Of a stretch of DNA of 64,000 nt, positions 1 through 64,000 are shown piece by piece. Position numbers and translations under genes: made by a program. The stretch is from Natrarchaeobius halalkaliphilus (GTDB taxonomy: Archaea; Halobacteriota; Halobacteria; Halobacteriales; Natrialbaceae). Each line of letters begins with the position of its first letter. The first letter of the stretch is position 1. The notes under the pieces are model-generated. The model was not told the DNA's origin. It saw only the letters and a list, made by a program, of their open reading frames with translations, and searched no databases. The DNA lies in contig NZ_REFY01000006.1 in assembly GCF_003841485.1 (NCBI RefSeq), positions 62,001 to 126,000 on the forward strand, read 5' to 3'.

Positions 1-1
1 G

Positions 2-84
2 ATACGGACCGTTGTAAGTCGTTACCGGCGCAGCCACGGCCGTCCTTACGGGTTGCACCGGTAAAAAGTCACAGCAAACCGTAT
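2..84. repeat. Palindromic intergenic element, copy 1
   Basis: The ends are inverted repeats: ATACGGACCGTTGT on the left and ACAGCAAACCGTAT on the right. The inner arms CGCAGCC (29-35) and GGTTGCA (51-57) pair with one G-T wobble and one mismatch. It lies about 40 nt past the stop codon of the large minus-strand gene ending at 125. It belongs to the same family as the elements at 15761, 38425, 41314, 49356 and 51013. The left edge coincides with the window edge, so the element may extend further. Confidence 0.75.
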
Positions 85-124
85 GAGACGTTCCGCTCGT
101 TTCACCGACTCGAGCGCTGTTCGT

Positions 125-3100
125 TCAAGTGTTCTCGCTAGCGACGCCCTCGGACTCTCCGAACGAGTCCTCGTTTTGATCGTCTCCATCGAACGGGTCA
201 TCTCCGTTGAACGGACTCTCTCCGGTTGGGGGATCGTCCGGCGTCTCGGGCTCAGTCGGCTCCCCCTCCTCGCTGAACGACGGATCGATTTCGCCGGCGG
301 TCGCGGTCGATGCGACCGGCCACTCCTCGGCGTCGTAATCGTAGTTGCTCATATCGATCTCCCAGACGAGCTGTTCGTCCCCGTCCACCGGCGTCCACTC
401 GACGGTGAACTCGCCGTCACCGGCCGATAGGTCGTCGACTGGCTCGTCGGCCGTCGTTCCCTCGACGAACTCGCTGGTGACGGCCAGTGAGCCGTCGTTG
501 GGATTCTCGTAGCCGAACGTCACGTCGATTCCCTCTCCGGTCGGTGTAGCGTCCACGACGTCGATTACGGGGAGCTCGGGCCGGACGTCTTCCAGACACG
601 CCGCGCCGTCGGGGTTCGGATAGTCTATCGATCCGGGAACCGCCTCCGGCGAGCTAACTCCCGTTATAGCCGTTCCGAACTCACTAATGGGAATTTCGAC
701 GAGCGCGCCCTCTTCCGTTTCGGTGATCGTATACTCGTCGCCCACCTCGAAAGCGACGGTTCCCTCGAGCGGCGCGTCCACGTCGTCACCGACGGCGATC
801 GCGTACTCACCCATCGTGTTCCCCAGACCGCCGGACTCGTAGAACGCCGTGGTCGCGATGATCGTCTCGCCCTCTTCGAACGACCCCATCACCTCGGCGC
901 GCGAGCAATCGACGAACTCGACGTCCAGTTCGATCGGATCCTCGTACTCGTCCGCCGGCTCCGTCTCCGCCCGAACCGATTCGTCGTAGCCGAAGCTCTC
1001 CATGGGAATCTCCCATATCAATCGCTCGGCGTCGTCTTCGGGCGCCCACTCGACGGTGAACTCGCCGTCACCGACCGATAGCTCATCGACCGGTTCGTCG
1101 GCCGTCGTTCCCTCGACGAACCCGCCTCCGGTGAGTGCCGCGTCGTTCGGGTTCTCGTAGCCGAACGTCACGTCGAAGCTTCCCGAACCGGTGCTCTCGA
1201 CGTCCTCGACGGTGATCGTCGGCTCGTCGGGCTGGATCTCCCCACCGCACTCGAGGTCCTCGGGTGGCGACGCGAGCTGTTCTTCCGCGCTGTCGGCGGG
1301 GTCGAACCACGGGACGACGAACGAACCGAACGAGCCCTCGTCGGGAACCTCGAGGACGACGGTCTCCGAATCGAGCTGATCGATCTCGTACTCCTCACCG
1401 ACGGTCATCACGACGGTTCCGGTGAACGGCGCGTCGATCTCGTCGCCGGCCGTGACGCCGGGGAAGACGGTGCCGCCCGGACCGATCGAGTCGTACCAGA
1501 GCGTCCGCGGAACGAGCGAGTCTCCTTCCTCGAGTGTCCCCGTCACCTCGAGTTCCGTACAGTCGACGTACTCGACCGAGAGCTCCTCGACGGGCTCCCC
1601 GAGCGTGTACTCGATGGTCTCGGTCGCGAGCGTCTCGCCGTCGGCCATCGAGACCACCGCGACGTCGAGGACGGTTTCGGCCTCGAGAGGCGGCTCGAGA
1701 TCGACGCTCCCGTTTTCGACCGGCTCGTTCGCATCGATCGGATCGGTCTCGCCGCGTTCGTCGCCGTTCTCGTCGGTGACCGCGAGCGCGTACTCGACCG
1801 ACGCGTTCGCCTCCTCGACCGTTAGCGTCTCACCGTCGCCGGTCTGGTCGCTCACCGCGAGCGTCGCCTCGGGTTCGTCTTCGATCGGTTCGTCGGGTTC
1901 GCCCTCGAGCGTCACGAACGCCCCGTCGGTGATCGGACTACCGCCGTCGGTGACGTACGGTTCGTCTTCGATCCCGTCGGTGTTCGCGTACTGGAACGTC
2001 TCGTCATCCGTCGTGTCGTGGTGGGCGACCGCGACGAGCGATCCGCTCTCCGCGAGCGGTTCGTCGAGGTCGATTTCGACGCCTTCGTGCTCACCGGGCT
2101 CTATGTGCTCGGAGACGCCGCGAACGTCGCCGGAGTCGACACCGAAGTCGCTACCGTCGTATACCGCCACGAAGCCGTCCTCCGAGAGGGCCACCGAATC
2201 GATTGTAACGCTGTCGCCGGTGGACTCCTGATCGCTGAACGCGACCGTCGCCGTTCCCTCGAGTTCGTCGACCTCCTCGAGTTTCTGGGCGACTTCGACT
2301 TCGACGAACTGACCGAGTTGATCCTCGTCGTCGGTTTCTTCGGCAATCGCGTAGGCCGAGACCTCGGACGCGGTCTCCTGGGTCACGACCTGGATCTGTG
2401 TGATGCTGATCCGCTGGTACTGGATCGCTCGTGCCGTCTCCTGGCCAGCGCTTCGAGCCGCGATCTGGAGCTGCGTGATCGTCGCCTCCTGGTGCTGGAC
2501 GAGGACGCCGCTCGAGGCTCCGCGGGCGAGCTGTTGGACCTGGGTGATATCGACGATCTGCGTCTGTAACACCGCTCCTTCGCCCGCACCGCGTGCGGCG
2601 GCCTGAATCCGTTCGATTTCGACGATCTGATACTGCAGTGCCGACTCGATCGCACCGCTTGCGGAGCCGGCGGCTGCGTACTGGATCTGCGTGATCGACA
2701 CGGTCTGGTGTTGGACGAGCGTCCCCTGGGCGGCCCCGTCGGCCGCGGCCTGAATCTGCTCGACGGTCGCCTCCTGACTCTGCTGGATCGACCCTTTGGC
2801 CGCGCCGAAGGATGCCTGCTGGATCGCCGTAATCGAGATCCGCTGGATCTGTTCGACGCGGACGGACTGGACCTGAATCAACGATCCCTTACCCGCCCCG
2901 CGAGCCGCGGCCTGCGTCTGTTCGATCGTCACCTCCTGTCGCTGGACGAGCGCACCCTTTGCGGCACCCGTCGCGGCCTTCTGGACCTGCTTGACGTCGA
3001 CTCGCTGGTACTGTTCGACCTCGAGCAACTGGCGCTGTTCGAGGGCGATCTCCGTACTCCCCTCGAGCGCGCCCGCCGAGGCACCCGCCGTCGCGTGCTG

Positions 3101-3883
3101 GACGTGCTCGAGCGTGATCTGCTGGCGTTGCTCGACGGTTATCTTCTGGTACTGTGCCAGCCCACCGTAGGCCGCTCCCTGTGCGGCTTCCTGGATCGTC
3201 GGTTTCCGATCGATGCCCTTCTGGCCGGCCTCGTTCGCGGCACCCGCCGCTGCGCCGTAGGTCGCGACCTGTACCGCGTCGACGGTCACGCGCTGGTGGT
3301 GTGCCTGTGCGAGTGCACCGTGGGTTGCACCCCAGGTTGCACTCCGCATCTGGCTCGCGTTGACCGTCTGTGACTGGGAAAGCGCACCGCCGGTCGCCCC
3401 GCCGACGGCGTACTGGATCTGCTCTGCGTCGACCCGTTGGGCCTGCATCACCGAGCCGTGAACCGCACCTTTGGTCGCCTCCTGGACCTGCTCGACGCTC
3501 GCCTCTTGATGCTGACCGACGGAGTCGCGCGCGCCGTCGACCGCGGCGGCCCGCTGTTCTTGCGTCACGTCGATCCCCTGTGACTGAGCGAGTTCGATCC
3601 CGTCCTCGACGCCGTCCACGAGTGCGTCCTCGTGGTCCTGTGAGATCTCCTGGGGCTGTGACGGCGTCGCCGGGTCCGCTCCAGCCGACCCCATCGAGAG
3701 CGCCTCGGCCGTCAGCCCCGAATCCGATCCCGCCTCGAGCCCGCCGAACTCCGCGTTCGAGTCGGGTACCGCATCTTCGGTGCCCGTCACTCCGGTCAGC
3801 CCTCCCCCGAGCAACGGCAACGCAACGACGCTCGTCACCATCGTGATGGCGATGAGCCCGACGAGCACGCGCGTCTCAGCCAC
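125..3883 (-). CDS. Large secreted glutamine-repeat protein with DUF7282-like domain
   Basis: This 1252-residue acidic protein starts with a hydrophobic signal-like segment (about residues 8-32). Residues about 75-510 hold roughly 14 imperfect repeats of 25-30 residues. Each alternates an Ala/Gly stretch of the form AAxGAxxGxL with a Gln-rich stretch such as VQRQEVTIEQTQ. Around 545-660 there is a region resembling the haloarchaeal DUF7282 domain (VALSEDGFVAVYDG, EHIEPGEH). From about 740 onward two modules of roughly 190 residues are tandemly duplicated (VDCTELEVTG.. and VDCSRAEVMG.., each followed by VTFGYENPND). The tail is rich in Asp/Glu/Pro and I see no PGF-type sorting signal or C-terminal membrane anchor. 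Export is inferred from the signal. The function is unknown; a cell-surface or matrix role is a guess. Confidence 0.85.
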   Translation of the reverse strand: MAETRVLVGLIAITMVTSVVALPLLGGGLTGVTGTEDAVPDSNAEFGGLEAGSDSGLTAEALSMGSAGADPATPSQPQEISQDHEDALVDGVEDGIELAQSQGIDVTQEQRAAAVDGARDSVGQHQEASVEQVQEATKGAVHGSVMQAQRVDAEQIQYAVGGATGGALSQSQTVNASQMRSATWGATHGALAQAHHQRVTVDAVQVATYGAAAGAANEAGQKGIDRKPTIQEAAQGAAYGGLAQYQKITVEQRQQITLEHVQHATAGASAGALEGSTEIALEQRQLLEVEQYQRVDVKQVQKAATGAAKGALVQRQEVTIEQTQAAARGAGKGSLIQVQSVRVEQIQRISITAIQQASFGAAKGSIQQSQEATVEQIQAAADGAAQGTLVQHQTVSITQIQYAAAGSASGAIESALQYQIVEIERIQAAARGAGEGAVLQTQIVDITQVQQLARGASSGVLVQHQEATITQLQIAARSAGQETARAIQYQRISITQIQVVTQETASEVSAYAIAEETDDEDQLGQFVEVEVAQKLEEVDELEGTATVAFSDQESTGDSVTIDSVALSEDGFVAVYDGSDFGVDSGDVRGVSEHIEPGEHEGVEIDLDEPLAESGSLVAVAHHDTTDDETFQYANTDGIEDEPYVTDGGSPITDGAFVTLEGEPDEPIEDEPEATLAVSDQTGDGETLTVEEANASVEYALAVTDENGDERGETDPIDANEPVENGSVDLEPPLEAETVLDVAVVSMADGETLATETIEYTLGEPVEELSVEYVDCTELEVTGTLEEGDSLVPRTLWYDSIGPGGTVFPGVTAGDEIDAPFTGTVVMTVGEEYEIDQLDSETVVLEVPDEGSFGSFVVPWFDPADSAEEQLASPPEDLECGGEIQPDEPTITVEDVESTGSGSFDVTFGYENPNDAALTGGGFVEGTTADEPVDELSVGDGEFTVEWAPEDDAERLIWEIPMESFGYDESVRAETEPADEYEDPIELDVEFVDCSRAEVMGSFEEGETIIATTAFYESGGLGNTMGEYAIAVGDDVDAPLEGTVAFEVGDEYTITETEEGALVEIPISEFGTAITGVSSPEAVPGSIDYPNPDGAACLEDVRPELPVIDVVDATPTGEGIDVTFGYENPNDGSLAVTSEFVEGTTADEPVDDLSAGDGEFTVEWTPVDGDEQLVWEIDMSNYDYDAEEWPVASTATAGEIDPSFSEEGEPTEPETPDDPPTGESPFNGDDPFDGDDQNEDSFGESEGVASENT

Positions 3884-4307
3884 GGCGTTCTCCTCCGTCG
3901 ATACCGTCCCGTTCGAATGCCGACGTTCCAGATCCCATCCGTTTCACGTCACCGGACCGAATCGCTGCATAAACACCCCGGTCGTTCCGGTCGTCGGCTG
4001 GGAACAATCGCTTATTACTCGTCGGGAGCCGAATCACGGATGGAGGCGCCGCTCGCTACGCCGTTCGTGCGGCCAGTTCTCACCGCGACTGGTGTCGGCC
4101 CGACTATCACGATCGTCGACAGGAACCTCGTATTTCGATCGATACAACTGTGGAACTTCCCCGGCACGAACACGCGAGATTCCCTCGAAGCAACAGGTCG
4201 ATGCGTTCTCTGGACGAGGATACGACACTGCCTTTTGCCGGTTGGAAACCGCGTGGCATCGATTCATCACGTCCTTCGGGGTCACCGAACCCGATCGCTG
4301 ATCCGCT
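3884..4307. other. Intergenic region between divergent large protein and bioY
   Basis: This is about 420 nt between divergent genes. Several open frames exist on both strands, but none has recognisable protein features. It must hold the promoter of the large minus-strand gene. I see no repeat or RNA gene in it. Confidence 0.5.
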
Positions 4308-4341
4308 CTCGGAAACCGAAGTATTGAACTTGGTTTACGAG
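4308..4341. promoter_or_regulatory. Candidate BirA operator over the bioYMN promoter
   Basis: An inverted repeat CTCGGAAACC (4308-4317), a 14-nt spacer, then GGTTTACGAG (4332-4341). The half sites match at 9 of 10 positions. The spacing and the GTAAACC/GGTTTAC core are those of known BirA operators. The spacer holds an AT-rich stretch (GTATTGAA) about 25-32 nt upstream of the bioY ATG, where the TATA box of a leaderless transcript would sit, so binding would block the promoter. Confidence 0.75.
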
Positions 4342-4352
4342 GGAGGGGCGGT

Positions 4353-4940
4353 ATGGCAACTCAACGCAACTCCGTCGACCTCGTTCCCGACGACGTCGTC
4401 CGATCGTTTGCTCGAGCGGCCCTGCTCGCCGCGCTGTTGGGTGCGGCCGCACCCGTGACGATACCGATCCCGCTGTCGCCGGCACCGATCACGCTGCAGA
4501 TACTGTTCGTTTTCCTTGCGGGTCTCATCCTCGGTCCGCTGTGGGGTACCGTTTCGATCCTGCTCTATCTCGCAGCCGGTGCGATCGGACTCCCGATCTT
4601 TGCGGGTATGGCCGGCGGCCCCGGCGTTCTGGTCGGCCAGACGGCGGGCTATCTCTGGGCGTATCCGGTCGCTGCCGCGCTGATCGGCCTCCTCGTTCAC
4701 CGCGGAACGTCGCTTCGCGACCCCGCCGACGAATCGGTAGTGGTCCTCGTCGGCGCGCTCGTCGCGGCGACGATCCTCGTCTACGGGATGGGAACGGCCT
4801 ACATGGCCTGGCTTCTCGACCTCGAGGCGTGGGAGGCCATCACTCTCGGCGCGCTCCCGTTCGTTCCCGGCGAACTCCTCAAGATGGCCGCCGCCATCGC
4901 GATCGTCAAAAGCGGTCGGATCGAGCCGATCCGATCGTAA
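4353..4940 (+). CDS. bioY: Biotin ECF transporter S component BioY
   Basis: A 195-residue integral membrane protein with about six hydrophobic segments, which binds biotin in the membrane. BioY hallmarks are visible: the N-terminal region with TIPIPLSPAPITLQ followed by GLILGPLWG, and the central FAGMAGGPGVLVGQTAGYL stretch typical of the family. A palindrome resembling a BirA operator lies directly upstream. The next gene begins 9 nt after the stop, so bioY, bioM and bioN form one operon encoding a three-part biotin importer. Confidence 0.95.
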   Translation: MATQRNSVDLVPDDVVRSFARAALLAALLGAAAPVTIPIPLSPAPITLQILFVFLAGLILGPLWGTVSILLYLAAGAIGLPIFAGMAGGPGVLVGQTAGYLWAYPVAAALIGLLVHRGTSLRDPADESVVVLVGALVAATILVYGMGTAYMAWLLDLEAWEAITLGALPFVPGELLKMAAAIAIVKSGRIEPIRS

Positions 4941-4949
4941 CCACCGGCG

Positions 4950-5654
4950 ATGATCGAATTCGACTCGGTTTCCTACGCCTTCGAGGACGTTCCCGTCATC
5001 GACGAACTTTCGCTCTCGATCGACGACGGTGAGTTTGTCGCACTCGCCGGAGCGAACGGCAGCGGAAAGACGACCCTGTTGCGACACTGTAACGGCTTGC
5101 TCTCGCCCGACGAAGGGGCGGTCCTCGTCGACGGACGTCCGGTCGAGGACGACCTGATCGCCGCCCGCTCGAGCATCGGCATGGTTTTTCAGCACCCTCG
5201 CGATCAGTTCGTCGCGGCGACGATCGGCGCGGACGTCGCGTTCGGGCCGGAAAACCTCGGTCTCGAGCGATCGGAGATCGATCGTCGAGTCGAGGCGTCT
5301 CTCGAGGCCGTGAACATGGCCGGCCGCGAAACCGAGCGAATCGACGCACTTTCGGGCGGCGAACAGGCTCGCGTCGCCATCGCCGGCGCGCTCGCGATGG
5401 AGCCCTCGCATCTGATTCTCGACGAACCTTTCACCGGGCTGGACGATCCCGCTCGTCGATCGGTACTCTCGCGACTCGAGTCACTCGCGGAGAACGATAC
5501 CGGCGTCGTGCTCGCGACCCACGATCTCCGTGACGTCATCGACCTCGCGGATCGCGTCGTCGCCATGCGGAACGGCCGGGTCATCGTCGACGACCGACCG
5601 GATCGTGCGCTTGCCGGACTGGACGGCGCGGAGGTTCGCGTTCCTCGATGCTGA
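4950..5654 (+). CDS. bioM: Biotin ECF transporter ATPase BioM
   Basis: A 234-residue cytoplasmic ABC ATPase that powers uptake by the BioY/BioN complex. Walker A is GANGSGKTT at residues 34-42, the Q-loop is in FQHPRDQF, the signature is LSGGEQ, Walker B is LILDEPFTGLD and the switch histidine is in ATHDL. The FQ(H/N)P-DQ-F pattern is characteristic of EcfA/BioM/CbiO ATPases. It overlaps bioN by 7 nt. Position next to BioY rather than a cobalt or nickel S component supports biotin as substrate. Confidence 0.93.
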   Translation: MIEFDSVSYAFEDVPVIDELSLSIDDGEFVALAGANGSGKTTLLRHCNGLLSPDEGAVLVDGRPVEDDLIAARSSIGMVFQHPRDQFVAATIGADVAFGPENLGLERSEIDRRVEASLEAVNMAGRETERIDALSGGEQARVAIAGALAMEPSHLILDEPFTGLDDPARRSVLSRLESLAENDTGVVLATHDLRDVIDLADRVVAMRNGRVIVDDRPDRALAGLDGAEVRVPRC

Positions 5655-6352
5655 CGTACAAACCGGACCAGACGATCGCCCATCGACTCGATCCCCGCTC
5701 GAAGCTCGCCGTCCAGCTCGGCTTCGCAGCCACCGCACTCGCACACACCAGCCACCGAGCACTGCTCGCGCTCTCGCTCGTCTGTGCGTTCGTGCTGTTC
5801 GTCGCCCGGGTGCCGCTTTTCGAGACGCTCTATGCCTACCGATTCGCGCTGGTCGTTCTCGCGACCGCACCGCTGATTGCCGCGGTGACGCTCGGGCCGC
5901 CCTGGTTCGACGCCTCCGATGGCCTCGCGTCCGCGCGAGCGAGCTACCGCGTTCTCCTCATCTTGCTCGTCAGCACGGCCTACGTTCGGTCGACCCCGGT
6001 CCGTCACTCTCGCGCCGCGATCCAGCGGACCGTTCCCGGCAAGCCCGGCCAGGTTCTCGGAATCGGTGTCGCGCTCGTCTTTCGATTCCTCCCGGTGCTT
6101 CAGGGCGACCTTCGTACGATCCGCGACGCCATGGCCGCCCGTCTGGGAACCGAACGGAACGCGCTCGAGCGCCTCACGACGATCGGATTGCTGGGTCTCA
6201 CGCGGATGTTCGAGCGGGCCGATCGACTCTCGCTCGCGTTACGGGCTCGCTGTTTCGCGTGGAACCCGACGCTTCCCATGCTGTCGTTTTCACGGCTCGA
6301 CGTTCCGGTGGTGATCGGAGCCGTTGCACTCGCACTGACGGCGTTCCTCTGA
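5648..6352 (+). CDS. bioN: Biotin ECF transporter transmembrane T component BioN
   Basis: A 234-residue membrane protein of the EcfT/CbiQ family that couples ATP hydrolysis by BioM to movement of BioY. The N-terminal HRLDPRSKL motif is typical of T components. The cytoplasmic coupling region contains the Ala-Arg-Gly-type motifs as AMAARLGTER and ALRARCFAWNP. Hydrophobic helices flank these. Its start overlaps the end of bioM. No further gene follows on this strand before the tRNA-Thr locus. Confidence 0.9.
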   Translation: MLTYKPDQTIAHRLDPRSKLAVQLGFAATALAHTSHRALLALSLVCAFVLFVARVPLFETLYAYRFALVVLATAPLIAAVTLGPPWFDASDGLASARASYRVLLILLVSTAYVRSTPVRHSRAAIQRTVPGKPGQVLGIGVALVFRFLPVLQGDLRTIRDAMAARLGTERNALERLTTIGLLGLTRMFERADRLSLALRARCFAWNPTLPMLSFSRLDVPVVIGAVALALTAFL

Positions 6353-6692
6353 ACAGGACTGGACTCGAGAAACCGATCGAGGCGAGGAAGGGGAACGAAA
6401 AAACCCTCGCCGATCGATATCCCAGCCGCGTGCGATTCGTCGGGGGTGGGGGGGATGGAATGGCAAGCGGATGGGACGATGCCTCCAGACGAGAGCGCCT
6501 GGATGGGCAACTGATTGTTATTAGTGATTACTATTAACTCTTTTGTATGGTACCCCGACCGTATTTCCACTGGCCGTGGTCCAGTAGTGACCCGAACGTA
6601 GCGTCCACTTCGCTCGCTGCGCTCACTCGTGGTCTAATTCAAATCCCCCACAGCTTGCTTCGCTCCTCGCGTGACGTTCGTCGCAGAAAGCA
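6353..6692. other. Intergenic region with G-rich tract and possible att scar beside tRNA-Thr
   Basis: About 340 nt without a convincing gene. It holds a G-run (GGGGGTGGGGGGG, about 6440-6453), an AT-rich stretch near 6512-6540 unlike its surroundings, and a fragment TTCAAATCCC near 6640 that copies the T-arm of a tRNA in the opposite orientation to tRNA-Thr. GCTTGCTT/AAAGCAAGC inverted arms lie at about 6652-6695. This looks like the scar of a past integration next to a tRNA gene. Confidence 0.4.
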
Positions 6693-6766
6693 AGCCGGTG
6701 GAGGGATTTGAACCCTCGACCTAATCCTTACGAAGGATTCGCTCTGCCAGTCTGAGCTACACCGGC
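6693..6766 (-). tRNA. tRNA-Thr(CGU)
   Basis: On the minus strand the sequence folds as a cloverleaf. The acceptor stem GCCGGTG pairs with CACCGGC, followed by discriminator U. The D-arm contains TAGCTCAG, the anticodon stem AATCC/GGATT encloses loop TTCGTAA with anticodon CGU, and the T-arm contains GGTTCAAATCC. It is 74 nt without encoded CCA, and no intron is seen. Confidence 0.95.
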
Positions 6767-6890
6767 ACGCGTCCCGTTCGTTCCGGATGTCGGGACGGGT
6801 ACACTCATTCGTAGGTTCGATACCAGCCATAAGGATTGCGAATCGTTTCGGGCGCGAAACGCCGAGACGTGGCTCCGGTTCTCGAGGCGC

Positions 6891-7892
6891 TTACTCACCG
6901 ACTCGCTCGAGTCGAACGTCCAGACAGACGTTGAGTTCGTGGGGTGCGTACGACCGGACCGTTCGCCTGTTCTCGACGCGAACGTCGTAGGTGGGTTCGG
7001 CTGCCGCTCGGATGGCTCGCTCGCCCGGACCGAACGGATCGTCCTCGTGTTGGATGTCGTAGTAGTGGATCACGCAGTCGTCGCCGGCGATCGTCACGGC
7101 AGCGTCGAGGAACTCGTCGGCGCTGTGGGGGAGGTTCATCACGATGCGGTCGGCCCATCCGTCGTACTCGGCTGCGACCTGACGAACGTCGTCACAGACG
7201 GCCGTGACGCGATCGTCGACGTCGTTTCGTCTGGCGTTGTCGCGCAGGTACTCGATCGCGTCGGCGTTGACGTCGACGCCGACGCACTCCGCACCGCGTC
7301 CGGCGACGGGAATCACGAACGGCCCGACCCCGGCGAACATGTCGAACGCCCGCTCGTCGGCCTCGACTTGCTCGGTGACCCGGTGGCGTTCCGTCGCGAG
7401 TCGCGGCGAGAAGTACACCGTCGCGAGATCGAGTGCGAACTCCCGACCGTACTCCCGGTGGACGACCTCGGTATCATCGCCTGCGAGCACGTCCCAGTCC
7501 CGGATTCGCGTCTCGCCTTTCACTTTGGACGCCTTGTTCACGATCGTATCGACCGGGAGGTCCGACTCGAGGACGGCGTCCGCGATCGTCCGCGCTCTCT
7601 CCTTGTCGTCCTCGTCGAGAAGGACGGCCCGTCCGAGCCGCTCGTAGGACGGGTCGAATCCGAGCAGATCGGCGGGCGTCGTCTGCGTGTCGCGTTCGTT
7701 TCCAGCCCGGAACACGACCTCGAGGTCGTCGCCAACCGCGTCGGGATCGACGACTGGAACGTAGAGGCGTTCGTCCTCGACGTCGATCTCGTAGTCGTCG
7801 TCGATCAGGTCGGCGTCCGCGAGTTCACGACGCGCACGCTCCCCACACTCGCGGGCCACACGCACGAACGGCACGTCCATACGGTTACTCAC
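6891..7892 (-). CDS. trm5: tRNA (guanine-37 N1)-methyltransferase Trm5
   Basis: A 333-residue SAM-dependent enzyme that makes m1G37 next to the anticodon and so prevents frameshifting. The SAM-binding motif DMFAGVGPF and the catalytic NLPH motif (NLP-type of Trm5) are present, as is the linker VKGETRIRDW seen in archaeal Trm5. The acidic N-terminal domain corresponds to the D1 domain of archaeal Trm5b-like proteins. It is separated from the divergent Rieske gene by a short promoter region. Confidence 0.93.
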   Translation of the reverse strand: MSNRMDVPFVRVARECGERARRELADADLIDDDYEIDVEDERLYVPVVDPDAVGDDLEVVFRAGNERDTQTTPADLLGFDPSYERLGRAVLLDEDDKERARTIADAVLESDLPVDTIVNKASKVKGETRIRDWDVLAGDDTEVVHREYGREFALDLATVYFSPRLATERHRVTEQVEADERAFDMFAGVGPFVIPVAGRGAECVGVDVNADAIEYLRDNARRNDVDDRVTAVCDDVRQVAAEYDGWADRIVMNLPHSADEFLDAAVTIAGDDCVIHYYDIQHEDDPFGPGERAIRAAAEPTYDVRVENRRTVRSYAPHELNVCLDVRLERVGE

Positions 7893-8004
7893 CGACCGGC
7901 TGCCCTAACGCTGACGTTTCCGATCTCCGATGGACGTGCAGTCGACGGATCGTGTCGACCCAGACGATGAAAGAGCTTTCAGTGGCTCGGCCACAGCGAT
8001 CGGT

Positions 8005-8430
8005 ATGGGCGTTCGGATGCGATTGACGACCGTCGAGACGATCCACGAGGAGGGCTCGTGGTTGTGTACAGTCCGCGACCAGCACGGCACGGACGAAGAG
8101 GTACTTCTGGTTCCGTGTGGAGACGGGGTCGAAGCGTGGATCAACCGCTGTACGCACGAGTCACAGCGCCTCGATACGGGAACGGGTGCGGCGATGCGCG
8201 ATGGTCAGATCATCTGCCCGAAACACGGTTCGATGTTCGACTCGTGTACCGGCTACTGCGACAACGGCGAAGCGGCCGAGACGACGCTGCCGTCGATCGA
8301 CGTGATCGTCGAGGACGGCACCGTTTATCTGACCGACGACGACGTCACCTACCTTCGCGACGGGGGGATCGAAGGCGGGGACGCGGATGGTGATGACGAC
8401 CCGTCTTCGACGTCGCACCTCTCTTTGTGA
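8005..8430 (+). CDS. Rieske [2Fe-2S] domain protein
   Basis: The two cluster-binding motifs are visible: CTH (in NRCTHESQRL) and CPKHGSMFD, spaced as in soluble Rieske ferredoxins. It is about 141 residues and has no membrane segment, so a cytoplasmic electron-transfer role is likely. The frame is open back to 7930, but I chose the ATG at 8005 because the upstream part has no Rieske similarity. An in-frame ATG at 8017 is also possible. No partner oxygenase is adjacent. The C-terminal 25 residues are Asp/Gly/Ser rich and probably disordered. Confidence 0.85.
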   Translation: MGVRMRLTTVETIHEEGSWLCTVRDQHGTDEEVLLVPCGDGVEAWINRCTHESQRLDTGTGAAMRDGQIICPKHGSMFDSCTGYCDNGEAAETTLPSIDVIVEDGTVYLTDDDVTYLRDGGIEGGDADGDDDPSSTSHLSL

Positions 8431-8489
8431 TCGGGCTCACGCGCCGCCGATCGGCCGAGGTGTAGACCGTCGAACCGTCTCGAGGAAGC

Positions 8490-9455
8490 TCACGAGAGCA
8501 TTCTCGCGAGCAGGCTCGCGAAATAGAGGGCGATCGCGACGAGGATAATCATCGCACCGGTCGCGATGTTCCACCACGCAGAAAGGAGGATGCCGACGAA
8601 AACGGCGATCTGGCCGAACGCCACCGACAGAATCAGGCCGCGGTTGAAACTGTCCGTTATCTGCATCGCGGCCGCGACGGGAATCACGAGCATCCCCGCC
8701 ACGAGGATCGCACCGAGAATCTGCATCGCTGCGACGACGACGAGCGCGGTCAGAACGATCAACAGCGTATCGTAAAAGCGCACGTCGATTCGAGCTAGAC
8801 GCGCAGCCTCACGGTCGAAAGTGATGAACAGCAGCTGTTTGTGCGTCAGCGTGATCGTCCCGATCACCACGAGCGTGAGTCCGACCATCAGCTGGACGTT
8901 TTCGAACGGAACGAACAGAATGTCTCCGAAGAGATAGCTCTCGACGGTCGAATGGAAGGTGACGCCGTAGGAGATCACGGCGATTCCGAGGGCGAACCCC
9001 CCGGTAAGCATGATCGCGATGGGGATATCCGCGTAGCCGTCGGTTTTGATGGCGATGTACTGCATACAGAGTGCAGCGATCGTCGCGGCGACCAGCGCGA
9101 ACAGAAGCGGGTAATCGGCGCTCGGGACCGCCGCACCGACGAACAGACCGATCGCAACGCCACCGAAGGCCATGTGTGCAAGCGCTTCACCGATCAGCGC
9201 CATCTGACGGTTCACCAGATACGCACCGACGACCGGGGCGGTGACGCCGATGAGCACACCTGCAGTGAATCCGTGCTGGACGAAGCTACTGCAGACGAGC
9301 CACGTATCTACCGTCCCACAGGTTGCACCCCAGAACCGCTCGAACAGCGGCGGGAACAGCACGTACATAATGACGTACAGCGCGGCTATCGCGACCGGTA
9401 TCGTCGCGATCAGCCCGGCGGTACGGGGTATCCGGCTGTGCTGTTCGGTCGCCAT
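8490..9455 (-). CDS. znuB: Metal ABC transporter permease (ZnuB family)
   Basis: A 321-residue polytopic membrane protein of the ABC-3 family, which transports Zn, Mn or Fe. The RQMALIGEALAHMAFGGVAIG stretch (about residues 83-103) is the family's hallmark loop. The start is set at 9455, one nucleotide beyond the stop of the ATPase gene; a longer open frame upstream only overlaps the ATPase gene. It is the last gene of a substrate-binding, ATPase, permease operon. Confidence 0.9.
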   Translation of the reverse strand: MATEQHSRIPRTAGLIATIPVAIAALYVIMYVLFPPLFERFWGATCGTVDTWLVCSSFVQHGFTAGVLIGVTAPVVGAYLVNRQMALIGEALAHMAFGGVAIGLFVGAAVPSADYPLLFALVAATIAALCMQYIAIKTDGYADIPIAIMLTGGFALGIAVISYGVTFHSTVESYLFGDILFVPFENVQLMVGLTLVVIGTITLTHKQLLFITFDREAARLARIDVRFYDTLLIVLTALVVVAAMQILGAILVAGMLVIPVAAAMQITDSFNRGLILSVAFGQIAVFVGILLSAWWNIATGAMIILVAIALYFASLLARMLS

Positions 9456-9456
9456 C

Positions 9457-10209
9457 TCAGTCACCCGCGGAAACGTTCGCAGCGCTTGCGACGCGCGCCG
9501 AACTGTAGGCCCGCTCGAGCGCGTCGCTCTCGAGGAACTGTTCCGTCTCGGAGTGTTCGTAGAGCTCACAGTCGAGGCAGGCCATCGTGTCCGCGTGGTC
9601 GGTAACGATTCCGATATCGTGTTCGATGAGGACGATGGTGATACCACTCGCGTTGAGTTCCTCGAGAAGCTCGTAGAACGTCTCGACCGACTCGGCATCG
9701 ACGCCGACGGTCGGTTCGTCCAGTGCGAGTAGATCGGCCTCCGAGGCGAGCGCGCGAGCGATGTACGCGCGCTGTTTCTGTCCTCCGGAGAGTTTGCTAA
9801 TGCGCCTGTTCGCGAGATCCGTCAGGTCGACCTGCTCGAGTGCGTCGCCGATGATGGCGTCGTCGTCGTCGCTCAGTCGCCCCAGCCCGGCGTGTGGATA
9901 GCGCCCCATCTCGACGACTTCGCGGACGGTGACCGGCATCATCGAGTCGGCTTCCGAAGACTGCTGTGAGACGTACCCGAGGCGAGTTCCTTCGGTGAAC
10001 GTCGAGGCGGGAGTCCCGAAGAGTTCGACCGTTCCGGTGTCGGGCGTTTGTAACCCGAGCATGATCTTCACCAGCGTCGTTTTCCCCGACCCGTTCGGTC
10101 CGATCAGTCCCAGGAACTCACCCGTTTCGACGGAGAGGGAGACGTCTTTCAGGACCGGTCGATCGCCGTAGGAGAAACTGACGTTTTCGACGGTGATTGC
10201 GTGATTCAT
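9457..10209 (-). CDS. znuC: Metal ABC transporter ATP-binding protein (ZnuC family)
   Basis: A 250-residue ABC ATPase. Walker A is GPNGSGKTT, the signature is LSGGQKQR, Walker B is LLALDEPTVGVD and the switch histidine is in LIEHDI. A Cys-containing segment near the C terminus (ACLDCELYEH) is common in the Zn/Mn subfamily. It lies 45 nt after the substrate-binding protein and just before the permease. The exact metal cannot be told from the ATPase. Confidence 0.9.
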   Translation of the reverse strand: MNHAITVENVSFSYGDRPVLKDVSLSVETGEFLGLIGPNGSGKTTLVKIMLGLQTPDTGTVELFGTPASTFTEGTRLGYVSQQSSEADSMMPVTVREVVEMGRYPHAGLGRLSDDDDAIIGDALEQVDLTDLANRRISKLSGGQKQRAYIARALASEADLLALDEPTVGVDAESVETFYELLEELNASGITIVLIEHDIGIVTDHADTMACLDCELYEHSETEQFLESDALERAYSSARVASAANVSAGD

Positions 10210-10254
10210 AATCGATTGGCTGTGTTCTGGTGTAATCTGGTTTCGTTGCCGTAC

Positions 10255-11256
10255 TCACTCCTGGTCTGTGACATTGAGGGCCCGCTCGAGCGTCGGGAAG
10301 TTGATCTCCCGATAGTGCTCGAGATACCCCCAGTCCTGCTCGTCGTACTCCGGGAGCTGCGTTTCGACGGGTGAGATCGGCAACACGTCGGCATCGGTTT
10401 CGGCCGCGATCGATTCCGCCAGATCGTCGGGTTCGCCCACGTCGTAGAGGACGTACTCGAGGTCGTGCTCCTCCATTGTGCGCTCGATTTCTTCGACGTC
10501 CCTGGGGGTGGCCTCGTTGTCGGGCGAGGTCCCGATCGGTGAGTAGATATCGAGCCCGTAGCGATCGTGCCACCACTGGAACGAATCGTGCGTCCCGACG
10601 ACGAGTTGAGTCTTTTGTGCGCGATCGACGATGTCGACGAACTCTTCGTGAAGCTCCTCGAGTTCCTCGTTGAACGACGCCGCGTTGGCCTCGTACTCGG
10701 CGGCGTTGTCGGGGTCGATCTCCCCGAGCGCGTTCGCGATGGTGTCGACCGCTTCCTGACACGTCACGGGATCCATCCAGAAGTGTTCGTCGTCGTCTTC
10801 GGCCGGGCTATCGAAGAACTCGATACCGTCCGAGGCCTCGACGACGTGGACGCCGTCCGTCCCCTCGAGTTCCGCCGCCGTGCTGTCCTGCCAGCTCGCG
10901 AACTCCCGGAGATAGATGAACACGTCGGCGTCCTCGATATCCGACACCACGCTCGGACCAGGATCGAAATCGTGACCGTGTTCACCGATCGGAACCAGAT
11001 CGACGACGGTCATCCGATCTCCAACGACCTGTCGGGTGAGATCCCACACCGCGAGGAATCCCGTCGCAACGGTGAACTCGGACTCATCGATGTCGCCTTC
11101 CGAATCCGTCTCGTCGTCGGTTCCCGCTGTCGTGTCGTCTTCGTCCGGGTCAGCGCCGAGACAGCCCGCCAATCCGATAGCGAGGCTACTCGCACCGACG
11201 AGGGCGTTTCGACGCGTGATTTCAATTCGACTCGATCCTACGTTTCTATTCATCAT
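10255..11256 (-). CDS. znuA: Metal ABC transporter substrate-binding lipoprotein (ZnuA/cluster A-I family)
   Basis: A 333-residue exported protein. The N terminus has a twin-arginine signal (RRNALVG, residues 15-21) running into a lipobox LAGC with Cys32, so it should be a Tat-exported lipoprotein. Metal ligands typical of cluster A-I proteins appear in GEHGHDFDP, HFWMDP and HDSFQWWHDRYG. The acidic stretch after the lipobox serves as a halophilic linker. Two adjacent ATGs (11256 and 11253) sit about 28 nt below a TATA-like CTATATTG, which suggests a leaderless mRNA. A palindrome lies further upstream. Confidence 0.9.
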   Translation of the reverse strand: MMNRNVGSSRIEITRRNALVGASSLAIGLAGCLGADPDEDDTTAGTDDETDSEGDIDESEFTVATGFLAVWDLTRQVVGDRMTVVDLVPIGEHGHDFDPGPSVVSDIEDADVFIYLREFASWQDSTAAELEGTDGVHVVEASDGIEFFDSPAEDDDEHFWMDPVTCQEAVDTIANALGEIDPDNAAEYEANAASFNEELEELHEEFVDIVDRAQKTQLVVGTHDSFQWWHDRYGLDIYSPIGTSPDNEATPRDVEEIERTMEEHDLEYVLYDVGEPDDLAESIAAETDADVLPISPVETQLPEYDEQDWGYLEHYREINFPTLERALNVTDQE

Positions 11257-11309
11257 TACACACCATTCAACTGGCCAAAGCAATATAGCTTACGAACCAA
11301 GAAAAAAGA

Positions 11310-11323
11310 TTAGACTAGTCTAA
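11310..11323. promoter_or_regulatory. 14-bp perfect palindrome upstream of znuA
   Basis: TTAGACTAGTCTAA is a perfect dyad 54-67 nt upstream of the znuA start and about 20 nt upstream of its TATA box. Its TTAG-N-CTAA layout resembles metal-dependent DtxR/IdeR-family operators. A DtxR-family regulator is encoded at 62906-63334 in this window. The link between them is inference. Confidence 0.55.
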
Positions 11324-11431
11324 AGAACTGGCCGAAATCGGAGTGATCCGAGCACCGAATCCCGCTCGTACCCGTCGTCGACCCGTCCGACGACTCGTAA
11401 GCTTATAGCGGCGCTATCCACTACGACCGCT

Positions 11432-12205
11432 ATGCTCACCTTCATCGGGCTCGGCCTCTACGACGAGCGGTCGATCACCATCGAGGGACGCGACGCCCTC
11501 CGGAACGCCGACCGCGTTTACGCCGAGTTCTACACCAGCGAGTTGATCGGGACCACCGTCGCGGAGCTCGAGTCCTACCACGGCGTCGAGATCACCGTGC
11601 GCGACCGCGCCGGCGTCGAACAACGTCCCGACGACATCCTTCGGGCCGCGGGTTCCGAGAACGTCGTCTTCCTGACTGCCGGCGATACGATGATCTCGAC
11701 GACCCACGTCGACCTCCGCCTCCGTGCGCACGACCGCGGGATCGAAACTCGAATCATCCACGGCATCACGGCACAGACCGCGACCAGCGCGCTCACCGGT
11801 CTGCAGAACTACCGCTTCGGGAAAGCCACGACGCTCCCGTTCCCCTACGCTCACGGAGCGGACGGGCTCCCGGCGAGCGTGACTGAAACGATCGAGGACA
11901 ACCGTCGCGACGGCCTGCACACCGTCGTCTACCTCGACATCAAAGTCGAACGCGAGGAATATATGACCGCTGACGTCGGTGCCGACCTCCTCGCGGAGGC
12001 GTATCCCGACCTCGTCGGCGTCGTCGTCGCCCGCGCGGGGAGTCCCGATCCGCTCGTCGACGGCGGGAGGATGTCCGATCTTGCAACCCGTGAGTTCGGA
12101 GACCCGCTCCACCTGCTCGTCGTCCCGGGCGAGTGTCACCTCCTCGAGGCCGACGCTCTGGTCGAACTCGGCGGCGTCGACCGTGAGCACCTCGACGTCG
12201 TCTAA
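11432..12205 (+). CDS. dphB: Diphthine synthase DphB
   Basis: A 257-residue SAM-dependent methyltransferase that methylates the modified histidine of elongation factor aEF2 during diphthamide synthesis. Family motifs are clear: LTFIGLGL at the N terminus, TAGDTMISTTH, the NYRFGKATTLPFPY region and YLDIKVEREEYM. Length matches archaeal DphB. It is divergent from the metal transporter operon and followed by a T-rich stretch. Confidence 0.95.
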   Translation: MLTFIGLGLYDERSITIEGRDALRNADRVYAEFYTSELIGTTVAELESYHGVEITVRDRAGVEQRPDDILRAAGSENVVFLTAGDTMISTTHVDLRLRAHDRGIETRIIHGITAQTATSALTGLQNYRFGKATTLPFPYAHGADGLPASVTETIEDNRRDGLHTVVYLDIKVEREEYMTADVGADLLAEAYPDLVGVVVARAGSPDPLVDGGRMSDLATREFGDPLHLLVVPGECHLLEADALVELGGVDREHLDVV

Positions 12206-12210
12206 CGTTC

Positions 12211-12219
12211 CGTTTTTAC
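12211..12219 (+). terminator. T-rich tract after dphB
   Basis: TTTTT at 12213-12217 lies 8 nt after the dphB stop. Archaeal terminators are short T-runs, and no hairpin is obvious, so this is tentative. Confidence 0.35.
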
Positions 12220-12439
12220 AGGTTTCCGAGGGAGTTGACACAGCGACGCTCGCCAGGAGTAAAACCCGTGGTGTGTCCGCCCGATGTGGAGTCCGGTTTC
12301 TCGTCGTACCCGGTCGACCGTCTCTCGGCGGCGGAAAGAATGGATCGGCACCGGGGACCGACGAGCGATCCGCCGCTCGCAACCGTGATCGAAACGGGTC
12401 GCTCGTCGGAGTGCCTTCGGCCGATCCGCGTTCGATACG

Positions 12440-13420
12440 CTACAGCCGGTCGATGACCGCGTCCGTTACGTCGTCGGTCGACGCGTCGCCGCCCAGGTCG
12501 GGCGTTCGCGGGCCGTCCTCGAGGACGCCCTCGACGGCGCTCCGGACCGCCTGTCCGTCGTCGTCGTGTCCGAGGTACTCGAGCAACATCGCGGCGGAGA
12601 TAATCGTCGCAGCCGGGTTCGCGATGCCCTCGCCGGCGATATCGGGAGCTGAACCGTGGACCGGCTCGAACAGCCCGCGCTCGGGACCGATGTTCGCACT
12701 CGGAAGCATTCCGAGACCGCCGACGAGTCCGGCCGCGAGGTCCGAGAGGACGTCTCCCGCCAGGTTCGGACAGACGACGACGTCGAACTGCGTCGGATCG
12801 AGACAGACGTGGGTCGCGAACGCGTCCATCAGTACCTCTTCGGTCTCGACGCCACGTTCTTCTGCGACCGCGAGGACGGAATCGCGAAACCGGCCGTCGG
12901 TCTCGCGCATGACGTTCGCCTTGTGGGCGACGTGGAAGCCGTCGTAGCCGCCGTCGGCTACGAACTCGCAGGCGAACTCCGCGAGCTGTTCGGACGCGGA
13001 CGACGTGACGACGCGCGTCAGCGTCGAGAGATCGTCGCTCAGCCGGTTTTCGTGGCCGGAATACACACCTTCCGTGTTCTCGCGCAGGAAGACGAGATCG
13101 GTGTCGGGACGCAGCGCGTCGACGCCCGGGTACGCCTTCGCGGGACGGACGTTGACGAACGAGCCGACCGCTTCCCGGAGGGGCAAGATGACGTCCGCTG
13201 CCGTCTCTCCCGCCGCGCCGAACAGCGTCGCGTCCGTCGAGGCCGCCAGATCGTAGGTCTCCGCGGGCAGGGCCTCGCCCGTCTCTTCTTTGACGTGGTC
13301 GCCAGCATCCGCCTCGTGGAACGCGAACTCGATCTCGAGGGACTCGAGGACGTCCACTGCGGCTGGCGTTACTTCCTGGCCGATGCCGTCGCCGGGGATG
13401 ACGGTAATCTCGTCAGTCAT
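12440..13420 (-). CDS. leuB: 3-isopropylmalate dehydrogenase family protein
   Basis: A 326-residue NAD-dependent beta-decarboxylating dehydrogenase. Family features are [10 protein letters not shown] at the N terminus, [10 protein letters not shown], the substrate region with [12 protein letters not shown], the metal site [13 protein letters not shown] and [15 protein letters not shown]. In leucine synthesis it oxidises 3-isopropylmalate to 2-oxoisocaproate. The length fits haloarchaeal LeuB rather than the roughly 420-residue isocitrate dehydrogenase. The other leu genes are not in the window, so another substrate of this family cannot be excluded. Confidence 0.8.
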
Positions 13421-13486
13421 GTCCCACTCTCGTCCGCACGCCGAAAAGAGGGTATCGATGTCTCGAGCGCGTCCTCGACGAGCGAA

Positions 13487-14701
13487 TCACTGACGACCCT
13501 GCCAGAAAAGGATCGCCGCGGCGACGATGAGACAGACTGCGAGGCCCGCGAACGCGACCGTGTAGTTGTACCGGTCGGCCGTCACTCCGACGAACGCCGG
13601 TCCGAGACTGCCCACACCCAGAAACACCGTTCGAGCGGCTCCGAGATCGCCGCCCATGTTTCCGTCCGGCGCGGCGTCCATGAGGAGCGCGTCGACCACC
13701 GGGAACTGCGTCTTGTAGCCCACGGCAAAGAGGACGATACCGATCAACACGCCGACGAGCGATCCCGCGATGAGCAGGACGCCCAGCGCGATCGCACCGA
13801 CCAACATTCCGGCTGTTGCGACCTGCCGCCGGGGAAAGCGATCGCTGACACCCCCCGCGATCGGTTTGACGACGATTCCCAGCGCGAACAGGAGCGCGTA
13901 ACTCACCGTCGCGAGCAGCGGAGAGAACCCCTTGACCTCGCGGAGATACGCCGGAAGGAAGCTGAGGACGCCGTTGATCATGAAATAAAAGAGGATAAAC
14001 GCGAGCAACGCCCAGCGCTGGCCCGGCGTGGCAATCAGCCGACGCATCGTCTCGAGCGCTCCGAGCCTCGTTCGCTCGACGGCGTAGGGCTCGGTGTTCC
14101 AGACGACGAACAGGACGGCCAATCCACCCAGCGCCACCGCGAGCGGGAAAAAGGGCGTTCGCCACGTAGCGATCGCGAGAACGACCGCAGCGAGCCCCGC
14201 GGCGAGGCCGCCGCCGACGTCAGCACCGGCACCGAGTATTCCCAGCGCACGGCCGCGGTGTTCGACGAACAGGTCCGAAACTAACGCTCTGGACGGGATC
14301 GCATACATCCCCATCCCGACGCCGAACACCCCGGCACCGATGAGGATCAACGGGTAGTTCGTCGAACTGCCGATCAGAAGACTGCCCAGAACCAGAACGA
14401 TCAACGACGGGACGATGAGCGTGGCTCGGGTCAGGATATCGGAGAGCCGACCGCTCGGATACTGACTCACGGCGTACATCGCATTGAACACGGTCAGGAC
14501 GATGCCTGCCTGCGTCAGCGTCAGCGAGAGATCCGCACGCATCTCGGGAAGCAGCGGCGGCAACACGAATCGACCGGTCTGGATCGCCGCCCACGCCAGC
14601 GCGACGACCAGTAGAATTCGTCCGCTGTACCCACCGATGAATTGTTCTCTATCGTTCGACACCTTCGATCCGTTCACACCTAGGCGTAGCCGAACATCCA
14701 C
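13487..14701 (-). CDS. MFS transporter
   Basis: A 404-residue major facilitator protein with about 12 hydrophobic segments. The first inter-domain motif appears as QYPSGRLSDILTR and its second-half equivalent as KPIAGGVSDRFPRR. The N terminus may begin at a downstream GTG (VSNDREQF). It ends 66 nt from the divergently placed leuB-type gene start. The substrate is not evident from sequence. Confidence 0.85.
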   Translation of the reverse strand: MDVRLRLGVNGSKVSNDREQFIGGYSGRILLVVALAWAAIQTGRFVLPPLLPEMRADLSLTLTQAGIVLTVFNAMYAVSQYPSGRLSDILTRATLIVPSLIVLVLGSLLIGSSTNYPLILIGAGVFGVGMGMYAIPSRALVSDLFVEHRGRALGILGAGADVGGGLAAGLAAVVLAIATWRTPFFPLAVALGGLAVLFVVWNTEPYAVERTRLGALETMRRLIATPGQRWALLAFILFYFMINGVLSFLPAYLREVKGFSPLLATVSYALLFALGIVVKPIAGGVSDRFPRRQVATAGMLVGAIALGVLLIAGSLVGVLIGIVLFAVGYKTQFPVVDALLMDAAPDGNMGGDLGAARTVFLGVGSLGPAFVGVTADRYNYTVAFAGLAVCLIVAAAILFWQGRQ

Positions 14702-14904
14702 TTGTCCCTGTTGTATCCGGCAGCCTTGTCCCGGAAGAAATAATGTTAGAATACCTTCAATATTGCGCGGATCGGACGACCGCCCGCGGATGAAACGACG
14801 CGATCGATCGAGGGGTTCCTCAGCGACCGACCCAGGGTCTCGGTCGGCTGTCGTTCTCGATCGAAAACCGGGCCCGTGGTCGAGAGCCAGGCTGGCGATC
14901 GGCG

Positions 14905-15426
14905 CTATCGATCACTCGCGCTCTGGCCGTCGAGGCGATCCGAGCGTTGCTCGCGGTCGACCAGCGCCTGCTCCTGTGCTCCGTCGTAGGACGCGCCAAG
15001 GGCGATCAGAAACCCGATCATGGCGGTGACCAGAGCGATCGCGCCGACGGCGACGACGGCGATCGAGAGCAACGCTCCCGCAAGCACCTGTGCAGACGTC
15101 AGTAGCGACACCGCCGTGACCGCTCCGATCAAAGCGAGCAGACGACCAAACCGGCCGCTATCGAGACCGGTGTCGGTGTCCACCAGCTCATTCAGAACAC
15201 CGGCGTACTCCCCGTTGTTCGCGGTGTTTCCGAGCGAGTGAACGGAGTGGGCGACCCACAGCCCGGCGGTGAAATTCAACAGTGCGACGAACGAGACCTG
15301 TCCGAACTGTCCACCGACGAAAAGTCCGACCAGAATCGCACTGATAAACGAAAGCGCCATGATTCCGTGGATGACCAGCGAACGGGTTCCGAACGCTTCC
15401 AATCGAGTCACGTGTGCGAGTCTCAT
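14905..15426 (-). CDS. Uncharacterised four-helix membrane protein
   Basis: A 173-residue protein with about four hydrophobic segments (residues about 18-38, 45-65, 95-118 and 122-145) and a charged C-terminal tail rich in Arg/Asp/Gln. I do not recognise a family. The region between the third and fourth helices contains ASYDGAQEQALVDREQ after the last helix. It stands alone, followed downstream by the MFS gene on the same strand after about 200 nt. Confidence 0.7.
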   Translation of the reverse strand: MRLAHVTRLEAFGTRSLVIHGIMALSFISAILVGLFVGGQFGQVSFVALLNFTAGLWVAHSVHSLGNTANNGEYAGVLNELVDTDTGLDSGRFGRLLALIGAVTAVSLLTSAQVLAGALLSIAVVAVGAIALVTAMIGFLIALGASYDGAQEQALVDREQRSDRLDGQSASDR

Positions 15427-15673
15427 ACGACCTGTAGGATTCGACGACGCCTGAACGTAGTCCCTTACTATGGCAATCCCTTCGGTCGACTCGAGGGACG
15501 TCAGGGACCTCCCCGTTTCGATTTACCGATCGACCACACGTGTCTCGACGTAAGGGCCCACGGCCGACCGGAACCGGTCCGTTCTCGATCGGATGCTGTA
15601 CTGTCCCGACCACGGGTTGATCTCCGGAAACGTAGTCTTGAAAAGAGGTAGTTTCAGCGGATCAAGCAGCCGC

Positions 15674-15720
15674 CCGCAGGTTTTTGACCGTGAATGTAAT
15701 GCCGCCTTCTAGCATTTGAA
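15674..15720. repeat. att-like direct repeat, distal copy
   Basis: By-eye alignment with 19495-19541 gives 38 identical positions in 48 columns, including CCGCAGG, TAATGCCGCCT and ATTTGAA. The second half copies the 3' end of tRNA-Phe (complement of its T-arm and acceptor). The divergence suggests an old insertion. Confidence 0.6.
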
Positions 15721-15760
15721 GGGTTTCATTACTGTTGGGCATCAGGAGATGGGGCGATTC

Positions 15761-15841
15761 ATACGGTCTACTGTAAGTCGTTACCGGAGCGACCGCGAGC
15801 CGTCCTGGGTCGCTCGGGTGAAAAGTCACAGCAAACCGTAT
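15761..15841. repeat. Palindromic intergenic element, copy 2
   Basis: Ends are ATACGGTCTACTGT and ACAGCAAACCGTAT. The core arms AGCGACC (15788-15794) and GGTCGCT (15808-15814) pair perfectly with bases different from those of copy 1. It begins 6 nt past the stop codon of the minus-strand gene ending at 15847. Confidence 0.8.
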
Positions 15842-15846
15842 CAGCT

Positions 15847-16812
15847 CTACAACTGTGATCCGGTACTGAAACTCGTGAGGTCGTCGATACGATCTTCGAG
15901 TGCTTCGATTTCGCGTCGTAGATCGTCGGTCTCTTCTTCTTCGCTCGCTGTCAGGCGGTCTTTCAACCCTTGGAGACGCGACTCTTTGACGTCCTCGTCG
16001 ACCTCGGCTTTCCGGACGTATTCGCTCTCGTCGATCTCGTAGACGGCCGACTCCGAGATCTCCGTCACCTCTAGGGCCTCGTCGATCTTGCTCGAATCGA
16101 CGCTCGTCACACGTTCCCGGTCGATTCCTTCGCCCTCCAGCGCGGCCAGTACTTCCTCGTCGTCCTTTAGCGAGCGGTTGCGGCGTAACGTTCGCTGGAC
16201 TGACCCGTATTGGCCGTGGACTGATTGGTCGTGATGCAGTCTGTCGAGCAACACGTCAGCGACGTCCTGTCGGAATTCATCGGCGTTCCGCTGGACGTCC
16301 GAGCACAACGTGTAGAGATTCACGAGCGCGTCAGTCTCCAGTTCGGAAAGACCGGATACGTCGTGACGTTCGAGCGCGTCGACGAGCAGTAACGCATCCG
16401 AATAGACGTCCACTCCATCAGGTTCGACGCGCTCGCTTTCGGCCGTCGCTGTCTCGTCACTCACCAGTTGCGTGGCAGTCGCGTCTTCTTTTTCGGTGAT
16501 GGTCCCCGTCTGCTCGTCGATCTCAAAGCGTGGGTGAAGACTCAGTACAGCGGGGTATGGAGCGGCATCTGATGGAAGTCGGCCGAGGTCGAAACCACTG
16601 CTTGCCTCCTGAATCCGCCGGCAGAGGGTTTCGAACTGCTCGCGCTGAAGGGGCATCCGGTCTCCCGTCTCGGTAAACGTGACGATGACACGGTGATCCT
16701 GTACGTCTGTAATATGGAATCGATCGTGAGAGAGCGGGGTGATGAGCTCGGCATCGTCGGAAATATCGTCGAGTTCGTCGAGCAATGTGTGCCAGCTAAC
16801 GCTGAACGGCAT
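15847..16812 (-). CDS. Uncharacterised acidic protein with C-terminal coiled coil
   Basis: A 321-residue protein not assigned to a known family. The middle contains an Ala/Leu-rich helical region (YSDALLLVDALERHD), then a conserved-looking stretch GSVQRTLRRNRSLKDDEEVLAALEGEG. The last 60 residues (ESEYVRKAEVDEDVKESRLQ to the Glu/Asp/Leu heptads EIEALEDRIDDL) are likely a coiled coil. I chose the ATG at 16812 because TATA-like CTAATAAAAC lies 20-29 nt upstream; an upstream ATG at 16878 is in frame but overlaps that promoter. It lies in the tRNA-Phe island, oriented opposite to the other genes. Confidence 0.7.
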   Translation of the reverse strand: MPFSVSWHTLLDELDDISDDAELITPLSHDRFHITDVQDHRVIVTFTETGDRMPLQREQFETLCRRIQEASSGFDLGRLPSDAAPYPAVLSLHPRFEIDEQTGTITEKEDATATQLVSDETATAESERVEPDGVDVYSDALLLVDALERHDVSGLSELETDALVNLYTLCSDVQRNADEFRQDVADVLLDRLHHDQSVHGQYGSVQRTLRRNRSLKDDEEVLAALEGEGIDRERVTSVDSSKIDEALEVTEISESAVYEIDESEYVRKAEVDEDVKESRLQGLKDRLTASEEEETDDLRREIEALEDRIDDLTSFSTGSQL

Positions 16813-17011
16813 GGATACGGATACGGCCCCATCTAATAAAACGTTCAGGTGAGGGGGATCGTTCGCTAGTAGGGGCAACGGGAGAGTCCTCGTTTATATG
16901 TCTCGACAAACGCCTCGCGGTGACGATAACGATGAAACTGGCCGATCTGAACCGTATGGACGCAAATTCCAAACCGAAGTCGGATTGAGGTCAGAGGTCA
17001 AATGACGAGAT

Positions 17012-17566
17012 ATGAACGTCATCGAGGAAACCATTCGCAATCGAAGCACTGATGCAGTGTTCGAGGAGGTCGACGAAAAGCCGAACTGGATCGACGGGGC
17101 CTACGATCATTACGCACAGATCATGCAGCGGGCACTCGATGGCTACGCCGACTGTGTCTTGGCAACTGATCCGGATCCCGAGGAGTTCGACACGTACGCC
17201 GGCGTACTGGAAGCGCCCGCAACGGCCGATCCCCCGATCAACGATGAGCAGTTCTGGCGGGCACTCGACCTCGAAGAAGCGTTTGCGGAACTGAAAGACA
17301 GTGACGACCGTATCCTACTGAAACGGCACCGAGACCCGGTCACAAGCGTGGATCCGGTGGAATACTTCGAACGGTACCGGGAACTGCTCGTCCCGTTTGC
17401 CGCCGGCGAGACCGGGCGACGCCACTACCGAGAGATTGCCGATCATCTGGACGAGATGCAGGAACTCGTCCCCGAAGAGCGATTCGAGGAGTTCGTCGGT
17501 TTCCTCAAGGACGAACACTCGAATCGGCCGGCGTTTCTCGACGAACTGGAGGTGGCTGGGTTTTGA
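17012..17566 (+). CDS. Uncharacterised protein, C-terminal DUF6880/SWIM-tail-like helical region
   Basis: A 184-residue soluble acidic protein. Residues about 118-184 (pattern RxHYxxIxxHLxxMxxLV...FVxxLKxEHxxRPAFLDEL) resemble the helical C-terminal repeats found in DUF6880 and some SWIM-domain proteins. This is a by-eye resemblance only. The N-terminal half is not recognised. It is the first of four co-oriented island genes; the ERCC4 nuclease follows after about 100 nt. No catalytic motif is evident. Confidence 0.65.
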   Translation: MNVIEETIRNRSTDAVFEEVDEKPNWIDGAYDHYAQIMQRALDGYADCVLATDPDPEEFDTYAGVLEAPATADPPINDEQFWRALDLEEAFAELKDSDDRILLKRHRDPVTSVDPVEYFERYRELLVPFAAGETGRRHYREIADHLDEMQELVPEERFEEFVGFLKDEHSNRPAFLDELEVAGF

Positions 17567-17663
17567 TTGCGGCCGCCGACGTAGTCGATCACGTGAACGG
17601 TGCTCCACACCTGCGACTCCGCGACGAACGTTTACCCGTGATGCCGGAGGCAGACCCCGCTAG

Positions 17664-18191
17664 ATGGTCGAGACGCGAGAGACAACTCCGATCCCGACGA
17701 CGATCCTGCGAGACACACGCGAACAACGTCCGTGGACCTTCGAGGGCTGTCCAGTTGAGACGCGCGACGTAACGCTTTCGACCGGTGACTACGCTGTGCC
17801 GACACACTGTTCTCACGACCAGGAAATAGACACGTATCACCCACAATTCGCCGTCGAGCGGAAGTCCGGACCCGACTTTCTCACGGCACTCACCTGGGAG
17901 CGAGAGCGATTCAAACGCGAGTTACAGCGGACAGTCCAGTGGGCACAGCCCCTCCCAGTCGTCGTCGAGACATCGTGGGAGACCCTTCTCCGTAATCACG
18001 GGTGTATGGCGTGGCGGGACATTCATCCGAACCAGGTCACGGGTACGGTCGCGGCGTGGACCGACCACTACAACGTGGCGTTCCATTTTATCGAGACTCG
18101 CCGACGAGCCGAATTGTGTGCGTACCTTCTCCTCGTTCGTCACAGTCTGGTTCGACGGCTCGACGATAGCTCACCCGGCGGGGATGTTTGA
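17664..18191 (+). CDS. ERCC4-domain nuclease
   Basis: A 175-residue single-domain protein of the XPF/ERCC4/Mus81 nuclease fold. The signature is present: DTREQRPW (residues about 17-24), GDYAV, and ERKSGPDF with the catalytic Glu-Arg-Lys. It lacks both the helicase part and the HhH dimerisation domain of full-length Hef/XPF. Stand-alone ERCC4 domains of this size occur on haloarchaeal plasmids, viruses and islands, which fits this location. A role in processing branched DNA of the element, or in defence, is inference. Confidence 0.8.
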   Translation: MVETRETTPIPTTILRDTREQRPWTFEGCPVETRDVTLSTGDYAVPTHCSHDQEIDTYHPQFAVERKSGPDFLTALTWERERFKRELQRTVQWAQPLPVVVETSWETLLRNHGCMAWRDIHPNQVTGTVAAWTDHYNVAFHFIETRRRAELCAYLLLVRHSLVRRLDDSSPGGDV

Positions 18192-18214
18192 ATATTTAAT
18201 CTGGACCAAATTAT

Positions 18215-18784
18215 ATGAAGGATGGGACCGAAGATCCAGCACGAATGGCTGAGTCGAGTCAGGAATCGTGGGCAGAGAGCATGAGTGGACGTGAGCGCGT
18301 TCGGCACGTCGTAGAGTTGCTAGAAGAGCCAACACCAGTACAAGAGATCGCAGATCGGGCGGACGTCTCGCGTGCGACGGCAGACGACGAACTCCAGCAG
18401 TTGAAGAGTGACGACTGGGTTACTGAGACGACTGTCGACGGGACGAAGGCGTACGATCTGAATCCCGTTCGGATTCTCTTCGACGAGGTGACCGATCTGA
18501 TCGAGGCACATTCGCGTGACGGACTGGAAAGTCAGCTCACGGAACTGAAAGAGGAACAGGAGGCGCTGGCTGCGGAGTACGACGCGAGTTCCCTCAATGA
18601 GTTCCGGAAACAACTCGCCGACGAGGAATTCTCGGCTGAGGAACTTCGTGAGCGTCGCAACGTGATCGCCACCTGGGAAGCGATCAACACGGAACTCGGG
18701 CTCGTGAAGCACGCCCTCCAACTGTATGATGATGTGATCGAACTCTCTTCACCGCGGACTGACTCTCCCTCGACACTCGCCTAA
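18215..18784 (+). CDS. DUF7342-like winged-helix regulator, possible antitoxin
   Basis: A 189-residue protein. Residues about 30-85 form a winged-helix HTH (VRHVVELL..PTPVQEIADRADVSRATADDELQQL..WV). The rest is helical and charged (SQLTELKEEQEALAAEYDA), as in the haloarchaeal DUF7342 family. A second in-frame ATG at 18245 is the better start if the TATATG at 18209 is the promoter. Its stop shares a nucleotide with the next start (TAATG), so the two proteins are co-translated. This layout is that of a toxin-antitoxin pair; no biochemical evidence supports it here. Confidence 0.75.
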   Translation: MKDGTEDPARMAESSQESWAESMSGRERVRHVVELLEEPTPVQEIADRADVSRATADDELQQLKSDDWVTETTVDGTKAYDLNPVRILFDEVTDLIEAHSRDGLESQLTELKEEQEALAAEYDASSLNEFRKQLADEEFSAEELRERRNVIATWEAINTELGLVKHALQLYDDVIELSSPRTDSPSTLA

Positions 18785-19248
18785 TGGTTGTTTTCCTCGC
18801 TAACCGGGCGAACTTGCAGAGCAAGCGGCTCCACGATAGAATTCAGAACCGGCTCAGCGGTGAGTTCGAGAACGTTCGACGACGACGTGCCGAACCGCGT
18901 GAAGCCGGTCCGTACCGTGTCGTCGCTGAGGTAGACCCACGCCAGTTCCTCGGTGACGACGAGTACCCGGTGGCGACTGCGCGCGTCGAGATTGGTTTTC
19001 GACTGCAGACTGGGGAACCACACGAGTACTACTGGTTTAACTGGATCGAGCCAGAGCGAAGTCTGCTGGTAGGCTGGCACCAGGACGACACGCATGATAA
19101 CCTCGGGCCGGTCCATCTGCAGGTTAACGACGGCGCGACGCCCATCGCGCACGAACCAGCGCAGTTCATCGACTCACATCCGTTGGATGTCATTGAGCGC
19201 AGACTCAACTCGCTTCGAGATGCGGTCCTCGCTGTCGAGTGGAAGTAG
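18784..19248 (+). CDS. Uncharacterised partner of HTH protein, TumE-like toxin candidate
   Basis: A 154-residue protein whose ATG overlaps the stop of the HTH gene. The central part (EYYWFNWIEPERSLLVGWHQ, then DDTHDNLGPVHLQV and a C-terminal FIDSHPLDVIERRL) has the order of motifs seen in small TumE/DUF6516-type toxins: aromatic strand, Asp-His segment, C-terminal helix. The match is weak and by eye. Other possibilities are a plasmid accessory protein paired with DUF7342. It is the last gene of the island before the att repeats. Confidence 0.6.
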   Translation: MVVFLANRANLQSKRLHDRIQNRLSGEFENVRRRRAEPREAGPYRVVAEVDPRQFLGDDEYPVATARVEIGFRLQTGEPHEYYWFNWIEPERSLLVGWHQDDTHDNLGPVHLQVNDGATPIAHEPAQFIDSHPLDVIERRLNSLRDAVLAVEWK

Positions 19249-19494
19249 GGACGACCCGTTGAACTTGATTCCGCTGCCTTTGTAAGTGAGTAGGCCCATA
19301 TTTCGGCGAATTCCGAGCGACACCAGAAGCCAGGTGGTCACTCGTGTATCTGGGTATGTACACGGGTACGTACATGAGTACGTATTCGAGATCCTCCACG
19401 CAGTACCACCCGTTTGGACCGAAGTGCAACCACAGTCGCAGCTCGCGGTCGGTAAATCGGCTCCAAATAACCCTGGAAAATCGCCCGCGCAGTG
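19249..19494. other. Non-coding distal end of the tRNA-Phe island
   Basis: About 245 nt between the last island gene and the att repeat. It contains a run of tandem-like TGTACACGGGTACGTACATGAGTACG units (about 19350-19385). I see no convincing gene, and the stretch is AT-richer than the chromosomal flanks. Confidence 0.45.
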
Positions 19495-19541
19495 CCGCAG
19501 GCATTTGAACTGTGAGTCTAATGCCGCCTCCCGGATTTGAA
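19495..19541. repeat. att-like direct repeat, tRNA-proximal copy
   Basis: Pairs with 15674-15720. It includes TGCCGCCTCCCGGATTTGAA, identical to the 3' end of the intact tRNA-Phe at 19665, as expected for a site duplicated by tRNA-targeting integration. Confidence 0.65.
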
Positions 19542-19639
19542 CTTCCGAAAGGCTTCGCTCCGCTCGTCTTTCGACTTCCCGCTTGCTGCGCTCGCGGGAA
19601 CGGGGACAACTCGATCTTCATCGAGTGCGTAACGCTCTC
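19522..19639 (-). pseudogene. Broken tRNA-Phe copy interrupted by a 58-nt insert
   Basis: On the plus strand 19522-19542 equals the 3' end of tRNA-Phe up to the T-arm. After 58 nt of foreign sequence containing two hairpins (GAAAG..CTTTC and TTCCCGC..GCGGGAA), similarity resumes at 19601 with CGGGGACAACTCGATCTTC and the anticodon arm. It then decays (CTCTC at 19635). The D-arm and 5' acceptor are missing, so it cannot make a tRNA. Confidence 0.65.
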
Positions 19640-19664
19640 AAATAAAATTCGTGTAGGAGCCGGA

Positions 19665-19738
19665 TGCCGCCTCCCGGATTTGAACCGGGGACAGCTCGAT
19701 CTTCAGTCGAGTGCTCTCCCAGTCTGAGCTAAGGCGGC
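19665..19738 (-). tRNA. tRNA-Phe(GAA)
   Basis: A complete cloverleaf on the minus strand: acceptor GCCGCCT/AGGCGGC with discriminator A, anticodon stem CTCGA/TCGAG around loop CTGAAGA, anticodon GAA, and T-arm GGTTCAAATCC. It is 74 nt without CCA. It is the integration target of the adjacent island. Confidence 0.95.
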
Positions 19739-19760
19739 GCAGTTCTACCTCCGTCGATGG

Positions 19761-19770
19761 TATAAAAAAG
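19761..19770 (-). promoter_or_regulatory. TATA box of tRNA-Phe
   Basis: CTTTTTTATA on the minus strand lies 23-32 nt upstream of the tRNA 5' end, the correct place for an archaeal TATA element. It shows that the intact gene retained its promoter. Confidence 0.6.
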
Positions 19771-19951
19771 GATTTCGAATCGAGACCGGCCTCCAGTGTC
19801 ACCATACGAACGCCATTCGAACTCGTTTAGAAGAGAATATCTGCGTAGTAATGCAGAGAATACAGTTGGAGTTTAGGAGGTCTACCCGCCGCCTGTTGGA
19901 TTTTCGGATATTCAAGACACCCTTTTCCGCTTCGGAGAGTAATATCGTGTT

Positions 19952-20398
19952 ATGAGTACCCTTACCTCGAGTCAACGCGAGCAGGAACTCTCCGCCGACG
20001 TGATCTTGGAGTTGTTGGCGAACCGGCGGCGACGTTACCTGCTGTATGCACTACGGGGCCAGGAGAACCCGATCGAACTCTCGAGGCTCGCTGAGCGGAT
20101 CGCCGGCTGGGAACAGGACGTCCCGCCGGACGAGGTCGCCAAAAACGAATACAAAAGCGTCTACGTCTCGTCCGTCCAGTGTCACGTCCCGAAACTGGCC
20201 GATACGGGTGTCGTCGACCACGACGAGGACAACCACACTGTCGTTCTGGCCGATAACTTCGATCAACTCGAGCCATACCTCCGCGTGGTTATCCAGGACG
20301 AACCGGAGAACTCGCGGCTGCACGCGGCACTAGAAGCGGAGTCGGATGACGGATTCTTCAGCCAGATTCGAGAGAACGTGGCTCGACTCAAGCATTGA
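19952..20398 (+). CDS. DUF7344 winged-helix regulator-like protein
   Basis: A 148-residue acidic cytoplasmic protein. Residues about 12-90 follow the haloarchaeal DUF7344 pattern: VILELLANRRRRYLLYAL, then LSRLAERIAGWE and the YVSSVQCHVPKLADTGVVDHDE recognition and wing region. Such proteins are abundant in haloarchaea and are thought to be DNA-binding. It stands alone next to the island, so it may belong either to the island or to the chromosome. Confidence 0.8.
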   Translation: MSTLTSSQREQELSADVILELLANRRRRYLLYALRGQENPIELSRLAERIAGWEQDVPPDEVAKNEYKSVYVSSVQCHVPKLADTGVVDHDEDNHTVVLADNFDQLEPYLRVVIQDEPENSRLHAALEAESDDGFFSQIRENVARLKH

Positions 20399-20674
20399 CT
20401 ACTTCGGAAAGGGGGGGACTGCTCGTCGATAGTCCGATATTACAGGTTGGGACACCAACACCTTGGCCGATAGTCGCGACCAGAGACAGTCTGACCGGCA
20501 GCTATCGTTCGATCGGGCGTGCCGTACCTACGATACCGCTTCTGCGACGACCGGCTGGATCGCTCGATCGGAAGTGGCGCCCCCTCGAGCGAAGCGCGAT
20601 CGGTCAACTGCTCGCGTTCTGTCGCGGTGATCGCGGTCGGCGGATTTATTTCCCGTCTTACCAGTTGAGTACAC

Positions 20675-21796
20675 ATGAACGGAGCCACCGGTGGAGACGA
20701 CTCTGTTGTCGATGAGGGCGAACGGGGGACTGACCACGACGGCTCCGAGCGCGACGACGGGTCGGAAACGGGATTCGAGTTCGGACCGGAGCGCGTCGAC
20801 GCGAAAACGGATCGTCCGAACGACCGGAGCCATCCCGAACGCGGATCCGCATCCGATCCGGACCGTCGAATTCGCGTCGACCTCCCGAGCTCGGAGCCCG
20901 ACGGTCCGTCGCGATCGGATGATCCGGACCGACCGCCGGGTGGCGACCCACCGGGGCCAGAACCCGGCCCCGAGCCCGGTCCGAACGCGGTCCGAAACTG
21001 GAGTGCGCTCCTGTTCGGACTCGCCGTGGTTTCGGTCGCAACGGCTGGCGTCACCGCGTTCTGGCACGATGATGCCGTTGCCACCGCTGGTGCGTTGGTT
21101 CTCGCATCCGTCTTCGCCGGAATCGCCGTGGGCTCTCGACGTACGACACCGTCGATGCTCGAGTCGCTCGACGCCGCCTGGATCGAGCACCGACGCTACG
21201 CGTGGTTCGCGGCGGGACTGTTCGCGTTCGGAACCGGCGTCGGTATCGTGCTCCTGGTCGCGGGCGTCAATCTGCTCGAGATCATCGCTGAACTGTTTGA
21301 CGACGGGCTCTTTCCCGAACTCGAGGACGAGGACTTCGAACTGACGGCGACGTTTTTCATCAGACACAACACGCCGCCGTTTCTCATGTCGATCGTCGGT
21401 GCGCTGTCGCTCGGCCTTCTGACGGCGTTCATTATGTTCTTTAACGGAGTGGTCGTCGGGAACGTCAGTGCGATCGCGGGCGATGCGGTCGGAGTCGACT
21501 ATATCCTCGTGGGACTGGCCCCCCACGGAATCTTCGAGCTGTCGGCGCTGTTCGTCGCCTCCGGGATCGGATTCCGGCTCGTTCATCGGTTCGTCGATCG
21601 GATTCTGGGGCGGCGCGAGGCACTCTTTACGAAACGGTACGTCTATCGGACGCTCGCGCTCGTCGGCTTCGCCTGGCTCGTGCTCGTCCTCGCTGCGTTC
21701 GTCGAAGCCTATATCACGCCCGAACTGCTCGAGATCCTGTTCGCAGATCGGCTCGCGGAACTCGAGTCGACGACCGACTCGAACGCGATGCCGTAA
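20675..21796 (+). CDS. SpoIIM (DUF95)-family membrane protein
   Basis: A 373-residue protein. The first about 110 residues are very acidic, Pro/Gly-rich and probably disordered, ending in a repeat of the form PGPEPGPEPGPN. After that there are about seven hydrophobic segments. The central NTPPFLMSIVGALSLGLLTA and the later GLAPHGIFEL motif are typical of the stage II sporulation M family, which occurs in many archaea without sporulation. Its function in archaea is unknown. Confidence 0.85.
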   Translation: MNGATGGDDSVVDEGERGTDHDGSERDDGSETGFEFGPERVDAKTDRPNDRSHPERGSASDPDRRIRVDLPSSEPDGPSRSDDPDRPPGGDPPGPEPGPEPGPNAVRNWSALLFGLAVVSVATAGVTAFWHDDAVATAGALVLASVFAGIAVGSRRTTPSMLESLDAAWIEHRRYAWFAAGLFAFGTGVGIVLLVAGVNLLEIIAELFDDGLFPELEDEDFELTATFFIRHNTPPFLMSIVGALSLGLLTAFIMFFNGVVVGNVSAIAGDAVGVDYILVGLAPHGIFELSALFVASGIGFRLVHRFVDRILGRREALFTKRYVYRTLALVGFAWLVLVLAAFVEAYITPELLEILFADRLAELESTTDSNAMP

Positions 21797-21847
21797 CGCG
21801 ATACTACCGACCGTCACAGTTGTTTCTCTCGAACCCGTAACCGGTGT

Positions 21848-22405
21848 ATGCGACTGTTCGTCAGCGTCGACCTCCCGGACGAAATCGTCGACCCGATCGC
21901 TGAGATCCAACGCGAGTTCGCGGACGCGAGCGGACTCAGGCTCGCTGACTCCGATCAGTCTCACGTCACGCTAAAATTCCTCGGAGACGTCGATGAGAGC
22001 CGACTTCCTTCGCTTCGGACCGAACTCGAGGGTGCCGTCGACGACAGCGGTATCGCTCCGTTCACCGTCCGCTACGGCGGTCTCGGTGTCTTTCCGGACC
22101 TCGAGTACATTTCGGTCGTCTGGATCGGAACGCGGACGGGGGGAGACGGACTCACTCGGCTCCACGAAGCGATCGAGGATCGGGCGACGAAGATGGGGTT
22201 CGATCCCGACCACCACGCGTTCACGCCGCACGTCACGCTCGCACGAATGGAACACGCCGGCGGGAAGGAACTGGTTCAGGGTCTCGTCCGTGACCGAGAT
22301 CCGACGATCGGAGAGATGCGGGTGACCGACGTTCGCCTCACCGAGAGCAGGCTGACGGCGGATGGACCGGCGTACTCGACGGTAGAACGGTTTCCGCTCG
22401 AGTGA
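21848..22405 (+). CDS. thpR: RNA 2',3'-cyclic phosphodiesterase ThpR
   Basis: A 185-residue member of the 2H phosphoesterase superfamily. The two catalytic HxT motifs are visible: HVTLKFLGD near residue 39 and HVTLARM near residue 129. The enzyme opens 2',3'-cyclic phosphates and was first described as a 2'-5' RNA ligase. It precedes the L39e-L31e-aIF6 operon on the same strand but is separated from it by a likely promoter. Confidence 0.93.
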
Positions 22406-22485
22406 CCCTGGTCGACCCAGCGTTTCGATCACAATGGCCTCCAATGGACAAGATTTTAAGCCACCGTGGGCTACGTGCGGCTACT

Positions 22486-22638
22486 ATGGGTAAGAAATCG
22501 AAGGGCAAGAAGAAACGTCTTGCCAAACTCGAGAACCAGAACAGCCGCGTTCCGGTCTGGGTAATGATGAAGACCGACATGAACGTTCAGCGGAACCCGA
22601 AACGTCGTAACTGGCGGCGCAGTGACACCGACGAATAA
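22486..22638 (+). CDS. rpl39e: 50S ribosomal protein L39e
   Basis: A 50-residue basic protein, notable in this acidic proteome, starting [11 protein letters not shown] and ending in the conserved [14 protein letters not shown] tail. L39e lines the peptide exit tunnel. The start is the ATG at 22486; the frame is open further upstream but has no family similarity there. It is the first gene of the classical archaeal L39e-L31e-aIF6 operon, with 2 nt to the next gene. Confidence 0.96.
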
Positions 22639-22640
22639 CG

Positions 22641-22919
22641 ATGAGTGCAAGTGATTTCGAGGAACGCGTCGTAACCGTTCCGCTACGTGACGTGAAGAAA
22701 GGACCGAACCACGAGGCTGCGGACTACGCCATGCGACTCGTCCGCGAGCACCTCGCGAAACACTTCGCGGTCGACGAAGACGCGATCCGTCTCGACCCCT
22801 CGATCAACGAGGAAGTCTGGTCGCAGGGCCGATCGAACCCGCCACGAAAGCTCCGTGTCCGCGCGGCTCGTTTCGACGAAGAGGGTGAGGCCGTCGTCGA
22901 AGCAGAGGTCGCTGAGTAA
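22641..22919 (+). CDS. rpl31e: 50S ribosomal protein L31e
   Basis: A 92-residue ribosomal protein of the large subunit, located near the exit tunnel. The family pattern is visible: [21 protein letters not shown], then [20 protein letters not shown] and [13 protein letters not shown]. It is 2 nt from aIF6, which begins with TTG, so the three genes are translationally linked. Confidence 0.96.
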
Positions 22920-22921
22920 AC

Positions 22922-23587
22922 TTGCAACGCCTCGCCTTCGCCGGGTCGTCGTACGTCGGCGTCTTCGCCCGCGCGACCGACTCGTGCGTACTCGTTCGCC
23001 ACGACGTCGACGACGACGTCCTCGCCGCCCTGGAAGACGAACTCGAGGTTCCAGCTATCCCGACGACGGTCGGGGGCTCCTCGACGGTTGGTGCGTTAGC
23101 GACGGCTAACGAAAACGGTCTGCTCGTCAGTTCGCGCATTCTCGAGTACGAACGCGACCGACTCGAGGACGAACTCGACGTCGCCGTCGCGGAACTGGCG
23201 GGGAACATCAACGCCGCAGGAAACGTCGTACTCGCCAACGACTACGGCGCGTACGTCCATCCCGATCTCCCGCGGGAGACGATCCAGACGGTCAAAGACA
23301 CCCTCGAGGTTCCCGTCGAACGCGGCGACCTCGCGGGCGTCCGCACCGTCGGGACTGCGGGGGTCGCGACGAACTCCGGCGTGCTCTGTCATCCGAAGGC
23401 GACCGACGACGAACTGGATCTTCTGGAGGAGGTACTCGACGTCCGAGCCGACGTCGGTACGATCAACTACGGTGCGCCTCTCGTCGGCTCGGGGTTGCTT
23501 GCGAACGAGGCTGGCTACGTCGTCGGTGAGGATACGACCGGTCCGGAACTCGGTCGCATCGAGGACGCACTCGGCTATCTCGAGTAA
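22922..23587 (+). CDS. eif6: Translation initiation factor aIF6
   Basis: A 221-residue factor that binds the large ribosomal subunit and prevents premature joining of the subunits. The five-fold repeat of the family is visible, with its NENGLL / NDYGAYVH / NSGVLCHPK / NEAGYVVG signatures. It starts with TTG two nucleotides after the L31e stop, so initiation probably depends on coupling. birA follows after about 170 nt. Confidence 0.95.
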
Positions 23588-23756
23588 CCGATCACCCGAA
23601 GGAACCGTTACGTACGTTCTCTCCGAAGGCCCGTTTTCGGACTCTCGTCTGGCTGATGCGGTCTGGTCCGAACGGACGGCGTCGATCGAGCGTCGAGCCT
23701 TCCAAACCGGTCCCGATCCAGCCAATTCAAGTACGATCGGGGACTCCCAGATACGT

Positions 23757-24698
23757 ATGAACGAGACACGAGAGGCGATCCTCGAGGCGATCGCGGACGG
23801 CCCGGTTTCGGGACCGGATCTGGCGACCGATCTCGACGTCTCGCGGGCGGCCATCTGGAAGCATATCGACGAGCTTCGAGACGCCGCCTTCGAGATCGAA
23901 AGCGGCCCGCACGGGTACGAACTGCTCGACGTCTCGGCGTACAACGGCCCGTCGATCGAGTACGAGCTCGAGGCGCCGTTCAGCGTGGAGTATCACGACG
24001 CGGTCGAGAGTACGAACGATCTCGCTCGAGAGCGCGCCGTCCACGGTGCGACGGACGTCGCCGTCGTCGCGAACGAACAGCGGGGCAGCCGCGGTCGTCT
24101 CGAGCGCGAGTGGTCGTCACCCGCCGGCGGGATCTGGATAAGTCTCGTCACACGTCCGGCGGTCGCGCCGGCGCGGGCACCGCTGTATACGCTCGCTGCG
24201 GCGGTGGCGACGGCGCGGATCGCTCGAGAGGCGGGCGTCGATGCGCAGATCAAGTGGCCGAACGACGTGGTCGTCCCGGTCGGGGACGACGGCGACTACC
24301 GGAAGCTCGCTGGCATTCTCACTGAAATGGAAGGTGAAACGGACAGGATCGACTGGCTCGTCGTCGGGATCGGCATCAACGCGAACCTCGACGCGTCCGA
24401 CCTGCCAGACGGCGCAACGAGCGTTCGCGACGAGACGGGCGACGACGTCGATCGTCGTCGGTTCGTACAGCGCCTCGTCGAGGAGTTCGACCGCGCTCGG
24501 GGCGACCTCGAGTCGGTCGTGTCCGCCTGGCGTGAACTCGCGTTGACGATCGGACAACGCGTCCGGGTCGAGCGAGCGACCGGCGAACTCGTCGGTGACG
24601 CCGTCGACGTCACCGAGACCGGTGCGCTAGTTCTCGAAACGGACGACGGTCGAACGACGGTTTCGGCCGGCGACTGCGAACACCTGCGGCCGACCTGA
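23757..24698 (+). CDS. birA: Biotin--protein ligase BirA with N-terminal repressor domain
   Basis: A 313-residue bifunctional protein. Residues 1-60 form a winged helix (LEAIADGPVSGPDLATDLDVSRAAIWKHIDELR), so this is a Group II ligase able to bind DNA. The ligase domain has VESTNDLARE, the biotin-binding NEQRGSRGRLEREW with GRGR-like loop, and KWPNDV; the C-terminal SH3-like cap spans about 265-313. It biotinylates carboxylases and can repress genes when charged with biotinyl-AMP. The candidate operator at 4308-4341 is its likely target. I chose the ATG at 23757 because the open frame upstream has no homology. Confidence 0.93.
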   Translation: MNETREAILEAIADGPVSGPDLATDLDVSRAAIWKHIDELRDAAFEIESGPHGYELLDVSAYNGPSIEYELEAPFSVEYHDAVESTNDLARERAVHGATDVAVVANEQRGSRGRLEREWSSPAGGIWISLVTRPAVAPARAPLYTLAAAVATARIAREAGVDAQIKWPNDVVVPVGDDGDYRKLAGILTEMEGETDRIDWLVVGIGINANLDASDLPDGATSVRDETGDDVDRRRFVQRLVEEFDRARGDLESVVSAWRELALTIGQRVRVERATGELVGDAVDVTETGALVLETDDGRTTVSAGDCEHLRPT

Positions 24699-24710
24699 GA
24701 CGGACTGTTG
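24697..24710. repeat. Half palindromic element at birA stop codon
   Basis: GAGACGGACTGTTG matches the left end of the 51013 element (GAGACGGACTGCTG) with one change. It overlaps the TGA of birA. No matching right end was found nearby. Confidence 0.45.
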
Positions 24711-24784
24711 CCCGTCCGCTCGACGTGGTTGTAAAACCCGATTGAACTCCCGGTTCACTCCACTGTAACCCGTGCCGGTCTGGG

Positions 24785-25261
24785 CTATTCTACTGCGACC
24801 TGTGGCTGGTCTACACCGTCATCGATCTTGTTCGGATCGACGTTTACCGTCAGGACGGGTACTGCAGCGCTTCTGACCACCCGTTCGGTCACGCTTCCGA
24901 GCAGTAGCCGGTCGATTCCACCGCGGCCGTGCGTTCCCATCACGACCAGATCGCACGAAGACGGTGTGGCTTCGTCGATGATGACTCGGCTGGGCGATCC
25001 TTCGAGGACCGCCGTCTCCACTTCTACCGACTCCGGTGCGAGCTGTTCGACGCGTTCGACCGCTGCTCGTCCCTCTTCGCGGAGGGCTTTGCTGATCCCC
25101 TCCCACGCCGTTTCCATCGGTAAGCCGCCGTAGCCCGCCGCATTGACGACGTAGATCGCTCGGATGACCGCGTCGTGAGCACGCGCGACGTCGAATGCAT
25201 ACTCGAGGGCGTGCTCGACCTCCGGCGATCCGTCGGTCGGAACGAGGATGCGGTCGTACAT
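24785..25261 (-). CDS. Universal stress protein UspA family
   Basis: A 158-residue cytoplasmic protein with the UspA fold. The start MYDRILVPTDGS and the ATP-binding signature GTHGRGGIDRLLLGSVTERV (G2xG9xGS pattern) are present, followed by AVPVLTV. Such proteins bind ATP and act in stress signalling. It is a single gene convergent with birA. The client process is unknown. Confidence 0.92.
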   Translation of the reverse strand: MYDRILVPTDGSPEVEHALEYAFDVARAHDAVIRAIYVVNAAGYGGLPMETAWEGISKALREEGRAAVERVEQLAPESVEVETAVLEGSPSRVIIDEATPSSCDLVVMGTHGRGGIDRLLLGSVTERVVRSAAVPVLTVNVDPNKIDDGVDQPQVAVE

Positions 25262-25327
25262 CGTGGTATGTTCTAACGTAACACCGCTGGCTATAATAGT
25301 GTTGTTGTGACCGGGACCGGTGACCGA

Positions 25328-26347
25328 TCAGGGCGATACTACGTCGCGAACGTCGTCGACGCCGGCACGCCGGACCACGGCTCGAACCGGATCGCGGACC
25401 CCCGTGAGGTTATCCGAGTCGCCGTCCAGTACGATTACTCGAGCCGGCCGACCGGGTTCGATCGATCCGTACTCGAGGCCTGCGAGCTCGGCTCCATTGA
25501 TCGTCGCCATCCGGAGGATCTCCGGGGCGGGAAGGTCGGATATCTTCGAGAGAACCGCCATCTCACGGAACATCGACGGCGAGTTGAGCATCACGTTGTC
25601 GGTTCCGAGTGCGAGCGTCGTTCGTTCTGAGAGTTCCTCGTAGGGGGAGAGCCCGACGTCGGTAACGAGGTTCGAACGCGGACAGACGACGATCGGCACC
25701 TGACTGTCAGCGATCCGCTCCATGTGAATCGGTTGCGGATGGACGACGTGGACGAGGAACTCCGGATCGAGGTCGAGCGCCGGATTGATATCGCTCTCGT
25801 CGACTTCGCCCGCGTGGATGCCGAAGGGTTTGCCGGCCTCGCGAGTCGCCGTGCGTTCGCGGTCGAACGCCGCGTCGTTGGCCCCGCTCGCTCCGAAACC
25901 GTCGCCCGCCCTCATCGCGGCGGTCGATCCTCGAGCGAACGACAGCGCGTCGATCTCGAGTCCGGACGCGGCCTCCTCGAGCATCTCGACGCCCGCCACG
26001 CCACCTTCTCGAAAGTCGAGACAGGCCGCCGTTCCGCTCCGTTGCATGAACTGCAGGGATCGGCGCATGCCCTCGACCAGTTCCTCGCGCGAGGCAGTGC
26101 GTAACAGCCGGTGTTTGAGGCCGTCCGGCGGAGCGACCAGCTCCTCGAGTGACAGCCCTCGGCCGGCCTCTTTCGCGATCGAATCGCCGATGTGCGTGTG
26201 GGCGTTGACGAACGCCGGAACTACGATATCGGTGCTGTCGACCGATCCTTCTTCGATCGCGTCGATCCGCCCATCGTCTCCCACGATCAGTCGCCCCTCG
26301 ACCGGTTCGAACGTCCGACCTCGGAGTATCGTCCCCGTGCATTCCAT
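25328..26347 (-). CDS. Amidohydrolase family protein
   Basis: A 339-residue metal-dependent hydrolase of the cytosine-deaminase/ATZ-TRZ type. Metal ligands appear in order: NAHTHIG, FGIHAGE, VHVVHP and the Asp in LGTDNVM. A TIM-barrel flanked by a small beta-sandwich is expected. The start is set at 26347 (MECTG), because upstream residues are not family-like. It could deaminate a nucleobase or a guanine-related compound; the substrate is not predictable. It is divergent from hisH. Confidence 0.82.
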   Translation of the reverse strand: MECTGTILRGRTFEPVEGRLIVGDDGRIDAIEEGSVDSTDIVVPAFVNAHTHIGDSIAKEAGRGLSLEELVAPPDGLKHRLLRTASREELVEGMRRSLQFMQRSGTAACLDFREGGVAGVEMLEEAASGLEIDALSFARGSTAAMRAGDGFGASGANDAAFDRERTATREAGKPFGIHAGEVDESDINPALDLDPEFLVHVVHPQPIHMERIADSQVPIVVCPRSNLVTDVGLSPYEELSERTTLALGTDNVMLNSPSMFREMAVLSKISDLPAPEILRMATINGAELAGLEYGSIEPGRPARVIVLDGDSDNLTGVRDPVRAVVRRAGVDDVRDVVSP

Positions 26348-26472
26348 ACCCACACGTTCGTGGTCTACGCCTTGAACCTTCGTCGGTCGACGATCGCTGG
26401 AGGGCGAGCGAAAGCGGGTGTGACGTTCACCCGAAAAGTAACGCACTTGAACGCGCCGTCCCGAGTACCGGT

Positions 26473-27135
26473 ATGAGCACCGTCACCTCCGACACCGAGA
26501 ACGCCCGCGCCGCCGTGGTCGTCGTCGACTACGGGCTCGGGAACTTGCGAAGCGTCACTCGCGGCCTGGAGCGTGCGGGTGCCGACGTCGAGATCACCGC
26601 CGATCCGGACGCGTTCGCTGCGGCCGACGGCGTCGTCCTCCCCGGCGTCGGCGCGTTCCGTGAGGGCGTCGAGAACGCCGATCCGATCCGGGACGAACTC
26701 CTCGCGGTGACCGAAACCGACACGCCGCTGTTCGGCATCTGTCTGGGGATGCAGATGCTTCTGACGACCAGCGAGGAGGGCGAAACCGACGGTGAATCGG
26801 CCGTTCAGGGGCTCGGTCTCGTTCCGGGAACCAACGTTCGCTTCGCCGAGGGCCAGAAGGTCCCGCACATGGGCTGGAACGAGCTGACGGTCGAGCGCGA
26901 GCATCCGCTCGTCGACGGCGTCGACGGGAAGTACGCCTATTTCGTCCACTCCTATTACGCGGTTCCCGACGAGGACGGTGCGACGGTCGCGACGACGGAC
27001 TACGAACGCGAGTTCCCATCGATCGTTGCGAACGACGACGGAACCGTCTTTGGAACCCAGTTTCACCCCGAAAAGAGCGGCGAAACGGGACTGCGGATCC
27101 TGCAAAACTTCGTCGATATGTGCGCGGACGCCTGA
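26473..27135 (+). CDS. hisH: Imidazole glycerol phosphate synthase subunit HisH
   Basis: A 220-residue class I glutamine amidotransferase that supplies ammonia to HisF in histidine synthesis. Motifs are VVDYGLGNLRSV, GVGAFREG, the nucleophile Cys in FGICLGMQML, KVPHMGWN and the His-Glu pair in FHPEKSG. A 12-residue N-terminal extension precedes the usual start. HisF is not adjacent; scattered his genes are normal in haloarchaea. Confidence 0.95.
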   Translation: MSTVTSDTENARAAVVVVDYGLGNLRSVTRGLERAGADVEITADPDAFAAADGVVLPGVGAFREGVENADPIRDELLAVTETDTPLFGICLGMQMLLTTSEEGETDGESAVQGLGLVPGTNVRFAEGQKVPHMGWNELTVEREHPLVDGVDGKYAYFVHSYYAVPDEDGATVATTDYEREFPSIVANDDGTVFGTQFHPEKSGETGLRILQNFVDMCADA

Positions 27136-27147
27136 TACGATCTGCTG
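27134..27147. repeat. Half palindromic element at hisH stop codon
   Basis: GATACGATCTGCTG overlaps the hisH TGA and resembles the family end GATACGGTCTGCTG with one difference. No right arm is recognised, so this is the weakest member. Confidence 0.3.
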
Positions 27148-27218
27148 GGTCTGGGGGGCCAGGCTGATCGTTTGGCGCGGTCCCGACGTTTATTACGGCG
27201 GCCGAACTCTGTGCCGGT

Positions 27219-27704
27219 ATGTCAGTACAGCAACAGCGGCGAGTCAGCCTCGTCGTCGGCGCGGTGTTCCTCCTCGTCTTCGCGTGGTCGCTCTGGATCA
27301 GCTTCGAGGTACTCGCCGCCGAGCCGCTGTCGGGGACGGTCGCGGCGATGCTGGCCGGCGGACTCGCGATGGTTCTCGGCGGGCTCGCGTTTCTCGTCGC
27401 CGGACTGCGAGAGCGGGTGACGGTCGCGGGACGGACGCTCGAGTGGTGGCAACTGCAGAGCGTCGGCTTCGTCTGTCTCGGGCTCTACATGATCGTCTCG
27501 GGGCTCGCACAGGACTCGCTGCTCTCTTTCTATGCGCTTTTGACGGCCGCGGCAGGGATCGGATTCGTCGCGTTCGGGATCCAGCGGCTGCGGAACGGTC
27601 TTCCCGAGGAGACGGAGCCGTCGATGCGCCAGGTAGCGACGGTCGTCGTGGGAACGATGGTCGGCTTCCTTCTATTCACGATCGTCGCGATCTGGCTCAC
27701 CTGA
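27219..27704 (+). CDS. Uncharacterised membrane protein
   Basis: A 161-residue protein with about five hydrophobic segments (residues about 10-30, 40-65, 78-95, 98-115 and 137-158), with no catalytic or binding motif. It lies downstream of hisH with its own upstream region and converges with the SWIM-domain gene. I do not recognise the family. Confidence 0.75.
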   Translation: MSVQQQRRVSLVVGAVFLLVFAWSLWISFEVLAAEPLSGTVAAMLAGGLAMVLGGLAFLVAGLRERVTVAGRTLEWWQLQSVGFVCLGLYMIVSGLAQDSLLSFYALLTAAAGIGFVAFGIQRLRNGLPEETEPSMRQVATVVVGTMVGFLLFTIVAIWLT

Positions 27705-27713
27705 GTCGGTCGA

Positions 27714-28070
27714 TCACAACAGTTCGCGTACGTCCGAGTACCACATGTCGTGATAATCCACGTGCCCCACGCGGCGAGCGATCGCCACCGCGAGAGCGTG
27801 CCAGCAGAGATCGGTCGGTTCCTCGGGATCGAGATTGTACTCGCTGTCCTTGCACGTACAGTTGCCGTCCTCGACGATGTACTCGTCGTCGTAGCCGACG
27901 ACGATCGTGAAATCCCGGTAGGCTTTCACCCGGTTTTCGCTGACGGCCTCGATGGCGCGGACCCCACGGTCGCCGTGGAGGTTCGAGATCCGCTCGACGA
28001 TCTCGGGGGTTAACTCGCCCGCCTCCTCGAGTTCGGCCTGCCAGCGCTCGACGGGATTTACGTCCGACAC
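27714..28070 (-). CDS. Small SWIM zinc-finger protein
   Basis: A 118-residue protein. Residues about 70-95 contain CTCKDSEYN...DLCWH, the CxCx(n)CxH pattern of SWIM zinc fingers, which bind DNA or proteins. The N-terminal 60 residues are helical and precede a beta stretch (TIVVGYDDEYIVEDG). Related haloarchaeal proteins of this size exist beside various genes. It is divergent from trm1. Confidence 0.78.
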   Translation of the reverse strand: MSDVNPVERWQAELEEAGELTPEIVERISNLHGDRGVRAIEAVSENRVKAYRDFTIVVGYDDEYIVEDGNCTCKDSEYNLDPEEPTDLCWHALAVAIARRVGHVDYHDMWYSDVRELL

Positions 28071-28189
28071 GTCCGTGACTGTGCGCCGAACTGTAAAATC
28101 CGTTTGGTTGTCGGGGATGTCGCTCGATGACCGTCCTCATCGTCGCTCGAGATCACACGGCTTTTCGCCCGCTACCGACGAGACGGTGT

Positions 28190-29305
28190 ATGCGCGTCAC
28201 CGAGGGCGGAGTCGAACTCGCGGTTCCCGGCGAGCAGACCGAGGGCGTCGAGGAGTCGGTGTTCTACAACCCCCGCCAGGAGTTGAACCGGGATCTGACG
28301 ATCGCCACGCTGCGGGCCTACCGCGAACGCGAGGACCGCGCCGAGACCTATCTCGACGCGATGACGGCCAGTGGCGTCCGCGGCGTTCGGGCGGGCGCCG
28401 ACGGCTGGAACGTGACCTGCTGTGACGTCGAGGAGGACGCGATCGATCTCGCTCGAGCAAACCTCGAGCGAAACGACGTCGACGCCGCGATCGAACACCG
28501 AAACGTCAACGCTCTCATGCACGATTCGACGTTCGACGTGATCGATCTCGATCCGTACGGAACGCCGATGCCGTTCGCTGATGCCGCCTTCGGGAACTGT
28601 CGCGATCTGGTCTGTGTGACCGCGACCGACACCGCGCCGCTGTGTGGCGCACACTTCAACAGCGGCGTCCGATCGTACTCGGCGGTGCCGAGGAACACCG
28701 ACTACCACGCCGAGATGGGCGTTCGGATCCTCCTCTCGGCGCTCGCCCGTAGCGGAGCCCGCTTCGACGTCGGCGTCGATCCGATACTCACCCACGCGAC
28801 CAGTCACTACGTCCGGACCTATCTCGAGCTCGAGCACAAGCCCACCGCGGCCGACGCGGCACTCGAGGAGCTGGGGTACATCTCACACTGTGAAGACTGT
28901 ACGTACCGAGAGACCGCGTTCGGACTGATCGCGGACCCACTCGAGGGCTGTCCACACTGCGACGGAAACCGAATGCTGACGGCGGGCCCCGTCTGGCTCG
29001 GATCCGTTCGCGACCGCGAGTTCGTCGCCGCAGTTCGAGAGCGCGTTCCCGACGCGTTCGGAACCGCGGAGAACGCCAGGAACCTCTGTGAGACGCTCGA
29101 GGCTGAGCTCGACGAGCCGACGCATTACGACCAGCACAAGCTCTGTCGCAACTGGGGGCTTCCCGCGAACGCGATGGACGACTTCCTCGCGGATCTCCGC
29201 GAGGCGGGCTATTCGGCGTCGCGAGCCCACTACGGCGGGACGACGTTCAAAACTGACGCGAACGTCGGACAGATCCGTGACGCGACCGAAGACGGTCTCG
29301 CGTGA
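28190..29305 (+). CDS. trm1: tRNA (guanine-26 N2,N2)-dimethyltransferase Trm1
   Basis: A 371-residue SAM-dependent enzyme. N-terminal EGVEESVFYNPRQELNRD, the DLDPYGTP catalytic motif, and the C-terminal zinc region with CEDCTYRE and CPHCDG fit Trm1. It dimethylates G26 of most tRNAs. The ATG at 28190 (MRVTEGG) is chosen over an upstream start at 28127 because the family begins there. Confidence 0.95.
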   Translation: MRVTEGGVELAVPGEQTEGVEESVFYNPRQELNRDLTIATLRAYREREDRAETYLDAMTASGVRGVRAGADGWNVTCCDVEEDAIDLARANLERNDVDAAIEHRNVNALMHDSTFDVIDLDPYGTPMPFADAAFGNCRDLVCVTATDTAPLCGAHFNSGVRSYSAVPRNTDYHAEMGVRILLSALARSGARFDVGVDPILTHATSHYVRTYLELEHKPTAADAALEELGYISHCEDCTYRETAFGLIADPLEGCPHCDGNRMLTAGPVWLGSVRDREFVAAVRERVPDAFGTAENARNLCETLEAELDEPTHYDQHKLCRNWGLPANAMDDFLADLREAGYSASRAHYGGTTFKTDANVGQIRDATEDGLA

Positions 29306-29350
29306 GAATCATCCATCCGCTATTTGATCGTCGCTCGCGTCTAGGCTCCC

Positions 29351-30652
29351 GTGGTCGATCACAGGCAGGGTCTCGAGCTCGTAACGCGAGTCGTTCGAGT
29401 CGCGCGCACCGAACAGCTGACACTGCTGTCGGCCGGCGTCGCCTTCTATGGCTTCATCTCGCTCGTCCCACTCATGCTCCTCGGGCTCGGAATCGCGGCC
29501 TCCATCGGCGGCGAGACGCTCGCGAATCAGCTCACGACGGCAGCGAGCGACGTACTCACTCCGTCCGCCCAGGAGTTACTCGCGGAAACGGTCCTCGACG
29601 ACACCGGTCGCCAGAGCGCAACGGTCCTCGGCGCACTCGGTTTGCTCTGGGGCTCGAGTCGCGTCCTTCGGGGGATCGATCGAGCGTTCTCGCAGGTGTA
29701 CGGAACTTCGACGTCGAAATCACTGCTCGACACGTTCTGGGACGCGATGATCGTCTTTCTCGTCATCTCCGCCGGCCTCGCGATCATCGCCGTCGTCGAG
29801 GTCGTCATCCGATTTCTTCCGGTCGTCGAACTCGGGCCGCTCGGTCCGATCCTCGTCCTGTTGGGTCTGGTCGCGACGTTTCTTCCGCTGTACGTCGTCT
29901 TTCCCGACGCCGACGTCGATCTCCGCGAGGCGATACCGGGGACGATCCTCGCCGCCACCGGCTGGTTCGTTCTGAGTCGCGCGTTTTCCCTGTATACGGA
30001 GTTCGCGACCGGCTACGCCGTCTACGGTGCGCTCGGTGCCGTCTTTCTCGTCCTGATCTGGCTGTATGCGGGCGCGATTATTCTCGTCTTCGGGGCGGTA
30101 CTCAATGCCACCCTCGCCGGCCGTGAAGTGGATCGGCAGCTACAAAGTCCCGGCGCGCGACAGGTTCCACTAGAAGCGATGACCGACGACGCTACGGGTG
30201 CCGACGATGAGACCACGCAGGATCGTTCTGACGCGCGCGATCGGACGGCGACCCACTCGAGTGCCCGGACGCGTGATCGATCGGACGACCCCGAGGCACT
30301 TCGGGAGGAGATCGAACGGCTCCGTGACCGCATCGACTCCTTCGAGGACAACGTCGAACGACGCACCGTCGAGAAAGAGTCCCTCGAGGGCGAGCTCAAA
30401 CGGTACGTCCGCCGTCGAATCCGACGCGGCCACGTCCGCGACTGGGGCCCCTACGTCGTCTTGCTGTACGGAACCGCGATGGCGATCGCGGCGTTTTACT
30501 TCCTCGAGGGGATCTGGGCGATCCTCGCGATGTTCGTCGTCTGGACGTCGACGCTCGGCGTCTACGTGCTGATGGTGTTGTTCGGCGCTGGCCTTTCGGT
30601 CCTCGATGTTCCCGGCCGAATCCGCGATTTCGTCGGTAACCGCCGCTCCTGA
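29351..30652 (+). CDS. YihY/BrkB-family membrane protein
   Basis: A 433-residue membrane protein with a GTG start. The first about 270 residues contain six hydrophobic segments and family features such as AAGVAFYGFISLVPL-like ASVAFYGFIS text and GSSRVLRGIDRAFSQVYG. A long charged cytoplasmic region follows (about 285-350, rich in Asp, Arg and Ser, ending in a coiled coil EEIERLRDRIDSFEDNVE), then two more hydrophobic segments. The role of YihY proteins is not settled. It starts 45 nt after trm1. Confidence 0.88.
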   Translation: MVDHRQGLELVTRVVRVARTEQLTLLSAGVAFYGFISLVPLMLLGLGIAASIGGETLANQLTTAASDVLTPSAQELLAETVLDDTGRQSATVLGALGLLWGSSRVLRGIDRAFSQVYGTSTSKSLLDTFWDAMIVFLVISAGLAIIAVVEVVIRFLPVVELGPLGPILVLLGLVATFLPLYVVFPDADVDLREAIPGTILAATGWFVLSRAFSLYTEFATGYAVYGALGAVFLVLIWLYAGAIILVFGAVLNATLAGREVDRQLQSPGARQVPLEAMTDDATGADDETTQDRSDARDRTATHSSARTRDRSDDPEALREEIERLRDRIDSFEDNVERRTVEKESLEGELKRYVRRRIRRGHVRDWGPYVVLLYGTAMAIAAFYFLEGIWAILAMFVVWTSTLGVYVLMVLFGAGLSVLDVPGRIRDFVGNRRS

Positions 30653-30742
30653 GTCCGGTCTGTGTCGCGTCGCGGTCAACTCGACGGTCGGACCGTTACA
30701 AACGACGATCGAAAACTATGAGCGGCGCTCGAGGCGACCCCG

Positions 30743-32098
30743 TTAGAACGTCTCGAGGTACCGATCGAGTTCCCACTCGGAGACGTCGATGAGGTACTCC
30801 TCGAACTCCTTGGATTTCGCCTCGACGAACTTGGGCGCGACGTGTTCGCCAAGCGCCTCGTAGATGACCTCGTCCTCCTCGAGTGCGTCGACGGCTTCAC
30901 CGAGGTTCGACGGGAGCGTCTCGATGCCGTACTCCTCGCGTTTGGCCTCGTCGAACTCGTAAATGTTCTCTCGAACCGGATCCGGACACTCGAGGTCCTG
31001 ATCGATCCCTTCGAGACCGGCGTGGATGAGGGCCGCCAGCGCCAGATACGGGTTGCACGACGGATCGGGGAATCGCGCTTCGATACGCGAGGCAGCCGGG
31101 ACGCGTGCGGCCGGTTTGCGGATCAGTGCCGAGCGGTTGCGATCGGACCAGGCGACGTAAACCGGCGCTTCGTAGCCGGGGACGAGTCGCTTGTAGCTGT
31201 TGACCGTCGGATCCGCGACGGCGGTGATCGCCGGTGCGTGTTCGAGGATACCGGCGAGGAACGAGTGCGCCGTGTCGGACAGATCGAACTCGTCGTTCTC
31301 GTCGTGGAAGGCGTTTTCGCCGTCCTCGGTGAACAGCGAGAGGTGCGTGTGCATGCCCGAGCCGTTGATCTTCGGAATCGGTTTGGGCATGAACGTCGCG
31401 TGGAGGTCGTGCTGTGCCGCGATGGCGCGGACGACCGTTCGGAACGTCGCGACGTTGTCGGCGGTCGTAAGCGCGTTGTCGTACTCGAAGTTGATTTCGT
31501 GCTGGCCGCGCGCGACCTCGTGGTGGCTCGCTTCGATCTCGAAGCCCATCTCCTCGAGCCCGTAGATGATGTCCCGGCGGACGTCGGAGGCGAGGTCCTT
31601 CGGTGCGAGGTCGAAGTAGCCCCCGTGGTCCCCGGTTTTCGTGGTCGCTCGACCGTCCTCGTCCTCCTCGAAGAGGAAGAACTCGGGCTCGGGAGCGGCG
31701 TTGACGGTGTAGCCCATCTCGTCGGCACGGTCGAGGGCGTTCTTGAGAACGCGGCGTGGGTCACCCTCGAAGGGCTCGCCCGTCGACGTGTTGTAGACGT
31801 CACAGATCATGCGGCCCGCCGCACTGTCTTCTTTCTGACGCCACGGGAGGATCGCGAACGTGTCCGGATCGGGAACCAGTCGCATGTCGGATTCTTGAAT
31901 ACGTACGAATCCTTCGATCGAGGACCCGTCGAAGTAGATCCCTTCGCGGAAGGCTTTCTCGGCCTGGCGGGCCGGAACGGAGACGTTTTTGACCGTTCCG
32001 AGAATGTCGGTGAACTGCAGTCGAAGGAAGTCGACGTCGTGTTCTTCGATCTCATCGAGTACTGCCTGTTCGGCTTCGGTAAGGTTTCCGCTTGTCAT
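30743..32098 (-). CDS. glnA: Glutamine synthetase type I GlnA
   Basis: A 451-residue enzyme that makes glutamine from glutamate, ammonia and ATP. Family motifs are the beta-grasp N-terminal domain, [18 protein letters not shown], the ATP-binding loop with RSALIRKPA and the C-terminal region. I see no adenylylation-site tyrosine motif of the bacterial I-beta type. The start at 32098 (MTSGNL) fits haloarchaeal GlnA. It is divergent from an Lrp-family gene, the conserved haloarchaeal arrangement for nitrogen control. Confidence 0.96.
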
Positions 32099-32224
32099 CT
32101 TTCTTGTCGTCCTATCCAAGAATCTCCGCTACTAAAACCCTACTGTTCCGAGCAAATCTTCTCTCTTCGAGTTGGAACTGTATATTCGTAAATTTCTAAA
32201 GGGGTGAGTGAGTGGGTACACCTG
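32099..32224. promoter_or_regulatory. Divergent glnA/lrp promoter region
   Basis: Contains a TATA-like GGGTTTTAGTAG on the minus strand at 32129-32140 for glnA, and TTTCTAAA (32193-32200), 25-32 nt upstream of lrp, on the plus strand. An AT-rich block with TATATTCG lies in between. The Lrp product probably binds here; no clear dyad was identified. Confidence 0.5.
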
Positions 32225-32692
32225 ATGACGTACGAAAATCTCGATGCAAAACTAGTGAATGCACTTCTCGGGGACGGCCGCGCGAGTCTCCGAAGTCTCG
32301 CAGAAGAACTCGACGTCTCCGTGACGACAGTCTCGAACCACCTGTCGGATCTCGAGGAAGAAGGGGTAATCGAGGGGTACACGCCCCGAATCGATTACGA
32401 TGCGGTCGGATACGACGTCACCGCCGTGATTCAGCTTCAGGTCGAAGGAAACGCGCTCCCGGAGATCACCGACACGCTCCGCGACCACCGGCAGATGATC
32501 AGCGTCTACGAGGTCACCGGCGACTACGACGTCATCGCGATCGGGAAGTTCAGGGACACCGATGGAATGAACGACCAGATCAAGGCGCTCCTCACCGACC
32601 CGGACATCAAAGCCTCGAACACGAGCGTCGTGTTGAACGCCGTCTCCGAGAACGAACAGTTCACACTCGACGTCGACGTCGACGACGACTGA
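32225..32692 (+). CDS. Lrp/AsnC family regulator beside glnA
   Basis: A 155-residue regulator. The N-terminal winged helix is visible as [20 protein letters not shown] followed by [19 protein letters not shown]-terminal RAM domain with [11 protein letters not shown] binds an amino-acid effector, so an octamer of dimers is likely. Divergence from glnA with a shared promoter region suggests it senses glutamine or a related ligand and controls glnA; this is inferred from context. ATG 32225 gives the standard length. Confidence 0.93.
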
Positions 32693-32762
32693 ACGCTGGC
32701 GCTCGAGCGATTTTTCGACACGGAGGACCACGAGCGACCGCCTCGGTCACGCCTGTCCGTTC

Positions 32763-32903
32763 CTAGCGGACGTACAGCACGCCGATTCCGAGCGCGAGCA
32801 ACAGAAGCCCCCACCACAGCGAGTCGCCGGGGAGGACGATGAGGACGAGCGTGACGAGACCCGAGGTAAACAGCGACCAGCCAAGCGTCGTTCGGTAGGC
32901 CAT
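32763..32903 (-). CDS. Small two-helix membrane protein (46 residues)
   Basis: A 46-residue reading frame from ATG at 32903 to TAG at 32763. It consists of two hydrophobic segments (about 7-24 and 29-45) joined by a short Pro-Gly-Asp-Ser turn, and has a positively charged end (VLYVR). Its GC3-rich codon use matches its neighbours. No homologue is recognised, and it is convergent with lrp. The clean hydrophobic hairpin supports a real gene. Confidence 0.6.
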   Translation of the reverse strand: MAYRTTLGWSLFTSGLVTLVLIVLPGDSLWWGLLLLALGIGVLYVR

Positions 32904-33008
32904 GCTGGACGTACACCGTCGAGACGGATATACCACCTGCCGTCGAAAACGAACGCGGTCGGCGAACGGTTCGGGCGCTTCTCGAGAGCGTGAGTCAGCG
33001 TTCCGACG

Positions 33009-34673
33009 TCACATCATGCCGCCCATGCCGCCGCCCATGCCACCCATGCCGCCGCCGGGGGCACCGCCTTCTTCGTCGTCGCCCTTGTCCGTCGAGAGAT
33101 CGCCGGCGGAGATGATGTCGTCGATCTTGAGGACCAGGTTCGCTGCCTCGCTTGCGGAGGTAACGGCCTGTTCTTTGGCGTGTGCTGGTTCGACGACGCC
33201 GGCTTCGAACGTGTCCTCGACGCTGTTCGAGAAGACGTTCAGACCGGCACGGACCTCGCCGTCGTCGTGGGCCGCACGGAGGTCGACGAGCGTGTCGATG
33301 GAGTCGAGTCCGGCGTTCTCCGCGAGCACGCGCGGAACGAGTTCGAGCGAGTCCGCAAAGGCCTCGACTGCCAGCTGTTCGCGTCCGGAGACCGAGTCGG
33401 CGTAGTCGCGAAGGCGCGAGGCGAGTTCGACCTCGATCGCACCGCCGCCCGCGAGGACGCGACCGTCGGAGACGGTCTGTGCAACGACGTCGAGCGCGTC
33501 GTTAATTCCGCGCTCGAGTTCGTCGACGACGTGATCGGTCGAGCCACGAAGCAAGAGGGTGACGCCGTGGGCGTCGTCGCCTTCGACGTAGAACAATTCG
33601 TCTTCCTCGTCGCGGGTGATGTCTCCGAAGCCGAGGTCGTCCTCGCTCGCGTTCGCGAGGTCCGAAACGATGTTCGCGCCGACGACTTCTTTGAGGAACT
33701 CGAGGTCGCTCTTTTTTGCACGGCGCACGGCGAGGATACCCTCCTTTGCGAGGTAGTGCTGTGCGAGGTCGTCGATGCCCTTCTGGCAGAAGACGACGTC
33801 GGCACCGAGATCGACGATCTGTTCGACCTGCTCTTTGAGCTGCTGTTCTTCGCGGTCCAGGAACTGCTGGAGCTGACCGGGATCGGTGACGGAGACTTCG
33901 GTGTCGATGTCCGTCTCTTCGACTTCGATGGGGTTGTTCAACAACAGGATATCCGCGTCTTCGGCGTTCGTCGGCATGTTGTCGTGGACCGGGTCTTTGT
34001 CCACGATACCGCCTTCGAGCAGGTCGGATTCTCCGACGCTACGACCGGTCTGGCTCTCGATGTTCATGAACTCGAGGTCGACGACGTTGCTGCCGCCTTC
34101 GTCCTCGACGGTGACCGATCGGACGGCGTCGACGATGAGCTGTGAGAGGTGCTCTTTGTTGACCTCCGCACCTTTGCCGGTCATCGAGGTCTCGGCAACG
34201 GATCGAAGGAGTTCTTCGTCGGTGGTGTCGACTTCGGTCGCGATATCGTCGATTTCAGTGCGGGCCTGCTCGCCAGCCAGGTGGAAGCCCTTGATGATCG
34301 CCGTCGGATGAATATCCTGCTCGAGGAGATCCTCGGCGTTTTTGAGGAGTTCACCGGCGATGGCGACCGCCGTCGTGGTACCGTCACCCGCTTCGTCCTC
34401 TTGTGTTTCTGCGACCTCGATGATCATCTCGGCCGTCGGGTTGTCGATATCCATCTCCTGGAGGATGGTGACGCCGTCGTTGGTGATCGTCACCGACCCC
34501 ATCGAGTCGACGAGCATCTTGTCCATTCCTTTCGGTCCGAGCGTCGAGCGGACGGCCTCTGCGACGGCTCGTGCCGCCGAGATGTTGTAGTCCTGGGCGT
34601 CCTTGTCCTTGACGCGCTGGGAGTCCTCGCTCATTACGATCATCGGCTGGCCTTGCTGCATTCGTTGACTCAT
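33009..34673 (-). CDS. thsA: Thermosome subunit (group II chaperonin)
   Basis: A 554-residue ATP-dependent chaperonin. Hallmarks are [29 protein letters not shown] and GGGAIE-type nucleotide motifs, plus a C-terminal Gly-Met tail ([15 protein letters not shown]) that lines the cavity in group II chaperonins. It folds proteins in the cytoplasm. Haloarchaea usually carry several paralogues, so which one this is cannot be told from one subunit. The strong TATA box upstream fits the usual heat-inducible expression. Confidence 0.95.
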
Positions 34674-34699
34674 AATCAGACGATTCTATGATTGTGCTT

Positions 34700-34710
34700 C
34701 TATATAAATG
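34700..34710 (-). promoter_or_regulatory. Thermosome TATA box
   Basis: CATTTATATAG on the minus strand, 27-37 nt upstream of the thermosome ATG, is close to the archaeal TATA consensus. A second AT-rich stretch, GTATATATAATATAGG (minus), lies at 34845-34861. The spacing implies a very short leader. Confidence 0.65.
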
Positions 34711-34905
34711 TACCGGATGCTCGAGGAATCCGTGACGACGATGGATCGTAACCGAGAGGAAGAATCGCATGATGACGGCTCGGTCTTACGTTGTCCATGT
34801 GTATTATTGACACGGTCACGTCTATCCCTTCCGGTTGGCTAGTCCTATATTATATATACTTCTCGAGCGCCTCCAGTAGAGACCTCGAGCGCGACTCGAA
34901 ATCGG

Positions 34906-36231
34906 TCAGGACCGCCTCTTCGCGGGTGTACGCTCCTGATAGACGCGAGGGCTGTAGAGTAACGCGATGCAAACGAGTCCACCGACTGCACCGATCGCTA
35001 GCGTTGCAAAGCTCGCCCGGAGTCCGGACGTATCAGCCACGTATCCGACGACGACGGGATAGATGGAACTCCCGACGAGGGCGAGCGTCCAGATATACCC
35101 GAACGTTCGGCCTTCGTACTCGGCCGGCGTGATCTCACTTATCAGGGCGTCTCGGGCCGGATTCAATCCGAACTGCGTCGCACCGATGACGACGAAGACG
35201 ACCAGCAAGAGCACGGGCGTGAGATCGATCGTCGCTAACACCACGAGCGCGACGGCAGAGACACCGAGTAAGGAGATGAGAACCGCCCGGTAGTCGTACG
35301 CGTCTGCCAGCCCGCCCAGAACGAGCTGCGAGATCGCTCCACTCATCAACAGGACGCCGAAGTAGAAGTTCGCGACGGACGCTGGCTCGAACGTGTAGCC
35401 CGCCATCGAAACGGAGAACCCGTACACGTCGGAGACGAACACCGGCGCGTAGGTGATGAGCCCGTTGCCGGCGAACAGGATGAAAAAGAAGCTGAGGACC
35501 ACCGCGGCCATCGGAAACCAGAACTGTCGACGGTCCGTTTCCGCTGTTTGCGACGAACTCGAGGACCTGTCGTCGTCGGTCTCCGGCGGCCGCGTCTCGT
35601 ACGGGCCCGACTTGAAGGCGAAGACCAGCCCGAAGGCGTAGGCGAATCCGAACAGACTGACGCCGACGAGGATCCACTCCCAGGGGAGAACGACGATGAA
35701 CGCGCCGATGAGAAACGGTGCGACCGCATCACCGACTTTGGAGGCGCTGCCCCACATTCCAAGCACTTTTCCTTTGTTCTCGGTCGCGACGTTCGCCGAG
35801 ATCAATGGGTACCCGACGGGGTGAATAGCGCTGTAGCCGATGCCGACGACGAACATACCGAGTGCCATGATCTGGTACGCTCCGTCGAAGACGTGTCCAC
35901 CGACAGAGATTTCGGGGATCATCGGACCGATACCCGGCGCGAGTACGAATATGAGGTAGCCGAAACTCATCGCGACGAACGCCGGTGCGAGCAGATACAG
36001 TCGATCCAATCGGTCCGAAAGGATTCCCATCGGTGCCTGAAAGATCCCGCCCGCGAACATCGACACGCTTACGAGCAGACCGAGTTGCCAGAGCGGCGAG
36101 TCGAGATCGACGACGAGAATCGGGATGAGGGGCGGAAACAGCCGGAACAGAACGTGCTGGCCAGCGTGCACCGATGCGATGAGCACGCCAAAGAGGTATT
36201 CGTCTCGAGACAGTCCACCGATCGATCGCAT
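34906..36231 (-). CDS. MFS transporter
   Basis: A 441-residue major facilitator protein of about 12 helices. The inter-helix motif QAPMGILSDRLDRL and the second-half GGLADAYDYRA are present, with a charged central loop containing SSSSQTAETDR. It lies 71 nt downstream of another MFS gene on the same strand and may be co-transcribed. The substrate is unknown. Confidence 0.85.
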   Translation of the reverse strand: MRSIGGLSRDEYLFGVLIASVHAGQHVLFRLFPPLIPILVVDLDSPLWQLGLLVSVSMFAGGIFQAPMGILSDRLDRLYLLAPAFVAMSFGYLIFVLAPGIGPMIPEISVGGHVFDGAYQIMALGMFVVGIGYSAIHPVGYPLISANVATENKGKVLGMWGSASKVGDAVAPFLIGAFIVVLPWEWILVGVSLFGFAYAFGLVFAFKSGPYETRPPETDDDRSSSSSQTAETDRRQFWFPMAAVVLSFFFILFAGNGLITYAPVFVSDVYGFSVSMAGYTFEPASVANFYFGVLLMSGAISQLVLGGLADAYDYRAVLISLLGVSAVALVVLATIDLTPVLLLVVFVVIGATQFGLNPARDALISEITPAEYEGRTFGYIWTLALVGSSIYPVVVGYVADTSGLRASFATLAIGAVGGLVCIALLYSPRVYQERTPAKRRS

Positions 36232-36302
36232 AGGTGGCCCGTTTCAATCCAACCGCCTTCCGTGTTTAGGTCGCGGCGAGCCCGTTGCGTTTCGACGGCG
36301 GG

Positions 36303-37457
36303 TCACGCGGTCCCGGCCTCGCTCACCTCGGCTCGAGCGGGCATCGACCAGATGAGACCAAAGAGAACGACCGTCAGCCCGATGGGGATCCACATCGCGA
36401 TCCGAATGCTCGTCAGTTCGGCTGCGATCCCGACCACGACCGGAACGAACGCGGTTCCGGCGTAGGTTGCCCCGGTCGTAAGCGCGCTCATCGGACCGCT
36501 GTACTCCGGAACGATGTCGACGCCGTAAGCCGACAACAGGGGAAACAGCGACGAGATGAAGGCCCCGGCACAGAAGACTGCCACGAGCATTCCAACGCTC
36601 GGCCAGCCGAGTGCGATGGCGAACGCTGGAATCGATAGCCCCGTCGTCACGAGCGAGAGGCGGAGATACGAAATCGAGTCCACGAGTTTCGCGTAGGCGT
36701 AACGGCCGGGGATGTACGCGAGCAAGAACGCGGACAGCGCAAGGTTTGCCGTCGTTCGATCGAGGAACGTCCCCGCGTAGTAGGGGAGCCAGGTGAAAAC
36801 CGTTCCCTCGATTCCCCCGGCCAGTGCAAGCGCCAGCAGCGTGGTCCGAACCCCGGAACTCGAGAGTAGTGGACCGATGGCGTCGCGCTCGAGCGGTTGC
36901 TCGTTCCACGATGGTACCTCGAGCGAGAGGACCAGAACGACCACGGGGACGATGCTGACTGCGAGGATGACGTACACTGCCCGCCAGTCTGCGACGAGTA
37001 ACACGGCGCTCGCCAGCACCGGACCGACGACCGCCCCCACGGCCCACGCGAGCGCGTACAGAACAAAGATCCGTCCGCGTCGGTCGGGGTAGAGGTGACT
37101 CAGCAGTGGTCGATCCATCGCCCGGAATACGCCGGCCGCGGACCCCTGAACGAGCAGTGCAAACAGGAACAGCGAGTACGCCGGGGCGACGGAGATCGCA
37201 AACAGCGAGATCGCCATTGCCACGGCACCGAAGACGAGGACGTGGCGGACGTCGAGACGACCCGCGAGCATCCCGACCGCCAGGATCGCCACGACGAAAC
37301 CGACAGTTCCGGCCGGTGCCACCAGCCCGAGCAGCGATTCCGAGACGCCGAACGTTCCCTCGAAACTCGAGAGCAACGCTCCGCGGGACTGGAGCGCCAT
37401 CGCGTCGCCGGCGACGAAACAACACGCCGCACCGAGCCAGAGTCGTCGTCTTCTCAC
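36303..37457 (-). CDS. MFS transporter
   Basis: A 384-residue major facilitator protein. It has about 12 hydrophobic segments, an Arg-rich start (MRRRRLW) and GMLAGRLDVRHV in the first cytoplasmic loop. It is the first of a tandem pair of MFS genes with the gene ending at 34906. The two are only distantly similar, so recent duplication is unlikely. No substrate can be assigned. Confidence 0.82.
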   Translation of the reverse strand: MRRRRLWLGAACCFVAGDAMALQSRGALLSSFEGTFGVSESLLGLVAPAGTVGFVVAILAVGMLAGRLDVRHVLVFGAVAMAISLFAISVAPAYSLFLFALLVQGSAAGVFRAMDRPLLSHLYPDRRGRIFVLYALAWAVGAVVGPVLASAVLLVADWRAVYVILAVSIVPVVVLVLSLEVPSWNEQPLERDAIGPLLSSSGVRTTLLALALAGGIEGTVFTWLPYYAGTFLDRTTANLALSAFLLAYIPGRYAYAKLVDSISYLRLSLVTTGLSIPAFAIALGWPSVGMLVAVFCAGAFISSLFPLLSAYGVDIVPEYSGPMSALTTGATYAGTAFVPVVVGIAAELTSIRIAMWIPIGLTVVLFGLIWSMPARAEVSEAGTA

Positions 37458-37596
37458 GCTCGTCTCTTCGACCGGAACTATCTATATCTCGCGACTTCCC
37501 CGAGCAGTGTGAGTTCGATACACGTTGATACCGAACCAACTGGATTGTTTATCGTAAAAAAGACTCATCTCCCGTGGTGTGCTATCACAACACGCT

Positions 37597-37848
37597 ATGC
37601 CACTGTTCATGGACGTACACAGAAACGTCGAAGGAATGGACGCACAGGCCGCGATGGATGCTCACGAGATGGACGTCGAGATCCAGGGCGAGTACGGCGT
37701 CGAGTACGAACGATACTGGTGGGACGAGGACGCCGGGGCCGTCTTTTGTCTCTTCGAGGCTCCCGACAAAGAAGCGGGTGAGAAGGTACACAGCGAGTCA
37801 CACGGACTCACCGCCGACGAAATCTACGAGGTTCAGGAAGGCCAGTAA
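37597..37848 (+). CDS. DUF4242 / SCO4226-like nickel-binding protein
   Basis: An 83-residue protein starting MPLFMDVHRNVEGM, with later AVFCLFEAPDKEA and SHGLTADEIYEV. This is the pattern of the DUF4242 family, small dimeric ferredoxin-like proteins, one of which binds nickel. I use the ATG at 37597. It is followed by the tRNA-Ser locus. Nickel binding in this protein is not established. Confidence 0.8.
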   Translation: MPLFMDVHRNVEGMDAQAAMDAHEMDVEIQGEYGVEYERYWWDEDAGAVFCLFEAPDKEAGEKVHSESHGLTADEIYEVQEGQ

Positions 37849-37859
37849 CGTCACAGAAA

Positions 37860-37957
37860 CGCCAGGGCTGGGATTTGAACCCGTAGGCAGATGGCCGGGC
37901 CTGCGGTCTCACTTCGTCGGCCGTTCCGGAGCTGCGACTGCCAGGGCTTCAAATCCC
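37860..37957. pseudogene. tRNA-Ser 3'-end remnants (att scars)
   Basis: CGCCAGGGCTGGGATTTGAACCC at 37860-37882 matches the start of the minus-strand tRNA-Ser (CGCCAGGACTGGG...) except for one base. A second shortened copy GCCAGGGCTTCAAATCCC lies at 37940-37957. The 57 nt between them have no tRNA structure. These look like footprints of tRNA-Ser-targeted integration. Confidence 0.55.
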
Positions 37958-38002
37958 ACTCGTTAGGGATGTGCCACTCGAGAGTTTGCTCGTGGCAAAA
38001 TA

Positions 38003-38083
38003 CGCCAGGACTGGGATTTGAACCCAGAATCCCAAAGGGAACACGCTTTCCAGGCGTGCGCCTTACCGTTCGGCCATCCTGGC
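38003..38083 (-). tRNA. tRNA-Ser(GGA)
   Basis: An 81-nt class II tRNA on the minus strand. The acceptor GCCAGGA/TCCTGGC is followed by discriminator G, the anticodon stem CACGC/GCGTG encloses loop CTGGAAA with anticodon GGA, and a long variable arm and TTCAAATCC T-arm follow. No CCA is encoded. Confidence 0.95.
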
Positions 38084-38110
38084 TCGAGTGAGCATAGCCA
38101 CGTCCGTCGT

Positions 38111-38365
38111 TTAACTCTTACTTTTACCGTCGTCGCCGTGTGTCTCGGTCTCATCCACCGCTCGCCGAGCCGACCACGCGGCGATCCGGTGTTCGAGGGC
38201 GTATGCGCTGGCGGTCGTTGCGATCGCGACGGCGACTGCGAGGATCGTCCCGTGTACGATCGTCACGAGCGGTTCGACGATCAGCGCGTAGCCCTGAACG
38301 AGGACCAGAAACGCCATGAAGCCGACGGCGCCCCACAGCAGGGCCGATTTGAGGCGGGGATTCAT
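38111..38365 (-). CDS. Small two-helix membrane protein
   Basis: An 84-residue protein with hydrophobic segments at about 7-30 and 35-55 and a charged C-terminal tail (AVDETETHGDDGKSKS). Haloarchaeal homologues of this size exist, but I know no function. It is transcribed towards tRNA-Ser. Confidence 0.7.
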   Translation of the reverse strand: MNPRLKSALLWGAVGFMAFLVLVQGYALIVEPLVTIVHGTILAVAVAIATTASAYALEHRIAAWSARRAVDETETHGDDGKSKS

Positions 38366-38424
38366 CCGTTCGGTTCAACGACGGTGCCGGTTCCTAAAAA
38401 CGGTTGACGTTCGACGGCGTTGTG

Positions 38425-38526
38425 ATACGGTTTGCTGTCACGACGATGTGAGACGATCTGCCGTCAGTCAGTTGGAACCGCAACCCGTCCGCGGTTGTGC
38501 CGGCAACTCGGTACAGCGATCCGCAT
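38425..38526. repeat. Palindromic intergenic element, copy 3 (nested)
   Basis: The outer ends are ATACGGTTTGCTGT and ACAGCGATCCGCAT. Inside, a second left end starts at 38450 (GAGACGATCTGCCGT), so two left ends share one right end. The core stem GCAACC (38480-38485)/GGTTGT (38493-38498) encloses loop CGTCCGC. It lies 30 nt after the ilvA stop. Confidence 0.75.
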
Positions 38527-38556
38527 GCAACGTCGTCACTCGGTCCACACCTCCTC

Positions 38557-39768
38557 TCAGACGAGGACGTCCACCTCGTATCCCGCCTCCCGGAGGTCGG
38601 ACAGAAACTCCTCGACGTGATCCGGACCGCGCATCTCGAGTTCGATCTCGACTTCCGTATCGCTCATTTCGACGTCTCGCGAGGTGCGGTCGTGGTAGAT
38701 GGCGTATATGTTTGCTCGGTGGACGGTGAAGATCTCGAGCAGCCGCTCGAGGGAACCTGGTTGATCCGTGAGAACGGTTCGAATCTTCAGATACCGCCCG
38801 GTCTCGACGAGGCCGCGAACGATGACGTTCGTCAGCGTATTGAGATCGATGTTTCCGCCCGAGAGAACGGGGACGATCGTCTCGTCCGTCTCGTACTCGA
38901 ATTTCTCGAACAGTAGTGCAGCGAGGGGGACCGCACCCGCGCCCTCGACGAGCGTCTTCGAGCGCTCGAGCAGGTAGACCGTCGCGACGGCGATCTCGGG
39001 ATCCGAGACGGTGACGACCTCGTCGACGTACTCTCGAATGTGGGCGAACGTCCGCTCACCGATTCGCCGCGTCGCGATCCCGTCTGCGATCGTGTCGACG
39101 CCCTCGAGCGAGACGCGTTCACCTTTTTCGAGCGATCGAGCGGCGCTTGCGGCACCCGACGCCTGAACGCCGATCACGCGGGCGTCCGGGTTGTCGCCCT
39201 TGATCGCGGCCGCGATTCCGCTGATGAGGCCGCCGCCGCCGATCGGAACGACCACGGTCTCGACGTCCGGACAGTCCTCTGCGATCTCGAGTCCGATCGT
39301 TCCCTGACCGGCCATCACCGTCTCGTCGTCGAAGGCGTGAACGTAGGTTCGATTCTCCTTGCGTTCGATCTCGTGGGCGCGCTCCGCAGCTTCGTCGTAG
39401 TCGGCCCCCGCCAGAACTACTTCGGCCCCGTAGTTCCGGGTCGCTTTGACTTTCGAGATCGGAGCGTGTTCTGGCATCACGATCTTCGAATCCACGCCGA
39501 CGCGAGTGGCGGCGAGCGCAACGCCCTGTGCGTGGTTGCCCGCACTCGCGGTCACGACGCCCGCTGCTTTCTGGTCGGCAGAGAGCGTCGCGATTCGGTT
39601 GGTCGCACCGCGGATCTTGAACGCACCCGTCCGCTGGAACGTCTCGAGTTTGAGGTGGACGTCGGCACCCGTCATCGCTGAGTAGGTGTAGGAGTACTCG
39701 AGTGGCGTGTGTCTGGCGGTTTCTCGAACCCGTTCGCGCGCCTCGAGAACGTCCGATCGATCGAGCAT
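38557..39768 (-). CDS. ilvA: Threonine ammonia-lyase (dehydratase)
   Basis: A 403-residue PLP enzyme of fold type II. The PLP lysine lies in AFKIRGATNR, the phosphate-binding loop in SAGNHAQG, and GGGGLISG is present. A C-terminal ACT domain (about 330-403, VLTDQPGSLERLLEIF) provides allosteric regulation. It converts threonine to 2-oxobutyrate, the first step of isoleucine synthesis; it resembles the shorter tdcB-type forms. ATG 39768 is used. Confidence 0.93.
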   Translation of the reverse strand: MLDRSDVLEARERVRETARHTPLEYSYTYSAMTGADVHLKLETFQRTGAFKIRGATNRIATLSADQKAAGVVTASAGNHAQGVALAATRVGVDSKIVMPEHAPISKVKATRNYGAEVVLAGADYDEAAERAHEIERKENRTYVHAFDDETVMAGQGTIGLEIAEDCPDVETVVVPIGGGGLISGIAAAIKGDNPDARVIGVQASGAASAARSLEKGERVSLEGVDTIADGIATRRIGERTFAHIREYVDEVVTVSDPEIAVATVYLLERSKTLVEGAGAVPLAALLFEKFEYETDETIVPVLSGGNIDLNTLTNVIVRGLVETGRYLKIRTVLTDQPGSLERLLEIFTVHRANIYAIYHDRTSRDVEMSDTEVEIELEMRGPDHVEEFLSDLREAGYEVDVLV

Positions 39769-40153
39769 ATCTACGACTAGTCCACCCGTATCGTAATAGC
39801 GTACCGGACGGAACGGCGACGCTGTCGGGACGATCGAAAGAGATGTGCTGCGAAGGTGCAGCACGACAGGGAATACAGGGATGCACGGCGTGTGACGTGC
39901 GACTGTAGAGGGGAACGCCGTACATATAAAACCAATCCCTGCGGAGTGAAAGTGAAAACGGCAGATGAAAGGGGGTTAGACACTGTGTCTGACGGAAAGA
40001 CGACGGTCGTCATTCGTGATCTCGTACCACGGTGGGGTTGCCGTGAACGACCACGGGTCGGGGGGTCCGTGGAGCTCTCGCTGTTTCCGTTAGAGTTCCG
40101 GCAGTGTCTCGTCACAGGAAAGGGGTGGCCGAATCGGTTGGCAATCGGACTGT
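39769..40153 (-). promoter_or_regulatory. Long ilvA upstream region with hairpin
   Basis: About 385 nt with no convincing gene. A TATA-like TTTTATATG (minus, 39923-39931) would give a leader of about 130 nt before ilvA. That leader contains a perfect hairpin GTGCTGC-ACCTTC-GCAGCAC (39844-39863). Upstream of the TATA is CACTTTCACT (minus, complement of 39945-39954). A second TATA candidate lies near 39790, so a leaderless alternative is possible. Confidence 0.4.
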
Positions 40154-40339
40154 TCACCTGAGTGCACGGAAGGCGTCGGATCCACAGGAACAGGTGGCCG
40201 TTCCGATGGGCCGAACGCTTCCACTCATGAGCTCTTTCGCTGCGTATGCCGAATTGCAGCGTTCACACACGGCCACAACACGGTTGTGGTCGCGCAAGGC
40301 AATCACCCCGGTAGTGAGAGGGGGAGTCAGCATCTTCAA
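40154..40339 (-). CDS. Small zinc-ribbon-like protein
   Basis: A 61-residue reading frame with two Cys pairs: CERC in the first half and CSC in the second (VCERCNSAYAA, then ATCSCGSDAF). Such small two-pair proteins are frequent in haloarchaea as zinc microproteins. The start could be ATG 40339 or a later codon. The Cys spacing is typical of a compact zinc ribbon, but family membership is not proven. It lies among small minus-strand genes upstream of the cobalamin operon. Confidence 0.6.
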   Translation of the reverse strand: MKMLTPPLTTGVIALRDHNRVVAVCERCNSAYAAKELMSGSVRPIGTATCSCGSDAFRALR

Positions 40340-40412
40340 CCCTCGTACTGTCGCCTCTGACTGTCACCGGAGACGGAACGTCACGGGACGGAAGACTCCG
40401 CCCGCCGACCGA

Positions 40413-40619
40413 TCACTCTTCCAGGACGAGATACGTTCTCGCCCCTCGGTTTTCGAGGGAGACGGCATCGGTCTCGACGCTCGAGCGAACGAACTCCTCG
40501 ATGCCCGCGGCGCGAAGATCGGTGACGTCGATTCGCTCTCGCTGGGACTCGTCCTCGAGGGTCGGTTTCGATTCGGTGCTGCAGTCGCGTTCAGCAGTCC
40601 GGTCGACGATCAGTGCCAT
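40413..40619 (-). CDS. Uncharacterised small acidic protein (68 residues)
   Basis: A 68-residue protein beginning MALIVDRTAERD and ending in GARTYLVLEE. It is strongly acidic with no Cys cluster or membrane segment. The conserved-looking pattern is IDVTDLRAAGIEEFVRSS. I do not recognise the family; a small haloarchaeal protein of unknown function is the best description. Codon use matches neighbouring genes. Confidence 0.6.
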   Translation of the reverse strand: MALIVDRTAERDCSTESKPTLEDESQRERIDVTDLRAAGIEEFVRSSVETDAVSLENRGARTYLVLEE

Positions 40620-40660
40620 ACGTGTCGATTGACCGGAGGGTACGTCAATCCGATCCGTCC

Positions 40661-40680
40661 AAAGTGAAAGTGAAAGTGGA
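40661..40680 (-). promoter_or_regulatory. CACTTTCACTTTCACTTT repeat upstream of small gene
   Basis: On the minus strand a three-unit ACTTTC repeat lies about 42-62 nt upstream of the 40619 start. The same CACTTTCACT occurs upstream of the ilvA leader at 39945-39954. It may be an activator or BRE-like site; this is weak. Confidence 0.3.
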
Positions 40681-40829
40681 GCAGAGACGATGTACAGCGT
40701 GGGAATTCTCCGCCTCGTCGCCCGACCGCTCACGATTCGTGAGGGCGACCGCCACCGTTGATTCACTGACGATGCGACTCCACCGACAGTCCGATCTCAC
40801 TGACGACCTGATCCCGGTGTACTCGTCGG

Positions 40830-41255
40830 TCACTCGAGGGCTTTCACGACCACGCCGTGGCGAGCGTCGTCCTCCCCGAGCGAAACCGTGTCCACGATCG
40901 CATCCCGCGCTCGCGCTCGCCATCCGTCAACCGCCGCGGCTCGACGGTTGCCAAACCCACCCGATTTCGGCGGACTCGTTCCTTCCCCCTCACGTGCGAG
41001 TTCGTCCTCGTAACCGGGATAGGAATCGACGACATCGTCTTCGATGAGGTCGGCCGGCGACACGTGGATGGCATCGGTGTGTTCGACGTCGTCGATCCGG
41101 TAGACGTGAATTCTCGCCCGCATTCGACCGTGGAACGGCGGCGTCACTCGGATGACGGCCGTTCCGGGATTTTCCTGGGTGTATGCGTAGGCGTCGACGA
41201 TATCCGTCGTCGAAATCGCGAGCGACCGAATTACCGACGGATCGTCCGCAGTCAT
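40830..41255 (-). CDS. Conserved haloarchaeal protein (141 residues) upstream of cobalamin genes
   Basis: A 141-residue protein. The N-terminal 90 residues appear beta-rich (IVDAYAYTQ, AVIRVTPPFHGRMRARIHVY, IHVSPADL), and the C-terminal part is charged (SPPKSGGFGNRR, GWRARARDAIVD). Haloarchaeal relatives are known to me only as uncharacterised (DUF8009-like). It is on the same strand as the cobalamin operon, but 123 nt and a palindromic element separate it from cbiZ, so it is not clearly in that operon. Confidence 0.65.
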   Translation of the reverse strand: MTADDPSVIRSLAISTTDIVDAYAYTQENPGTAVIRVTPPFHGRMRARIHVYRIDDVEHTDAIHVSPADLIEDDVVDSYPGYEDELAREGEGTSPPKSGGFGNRRAAAVDGWRARARDAIVDTVSLGEDDARHGVVVKALE

Positions 41256-41313
41256 TGCTCAGCAATTGGAGACGACGCGGATTAACTGTCACGCTCGCCG
41301 GCGCTCTCGAGTC

Positions 41314-41392
41314 ATACGGTCCGCTGTAACGATTTACCGTACAACCGCGGCCGTCTTACGGTTGTCCGGAAACGACTTTCAGGAGCCCGTAT
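41314..41392. repeat. Palindromic intergenic element, copy 4
   Basis: Ends are ATACGGTCCGCTGT and TTCAGGAGCCCGTAT. The core stem ACAACC (41341-41346)/GGTTGT (41360-41365) is perfect, with bases different from copies 1 and 2. The right end contains the last codons and TGA of cbiZ. Confidence 0.75.
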
Positions 41393-42224
41393 CAGCCGTT
41401 CGATCGCGAGTGGATGACTCACGCGGGGGTCGAAACACTCGGGCCTCGACGTCGGTCGAGACGCCGTCGGCCGCATCCGTGACCGTGTTGGGAACCGACG
41501 CATCGGAGTCGCCGTACCGGGACCGAAGCGAGGCCCGAAGCGCCTCTCTAATGCAGGCTCGAGTCGCCGCACCGACCGGGGTTGCACTCCCCGAAAACGC
41601 CGCTCGCCGGCCGCGGGGATCGTGACCGACGACGATCGCGTCCGTCGTCGTTCCCGGAAAACCTGTTTCGGCCAGTAACGTCGTGGCCTTCGCTTCCGCG
41701 GCGACCGCGAGCGCGTTCGTCAGAGCACCGGGAGCGAGCGCTCGCGTCGTCCCGACGATCAGGTTGACGGTTCCCGGGGATTCTGGTCCCTCTGTTCGTG
41801 TCTCTCCCGGTTGACTCACGACGTCCTCGAGACCGGCTTCACTGGTCGGCTCCATCGGCAACGCAGCGGGGTTCGAGATCCCGGCGGTTGCGTAGGCGGT
41901 CACGGACCCACATCGCGCCCCACGAGCGTGCTCTATGTCGACGCCGGTGAGAAGAACGGGAGCTCGAACCGGCGCTGGCTGGTTCCCGACAGGGTCGCTC
42001 TCTCCGGCGAACCGCGCACGTTCGAGACGGTCGGTGATGTACGCCTCGAGATCGGTCCGGTTCCACCCCTCCGGAACCGAGACGTTGTACGCGCAGTCGG
42101 CCGTCGTTCGGCCCCCGTTCCAGCCGCTCGAGAGCCACTCCGTTTCCTGGTCACGAACGCAAAGGACCCCGTCGCGCCGAGTCGCCTCGTACGGCGGGTC
42201 CGCCTCAGTCACGGCCGTCACCAT
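41379..42224 (-). CDS. cbiZ: Adenosylcobinamide amidohydrolase CbiZ
   Basis: A 281-residue enzyme that removes the aminopropanol side chain from incomplete corrinoids, so salvaged cobinamides can enter the cobinic-acid route via CbiB. Family features include the C-terminal region with NLIVGTTRALAPGALTNALAVAAEAKATTLL and the DAIVVGHDPRG segment. The start at 42224 overlaps the CobD-like gene by about 20 nt; longer open frames upstream are not family-like. The last codons and TGA lie in a palindromic element. It is the last gene of the operon. Confidence 0.88.
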   Translation of the reverse strand: MVTAVTEADPPYEATRRDGVLCVRDQETEWLSSGWNGGRTTADCAYNVSVPEGWNRTDLEAYITDRLERARFAGESDPVGNQPAPVRAPVLLTGVDIEHARGARCGSVTAYATAGISNPAALPMEPTSEAGLEDVVSQPGETRTEGPESPGTVNLIVGTTRALAPGALTNALAVAAEAKATTLLAETGFPGTTTDAIVVGHDPRGRRAAFSGSATPVGAATRACIREALRASLRSRYGDSDASVPNTVTDAADGVSTDVEARVFRPPRESSTRDRTADTGS

Positions 42225-43275
42225 CGGTATTCGTCTCCCCAACACCGAGAGAGGCAAGCAACCGGTCGTTCGCGTCGCGATCCTTGACGGCGACGCGGAT
42301 GTGTGCGTCCAGTCCCCGAAACGTCGTCGCGTCGCGGACGGCGACGCCCTTCTCGCGCGCCGAGGCGACGAGGCTCGAGACGTCCTGGTTTCCCTCCTCG
42401 AGCGTACACAGCAGGTAGGGAGCGTCGGACGGGTGGACGCTGAACCGTTCCTCGAGCGCGTCACGAAGTCGCTCGCGTTCCTGTCGAACGCGTGTTCGTG
42501 TCTCAGCGACGAACTCGTCCTGACGGAGACAGTAGGAACCGACCCGTGCGGCCGGGGTTCCGAGCGACCAGGCCCGTCTTCCGGTCTCGAGTGCGTCCCG
42601 ATCCTCGCCGGTCGCGACGGCGAAGCCGGCCCGCAGCCCTGGTAACCCGAACAGTTTCGTCAGCGAGCGGGCGACGATCACGTTCTCGGTCTCGAGTTCG
42701 ACCGCCGATGGAAACTCGGTAAACCCGAGAAACGCCTCGTCGACGAGCAGGGTCGTTTCCGCCTCGCGACAGCGAGTGGCGAACGCCGCCAGCTCGTCGA
42801 GACCGACCGCGTCACCGGTCGGGTTGTTCGGCCGACAGACGACCGCGAACGAGACCGATTCGAGGACGGCGGGCTCGAGATCGCATAGCTCGTCGTACCT
42901 GACTAACCGCGGTTTCCCGCCCTGTAATCGGAGTTCGCGAGCGTATTCCCCGAAGCTCGGATACGGAACCAGCGCCTCTTCACCCGGCCCGAGCGTGATC
43001 GCCATCGCCAGTCTGATCGCGGCCAGCCCGCCAGCGGTGGGTATCACGGACGCCGGATCGCAGCCGACGAACTCGGCCGCGGCGGCCCGAAACTCTGGAT
43101 ACGCGTCGTCGGGGTACCGAGTGGACTCCGCGAGTGCGTTCTCATAGACCGCCTCGACCCCCGGCGGCGTGTGTGGATTCGTGTTCGCCGAGAAGTCGAG
43201 GACGTCCCGATCCGGCTCCCCGCCGTGGGGGACTCGCTCGACGGTTCGGACGCAGTCAGGATCCACGGTCGTCAC
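42205..43275 (-). CDS. cobD: L-threonine-O-3-phosphate decarboxylase-like aminotransferase CobD
   Basis: A 356-residue PLP-dependent fold I enzyme. Features are DFSANTNPHTPP, CRPNNPTGDAVG, the DEAF motif and the PLP lysine in SLTKLFGLPGLRAGF. It resembles HisC and threonine-phosphate decarboxylase. Location inside the cobalamin operon favours CobD, which makes the aminopropanol phosphate linker. The start is ambiguous: GTG 43275 or GTG 43266, both overlapping the CobT gene. The HisC alternative is unlikely given the context. Confidence 0.85.
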   Translation of the reverse strand: MTTVDPDCVRTVERVPHGGEPDRDVLDFSANTNPHTPPGVEAVYENALAESTRYPDDAYPEFRAAAAEFVGCDPASVIPTAGGLAAIRLAMAITLGPGEEALVPYPSFGEYARELRLQGGKPRLVRYDELCDLEPAVLESVSFAVVCRPNNPTGDAVGLDELAAFATRCREAETTLLVDEAFLGFTEFPSAVELETENVIVARSLTKLFGLPGLRAGFAVATGEDRDALETGRRAWSLGTPAARVGSYCLRQDEFVAETRTRVRQERERLRDALEERFSVHPSDAPYLLCTLEEGNQDVSSLVASAREKGVAVRDATTFRGLDAHIRVAVKDRDANDRLLASLGVGETNTDGDGRD

Positions 43276-44293
43276 TCGACTCGCTCGAGTCGATGCTCTC
43301 ATCCGCGTTCGAGTCGATTCCGAGACGGTCACACACGGCCGCGAACTGCGCCCGTACCGCCGCCATCCCCCCGTCGTCGACGAGCGAGAGGACTCCACCC
43401 ATCGCGACGCCCTCTTTCGCCTCGCCGGCACAGTAGCGACTCATCGCGACGTGATCTCGTCCGTCGAAACCCGGGTCCGTCACGACGAGTTCGCAGTCGA
43501 AGCGCTCGCACGTCGTGAGGAGTTCCGTGCCTTGCCCGGCAGCGACGAACGACGTCGTCGCGATCGAGAGCGGACCGTCCACGCCGGCGTGACGGAGTAA
43601 CGCGGCCACGGCGACCATCTGGGTTCCCCCACCGAGCGTGACGTCGGTCCCCGATTCGAGCGCGCCCGCCGCGATACCGGCGACGACGGCCTGGACGGGA
43701 TCACCCACGGCACGGATCGCCGCCATAGGATTTCCGTCACAGCTGCCCGCCTCGAGATCGCTTGCGTCGAGTCCCTCCTCGACGACGCGGCGCTTTCGTT
43801 CGATCGGATTCTCGGGAAGCGACGACGACACGCTCATCGGCTCTCCGAGCGCCGTGAGAACGCCGAGTGCCGTCGTCGTCCCGCCGGGAACGGTCTCTCC
43901 GAGGAGGATTTCGTCGTCGGGAAGACTCGAGCCGAAGCCGTACGCGCGATCGAAGATCGTCGACGCGTCCGGGACGGCGACTGACGCCCGAATATCGTCA
44001 CCGGGCGTGGCCCCCAGATCGACCGTCGGTGCGGTTGTCGAGCGGGCGAGTCCCGCGTCGACGACCGACAGATCGAAGCCGATCACCTCCCGGACGGCAC
44101 GCGTCACCGCCGCGGGCGTCGGACAGCCCGTCGGACTCACCGGCGTCACGGGTGCGGCCGTCGGCTCGCCGTAGGCGAGGATTTCGACGTCCGCCGACGG
44201 GGTGTGCGCCATCAGATCCGGAGCGGCTCCGGCGGCGCTGATACCGTCGATCAGCGCGGTTTCGGTCGTTCCTGCGGGAAGGACGACCCGCAT
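43256..44293 (-). CDS. cobT: Archaeal CobT-like phosphoribosyltransferase
   Basis: A 345-residue protein similar to nicotinate-nucleotide--dimethylbenzimidazole phosphoribosyltransferase. It activates the lower ligand base as an alpha-ribotide before nucleotide-loop assembly. The archaeal form is recognised by GATPGDDIRASVAV, GETVPGGTTTAL and GAGTQM-like GGGTQMVAVAALLRHAG. The last 25 residues are Ser/Asp rich. It overlaps cobY by one nucleotide and cobD by 11-20 nt. Confidence 0.88.
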   Translation of the reverse strand: MRVVLPAGTTETALIDGISAAGAAPDLMAHTPSADVEILAYGEPTAAPVTPVSPTGCPTPAAVTRAVREVIGFDLSVVDAGLARSTTAPTVDLGATPGDDIRASVAVPDASTIFDRAYGFGSSLPDDEILLGETVPGGTTTALGVLTALGEPMSVSSSLPENPIERKRRVVEEGLDASDLEAGSCDGNPMAAIRAVGDPVQAVVAGIAAGALESGTDVTLGGGTQMVAVAALLRHAGVDGPLSIATTSFVAAGQGTELLTTCERFDCELVVTDPGFDGRDHVAMSRYCAGEAKEGVAMGGVLSLVDDGGMAAVRAQFAAVCDRLGIDSNADESIDSSESSDDRGS

Positions 44294-44907
44294 CAGTCGA
44301 TCCTCCCTCGATCGACCGATTCGGAGCGGTCGACGAGCGCTTTTGCGAGTCGGCTGTCTTGGAGTCGATTCACGTTGACCGCGAGTCGGTACGTGTAACG
44401 TACGTCGATCATGTCTTCTGTCTCATCAGTTGTGCCGACCACATTGAGTCCGGTCGGTGCGAGGTGGTCGTTCGAGTCGAGTCGAGACTCGACGCTCGCG
44501 CCGAGGCGGCGTTTGAGCGCCGCCGGAACGCAGACGGTCCGCGACCGATTCACATCGCCGTGGGTCGCGAGGACGCGATCGACGGCCGCGGCCTCGAGCA
44601 ACGGGAGATCCGCGGCGACCGTAAGCACCGGTGTCCTCAGTTCCCCTCCGTCGAGGACCGACAGCAGGTCCGGGACGTAGCCGTCGCCGTCGGTCTCGAT
44701 CGTCTCGAGACGACTACTGCGTTCTAAGTGTGCCCGCGTCTCGGGTGCGTTCGGAGAGACCGCCGCGTAGATCGTCTCTATGCGACTCGCCTCGAGTGCG
44801 GTCGCGACGCGGTCGACCATCGGAACGCCACCGATCGGATGCAACGGCTTTTCGCGCTGGCTCTCGAGGCGAGTTCCCGATCCCCCACACATCACAATAG
44901 CGTCCAC
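44293..44907 (-). CDS. cobY: GTP:adenosylcobinamide-phosphate guanylyltransferase CobY
   Basis: A 204-residue archaeal nucleotidyltransferase that replaces bacterial CobU. It has MCGGSGTRL, KPLHPIGGVPMVD and AADLPLLEA. GTP is transferred to adenosylcobinamide phosphate to give the GDP derivative for CobS. I chose the GTG at 44907 because it yields the DAIVMCGG start typical of the family and overlaps the cobS end by 16 nt. The kinase activity of bacterial CobU is absent, as is usual in archaea. Confidence 0.88.
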   Translation of the reverse strand: MDAIVMCGGSGTRLESQREKPLHPIGGVPMVDRVATALEASRIETIYAAVSPNAPETRAHLERSSRLETIETDGDGYVPDLLSVLDGGELRTPVLTVAADLPLLEAAAVDRVLATHGDVNRSRTVCVPAALKRRLGASVESRLDSNDHLAPTGLNVVGTTDETEDMIDVRYTYRLAVNVNRLQDSRLAKALVDRSESVDRGRID

Positions 44908-45650
44908 GCGATCACCCCCGCGTGGACGCCGGCGACGCGTCCGATCTCGTTGGCTGCGCCGAACACGTCGCCGCTGATTCCGCCGAGGAATCGGCGCGCC
45001 CAGTACCAGGGGAGAGCAACGCCGGCGAGCGCCCCGCACAGGGCGACCGTTCCCGGATGGGGCCAGGCCAGCGCTGCCGCCGGGATGACGATCCCCGCGG
45101 GAACGACGAATCCACCGGGCGTCGACGCTTCGGTGATCTGCCTCCCCATTCCCTCGTAGCTCGCCGTCCCGAAACAGGCCACGACCGCCATCGCGAGCTT
45201 CGTTCCGACCTCGGCTCCGATCACGATACCGACCGCGATGAGTACCGGGAGCCCGGCCAGCCCGAGACCGCCGAGGGCGAGCCCGACGACGACGATGGTT
45301 ACCGCGAGCAACGCGCCGACGCCGGTCGTCGTATCCGTTAGGACCTCTCGCCGACGCTCGCGGTCCCCGTGGACCACGAGCGCGTCACCGAGATCCGCGA
45401 CGCCGTCGAGATGGTGAACTCCCGTAACCGCATAGACCGCGAGCACGTATCCGAACGCCACCGCCGTCGGCGGTAATACCTCGGTACCGAACAGCGGAAT
45501 CGAAGCGATCGCACCCGCGACGAGACCGACGATCGGAAACGCCAGTGGGGTCGACCGGAACGCGTCCCAGTCACCGTCTCGGTGGGCTACCGGAAGTCGC
45601 GTCAGAAACCCGAACGCGCCGCGGACGGCACCGATCAGGCGTCCGATCAT
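44892..45650 (-). CDS. cobS: Adenosylcobinamide-GDP ribazoletransferase CobS
   Basis: A 252-residue polytopic membrane enzyme that joins adenosylcobinamide-GDP with alpha-ribazole (or its phosphate) to make adenosylcobalamin (phosphate). Characteristic motifs are FLTRLPV, GVHHLDGVADLGDALVVHG, DTTTGVGALLA and GGISGDVFGAANEIG. ATGA overlap with cbiB at 45647-45650 shows coupling. Adjacent CbiB is also membrane bound. Confidence 0.95.
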   Translation of the reverse strand: MIGRLIGAVRGAFGFLTRLPVAHRDGDWDAFRSTPLAFPIVGLVAGAIASIPLFGTEVLPPTAVAFGYVLAVYAVTGVHHLDGVADLGDALVVHGDRERRREVLTDTTTGVGALLAVTIVVVGLALGGLGLAGLPVLIAVGIVIGAEVGTKLAMAVVACFGTASYEGMGRQITEASTPGGFVVPAGIVIPAAALAWPHPGTVALCGALAGVALPWYWARRFLGGISGDVFGAANEIGRVAGVHAGVIAWTLL

Positions 45651-46687
45651 CGCTCACCCACCACCGGCCAGTTCGTGACAACTGCTCTCTCGAGTCCGGC
45701 CGCGATCGTTCGGATCAGGACCTCGCTCGCGCTAGTGACCACGGCTGTGGCTGGTGGCGTCCCCACCGTCGCAACGCCGACCGACAGGACGGCGGCGATC
45801 AGGACCGAGACGGCTGCCGCCATGCCGACGAGCGTGACCGCCCTGTCCCCGTCCGAAACCGACGGCAGATCGGCATCCGGGTTCAGCACGTACTCGCCGC
45901 GTTTCGACAGCCGAACCGAGAGCACGCACGCGAGCGTGGCCATGGGCCAGCCGGAGTTTGGCGACGCCGGTTCTCGAGCCCACGTTCGCGCACAACGGAG
46001 CGCCGTCGGGTTCGCGGCGGCACCAGCGATCGAAGCCGCCGTCACCCGAGCCGGAATCCACATCACGAGATCATCGAGACGGGCGCTCGCGGTCCCGATC
46101 GGTTTCGACGGATACCCGAGCATCGAATCCAGCGTGTTGACGCCTTTTATCCACGCTGCTGCGCCCGCTGCGAGAGGGAGTGAGATCGGTGCGAGCACGG
46201 CGAAAGGTAACATGGTCGCGATCAGTCCATCGGAGAGGTTTTCGGCCGCACTCTCGAGTGCCCCACTTCGCACCTCCGCCGGCGAGAGCGTCGACGTCTC
46301 CCGTCCTACGAGTCCGCGAATTCGCTCGTGGGCCGTCTCGAGGTCGTCCCCCGTAGCCGTGACGACCTCCTCGGTCAGCTCGAGAAGCGATCGCAGACTG
46401 GTCGTCAAAAAGAGCACGACGCCGGCGACGACCGCCCCCAAAAGTGCGATCCAGCGCGACGCGGCGAGGACGGCTCCGGCGGCGACCGCCGCCGGAACGA
46501 GCGGCAACACTGCGGCGATGGCGACACCGATGAGTCGTTGCCCGCGATCGGTGTCCGCCCACTCCCGATCGACGGCATCCACGAGACGACCGAACCACGC
46601 GACCGGATGGAGTGCAGTCCGGGGCTCTCCGATCAGCAAGTCGAGACTGAAGGCGAATCCGATCAGTGCGAGCGTCGTCAGTGCCAC
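45647..46687 (-). CDS. cbiB: Adenosylcobinamide-phosphate synthase CbiB
   Basis: A 346-residue membrane enzyme that joins adenosylcobyric acid with aminopropanol phosphate. Family features are DLLIGEPRTALHPVAWFGR, GRETSTLSPAEV, ESAAENLSDGLIATM, WIKGVNTLDSMLGYP and PNSGWPMA. About eight hydrophobic segments. It is the first gene of the operon and its promoter must lie within the 178 nt below the HAD gene. Confidence 0.95.
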   Translation of the reverse strand: MALTTLALIGFAFSLDLLIGEPRTALHPVAWFGRLVDAVDREWADTDRGQRLIGVAIAAVLPLVPAAVAAGAVLAASRWIALLGAVVAGVVLFLTTSLRSLLELTEEVVTATGDDLETAHERIRGLVGRETSTLSPAEVRSGALESAAENLSDGLIATMLPFAVLAPISLPLAAGAAAWIKGVNTLDSMLGYPSKPIGTASARLDDLVMWIPARVTAASIAGAAANPTALRCARTWAREPASPNSGWPMATLACVLSVRLSKRGEYVLNPDADLPSVSDGDRAVTLVGMAAAVSVLIAAVLSVGVATVGTPPATAVVTSASEVLIRTIAAGLERAVVTNWPVVGER

Positions 46688-46865
46688 GGTCGTCTCCTCG
46701 GGTTCCGTTCCGATCGTCCTCTCGTACGGTGATCCCTTCCGTGACTCGTACGGCGATTCACTTCGCAGCTCATTTCCCAGTTCGGCCGGACCGCGAGACG
46801 CTCGTCGTCACCGGTTGCGTTCCCAGCTGCGTCTTCGACGCCGTTCCGCCTCGTCACGCTCTCGA

Positions 46866-47504
46866 TCATCGGTCGGTCCCTCCGCTCGTATGGGCGAGAC
46901 GATCCGGAACCGACTCGAGCGGGGAATCTTCGAGCACCACTGCGGTTCCGCCGATTCGTTCGACGCCGCCGTCGGTTCTCGGATCGTCGCCAACGTGTTT
47001 GAGCTCTTCCGGAGCAACGCCGAGTTCGTCGGCCGTCAGCTCGAATATTTCGGGAGCGGGTTTGCGCCAGCCACAGCCGACGCTCGTCACGATCGCGTCG
47101 AAGTCGTCCCGATCGAACGCGGCTCTGACGATCGTCCGGCTCACCAGTTCGGGAACGCTACAGTTCGAACAGATCGCGACCGGACCGCGCGCACGGGCGG
47201 CCTCGATCGACTCGAGCGCACCGGGAGCAGTTTCGACCGCGGGATCGAAGGCGGCGACGACTGCGCGCCGCACGGCGTTCTCCGTCCAGGCGACTCCGCG
47301 GCTCGCGAGCGCGTGTGAAACGTGGGCGGGGAGTGGAACCTCCGCACCCACGGGAGCGTCGACGTGTCGCTCGGCGTACGCCTGGCTCCAGTCGTCGGGA
47401 ACGGAGACGTCGCGCGCCTCGAGTTCGGCTGCGACGGCTTCGGCCGGGTCGACGGGCCTGTCGGCGGTGACGAGCGTTCCGAAGAGATCGAACGAGACTC
47501 CCAC
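46866..47504 (-). CDS. HAD-superfamily hydrolase
   Basis: A 212-residue Asp-dependent phosphatase-like protein. The catalytic motif I is FDLFGTLV, motif II is in AICSNCS, motif III Lys is in CGWRKPAPEIF, and motif IV is HVGDDPRTD. A helical cap of about 70 residues (AVAAELEARD to RGVAWTEN) lies between I and II. The start is GTG 47504. It lies upstream of the cobalamin operon on the same strand, with 178 nt in between. It might be the missing alpha-ribazole phosphatase, but this is only a positional guess. Confidence 0.85.
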   Translation of the reverse strand: MGVSFDLFGTLVTADRPVDPAEAVAAELEARDVSVPDDWSQAYAERHVDAPVGAEVPLPAHVSHALASRGVAWTENAVRRAVVAAFDPAVETAPGALESIEAARARGPVAICSNCSVPELVSRTIVRAAFDRDDFDAIVTSVGCGWRKPAPEIFELTADELGVAPEELKHVGDDPRTDGGVERIGGTAVVLEDSPLESVPDRLAHTSGGTDR

Positions 47505-47664
47505 GGTCGTGTAACTACCACAAGTGTACTTTAGCTTCGCGATCCGATCGGACGCAACGACGGAACTCGAGTCCCGAACCGATCGTGGCTGTGTCGTCAC
47601 CGCCGGATGGACGGCCGGTGTGCGAACCGCGATCCGTCGGTCCCGCCGGTCGGGTACGGACCGA

Positions 47665-48276
47665 TCAGGCCAGTCGAGCGAACGCGAGGTTGCCCGAGAT
47701 GTTCTTGATGTAAATCTCGACGACGTCCCCTTCCTCCGAGCCGGGGACGAAGATCGTATAACTTCCTTTCTCCGCGACGCCGTCTCCCTTGCGGCCGGTG
47801 CCGGTGATCTCGACGGTGTAGGTTTTTCCTTCTTCGACGGCGTCTGCCTGCTGGTGCTGTTGGCTGGTCGTCGAGCGTTTGGTCACCGGACGGAACGCAC
47901 CGCAGGCGTCACACCGGAGCATCGGCGTCCGATCCTCGCGGACGAGACGCGTATCCGGCAGTCCACACTCCGAACAGAGGACGTACTCGTCGACGTAGGC
48001 GTCGATCGCAGCGTCGAAATCCGTCGTCGAGAACGTACCGTTGTATCGTCCGCGTCCGTCCTCGAGTTTTCCGCTCGTTCCCATCTCGCGCTGGACGAAT
48101 CGGTGAAGGTGTTCGTCCTCCCGCGAGAGAACGTCCGCAATCTCTCCGAGGTTGGTAAACCGCGTAAACGCGCCGTCCTTCTGGGCCCGCGCGTCGGGGA
48201 TCTGTAGCCGCTGTTCGTCGCCCCCGATATCCGGGACGTCGTCCATCGCCCGCTCGAGACTCGACTCGTAATCCAT
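47665..48276 (-). CDS. Translation initiation factor aIF2 beta subunit with TRAM domain
   Basis: A 203-residue protein. The N-terminal and middle parts match aIF2-beta (TRFTNLGEIADVL, DEYVLCSECGLPDTRL), with zinc-ribbon cysteines CSEC and CDAC. From about residue 147 a TRAM domain follows (GKTYTVEITGTGRKGDGVAEKGSYTIFVPG). aIF2-beta/TRAM fusions are known in haloarchaea; the domain binds RNA. Ternary complex function in initiator tRNA delivery is expected. It ends 161 nt from the HAD gene. Confidence 0.9.
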   Translation of the reverse strand: MDYESSLERAMDDVPDIGGDEQRLQIPDARAQKDGAFTRFTNLGEIADVLSREDEHLHRFVQREMGTSGKLEDGRGRYNGTFSTTDFDAAIDAYVDEYVLCSECGLPDTRLVREDRTPMLRCDACGAFRPVTKRSTTSQQHQQADAVEEGKTYTVEITGTGRKGDGVAEKGSYTIFVPGSEEGDVVEIYIKNISGNLAFARLA

Positions 48277-48384
48277 ACACGAGAACAGACGACGCTGACG
48301 TAAATCCGTTCTGCTCTCACAGTGCGGCCGACGGAACCGGGATCCGGTCCCCGTCGTACGGTCTTCCTCGAGGATGATGCCGAC

Positions 48385-48771
48385 TCAGAGAGGACCACGT
48401 CCGTCTTCACCACGGGAGTCCTGTTGGCCCTCGTCCAGACGATCGAGATCGCGTTCGGCGTTCGCTTCGTTCCGATCACCGGACTCGCCGGTGATCGCGC
48501 CGTACACCGCTTCTCGGACTGCCTCTGGATCGGCGTACTGCTCCCCGGCGAGCCGATCGAAGACGCTTCCGAGTGACTCGGTTTCGTTCGGCATGTCGAT
48601 CGGTTCGCTCCCGTACTCGGCCGCGAGTTCCTCGCTGGTAATCGGGTACTCGAACTCCCCGAGGTTGCGGTCGACGTCCTCCAGAATCGATTCGGTCCGA
48701 TCCGCTCGCCGCGATGCGCGCCGTTCGGCCCGATCCTGTGTGCGATCTCGGTCCGGGTCGCGTTCGCTCAT
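48385..48771 (-). CDS. DUF5789-like acidic protein
   Basis: A 128-residue, very acidic protein. The N-terminal 40 residues are Arg/Asp rich (RAERRASRRADR), and the central EYPITSEELAAEYGSEPIDM plus ESLGSVFDRL match the haloarchaeal DUF5789 pattern. The function is unknown. It has a disordered, charged tail. Confidence 0.72.
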   Translation of the reverse strand: MSERDPDRDRTQDRAERRASRRADRTESILEDVDRNLGEFEYPITSEELAAEYGSEPIDMPNETESLGSVFDRLAGEQYADPEAVREAVYGAITGESGDRNEANAERDLDRLDEGQQDSRGEDGRGPL

Positions 48772-49187
48772 GTACTCGCGTTTCAGGAGCCGAAAGAAAA
48801 GGACCCGGCCAGCGTGTGCGTGTAGACTTCGTTTCGTCGCCGGACACGGACCTTCGATTTCGAAGTTTCGAACACGCGGCTTGCCAATTCAGGGTCACTT
48901 ATATCGAGATTTCGTCACGTTCGAGTACCCGTGCGGTAGAGTGCCATTTCACCACCACCGTACGGGTTTCGATGGCGCTATCTCCGGTTTCCGGCGCTCG
49001 TATCGGCTGCCGCTGTATCCGTTGTCCGTCACCGACCGGCCCCCGTGTGGCCGGGTTGGTGGTGACCGTCACTGGCCACGATAGACGCGGTATAGCCTCA
49101 AAAACTCCGTTGATCCGAGACGAAGTCCATCGGAAATATCCAATAGATATTTATCTTCCCACCACCTCTCACCGGTGAGAACGCGTT
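48772..49187. other. Intergenic region upstream of a 54-residue gene
   Basis: About 415 nt. It contains distant inverted arms CACCACCACC (near 48950) and GGTTGGTGGTG (near 49056), and a TATA-like ATATTTATC at about 49147 that may serve the small gene. An open frame with Cys-rich MALSPVSGARIGCRC is present around 48972, but no features support it. No RNA gene is recognised. Confidence 0.4.
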
Positions 49188-49352
49188 ATGAACCAATCAA
49201 GGGGGGTTCGGGACCAACGACAGGCCGAGGAGATCGTGATCGAATTTCTCGAACGGGAGCTGGTATCCGAGCCGGTAGCCGACGAGGTCTCCGTCCATCT
49301 GGCGTGCGACGAACCGTTTCAGGCACTCGAGACGATCCTGGACGACCGGTGA
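49188..49352 (+). CDS. Uncharacterised small acidic protein (54 residues)
   Basis: ATG 49188 to TGA 49352. A purine-rich GGTGAG about 10 nt upstream could act as a ribosome-binding site. The sequence is helical and acidic (AEEIVIEFLERELV, then FQALETILDD) with one Cys, and has good haloarchaeal codon use. No family is known to me. The gene ends 3 nt before a degenerate palindromic element. Confidence 0.55.
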   Translation: MNQSRGVRDQRQAEEIVIEFLERELVSEPVADEVSVHLACDEPFQALETILDDR

Positions 49353-49355
49353 CTG

Positions 49356-49437
49356 ATACGAATAGCTGTAGCGGGCTACCGGCCCGATCGAAGGACTCGA
49401 TTCGGATACCTCGGAGGTGACACACAGCAGCTCTACG
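49356..49437. repeat. Palindromic intergenic element, degenerate copy
   Basis: Left end ATACGAATAGCTGTAGCGGGCTACCGG aligns with copy 1 (ATACGGACCGTTGTAAGTCGTTACCGG). Right end is GGTGACACACAGCAGCTC. The core stem is not well conserved. It begins 3 nt after the stop of the 54-residue gene. Confidence 0.45.
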
Positions 49438-49511
49438 ACTCACGAACCGATCGAGACGGTTTCGGCGCGAAACCCGGTAGCTTTTACCCATCGCGGTCGC
49501 AACCCGCGACC

Positions 49512-51014
49512 ATGGTTTTCCGGCTCGTGCTCGGCTGTGGGACCGTCGGTCGCCACGTCGTCGAACGGCTGTCCGAGCGCGACAACGACGGCCGTTTGCT
49601 GGTCATCGCGGACGACGAAGCCGCAGTCGAGGCGCTTCGTGACGAGAGCGTTCCCGCTCGTCAGGGTGATCCCACCGATGCCAGCGTCATCCGAAACGTC
49701 GACGCTCCCGACGTTCTCTTCGTCGGCGCTGATCGAAGCGACGTAAACCGGGCCATCCTCGAGACGGCGAGAGCGCAGTTTCCGCGCGCATCGATCGTCG
49801 CCTATCGAGGCGGCAATCCATCCGAAAACGATCGATCGCTCTTCGATGAACTCGCAGATCACGTCATCGACGCCGCCGATTCGATCGTCGACGGCGTTCT
49901 CGACCAAACGGCCAGTCCCTCGGCCGAGACCGCGATCGAACTCCGTCAACACCTCGAGTCGATCGACGGACGGCTCGCGGTCGTTACCCACGACAACCCG
50001 GATCCGGACGCGATCGCGAGTGCGGTCGCACTCGTCGACATCGCCGCCGCGGTGGGACTCGAGGCGGATGCCTGTTACTTCGGAGACATCTCACATCAGG
50101 AAAACCGGGCGATGGTCAACCTGCTCGATCTCGACCTCCGAAATCTTTCGCCGGACGAACCGTTGACGGACTACGACGCGTTCGCTCTGGTCGATCACTC
50201 CCGACCGGGCGTCAACGACCAGCTTCCCGAGGAACTCTACGTCGATATCGTCATCGACCACCATCCGCCGCGTGGTCCGGTCTCGGCGTCGTTCGTCGAC
50301 CTCCGCGAACACGCTGGCGCGACCAGCACGGTCCTGACCGAGTATATCGACCGGTTCAGTCTCACGTTCCATCCCGCGACAGCGACCGCCCTCTTGTACG
50401 GGATTCGTATCGACACGAACGATTTTATGCGTGAGGTCGCTCCGGCGGACTTTCGAGCCGCTTCGATCCTGTGGCCCCACGTCGATACGTCCCTGCTCGA
50501 GCGAATCGAACAGCCGACGGTCGACGGGGAGACCCTCGGGACGATCGCCCGGGCGATACAGAACCGAATTCGACGCGATTCGATCGCGGTCGCGAGCGTC
50601 GGCCGATTGACCGATCGCGATGCGTTGCCCCAGGCGGCCGATCAGTTACTCGCGATGGAAGGGGTCGAAACGACGCTCGTGTTCGGATTCGAAGACGAGA
50701 TGGCGTTTCTCTCCGCGCGGTCTCGAGCGAACGATATCGACCTCGGTGCGACGCTTCGTGACGCGTTCGATCGGATCGGCAGCGCGGGTGGCCACGCGGA
50801 CATGGCCGGTGCACAGCTCGAAATCGGGATCCTCGGTGATGTAGACGATTCGGACGAAGTCGATTCGATCGTTAGCGTCGTCGAAGAGGTGATTACCAAC
50901 CGGTTCTTCGAAGCGATCGACACGCGACCAGGATCGTCCGTCGGCACCTACACGCGAACCAGCGAGTGGCTGTTCACGCAGCACGGAGAGACTGACGGCG
51001 GTGAATCGGCCTGA
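49512..51014 (+). CDS. RCK_N (TrkA-N)-DHH phosphoesterase fusion
   Basis: A 500-residue cytoplasmic protein. Residues 1-105 form a Rossmann RCK/TrkA-N domain (VLGCGTVGRHV, HVIDAADSIVD) that usually binds NAD or another nucleotide. Residues about 150-330 form a DHH domain: HDNPDPDAIASA, DHSRPG, and IVIDHHPPR. A DHHA1 part with SAGGHADMAGAQL (GGGH-like) ends the protein. It resembles oligonucleotide or cyclic-dinucleotide phosphodiesterases of this architecture. A palindromic element overlaps its stop. Substrate is unknown. Confidence 0.88.
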   Translation: MVFRLVLGCGTVGRHVVERLSERDNDGRLLVIADDEAAVEALRDESVPARQGDPTDASVIRNVDAPDVLFVGADRSDVNRAILETARAQFPRASIVAYRGGNPSENDRSLFDELADHVIDAADSIVDGVLDQTASPSAETAIELRQHLESIDGRLAVVTHDNPDPDAIASAVALVDIAAAVGLEADACYFGDISHQENRAMVNLLDLDLRNLSPDEPLTDYDAFALVDHSRPGVNDQLPEELYVDIVIDHHPPRGPVSASFVDLREHAGATSTVLTEYIDRFSLTFHPATATALLYGIRIDTNDFMREVAPADFRAASILWPHVDTSLLERIEQPTVDGETLGTIARAIQNRIRRDSIAVASVGRLTDRDALPQAADQLLAMEGVETTLVFGFEDEMAFLSARSRANDIDLGATLRDAFDRIGSAGGHADMAGAQLEIGILGDVDDSDEVDSIVSVVEEVITNRFFEAIDTRPGSSVGTYTRTSEWLFTQHGETDGGESA

Positions 51015-51095
51015 GACGGACTGCTGTAACGGCGTAGTGCATCCCATATCGTTGCGTTACGGTCGTACCGGAACTGACTGATAGCGGTCCGTCTC
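51013..51095. repeat. Palindromic intergenic element, copy 5
   Basis: Ends are GAGACGGACTGCTGT and ATAGCGGTCCGTCTC, near-perfect inverted repeats of 15 nt. An inner stem GTAACG (51027-51032)/CGTTAC is visible. The left end overlaps the TGA of the DHH gene. It ends about 80 nt before the CBS-ParB gene. Confidence 0.8.
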
Positions 51096-51176
51096 AACCG
51101 AGAAAGCGTCCCTACACGACCGCGCGACACCGACGGGTAACAGTACTTTTGCGCTCGCGGCCGTTACGTGTCACGT

Positions 51177-51983
51177 ATGGACGTCGCGTCGGACAGGAGA
51201 AAACCCCAGGTCGAGGAGTACATGACTCGGGACGTTGCGACGGTCTCGCCGGACACGACCGTCGGTTCGGTTGCAAAGCGGATCGCCGAGAGCGACAAGC
51301 ACAGCGGGTTCCCCGTCTGTGATCGCCGTCGCGTCGAAGGATTCGTCAGCGCCCGTGATCTGTTGCTCGCCTCGAACGACGAACCGATCTTCAAGGTAAT
51401 GACGACCGATCTACTCGTCGCACATCCGGATATGAAGGTAAACGACGCGGCACGCGTTATTCTTCGATCCGGAATCCAGAAACTCCCCGTCGTCGACGAC
51501 GCGGGGAACCTCGTGGGAATCATCTCCAACGCCGACGTCATCCGCAGTCAGATCGAGCGAGCGACCCCCGAGAAGGTCGGGAAGTTGAAACGAACTTTGG
51601 AGCAGATTCACGAGATCGAACTCGGTGAAGAGCGTCGGACCGTTCCCCTCTCCGAACTCACGCCAACTCAGGGCAAGGTCTACGCCGACGAACTCGAGGG
51701 TCGACGCTACGAACTCGACCGCGGCCTCGCTGAACCGCTGGTGGTGATCGACAACGGCGGCACGCTCTTGCTCGCGGACGGGCATCATCGGGTGCTTGCC
51801 GCCGATCGCTTAGGAATCGACGAGATGGATGCCTACGTCATCGTCATCGCCGGCGAGATCGAACTCGGAATGGCGAAAACGGCGGCCAAAGAGGAGTTAG
51901 AGGGAATCAGCGACATCGATGTCGTCGATTACGCCCGCCACCCACTCGTTCAGACGACGAAACGTTTGCAGTCACAGGAATAA
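51177..51983 (+). CDS. CBS-domain / ParB-like nuclease fold protein
   Basis: A 268-residue protein. Two CBS motifs form a ligand-sensing pair in residues about 12-125 (VEEYMTRDVATVSPDTTVGSV; VMTTDLLVAHPDMKVNDAARVI; KLPVVDDAGNLVGIISNADVI). The C-terminal part (about 145-268) has the ParB/Srx-like core: PLSELTPTQGKVY, LVVIDNGGTLLLADGHHRVLAADRLG. The GHHR/DGHHR motif is typical. The architecture is known from haloarchaea and methanogens, but without a defined role. Confidence 0.85.
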   Translation: MDVASDRRKPQVEEYMTRDVATVSPDTTVGSVAKRIAESDKHSGFPVCDRRRVEGFVSARDLLLASNDEPIFKVMTTDLLVAHPDMKVNDAARVILRSGIQKLPVVDDAGNLVGIISNADVIRSQIERATPEKVGKLKRTLEQIHEIELGEERRTVPLSELTPTQGKVYADELEGRRYELDRGLAEPLVVIDNGGTLLLADGHHRVLAADRLGIDEMDAYVIVIAGEIELGMAKTAAKEELEGISDIDVVDYARHPLVQTTKRLQSQE

Positions 51984-51998
51984 CACCGATTGATCAGT

Positions 51999-52012
51999 AC
52001 AGCAGCCGTCTC
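51999..52012. repeat. Half palindromic element at prenyl synthase stop codon
   Basis: ACAGCAGCCGTCTC (plus), or GAGACGGCTGCTGT on the minus strand. It overlaps the TGA of the prenyl-synthase gene and closely resembles the left end of the 51013 copy. No partner arm is found. Confidence 0.45.
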
Positions 52013-53075
52013 AGACGTCACGGTCGATGACGAATCGGGTAAACTCCGTCAGCTTTCGCGTCGTCTCCTCGTCGAACTCGAGTTCGGTCGCCTCGGTGCG
52101 CGCCTGTGCTGCGAGTTCGAGCGCTCTGTTTCGAGCGTACTCGATGCTCCCCGCGTTTTCGATGATCGTCAACGCCTCGAGTACTTCCTCGTCGGTGTTC
52201 GCGTCGGCCTCGAGGATCTCTTCCAGACGCAGGGCGTTCTCGGGTGCGCTCTCTTCGATCGCGTGAATCACGAGCAGCGTCTTTTTCCCTTCCCGAACGT
52301 CGTTGCCGAACTCCTTTCCGAACTCGCCGGCCCGTCCGAGCGAGTTCTCCACGTCCAGGATATCGTCACCGATCTGAAAGGCGACGGCCGTCAGCTCCGC
52401 GTAGTTCGCGACCGTTTCCTCGACGTCGTCCGGCTGGTCGGTGATGATCGCGGCGAGACGAGCGACGATTCTCCCGAGACAGCCGGTCTTGCACGCACAC
52501 ATCTCGAGGTACTCCGCCGGGGTGATCCTGACTTCGCGCTCGTTGTGCCAGCAGATGTCCATCCCCTGGCCGAGATGAGTCCGGTTGAGTTCGTACATCA
52601 ACATCTCGTAGGCCGCCAGTCGCCGGTCGTCTGGGAGGTCCGCCGGATTTTCGGTCAGGATCTTCAGCGGAAGGAAGTACATCGCGTTGCCCGCGTTCAG
52701 TGCGACGTCCTGTCCGTAGAGGTGGTGTAACGCCGGTTCTCCCCGCCGCTTTGCGGCTTCGTCTTCGACGTCATCGACGATGATCGTTCCGTTGTGAAGG
52801 ATCTCCGGGATGCACGCGTACGGGAGGTACTCCATCGGGTCCGCTCCGAACCCCTCGACGAGAACGAGAAAGAGGACCGCTCGCCAGCGTTTTCCGCCCC
52901 GATCGAGCAGATCCCAGAGCGGATCCGAAAGCGCCCGCTGAATCCCGTCCGGATCGTACTCGTAGGTCGGCTCACCGAAAAATGTCTCGAGGTATTCGGC
53001 GTCGATCTCCCGTGGAACGAGGTCTGCAAGCGCCTCATCTACGGCCGGCCGCCACTCGGCAAGCGTCTCCCGCAT
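52011..53075 (-). CDS. Polyprenyl (geranylgeranyl) diphosphate synthase
   Basis: A 354-residue trans-prenyltransferase for archaeal lipid backbones. The two Asp-rich motifs are DDVEDE and GDDILDVEN, with a KRWRAVLFLVLVEG N-terminal region and upstream ILHNGTIIVDD. Haloarchaeal enzymes of this type make C20 or C25 chains; chain length cannot be settled by eye. The product likely feeds diether lipids. It is convergent with the CBS-ParB gene. Confidence 0.9.
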   Translation of the reverse strand: MRETLAEWRPAVDEALADLVPREIDAEYLETFFGEPTYEYDPDGIQRALSDPLWDLLDRGGKRWRAVLFLVLVEGFGADPMEYLPYACIPEILHNGTIIVDDVEDEAAKRRGEPALHHLYGQDVALNAGNAMYFLPLKILTENPADLPDDRRLAAYEMLMYELNRTHLGQGMDICWHNEREVRITPAEYLEMCACKTGCLGRIVARLAAIITDQPDDVEETVANYAELTAVAFQIGDDILDVENSLGRAGEFGKEFGNDVREGKKTLLVIHAIEESAPENALRLEEILEADANTDEEVLEALTIIENAGSIEYARNRALELAAQARTEATELEFDEETTRKLTEFTRFVIDRDV

Positions 53076-53201
53076 ACCTGTCTCGAGTGCAAGCGAGGTA
53101 AAAAAGATTCAGTTCTTCGTGTACGACCTCGAGCCCGGTACCGGACCAGCCCTGACGCGTGAATCCGCACCCTTTTGGTCGATCCGCCGGAAGGCATCCA
53201 C

Positions 53202-54014
53202 ATGAGTCGTACCGCATGGGCTCCCGAGTCGGATCCGCTGATCGGGCTCGTCACGGAACGACCCCCCGCCAACGGCGAGTCGCCTGGCTCGGCGGCGTCC
53301 ATCGCGTCCGGTACCGACCGTTCGATCGTCGACGTCGAGTCGAGCATCGCGGATCTGGGTGCGGCCGCCGTTTCGGGGAATCTCGAGGACGTCCTCGCGG
53401 ACGAGCCGTCTCTCCTCGTTACACCGGGGGAGCGGGCGCTTACGGAGGCCGCCTCGAGAGCGCGCGCCACCCCGATACTCCCCGTTGGAACCGTCCCGGG
53501 TGTTCCGACGATCGATCGCACTTCGGTCGAAGGTGCGCTCGAGGCGGCTCTCGACGGCGGTGCAGTCCTCAGTGAACAGCCGCTTTTGACCGCAGAGACG
53601 CCTCGCGGGCGACGCGATCGCGGCGTGTTCGACGTCACACTCGTTACCGAAGAGCCGGCACAGATCTCCGAGTACGGCGTCCGCAGTCGCGACGAGTCGA
53701 TCGCGCAGTTTCGCGCCGACGGCGTCGTCGCGGCGACGGCCGCCGGAAGTCACGGCTATGCGAGCACGGTCGACGGACCGTTGCTTTCGCGGGCGATCGA
53801 CGCGCTCGTCGTCGTCCCGATCGCGCCGTTCGTAACCCGAACTCGCCAGTGGGTGCTCCCGGACGACGAACTCACGCTCTCGGTCGAACGCGACGAAGAT
53901 CCGGTCGTCCTCTGTGTCGACGACCGGAGCGTCGAGCGTATACCGGCCGGAGAGAGCGTCTCAGTCTCGGCTTCGGAAACCTCCGCGGTGCTTACCGTCC
54001 CCGATTCGAGCTGA
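53202..54014 (+). CDS. NAD kinase-like protein, N-terminal motif missing
   Basis: A 270-residue protein. The C-terminal half resembles NAD(+) kinases (ATAAGSHGYASTVDGPLL, DALVVVPIAPF, LTLSVERDEDPVVLCVDD). The catalytic GGDGT motif of the N-terminal domain is not present in the usual form. This may be a haloarchaeal NAD-kinase paralogue with altered function. It is divergent from the prenyl synthase gene. Start ATG 53202 is used. Confidence 0.7.
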   Translation: MSRTAWAPESDPLIGLVTERPPANGESPGSAASIASGTDRSIVDVESSIADLGAAAVSGNLEDVLADEPSLLVTPGERALTEAASRARATPILPVGTVPGVPTIDRTSVEGALEAALDGGAVLSEQPLLTAETPRGRRDRGVFDVTLVTEEPAQISEYGVRSRDESIAQFRADGVVAATAAGSHGYASTVDGPLLSRAIDALVVVPIAPFVTRTRQWVLPDDELTLSVERDEDPVVLCVDDRSVERIPAGESVSVSASETSAVLTVPDSS

Positions 54015-54043
54015 CGTCGTCGACACCGAATCGCGCCCACCGG

Positions 54044-54328
54044 TTAGCTGTTGTACGGTTCTTCGTCTCGGTGATGATCCGGGTTCTCGTTCTCGAGGGC
54101 GTCGTTCTCCCGCTGGGTCGATTTGTGGTCGATGTCCTGTCGTCGCTGTTTTTCGTCCCGGCGTTCGCGGGCTTCTTTTTCCGCCTCAGTGAGCTCCGAT
54201 TCGTCCTCCTCGGCGTCAGTGTCCTCGCGAGCGAGTTCGATATCTCGACCGTGTTCGTCTTTCCGATTGACGTCTCGATCGTCCTCGTCCGGTTCGGTCT
54301 CGCCAGTCTCGTTCTGGTCAGTAGTCAT
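54044..54328 (-). CDS. Highly charged acidic protein (94 residues)
   Basis: A 94-residue protein almost entirely of charged residues (EDESELTEAEKEARERRDEKQRRQ, then HKSTQRENDALENENPDHHRDE). It is probably helical or disordered. The start is ATG 54328. No family can be assigned; it lies between the NAD-kinase-like gene and nth on the opposite strand. Confidence 0.55.
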   Translation of the reverse strand: MTTDQNETGETEPDEDDRDVNRKDEHGRDIELAREDTDAEEDESELTEAEKEARERRDEKQRRQDIDHKSTQRENDALENENPDHHRDEEPYNS

Positions 54329-54411
54329 GGTGATCGCGGACGGGAGTACCGCCGATCCACGCAAAAGCGTTGGGCCTGCGACGGAAGATCGGATCGCGAG
54401 AAGGAGAGGGC

Positions 54412-55095
54412 TCACCAGGGATCGCCCGACGCGAGGTCGACCTCGCCGTCGCCCTTCTCCGACGGACAGATATCCGCGAGAACGCAGGCGCTGCAATCGG
54501 GGTTGCGAGCCGTACAGGTCGCGCGTCCGTGATCGATACAGAGGTGGGTGAACTGCTGCCAGTAGTCCTCGAGGACGATCTCCATCAACTCCGCCTCGAT
54601 CGGCTCCGGATACTCCTCTTCGGTCAGTCCCAGTCGCCTCGAGAGCCGCTGGACGTGCGTGTCGACGACGATTCCCTCGACGACGTCGTGACCGTGCTGG
54701 AGCACGACGTTCGCCGTCTTTCGGCCGACACCCGAGAGGTCGGTCAGCTCGGCCATCGTGTCCGGAACCTCGCCGTCGTGATCCTCGACGATCGACTCGC
54801 AGGCGCTCCGGATGTACTTCGCTTTGTTGTTGTAGTACGTAATCGAGTTCAGGTCCTCGGCAAGTTCGTCCTGTGGAACGTTCGCGTAGTCTTTGGCACC
54901 GTCGTACTTCTCGAAGAGGTGCTCGGTTTCCGAGTTGACCCGTTCGTCCGTACACTGTGCGGAGAGAATAACGGCGATCAGTAACTCGAGGCGGTCCGCG
55001 TAGCGCAACGAAATCGTCGAATCGGGATAGGCTTCTTCGAGGCGGTTGACGACCTCTTCGGCCTGTTCGCCGGTCGATGCCAGTGGGGTTCCCAT
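54412..55095 (-). CDS. nth: Endonuclease III
   Basis: A 227-residue DNA glycosylase/AP lyase that removes oxidised pyrimidines. The helix-hairpin-helix is [12 protein letters not shown], the catalytic Asp is in [13 protein letters not shown], and the catalytic Lys lies in [10 protein letters not shown] [4Fe-4S] cluster is bound by [17 protein letters not shown] (Cx6Cx2Cx5C). ATG 55095 gives the usual length. Confidence 0.95.
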
Positions 55096-55268
55096 ACCGA
55101 CGTGATCACAGCCTCGTCGTTTCAGCGTTCGGATTCGGGACGGACCACGGTCTCGGGTGGGGGCCGACCGGTTTCGGGCGGAGGCGATCAAACGAGGGTC
55201 CGTGTCAGCCAGTAACCGACCGGACGCGAACGACTGGGCTTAAGTTCCGGCTACGTGAATCGGGTGAT

Positions 55269-56573
55269 ATGCAGGATAGAACTTACACGGCCGACGCCGA
55301 GCCAGGCGACGACGTCACCGTCGCCGGCTGGGTCCACGAGATTCGGGACCTCGGCGGAATCGCGTTCTTGATTCTCCGGGACGCGACCGGGAAGATACAG
55401 ATCAAATTCGAAAAAGACGAGATGGACGACGACCTGGTCGAGACCGGCCTCGGTGCCGCCCGCGAGAGCGTCGTGAGCGTCTCCGGTGCGGTCGAAGAGG
55501 AACCCCGTGCCCCGACCGGCGTCGAGGTCACGCCGGAGTCGGTCGAGATCGTCTCCGCTGCCGATCCGGAACTGCCGCTCGATCCGTCTGGGAAGGTTGA
55601 CGCCGACCTCTCGACGCGACTCGACAACCGGACGCTCGATCTGCGAAAAGACCAGGTCCAGGCGGTCTTCGAGATCCGCTCGGAGATCATGCGTGCGGTC
55701 CGCGACCGATTCCGTGAGTACCGCTGTACGGAGATCAACACCCCGAAGATCGTCGCCACGGGGACCGAAGGCGGTACCGAACTGTTCCCGATAACCTACT
55801 TTGGCGAGGAGGCGTTCATGAACCAGTCGCCACAGCTGTTCAAACAGCTGATCGCCGGCTCGAACGTCGAGCGCGTCTTCGAGATCGGTCCGATCTTCCG
55901 CGCCGAAGAACACAACACGCCGCGTCACCTCAACGAAGCTACCTCGATCGATTTCGAGGGCGCGTTCTGTGACGAAGCCGACGCGATGGACGTCGCTGAG
56001 GGCATCGTCACGGCCGCCTACGAAGCCGTCGTCGAGAACTGTAGCGACGAACTCAAGGCGCTCGGTCTCGAGGACGACTTTGCGGTTCCGGACGGCGAGT
56101 TCCCGCGAATCAGCTACGAGGAAGCCATCGAACGAATCAACGCGACCGGCGAACTCGACGATCAACTGGTCTGGGGTGACGACCTCTCGACGGAAGCCGA
56201 ACGAGCGCTCGGACAGGACGTCGGCGGCCACTATTTCGTCACGGACTGGCCAAGCGAGATCAAGCCGTTTTACATTCAGGATCACGACGACGATCCCGAC
56301 CTCTCCACCGGCTTCGACCTGATGCATCCGCGCATGGAACTGGTGTCCGGTGGACAGCGCGAACACCGCCACGAGAAACTCATCGAAGGCTTCGAACAGC
56401 AGGGACTCGATCCCGATCAGTTCGAGTACTACACGAAGATGTTCAGATACGGCATGCCGCCCCACGCCGGCTTCGGACTTGGCGGCGAGCGCCTCGTCAT
56501 GACGCTCCTCGGCCTCGAGAACATTCGCGAAGCCGTGCTCTTCCCACGGGATCGTCAGCGACTGAGCCCGTAA
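55269..56573 (+). CDS. aspS: Aspartyl-tRNA synthetase
   Basis: A 434-residue class IIb synthetase. The N-terminal OB-fold ([22 protein letters not shown]) binds the anticodon. Class II motif 2 is [14 protein letters not shown] and motif 3 is [15 protein letters not shown]. It charges tRNA-Asp. Archaeal AspRS can be discriminating or not, and this cannot be decided by eye. ATG 55269 is chosen; the longer frame upstream overlaps the nth promoter and has no homology. Confidence 0.95.
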
Positions 56574-56732
56574 CGGAAGCGTTTCGAGGCGACCAATCGT
56601 CCTGATATCTCTGTGCGAGCATCCGTCTCGAGCGACCGCGATCCAGTCGTGGACACCGGTGAGTACGACGGCAGTGGATTCAATGGACTGGACCCAGTAG
56701 CTGGCTCGAGCACGATCGCTCGAGGATATCCG

Positions 56733-57398
56733 ATGACCAATGAGTACGACGACGAGAGACCGACGACGGACCTGATCGACGAATCGGACGCGATCGACGA
56801 GTTCGGATTACCGAACGCGGCGGAGACCGCCGCCTCGATGGTTGGCAACGGTCTGGACGAACGAACTGTCGCGCTGGCAGCCGGCGGCGTCGTTCTCCTA
56901 TCCGCGCTTCGATCGCTGAGACGGCGACGGCTCGGCGCGGTTCCGAAGACGATCGCCGGCGGTGCGCTGGTCGGCTACGGCCTCCGGGCGCGTCGGTCGG
57001 TGGAGGAAGCGACGACCGACTCGAGTACTGAGATGGAGTCTGCGGCGGCCGACGAGGAGTCGCGGATCGAGTTCACCGAGGCGACCGAGGAATCCGAACC
57101 GCGATCGAAGCCGACACTGGAGGCGGACGATACACGAGATCCGCGACGAAACACCGACGACGATCGCGTCTCGATCGACGTCTCCGATTCAGCAACGGCC
57201 GACGAAGTCGGTGAAGCGGCGGGTCCCGATCCCGAACAGGCCCAGCCGACGCAGACCGATTCGATCGAACCCGAGGAAACGCCGGACGAGGACACACCTC
57301 ATTCGACCGGCGAATCCGCCGACGGATCGGATGGAAACGACGATCCCGAACACGCCGATGGAGCCGACTCGACCGACGCCGGTCCGGACGAATCCTGA
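56733..57398 (+). CDS. Uncharacterised protein with short hydrophobic core and acidic tail
   Basis: A 221-residue protein. Residues about 45-65 and 78-92 are hydrophobic or Arg-rich (ALAAGGVVLLSALRSLRRRRLG; GGALVGYGLRARR), so membrane association is possible. The rest is acidic low-complexity sequence (Glu, Asp, Thr, Pro, Ser), rich in EATEESEP and PEEIPDED-like text. The frame is open further upstream to 56613, so the start is uncertain. The function is unknown. Confidence 0.6.
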   Translation: MTNEYDDERPTTDLIDESDAIDEFGLPNAAETAASMVGNGLDERTVALAAGGVVLLSALRSLRRRRLGAVPKTIAGGALVGYGLRARRSVEEATTDSSTEMESAAADEESRIEFTEATEESEPRSKPTLEADDTRDPRRNTDDDRVSIDVSDSATADEVGEAAGPDPEQAQPTQTDSIEPEETPDEDTPHSTGESADGSDGNDDPEHADGADSTDAGPDES

Positions 57399-57410
57399 GA
57401 GAGCCACCGG

Positions 57411-58622
57411 CTACGAGCAGTTTTCGGCGGCGGTTGATTCTGCGATCTCGAGCGCCGTTCCGTCTGCGAACGAATCGGCGGCGAACACCGAGTAGTGACG
57501 ACCGTCACACGACCACTCGAGTTCGGTTCCCTGGTCGGTCTCTTCGATCCTTCCGGTGGCGGTCTCGACGGTGATTTCCGTCCCGTCGGCCGCGAACTCG
57601 CGGGGACCGTCGCTGGTAGTCACCGACACCGTTCCGTCTTCGTCGCGGTAGAACAACGACACCTGCGTGCGATTTTCGTCCGGAAACTCGTAGCTGCGTA
57701 TTCCGTCGCGTTCGACGGTTTCGGGAAGCGACGACCGGTCGGGTTCGGCAACCGCGAACGGAACCGCCTCGGTCGCCGCCTCGACGGTCTCGTGGTGATC
57801 GATCACCGGCAATGCGATCTCTTCGACGGCGTCATCTTCGCTGGTTTCTCCGTTTTCGCCATCTCCGATCCCGGATACCGTCGACGGATCGAACTCGAAC
57901 AGATCGTCCTCGAGTCCCGGTTCGACCGCGAGGTTCCGGTAGGTGGTCTCGAGTTCTATTTCGTCTCCGTCGAGGTGGTGGCGGACGGGAAACAGCGTCT
58001 CTTTATCCAGCCAGATCTCGATCCGCTCGATCCCTCGATCCTCGATGTCTCGTTCGCTCGTTTCGAGTGGAATAACGTACTCGGTGTCTCCGACGAGAAC
58101 GTCGACGGATCGCTCGACCGTCTCGTTTTCCGGCGGATCGAAGACGAGTCGGTACGTTTCTCGACCCTCGATCGTCGTCTCTTCGCGTTCTGTGAGCGTG
58201 TAACGGTCGCTTTCGACGTATCGCGTCTGTTGGGTGTAGAGCCCGTCGAGGATCGACGGCTGATTCGGATCGATCTCGAGGCGCTGGACGGAACCCGTCT
58301 CGCTGTCGTGAGACCATCGCGACTGTCCGTCTACGACGACGACGTGCGTTCCGTCTGTGCTTTCGACTCGACTGGTACCGTCCGTACGGTACCAGACGTT
58401 TTCCTCGCGAACCGTCGTTTCACCGTCGATCGACGACCGAACCTCGAGCGTCGCCGCGATTTCGTCCGGCGGTCCTTCGCTTGCGAACCGTTGTTCGAGG
58501 TCCGTTTCGAGACCGTCGTCGCCGGGAACCGCGACGCAGCCGGCCAGAAGGAAGATCGTCCCGAGAACTAGGAGGGGGACGACGAACCGACGAGCAGGGG
58601 TGTTCGGGGACACACTCACCAC
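57411..58622 (-). CDS. LolA-like lipoprotein
   Basis: A 403-residue exported lipoprotein. The N terminus has RRFVVPLLVLGTIFLLAGC with the lipobox Cys at residue 29. The rest has the LolA/LppX/DUF2092 pattern of alternating strands: ENVWYRTDGTSRVESTDG, VVVVDGQSRWSHDSETG, YVIPLE, IEIWLDKETLFPVRHHL. It may bind a lipid. A GTG start at 58622 is used. Confidence 0.78.
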   Translation of the reverse strand: MVSVSPNTPARRFVVPLLVLGTIFLLAGCVAVPGDDGLETDLEQRFASEGPPDEIAATLEVRSSIDGETTVREENVWYRTDGTSRVESTDGTHVVVVDGQSRWSHDSETGSVQRLEIDPNQPSILDGLYTQQTRYVESDRYTLTEREETTIEGRETYRLVFDPPENETVERSVDVLVGDTEYVIPLETSERDIEDRGIERIEIWLDKETLFPVRHHLDGDEIELETTYRNLAVEPGLEDDLFEFDPSTVSGIGDGENGETSEDDAVEEIALPVIDHHETVEAATEAVPFAVAEPDRSSLPETVERDGIRSYEFPDENRTQVSLFYRDEDGTVSVTTSDGPREFAADGTEITVETATGRIEETDQGTELEWSCDGRHYSVFAADSFADGTALEIAESTAAENCS

Positions 58623-58715
58623 TAACGTCGGTGAATTGTTATATAACCAATCGATTCCGGTCCGGAACGAATCACTAGGGATGTCTCGACGTAACGGTAA
58701 CTCATCGTCGGTGTG

Positions 58716-59030
58716 CTATCCCCGGGAGCCGAACCCGCGCGCGAACAGCTTCGTGACGTAGCTCAGAACCAACAGCGTGAGGACGAGTCCGCCGAGTGCG
58801 TAGGGGTGAAAGCCGTAGATCGCCTCGCGGACCGCATAGCCAATCACGAGCAGCCCCATCACGACCGCGGTGACGCCGATCCAGCGGGAGGCGTAGGTCG
58901 GATCGACCGACTCGTCGTAGTCCGCATGGAGGTCGGCACGGCCGTGAACGCCGATCAGGTAGCCGAGTCCGAGTATCGCGAGTCCACAGACGAACCAGAC
59001 CGCCGCGCCGATGTAGTTCGGATCGATCAT
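58716..59030 (-). CDS. Small three-helix membrane protein
   Basis: A 104-residue protein. Hydrophobic segments at about 9-27, 47-68 and 73-95, with an acidic loop (HADYDESVDPTYAS). The start is ATG 59030, which is not the longest frame, because upstream sequence belongs to the shadow of the divergent lrp gene. No family is recognised. Confidence 0.65.
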   Translation of the reverse strand: MIDPNYIGAAVWFVCGLAILGLGYLIGVHGRADLHADYDESVDPTYASRWIGVTAVVMGLLVIGYAVREAIYGFHPYALGGLVLTLLVLSYVTKLFARGFGSRG

Positions 59031-59183
59031 CTCCGGCGAAACTGGGTCGACCTGGCGAATAAGTCCGCCGATGACGATTGGAGTGCAGGTGATTGGTGCT
59101 CCGAGCGGTCTCCCACTCGCGGTATACGCCGTCAACTGCTGTTTCGCGCCCCCGTCGTACTTTCGCCAAGAGATCCACGCTCT

Positions 59184-59200
59184 CTTTTCGTATACAAAAG
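59184..59200. promoter_or_regulatory. Imperfect dyad at lrp promoter
   Basis: CTTTTCGTATACAAAAG: arms CTTTT/AAAAG around GTATAC, about 32-48 nt upstream of the Lrp-family start at 59232. It may be an autoregulatory site or simply an AT-rich promoter. Confidence 0.35.
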
Positions 59201-59231
59201 ATATTTTCCCGTCGGAGCAAAACGAATACGC

Positions 59232-59660
59232 ATGAGTACCCAGGCGACGGAAGATCGCATCCTCGAGGTTCTCGAATCGGATGCGCAGGCGTCCTACGCT
59301 GAGATCGCTGATCGGGCGAACGTCTCGAAGCCGACGGTTCGAAAGTACATCAAACAGCTCGAAGAGGACGGCGTTATCGTCGGCTACTCGGCGGATATCG
59401 ATCCGAAGAAACTCTCGAGCCAGACGATCGCACTGGTCGGTCTCGACGTCGCCAGCGAGCGCTATATCGAAGCGACGAAAGCGCTGAAAGAGTACGACGA
59501 AATCGAGGCGCTCTACAGCTCGAGTGGCGATCACATGCTGATGGCCGAAGTTCGGGCCGCCGACGGCGACGAACTCGGGGAGATAATCTCCGATGAGCTA
59601 CTCGAGATCGATGGCGTCACCGCCGCACATCCGTCGTTCTTGCAAGAACGATTGAAGTAA
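59232..59660 (+). CDS. Lrp/AsnC family regulator
   Basis: A 142-residue protein. The winged helix spans about 5-60 (DRILEVLESDAQASYAEIADRANVSKPTVRKYIKQLEE), and the C-terminal RAM domain includes ALYSSSGDHMLMAEVRAADG. It is a stand-alone regulator not adjacent to an obvious amino-acid gene. The ATG 59232 is used. An imperfect dyad lies in its upstream region. Confidence 0.92.
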   Translation: MSTQATEDRILEVLESDAQASYAEIADRANVSKPTVRKYIKQLEEDGVIVGYSADIDPKKLSSQTIALVGLDVASERYIEATKALKEYDEIEALYSSSGDHMLMAEVRAADGDELGEIISDELLEIDGVTAAHPSFLQERLK

Positions 59661-59849
59661 CGAACCGACTGCTCGATTCCGTCGTCTCGTTCCGCCGATC
59701 GTCGTTCGAACTCTCGTTTCTCGGCCGACACCTCGTTCGAGTTCGGTTTTCCAGCGTCGACGTTCCGTCCGGAGTCTGTCTCTCGGTTCAGTGTTTAGCT
59801 CCCGAGACGATGCCGGGAGTTTTTGCTTCGGCTTCCGTAGGGAACGTAT

Positions 59850-60329
59850 ATGCCGTCGTACGACCGGCGGACGATCATCGATGCACCGCTTCAGGACGTC
59901 TGGCAGTTTTACTCTCGCGCCTCCGGACTCGAAGACGTCACGCCCGACTGGGTCGACCTTCGGGTCGAATCCGTAATCGGTTCCGACGGTCGACTGGGTC
60001 CCGACGTTCTCGAGCCCGGATCGGAGCTTTCGGTGTCGATCCGTCCGTTTGGCCTGGGCCCGCGCCAGTACTGGCTCTCGGTCATAACTGAGCGCGAACG
60101 CGCCGACGGCGCGGCGTACTTTCGCGACGAACTCGAACACGGACCGTTCGACGAGTGGGTGCACACGCACAGCTTCTTCGCCCACGGCGACCGGACGGTC
60201 CTGCGAGACGAGATCGAGTACGAGCTTCCGCTCGGCCCGCTCGCGCGATTCGGTAGGCCGTTCTCTCGGATCGGCTTCGAGGCGATGTTTCGGGCACGCC
60301 ATCGATTGACGAACGAACAGCTTGGATAA
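59850..60329 (+). CDS. SRPBCC-fold protein
   Basis: A 159-residue START/Bet-v-1-like protein. The start MPSYDRRTIIDAPLQDVWQFYSR and the later FDEWVHTHSFFAHGDRTVLRDEIEYELP are typical of SRPBCC polyketide-cyclase-like ligand-binding proteins. It likely binds a hydrophobic ligand. The substrate is not known. It precedes NosL on the same strand with about 80 nt between. Confidence 0.85.
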   Translation: MPSYDRRTIIDAPLQDVWQFYSRASGLEDVTPDWVDLRVESVIGSDGRLGPDVLEPGSELSVSIRPFGLGPRQYWLSVITERERADGAAYFRDELEHGPFDEWVHTHSFFAHGDRTVLRDEIEYELPLGPLARFGRPFSRIGFEAMFRARHRLTNEQLG

Positions 60330-60410
60330 CGATCCAGGGGTCCGTTGGGTATCGATGGATTCGATGTCCCAACCACGCCGGTTTTGACGGTCGGGACGGT
60401 ACCTCCGAGT

Positions 60411-61046
60411 ATGACCGGACTCGAGAGCGAGCCGCTGGTCCGACGCCGATTCATCGGGGCGATCGGGACGGGGACCGCTGTCTGCTTCGCGGGCTGTCTG
60501 GGGGAGAACGGTAGCGGCGACGATCACGGCGACCACGCCACCCACGACGACCACCAAAACGGCGACGGTGGAGAAAATCAGTTCGAGACGAGCCTCGAGC
60601 ATCCGGGGAACGAGCCGATCGAGTTTGCCGACGACCTGCGATGTCCGGTGTGTAACATGGTACCGGCGCAGTATCCCCAGTGGCAGAGTCAGCTCGCACA
60701 CGAAAACGGGGACGGCGCGGTCTTCGATACGCCCGGCTGTCTGTTCGCCTACTACGCCGTTCCGCCCACGGATTCGCCCGTCACCGCCGTGTGGGTGACC
60801 GACTTCGAATCGGGTGACCTCATCGATGCGACCGAGGCACACTTCGTGATCGTCACGGACGAAACCGCCGTCACCGGAGAAGTGATGGAGATCAACCCGA
60901 GGCCGTTTGCGGATCGCGACGACGCCGTGGCGTATCTCTCGGAGTGGGACACGGAAGAGCTAACCGAGGACGACATCATCGGTCTCGAGGACGTCGATCG
61001 GGAGGTCGCCGCAATCTATCGGGGGAACCGGCTTCCCGACGAGTGA
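60411..61046 (+). CDS. NosL-family copper-binding lipoprotein
   Basis: A 211-residue Tat lipoprotein. RRRFIGAIGTGTA precedes the lipobox FAGC, with Cys about residue 28. The DLRCPVCNMVPAQYP motif with CxxCxM and the later FDTPGCLF fit NosL, which delivers copper to nitrous oxide reductase. A His-rich stretch (DDHGDHATHDDHQ) probably adds metal binding. nosZ is not in the window, so an alternative copper role is possible. Confidence 0.88.
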   Translation: MTGLESEPLVRRRFIGAIGTGTAVCFAGCLGENGSGDDHGDHATHDDHQNGDGGENQFETSLEHPGNEPIEFADDLRCPVCNMVPAQYPQWQSQLAHENGDGAVFDTPGCLFAYYAVPPTDSPVTAVWVTDFESGDLIDATEAHFVIVTDETAVTGEVMEINPRPFADRDDAVAYLSEWDTEELTEDDIIGLEDVDREVAAIYRGNRLPDE

Positions 61047-61141
61047 CGATCGCCGACATCCTCGCCGTTCGCTGGCGAGCGCCCCCCGTTTTGCAGTGAG
61101 AAAGCGAGAGTTTACGTAGGGAAAGGCGACCAGTGCCGGCG

Positions 61142-62863
61142 ATGTCCGTCAGGCGAGTTACCATCGTCGTCGCGGCCGCTCTCTTACTGTTGACCACTCT
61201 CGCCACCGGCGTTCCTTCGACGGCACCCACCGCGGATCGACCTCTCGCGAGTCCGGCTACGGGCCCGACCGGTCCCGGATGTGTCCCTGCTCACGAGACG
61301 TCAGCCGAAACCGACCTCGAGTCTGTACGCGTTGTCGAGCTCTACCCGAATCCGACGACCTTCAACAATGCCGGCGAGTTCGTCGTTCTCGAGGCACCAC
61401 CGGAGACGGACCTCGAGAGCTGGACGCTCACCGACGGTCACACGACCGCCGAATTTCCAAACGTGACGGTTTCGGGCCGCATCGCGGCGAGTACCGAGCC
61501 GGAGATCACGGACGAACTGACGGACGATCCAGTCCTCGGGCTCGACGGCGCGATCCGGCTCGCAGTCGACGGCGACGAACTCGAACTCCGGAACGGGACG
61601 GAGACGGTCGATGCGGTGGCCTACGACGAGGCACCCCTCGCCCAGCGCTGGCACCGAACCAGCGACGACCTCGACGGGGACGGACGCTGGACACCGCGGG
61701 ATGGTACCTGTTTCTCGACCGCTCGGATCGACGCCGAGACGGCGACGACGTTCGTCCTTCCCGATTCGCCGGCGGTTCCACTCGAGACGATTCGAGACGC
61801 GGACGACCGACTCTTGCTCGCGGGGTATACGCTTACCTCTCCGGCAGTCGAAACGGCGCTCGTCGAGGCGTCCGATCGCGGCGTCGAAGTCGCCGTCCTC
61901 CTCGAGTCCGGGCCCGTCGGGGGAACGCCGGCAGCGACCGGTTCGATGATCGAGAGGCTCGAAGATGCAGGCGTCGAGGTTCGGATGATCGGCGGCGAGG
62001 GAGCGCGCTATCGGTTCCACCACCCAAAGTACGCGGTCGTCGACGATCGAGTTCTGGTCACGAGCGAAAACTGGAAGCCGTCGGGAATCGGCGGCGAATC
62101 GAGTCGAGGCTGGGGCGTCAGGATCGGAGACGAGTCCCTCGCTACGGAGCTCGAAACGGTATTCAGGGCCGATTTCGAGGGGTGGGACACCCAGTCCGGA
62201 TCGACGTTTCGCCAGAGTGCAACGTTCGTCGAGAACGACGGTGTCTCGAGTCCGTCCGAGTTCGAGACGGTCCACGAGGCGGCGACGGTCCCAGTCGACT
62301 CCGTCGAGTTACTGGTGGCTCCGGACAACGCCGACCGACGGCTCGCGGAGCTACTCGCCGATGCGGACGACGAAATCCTCGTCAAACAGGCCAGTATCGC
62401 AGACGACGTCGTCGTGCTCGAGGAAACGCTCGCGGCCGCGCGTCGCGGCGTCGACGTGCGGATTCTGCTCGATTCGACGTGGTACAACGAAGACGAAAAC
62501 GCCGCACTCGCGGACGACCTCGAAGCCATCGCCGCCACCGAAGGGCTCTCGCTCGAGGCGAAACTGGTCGAGGATAGCGATCGGTTCGAGAAAGTTCACG
62601 CCAAGGGGGTCGTCATCGACCGCGAAATCGCCGTCGTCGGCAGTGCGAACTGGAACGACAACGCCTTCGAGAACAACCGCGAGGTCCTCGTGGCGCTCCA
62701 CAGCGGGGCGGCCGGTGAGTACTTCGCGGCCGTCTTCGAGGCCGACTGGAACGGCGGCGTCTGGTCGCTTCCGATCGAGCTCAGTGTCACAGTCGTCGCT
62801 TTGCTGGTCGGTGCGGCGCTCCTCGGTCGGCGGTACGTTCGGTTCGGGGATCGAAATCCCTGA
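61142..62863 (+). CDS. Secreted LTD / phospholipase D-family protein
   Basis: A 573-residue protein with an N-terminal signal segment (about 5-25) and a C-terminal membrane helix (VTVVALLVGAALLG). A lamin-tail-like domain (about 57-165, VVELYPNPTTFNNAGEFVVLE) precedes two PLD halves. Each has an HKD motif: HPKYAVVDD and HAKGVVIDR with GSANWN. It may be an extracellular nuclease or lipase anchored to the membrane. A GTG at 61133 is an alternative start. NosL lies upstream. Confidence 0.85.
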   Translation: MSVRRVTIVVAAALLLLTTLATGVPSTAPTADRPLASPATGPTGPGCVPAHETSAETDLESVRVVELYPNPTTFNNAGEFVVLEAPPETDLESWTLTDGHTTAEFPNVTVSGRIAASTEPEITDELTDDPVLGLDGAIRLAVDGDELELRNGTETVDAVAYDEAPLAQRWHRTSDDLDGDGRWTPRDGTCFSTARIDAETATTFVLPDSPAVPLETIRDADDRLLLAGYTLTSPAVETALVEASDRGVEVAVLLESGPVGGTPAATGSMIERLEDAGVEVRMIGGEGARYRFHHPKYAVVDDRVLVTSENWKPSGIGGESSRGWGVRIGDESLATELETVFRADFEGWDTQSGSTFRQSATFVENDGVSSPSEFETVHEAATVPVDSVELLVAPDNADRRLAELLADADDEILVKQASIADDVVVLEETLAAARRGVDVRILLDSTWYNEDENAALADDLEAIAATEGLSLEAKLVEDSDRFEKVHAKGVVIDREIAVVGSANWNDNAFENNREVLVALHSGAAGEYFAAVFEADWNGGVWSLPIELSVTVVALLVGAALLGRRYVRFGDRNP

Positions 62864-62905
62864 CGGTCATCGCGCTGAGCGGCCACGGCGGAGGCTGCTT
62901 TCGAC

Positions 62906-63334
62906 TCAGTTCGCCGGTCCACAGACCTCGAGGCGCTCACAGCAGTCGCGTTCCGGATCGAAACAGTCCGGACACTCCGCGGGTCGGTCGATGATCGTGT
63001 CGAGGCGCTCTGCGACCGTATCGTCGATGACGCTCTCGAGAGTTCGCGCCTCGTCGCGAAACTCCGCGACTTCGAGAACGTTCGTGAGAAACCGCTCGAT
63101 GATGCAGTAGGTCTGTAAGGCGTTGTGGGCTCGCTCGAGGCCCTCGTCGGTGAGACTCGCTCCCTTGTATTTTTCGTGTTCGACGAACCCCCGGTTCTCG
63201 AGCTTACCGATCATCTCGTTGACGCTTGCCGGACTAACACCGAGGATGTCCGCGAGGGTTCCAGTCGATGCCGGCCCTTCGTCCATGCGCTGTGCGAGGT
63301 AGATCGCCTTGAGGTATTGGTCTGCAGTGTTCAT
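62906..63334 (-). CDS. DtxR-family metal-dependent repressor
   Basis: A 142-residue regulator. The winged helix (ADQYLKAIYLAQRMDEGPASTGTLADILGVSPASVNEMIGKLE) is followed by the metal-binding helical domain (YKGASLTDEGLERAHNALQTYCIIERFL). It lacks the SH3-like third domain. The tail is Cys-rich (CPDC, DCCERLEVC). It follows a ferritin-like gene by 55 nt, so the two may be co-transcribed in iron homeostasis. The palindrome upstream of znuA may be a target. Confidence 0.9.
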   Translation of the reverse strand: MNTADQYLKAIYLAQRMDEGPASTGTLADILGVSPASVNEMIGKLENRGFVEHEKYKGASLTDEGLERAHNALQTYCIIERFLTNVLEVAEFRDEARTLESVIDDTVAERLDTIIDRPAECPDCFDPERDCCERLEVCGPAN

Positions 63335-63389
63335 CGCATCCCTCCGCCGGAGGCGTGGCCGTTGCCGGTCGTATTCGCCGCTCGCCCGT

Positions 63390-63884
63390 TCATGCTCGAT
63401 GCTCCATGATCTCGGTGACTTCCTCGGCCCCTTCTTTCTCCTCGGTGCGAATCTCCGACAGCGTCTCGAGAAGCCGGTCCCGGTCGATGGCGAACTCGAC
63501 GTCGGAGGCTTCGATCGCATCGATCAGATCGTCGTAGAACTTGTAAGCCGTTTCCTCGTTACAGAGCTGATCGTAGAGAACGCCGTCGGTATCCTCGGGT
63601 GGGCCGTACTGTGCATCGACCAGCGCATTGATCTCCTCGTAGGCGACGGTTTCGGCGTCGAGGTCGTCGATCAGCGCCTCCAAGCGCTCGCGATGGTCGG
63701 CCGACTCGGATGCGGCTTCGACGAGCAACTCGCGAATCTCGTCGTCGACTGCATCCCGCTGTTCGGGGGGGAGCGACTCGAGGTGGTGGGCGGCGCGTGA
63801 CTCGACGACTTCCTCGAGAACGACGCCGATCTGGAGGAGTCGAGCGAGCTGGTGATCGCTCGAGACACGCTGTCCCATACTCAT
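63390..63884 (-). CDS. Ferritin-like domain protein
   Basis: A 164-residue, mostly helical acidic protein. Metal-ligand candidates of the ferritin/rubrerythrin fold are in LEEVVESRAAHHLE, ASESADHRERLE and NEETAYKFYDDLIDAIE. It probably binds or stores iron. The start ATG is at 63884, 21-29 nt below a TATA box. It is the first gene of a putative two-gene unit with DtxR. Confidence 0.82.
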   Translation of the reverse strand: MSMGQRVSSDHQLARLLQIGVVLEEVVESRAAHHLESLPPEQRDAVDDEIRELLVEAASESADHRERLEALIDDLDAETVAYEEINALVDAQYGPPEDTDGVLYDQLCNEETAYKFYDDLIDAIEASDVEFAIDRDRLLETLSEIRTEEKEGAEEVTEIMEHRA

Positions 63885-63904
63885 GCGTACGCTTCGGTGT
63901 GCCT

Positions 63905-63913
63905 CTTATTTAA
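63905..63913 (-). promoter_or_regulatory. TATA box of ferritin-like gene
   Basis: TTAAATAAG on the minus strand lies 21-29 nt upstream of the ATG, implying a leaderless transcript. No clear metal-regulator dyad was seen in the 115 nt upstream that remain in the window. Confidence 0.55.
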
Positions 63914-64000
63914 CTTCCTGCATCTTCTCCGGCGGTAACGATCGGGGATCGGACCGTCTCGACTCTCGTGGGGGTGCGATATCGCTGACCGCCACCAATA

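Follow-up and report, generated by a model that had tools for sequence, protein, structure and literature searches.

A probable BirA operator enclosing the TATA box of bioY and overlapping the start codon of bioB in haloarchaea

Known BirA systems and the bioYMN locus of Natrarchaeobius halalkaliphilus

A BirA regulatory signal has reportedly been described in Archaea, as the title of an article by Rodionov, Mironov and Gelfand (2002, Genome Res 12:1507) is said to announce, and its abstract reportedly states that the presence of the HTH domain correlates with BirA sites. The type of signal is therefore already known, in Archaea too, and the haloarchaeal dyad described here is a well-supported further case of it. 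In bacteria, the BirA operator has the consensus TTGTAAACC-[N14/15]-GGTTTACAA, and a symmetric variant, GTCAACC..GGTTGAC, is listed (PMC545781). In Lactococcus lactis, BirA1 binds the bioY promoter, as examined by EMSA (PMC4861984). With the bacterial operators (E. coli bioO, B. subtilis, delta-proteobacteria; PMC545781) the haloarchaeal dyad shares the half-site core, the spacing and the symmetric variants, and with the bacterial biotin regulon (PMC545781) the targets bioB and bioY, the one or two sites per genome and a regulator with an N-terminal HTH. As in L. lactis (PMC4861984), a group II biotin ligase appears to control bioY by way of a palindromic site. The same dyad is also found before the bioY genes of Lachnospiraceae, Bacillaceae and Lactococcus. 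It differs from the bacterial operator in the outer base pair, which is TCGTAAACC here and TTGTAAACC in bacteria, and in its archaeal promoter, with TATA/BRE lying within the spacer at bioY and the start codon lying within the operator at bioB. The L. lactis bioY promoter, in contrast, is of the bacterial sigma type, with −35/−10 elements and a ribosome binding site (PMC4861984). In the literature, which was covered partially, no account of haloarchaeal BirA regulation, of two operator geometries or of a link to bioU was found.

The window, that is, the whole stretch of 64,000 nucleotides analysed, contains the following features.

4308-4341, no strand assigned: putative BirA-type operator CTCGGAAACC-N14-GGTTTACGAG, core half-sites at 4311-4317 and 4332-4338
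4317-4321, plus strand: BRE-like CGAAG; base 4317 is common to the left half-site, the remainder lies in the spacer (haloarchaeal BRE CGAAA, PMC4983044)
4322-4327, plus strand: TATA-box-like TATTGA within the spacer of 14 nt, some 28 nt upstream of the ATG (TATA TTWT, PMC4983044)
4353-4940, plus strand: bioY, 195 aa, the S component that binds biotin in an ECF transporter (Pfam PF02632, E=1e-40)
4950-5654, plus strand: bioM-like ECF ATPase, 234 aa (Pfam PF00005; NCBIfam ECF_ATPase_1, E=3e-67, under its cut-off)
5648-6352, plus strand: bioN-like ECF T component of the CbiQ family, 234 aa (Pfam PF02361, E=1e-14)
23757-24698, plus strand: birA, bifunctional biotin protein ligase, 313 aa, N-terminal HTH at residues 5-54 (Pfam HTH_11, BPL_LplA_LipB, BPL_C)

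The S, A and T components of an ECF biotin transporter are encoded in tandem as one bioYMN operon (4353-6352). The divergent bioY promoter is adjoined by a gene on the minus strand (125-3883), whose 1252-aa product contains numerous degenerate VxxEQxQxAAxGAAxGALxQxQ-type repeats and, after them, acidic domains; a tRNA-Thr (cgt) gene lies downstream of the operon (6693-6766, minus strand).

The first-pass annotation, made from the sequence of the window, had assigned a DNA-binding domain to the birA product, and HTH_11 is indeed recognised there (E=4e-11). BirA unites the ligase domain, the C-terminal domain and the N-terminal winged HTH in a single protein, the architecture of a group II biotin protein ligase. 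Among the NCBIfam models, birA_ligase scores above its cut-off and the repressor-domain model TIGR00122 under it (44.8 of 70 bits); the closest relatives in the PDB are BirA/BPL proteins. The recognition helix VSRAAIWKHIDELRD is identical at 11 of 15 positions to MSRAAINKHIQTLRD of E. coli BirA (1BIA), and SRAAIxKHIxxLRD is common to both.

The coordinates and sequence of CTCGGAAACC-N14-GGTTTACGAG given in the first-pass annotation, including the match of the half-sites at 9 of 10 positions, proved exact on re-reading, and the GTAAACC core and BirA-type spacing that it had named equal the published bacterial consensus (PMC545781). The left arm CTCGGAAACC occupies 4308-4317, the 14-nt spacer GAAGTATTGAACTT 4318-4331 and the right arm GGTTTACGAG 4332-4341, so that the dyad ends 12 bp upstream of the bioY start codon. 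The arms are complementary at 9/10 positions, the mismatch being a G in place of the T of a perfect repeat; the left half-site thus reads GG, not GT, in this genome, as it does in many related genera. The inverted repeat GTAAACC/GGTTTAC is matched at 13/14 core positions, and the N14 spacer falls in the range of 14-15 nt of BirA operators. The dyad is the sole match to GTAAACC-N14-GGTTTAC with at most one mismatch in the 3.5-Mb genome. In the 64-kb window alone, three matches with at most three mismatches were found against 0.76 expected, and its window-only significance is modest. A second dyad, with two mismatches, behind birA (24731-24758) lies between convergent gene ends with no promoter and was taken as chance; no sign of birA as its own target was seen in this genome.

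Conservation of the dyad and promoter geometry at bioY

Relatives were searched with the pattern GTAAACC-N14-GGTTTAC, allowing at most one mismatch, and with the reversed pattern as control. The dyad is present in 121 of the 125 genomes of the family (control, 4/125) and in 226 of the 292 genomes of the class. Strict GTAAACC scoring undercounts the sites, because it misses symmetric variants and spacers of 13/15 nt: most of the genomes counted as lacking a site in the class scan carry a symmetric GTCAACC..GGTTGAC or a 13/15-nt spacer. The genome of Haloferax volcanii encodes BioY, and a perfect dyad is found in Haloferax gibbonsii and Haloferax prahovense. In the complete genomes of the family the dyad is located at bioY. 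The search for the dyad at biotin genes of relatives that the first-pass annotation had proposed thus placed it at bioY in nearly all of them, at a fixed distance from the ATG, and also at bioB, contrary to the absence from relatives that the annotation had named as refuting. The dyad therefore stands at promoters of genes for biotin transport and synthesis, namely at bioY in the window and at bioB on contig C2, and likewise in relatives.

Haloarchaeal promoters carry a TATA box of the type TTWT and the BRE CGAAA, and 72% of the transcripts of Haloferax are leaderless (PMC4983044). The overlap of the dyad with the TATA position, also claimed at the outset, was borne out: CGAAG (4317-4321) and TATT (4322-4325, 28-31 nt upstream of the bioY ATG) are flanked by the two half-sites. 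With a TATA-like box some 28 nt from the ATG, a leaderless transcript is to be expected. In most relatives, the distance from the dyad to the bioY ATG is 42-43 nt, and with this distance fixed the TATA box falls in the spacer. A footprint of the region upstream of bioY, built from 46 genera with a single genome each, gives values of up to about 2 bits per position in the half-sites and about 0.1 in the flanks; the spacer consensus across these genera is GAAG-TNTT-NAT, i.e. BRE/TATA.

As BRE CGAAG and the TATA box sit in the middle of the dyad and are themselves conserved, the conserved sequence might be a regulator-free core promoter with an accidental look of a dyad. This is extremely unlikely, since the half-sites and not the TATA box are the strongest positions, and since the arms vary symmetrically (GTCAACC..GGTTGAC). 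Such symmetric change of both arms favours a dimeric binder.

The second target, bioB

The number of sites per genome follows the presence of bioB. In the family, one site is found in 14 of the 16 genomes in which bioB is absent, and at least two sites in 84 of the 101 in which it is present (Fisher p=5e-8, phylogeny ignored). In the complete genomes of the family, the second site is located at bioB and is found almost only where bioB exists. One genome without bioB (G021) has two bioY genes, with a dyad before each.

The bioB operator spans about −19 to +9 relative to the start at the first codon. Its right half-site forms codons 1-3 of the gene: all 30 of 30 relatives start with NTG-GTT-TAC-GAG, and NTG-GTT-TAC is found in the genome of N. 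halalkaliphilus too. A TATA-like box lies about 28 nt before the bioB start, in several relatives in-frame stops occur just upstream of it, and bioB looks leaderless. The dyad at bioB is downstream of the TATA box and over the start codon, which already contradicts its explanation as core promoter. The following feature was located outside the window.

G000:C2:435996-437036, minus strand: own bioB of N. halalkaliphilus, site GTAAACCACAGACGAATGAGTTGTTGAC at 437028-437055 with two core mismatches

Judged by this site, the circuit takes in bioB as well, on contig C2, and so goes beyond the picture drawn in the first-pass annotation.

In relatives, bioB is the first gene of a bioB-bioU-bioF-bioD operon. 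In two of them (G011 and G030) bioB is followed by genes for a BioU homologue and BioF. The BioU homologue of G011 matches NCBIfam NF047886 with E=3e-105, under the curated cut-off, and a further open reading frame after BioF resembles BioD by its Walker motif. No bioU, bioF or bioD neighbours were found beside bioB in the genome of N. halalkaliphilus. BioU is a suicide enzyme that replaces BioA, and homologues lie between bioB and bioF in haloarchaea at L271:1957-3018 and L272:4137-5327. The scanned L271 homologue reached 352 of 600 bits, well under the curated NCBIfam cut-off; such haloarchaeal genes are therefore probably missed by automatic annotation.

Third sites were seen in a few genomes. 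In G056-G057 they stand where a bioB-like paralogue begins, its start embedded in the dyad as at bioB (L191:1501-1528; also L190). This paralogue with its start-embedded dyad occurs in three related genomes, G056-G058 (G058:C65:2937), L191 having been read and the others assigned by site similarity. The third sites of L186 and L196, located within or next to unrelated genes, appear to be chance matches.

Covariation with the BirA DNA-binding domain and the proposed regulatory cycle

The covariation of the dyad with the HTH of BirA is the strongest test of the operator reading, which it supports well at the level of genome comparison. The sharper comparison takes genomes in which bioY is retained: among those with an HTH-bearing BirA, the dyad is found at bioY in 107/110, and among those without the HTH in 1/6 (p=2e-6, phylogeny ignored). 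Class-wide, a site is present in 226 of 277 genomes with the HTH and in none of 15 without it. The latter were obtained by searching for the BirA N-terminal sequence in 391 genomes of the class, of which 17 had no match and three had weak matches only; 15 HTH-less genomes fell in the 292-genome class sample (0/15 with a site; p=5e-11, common descent ignored). These 15 genomes are weak evidence and mainly reflect loss of the whole pathway, because most of them are also without bioY and six are without any BirA-like protein. Six haloarchaeal genomes (G125, G126, G129, G162, G177 and G185) have no BirA-like ligase, bioY or site at the thresholds used and apparently represent biotin-independent lineages.

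The informative losses of HTH and dyad come from two genera (g67 and g86) of one family. In G217 and G255, the sole HTH-less genomes checked for the ligase domain, this domain is kept, the HTH is absent and bioY is without the dyad. The space upstream of the ligase domain is occupied by a divergent hisD in G217 and by an acidic linker in G255. Genes for bioY without a dyad, with scores at chance level, were found in G217, G255 and G382 of one genus and in G361 and G393 of another. G360 (L269) has a truncated bioY, a decayed dyad GTAAATC..GGTTTAT and no detected BirA HTH, an apparent case of loss in progress. A degraded dyad at bioY was also seen in three genomes with the HTH (G016, G221 and G249). 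The bioY genes that are without a dyad when the BirA HTH is absent depend equally on a promoter, which again speaks against a core promoter as the source of the dyad.

The covariation also bears on the identity of the binding protein. Another transcription factor of biotin genes might occupy the dyad, given that binding of BirA is predicted from sequence only and that haloarchaea are rich in winged-helix regulators, including proteins of about 121 aa with a BirA-like HTH. This is very unlikely: the motif and spacing match the bacterial BirA signal, the dyad tracks the BirA HTH across genomes, and 11/15 residues of the recognition helix agree with E. coli BirA. With the dyad at bioY in nearly all relatives, also at bioB, and covarying with the BirA DNA-binding domain, the initial assignment of a BirA operator is upheld. 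We consider it highly probable that the BirA encoded in the window has the dyad at 4308-4341 as its operator; the dyad is very probably the switch at which BirA would silence the biotin-uptake genes when biotin is plentiful.

We propose the following cycle, in which binding, dimerisation, dependence on biotinyl-AMP and the direction of repression are modelled on E. coli. When biotin is ample and the acceptor proteins are already biotinylated, BirA loaded with biotinyl-AMP would dimerise, and its two HTH domains would grip the two GTAAACC half-sites. With BRE/TATA enclosed between them, assembly of TBP/TFB would be blocked and bioYMN uptake silent. As unbiotinylated carboxylase builds up, BirA would act as a ligase and quit the DNA, and the transporter would be made. 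At bioB, whose mRNA seems to be leaderless, the operator overlaps the start site, and initiation would take place beneath the dimer if this were bound. Operators at both bioY and bioB would allow uptake and synthesis to be switched jointly. As both the direction of BirA action and its ligand are deduced by analogy, BirA could instead activate from the dyad or respond to a cue other than biotin, such as salt or growth phase. We regard this as scarcely credible: none of the results points to it, sites over BRE/TATA at bioY and over the start at bioB are hard to reconcile with activation, and the BirA family consists of biotin-responsive repressors (PMC545781).

It is likely that a single BirA operator serves in two geometries in this archaeal class, whose genes can be leaderless: at bioY it surrounds the TATA box and would block TBP/TFB, and at bioB it covers the start codon, so that codons 1-3 (NTG-GTT-TAC) would be fixed as a half-operator. 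The regulon would include bioB-bioU-bioF-bioD and would disappear along with the DNA-binding domain of BirA. Of the transcription circuits by which archaea sense metabolites, few are understood, and here a regulator can be proposed together with its ligand, its operator and the two promoters that it targets. If true, the circuit shows how an ancient bifunctional enzyme-repressor works on a promoter of the TBP/TFB type. A clean evolutionary control is provided by the natural joint loss of the BirA DNA-binding domain and the operator. For annotation, a regulon could be assigned to hundreds of haloarchaeal genomes.

Two further groups of proteins related to BirA were observed. Six genomes (G127, G134, G140, G187, G296 and G300) encode a second biotin-ligase-like protein without the HTH beside the bifunctional BirA, and such a protein has been reported for Halobacterium sp. 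(PMC3199775). Stand-alone 121-aa winged-helix proteins (e.g. G054:C2:1139929) have an HTH about 50% identical to that of BirA, and several per genome are present in some Natrialbaceae.
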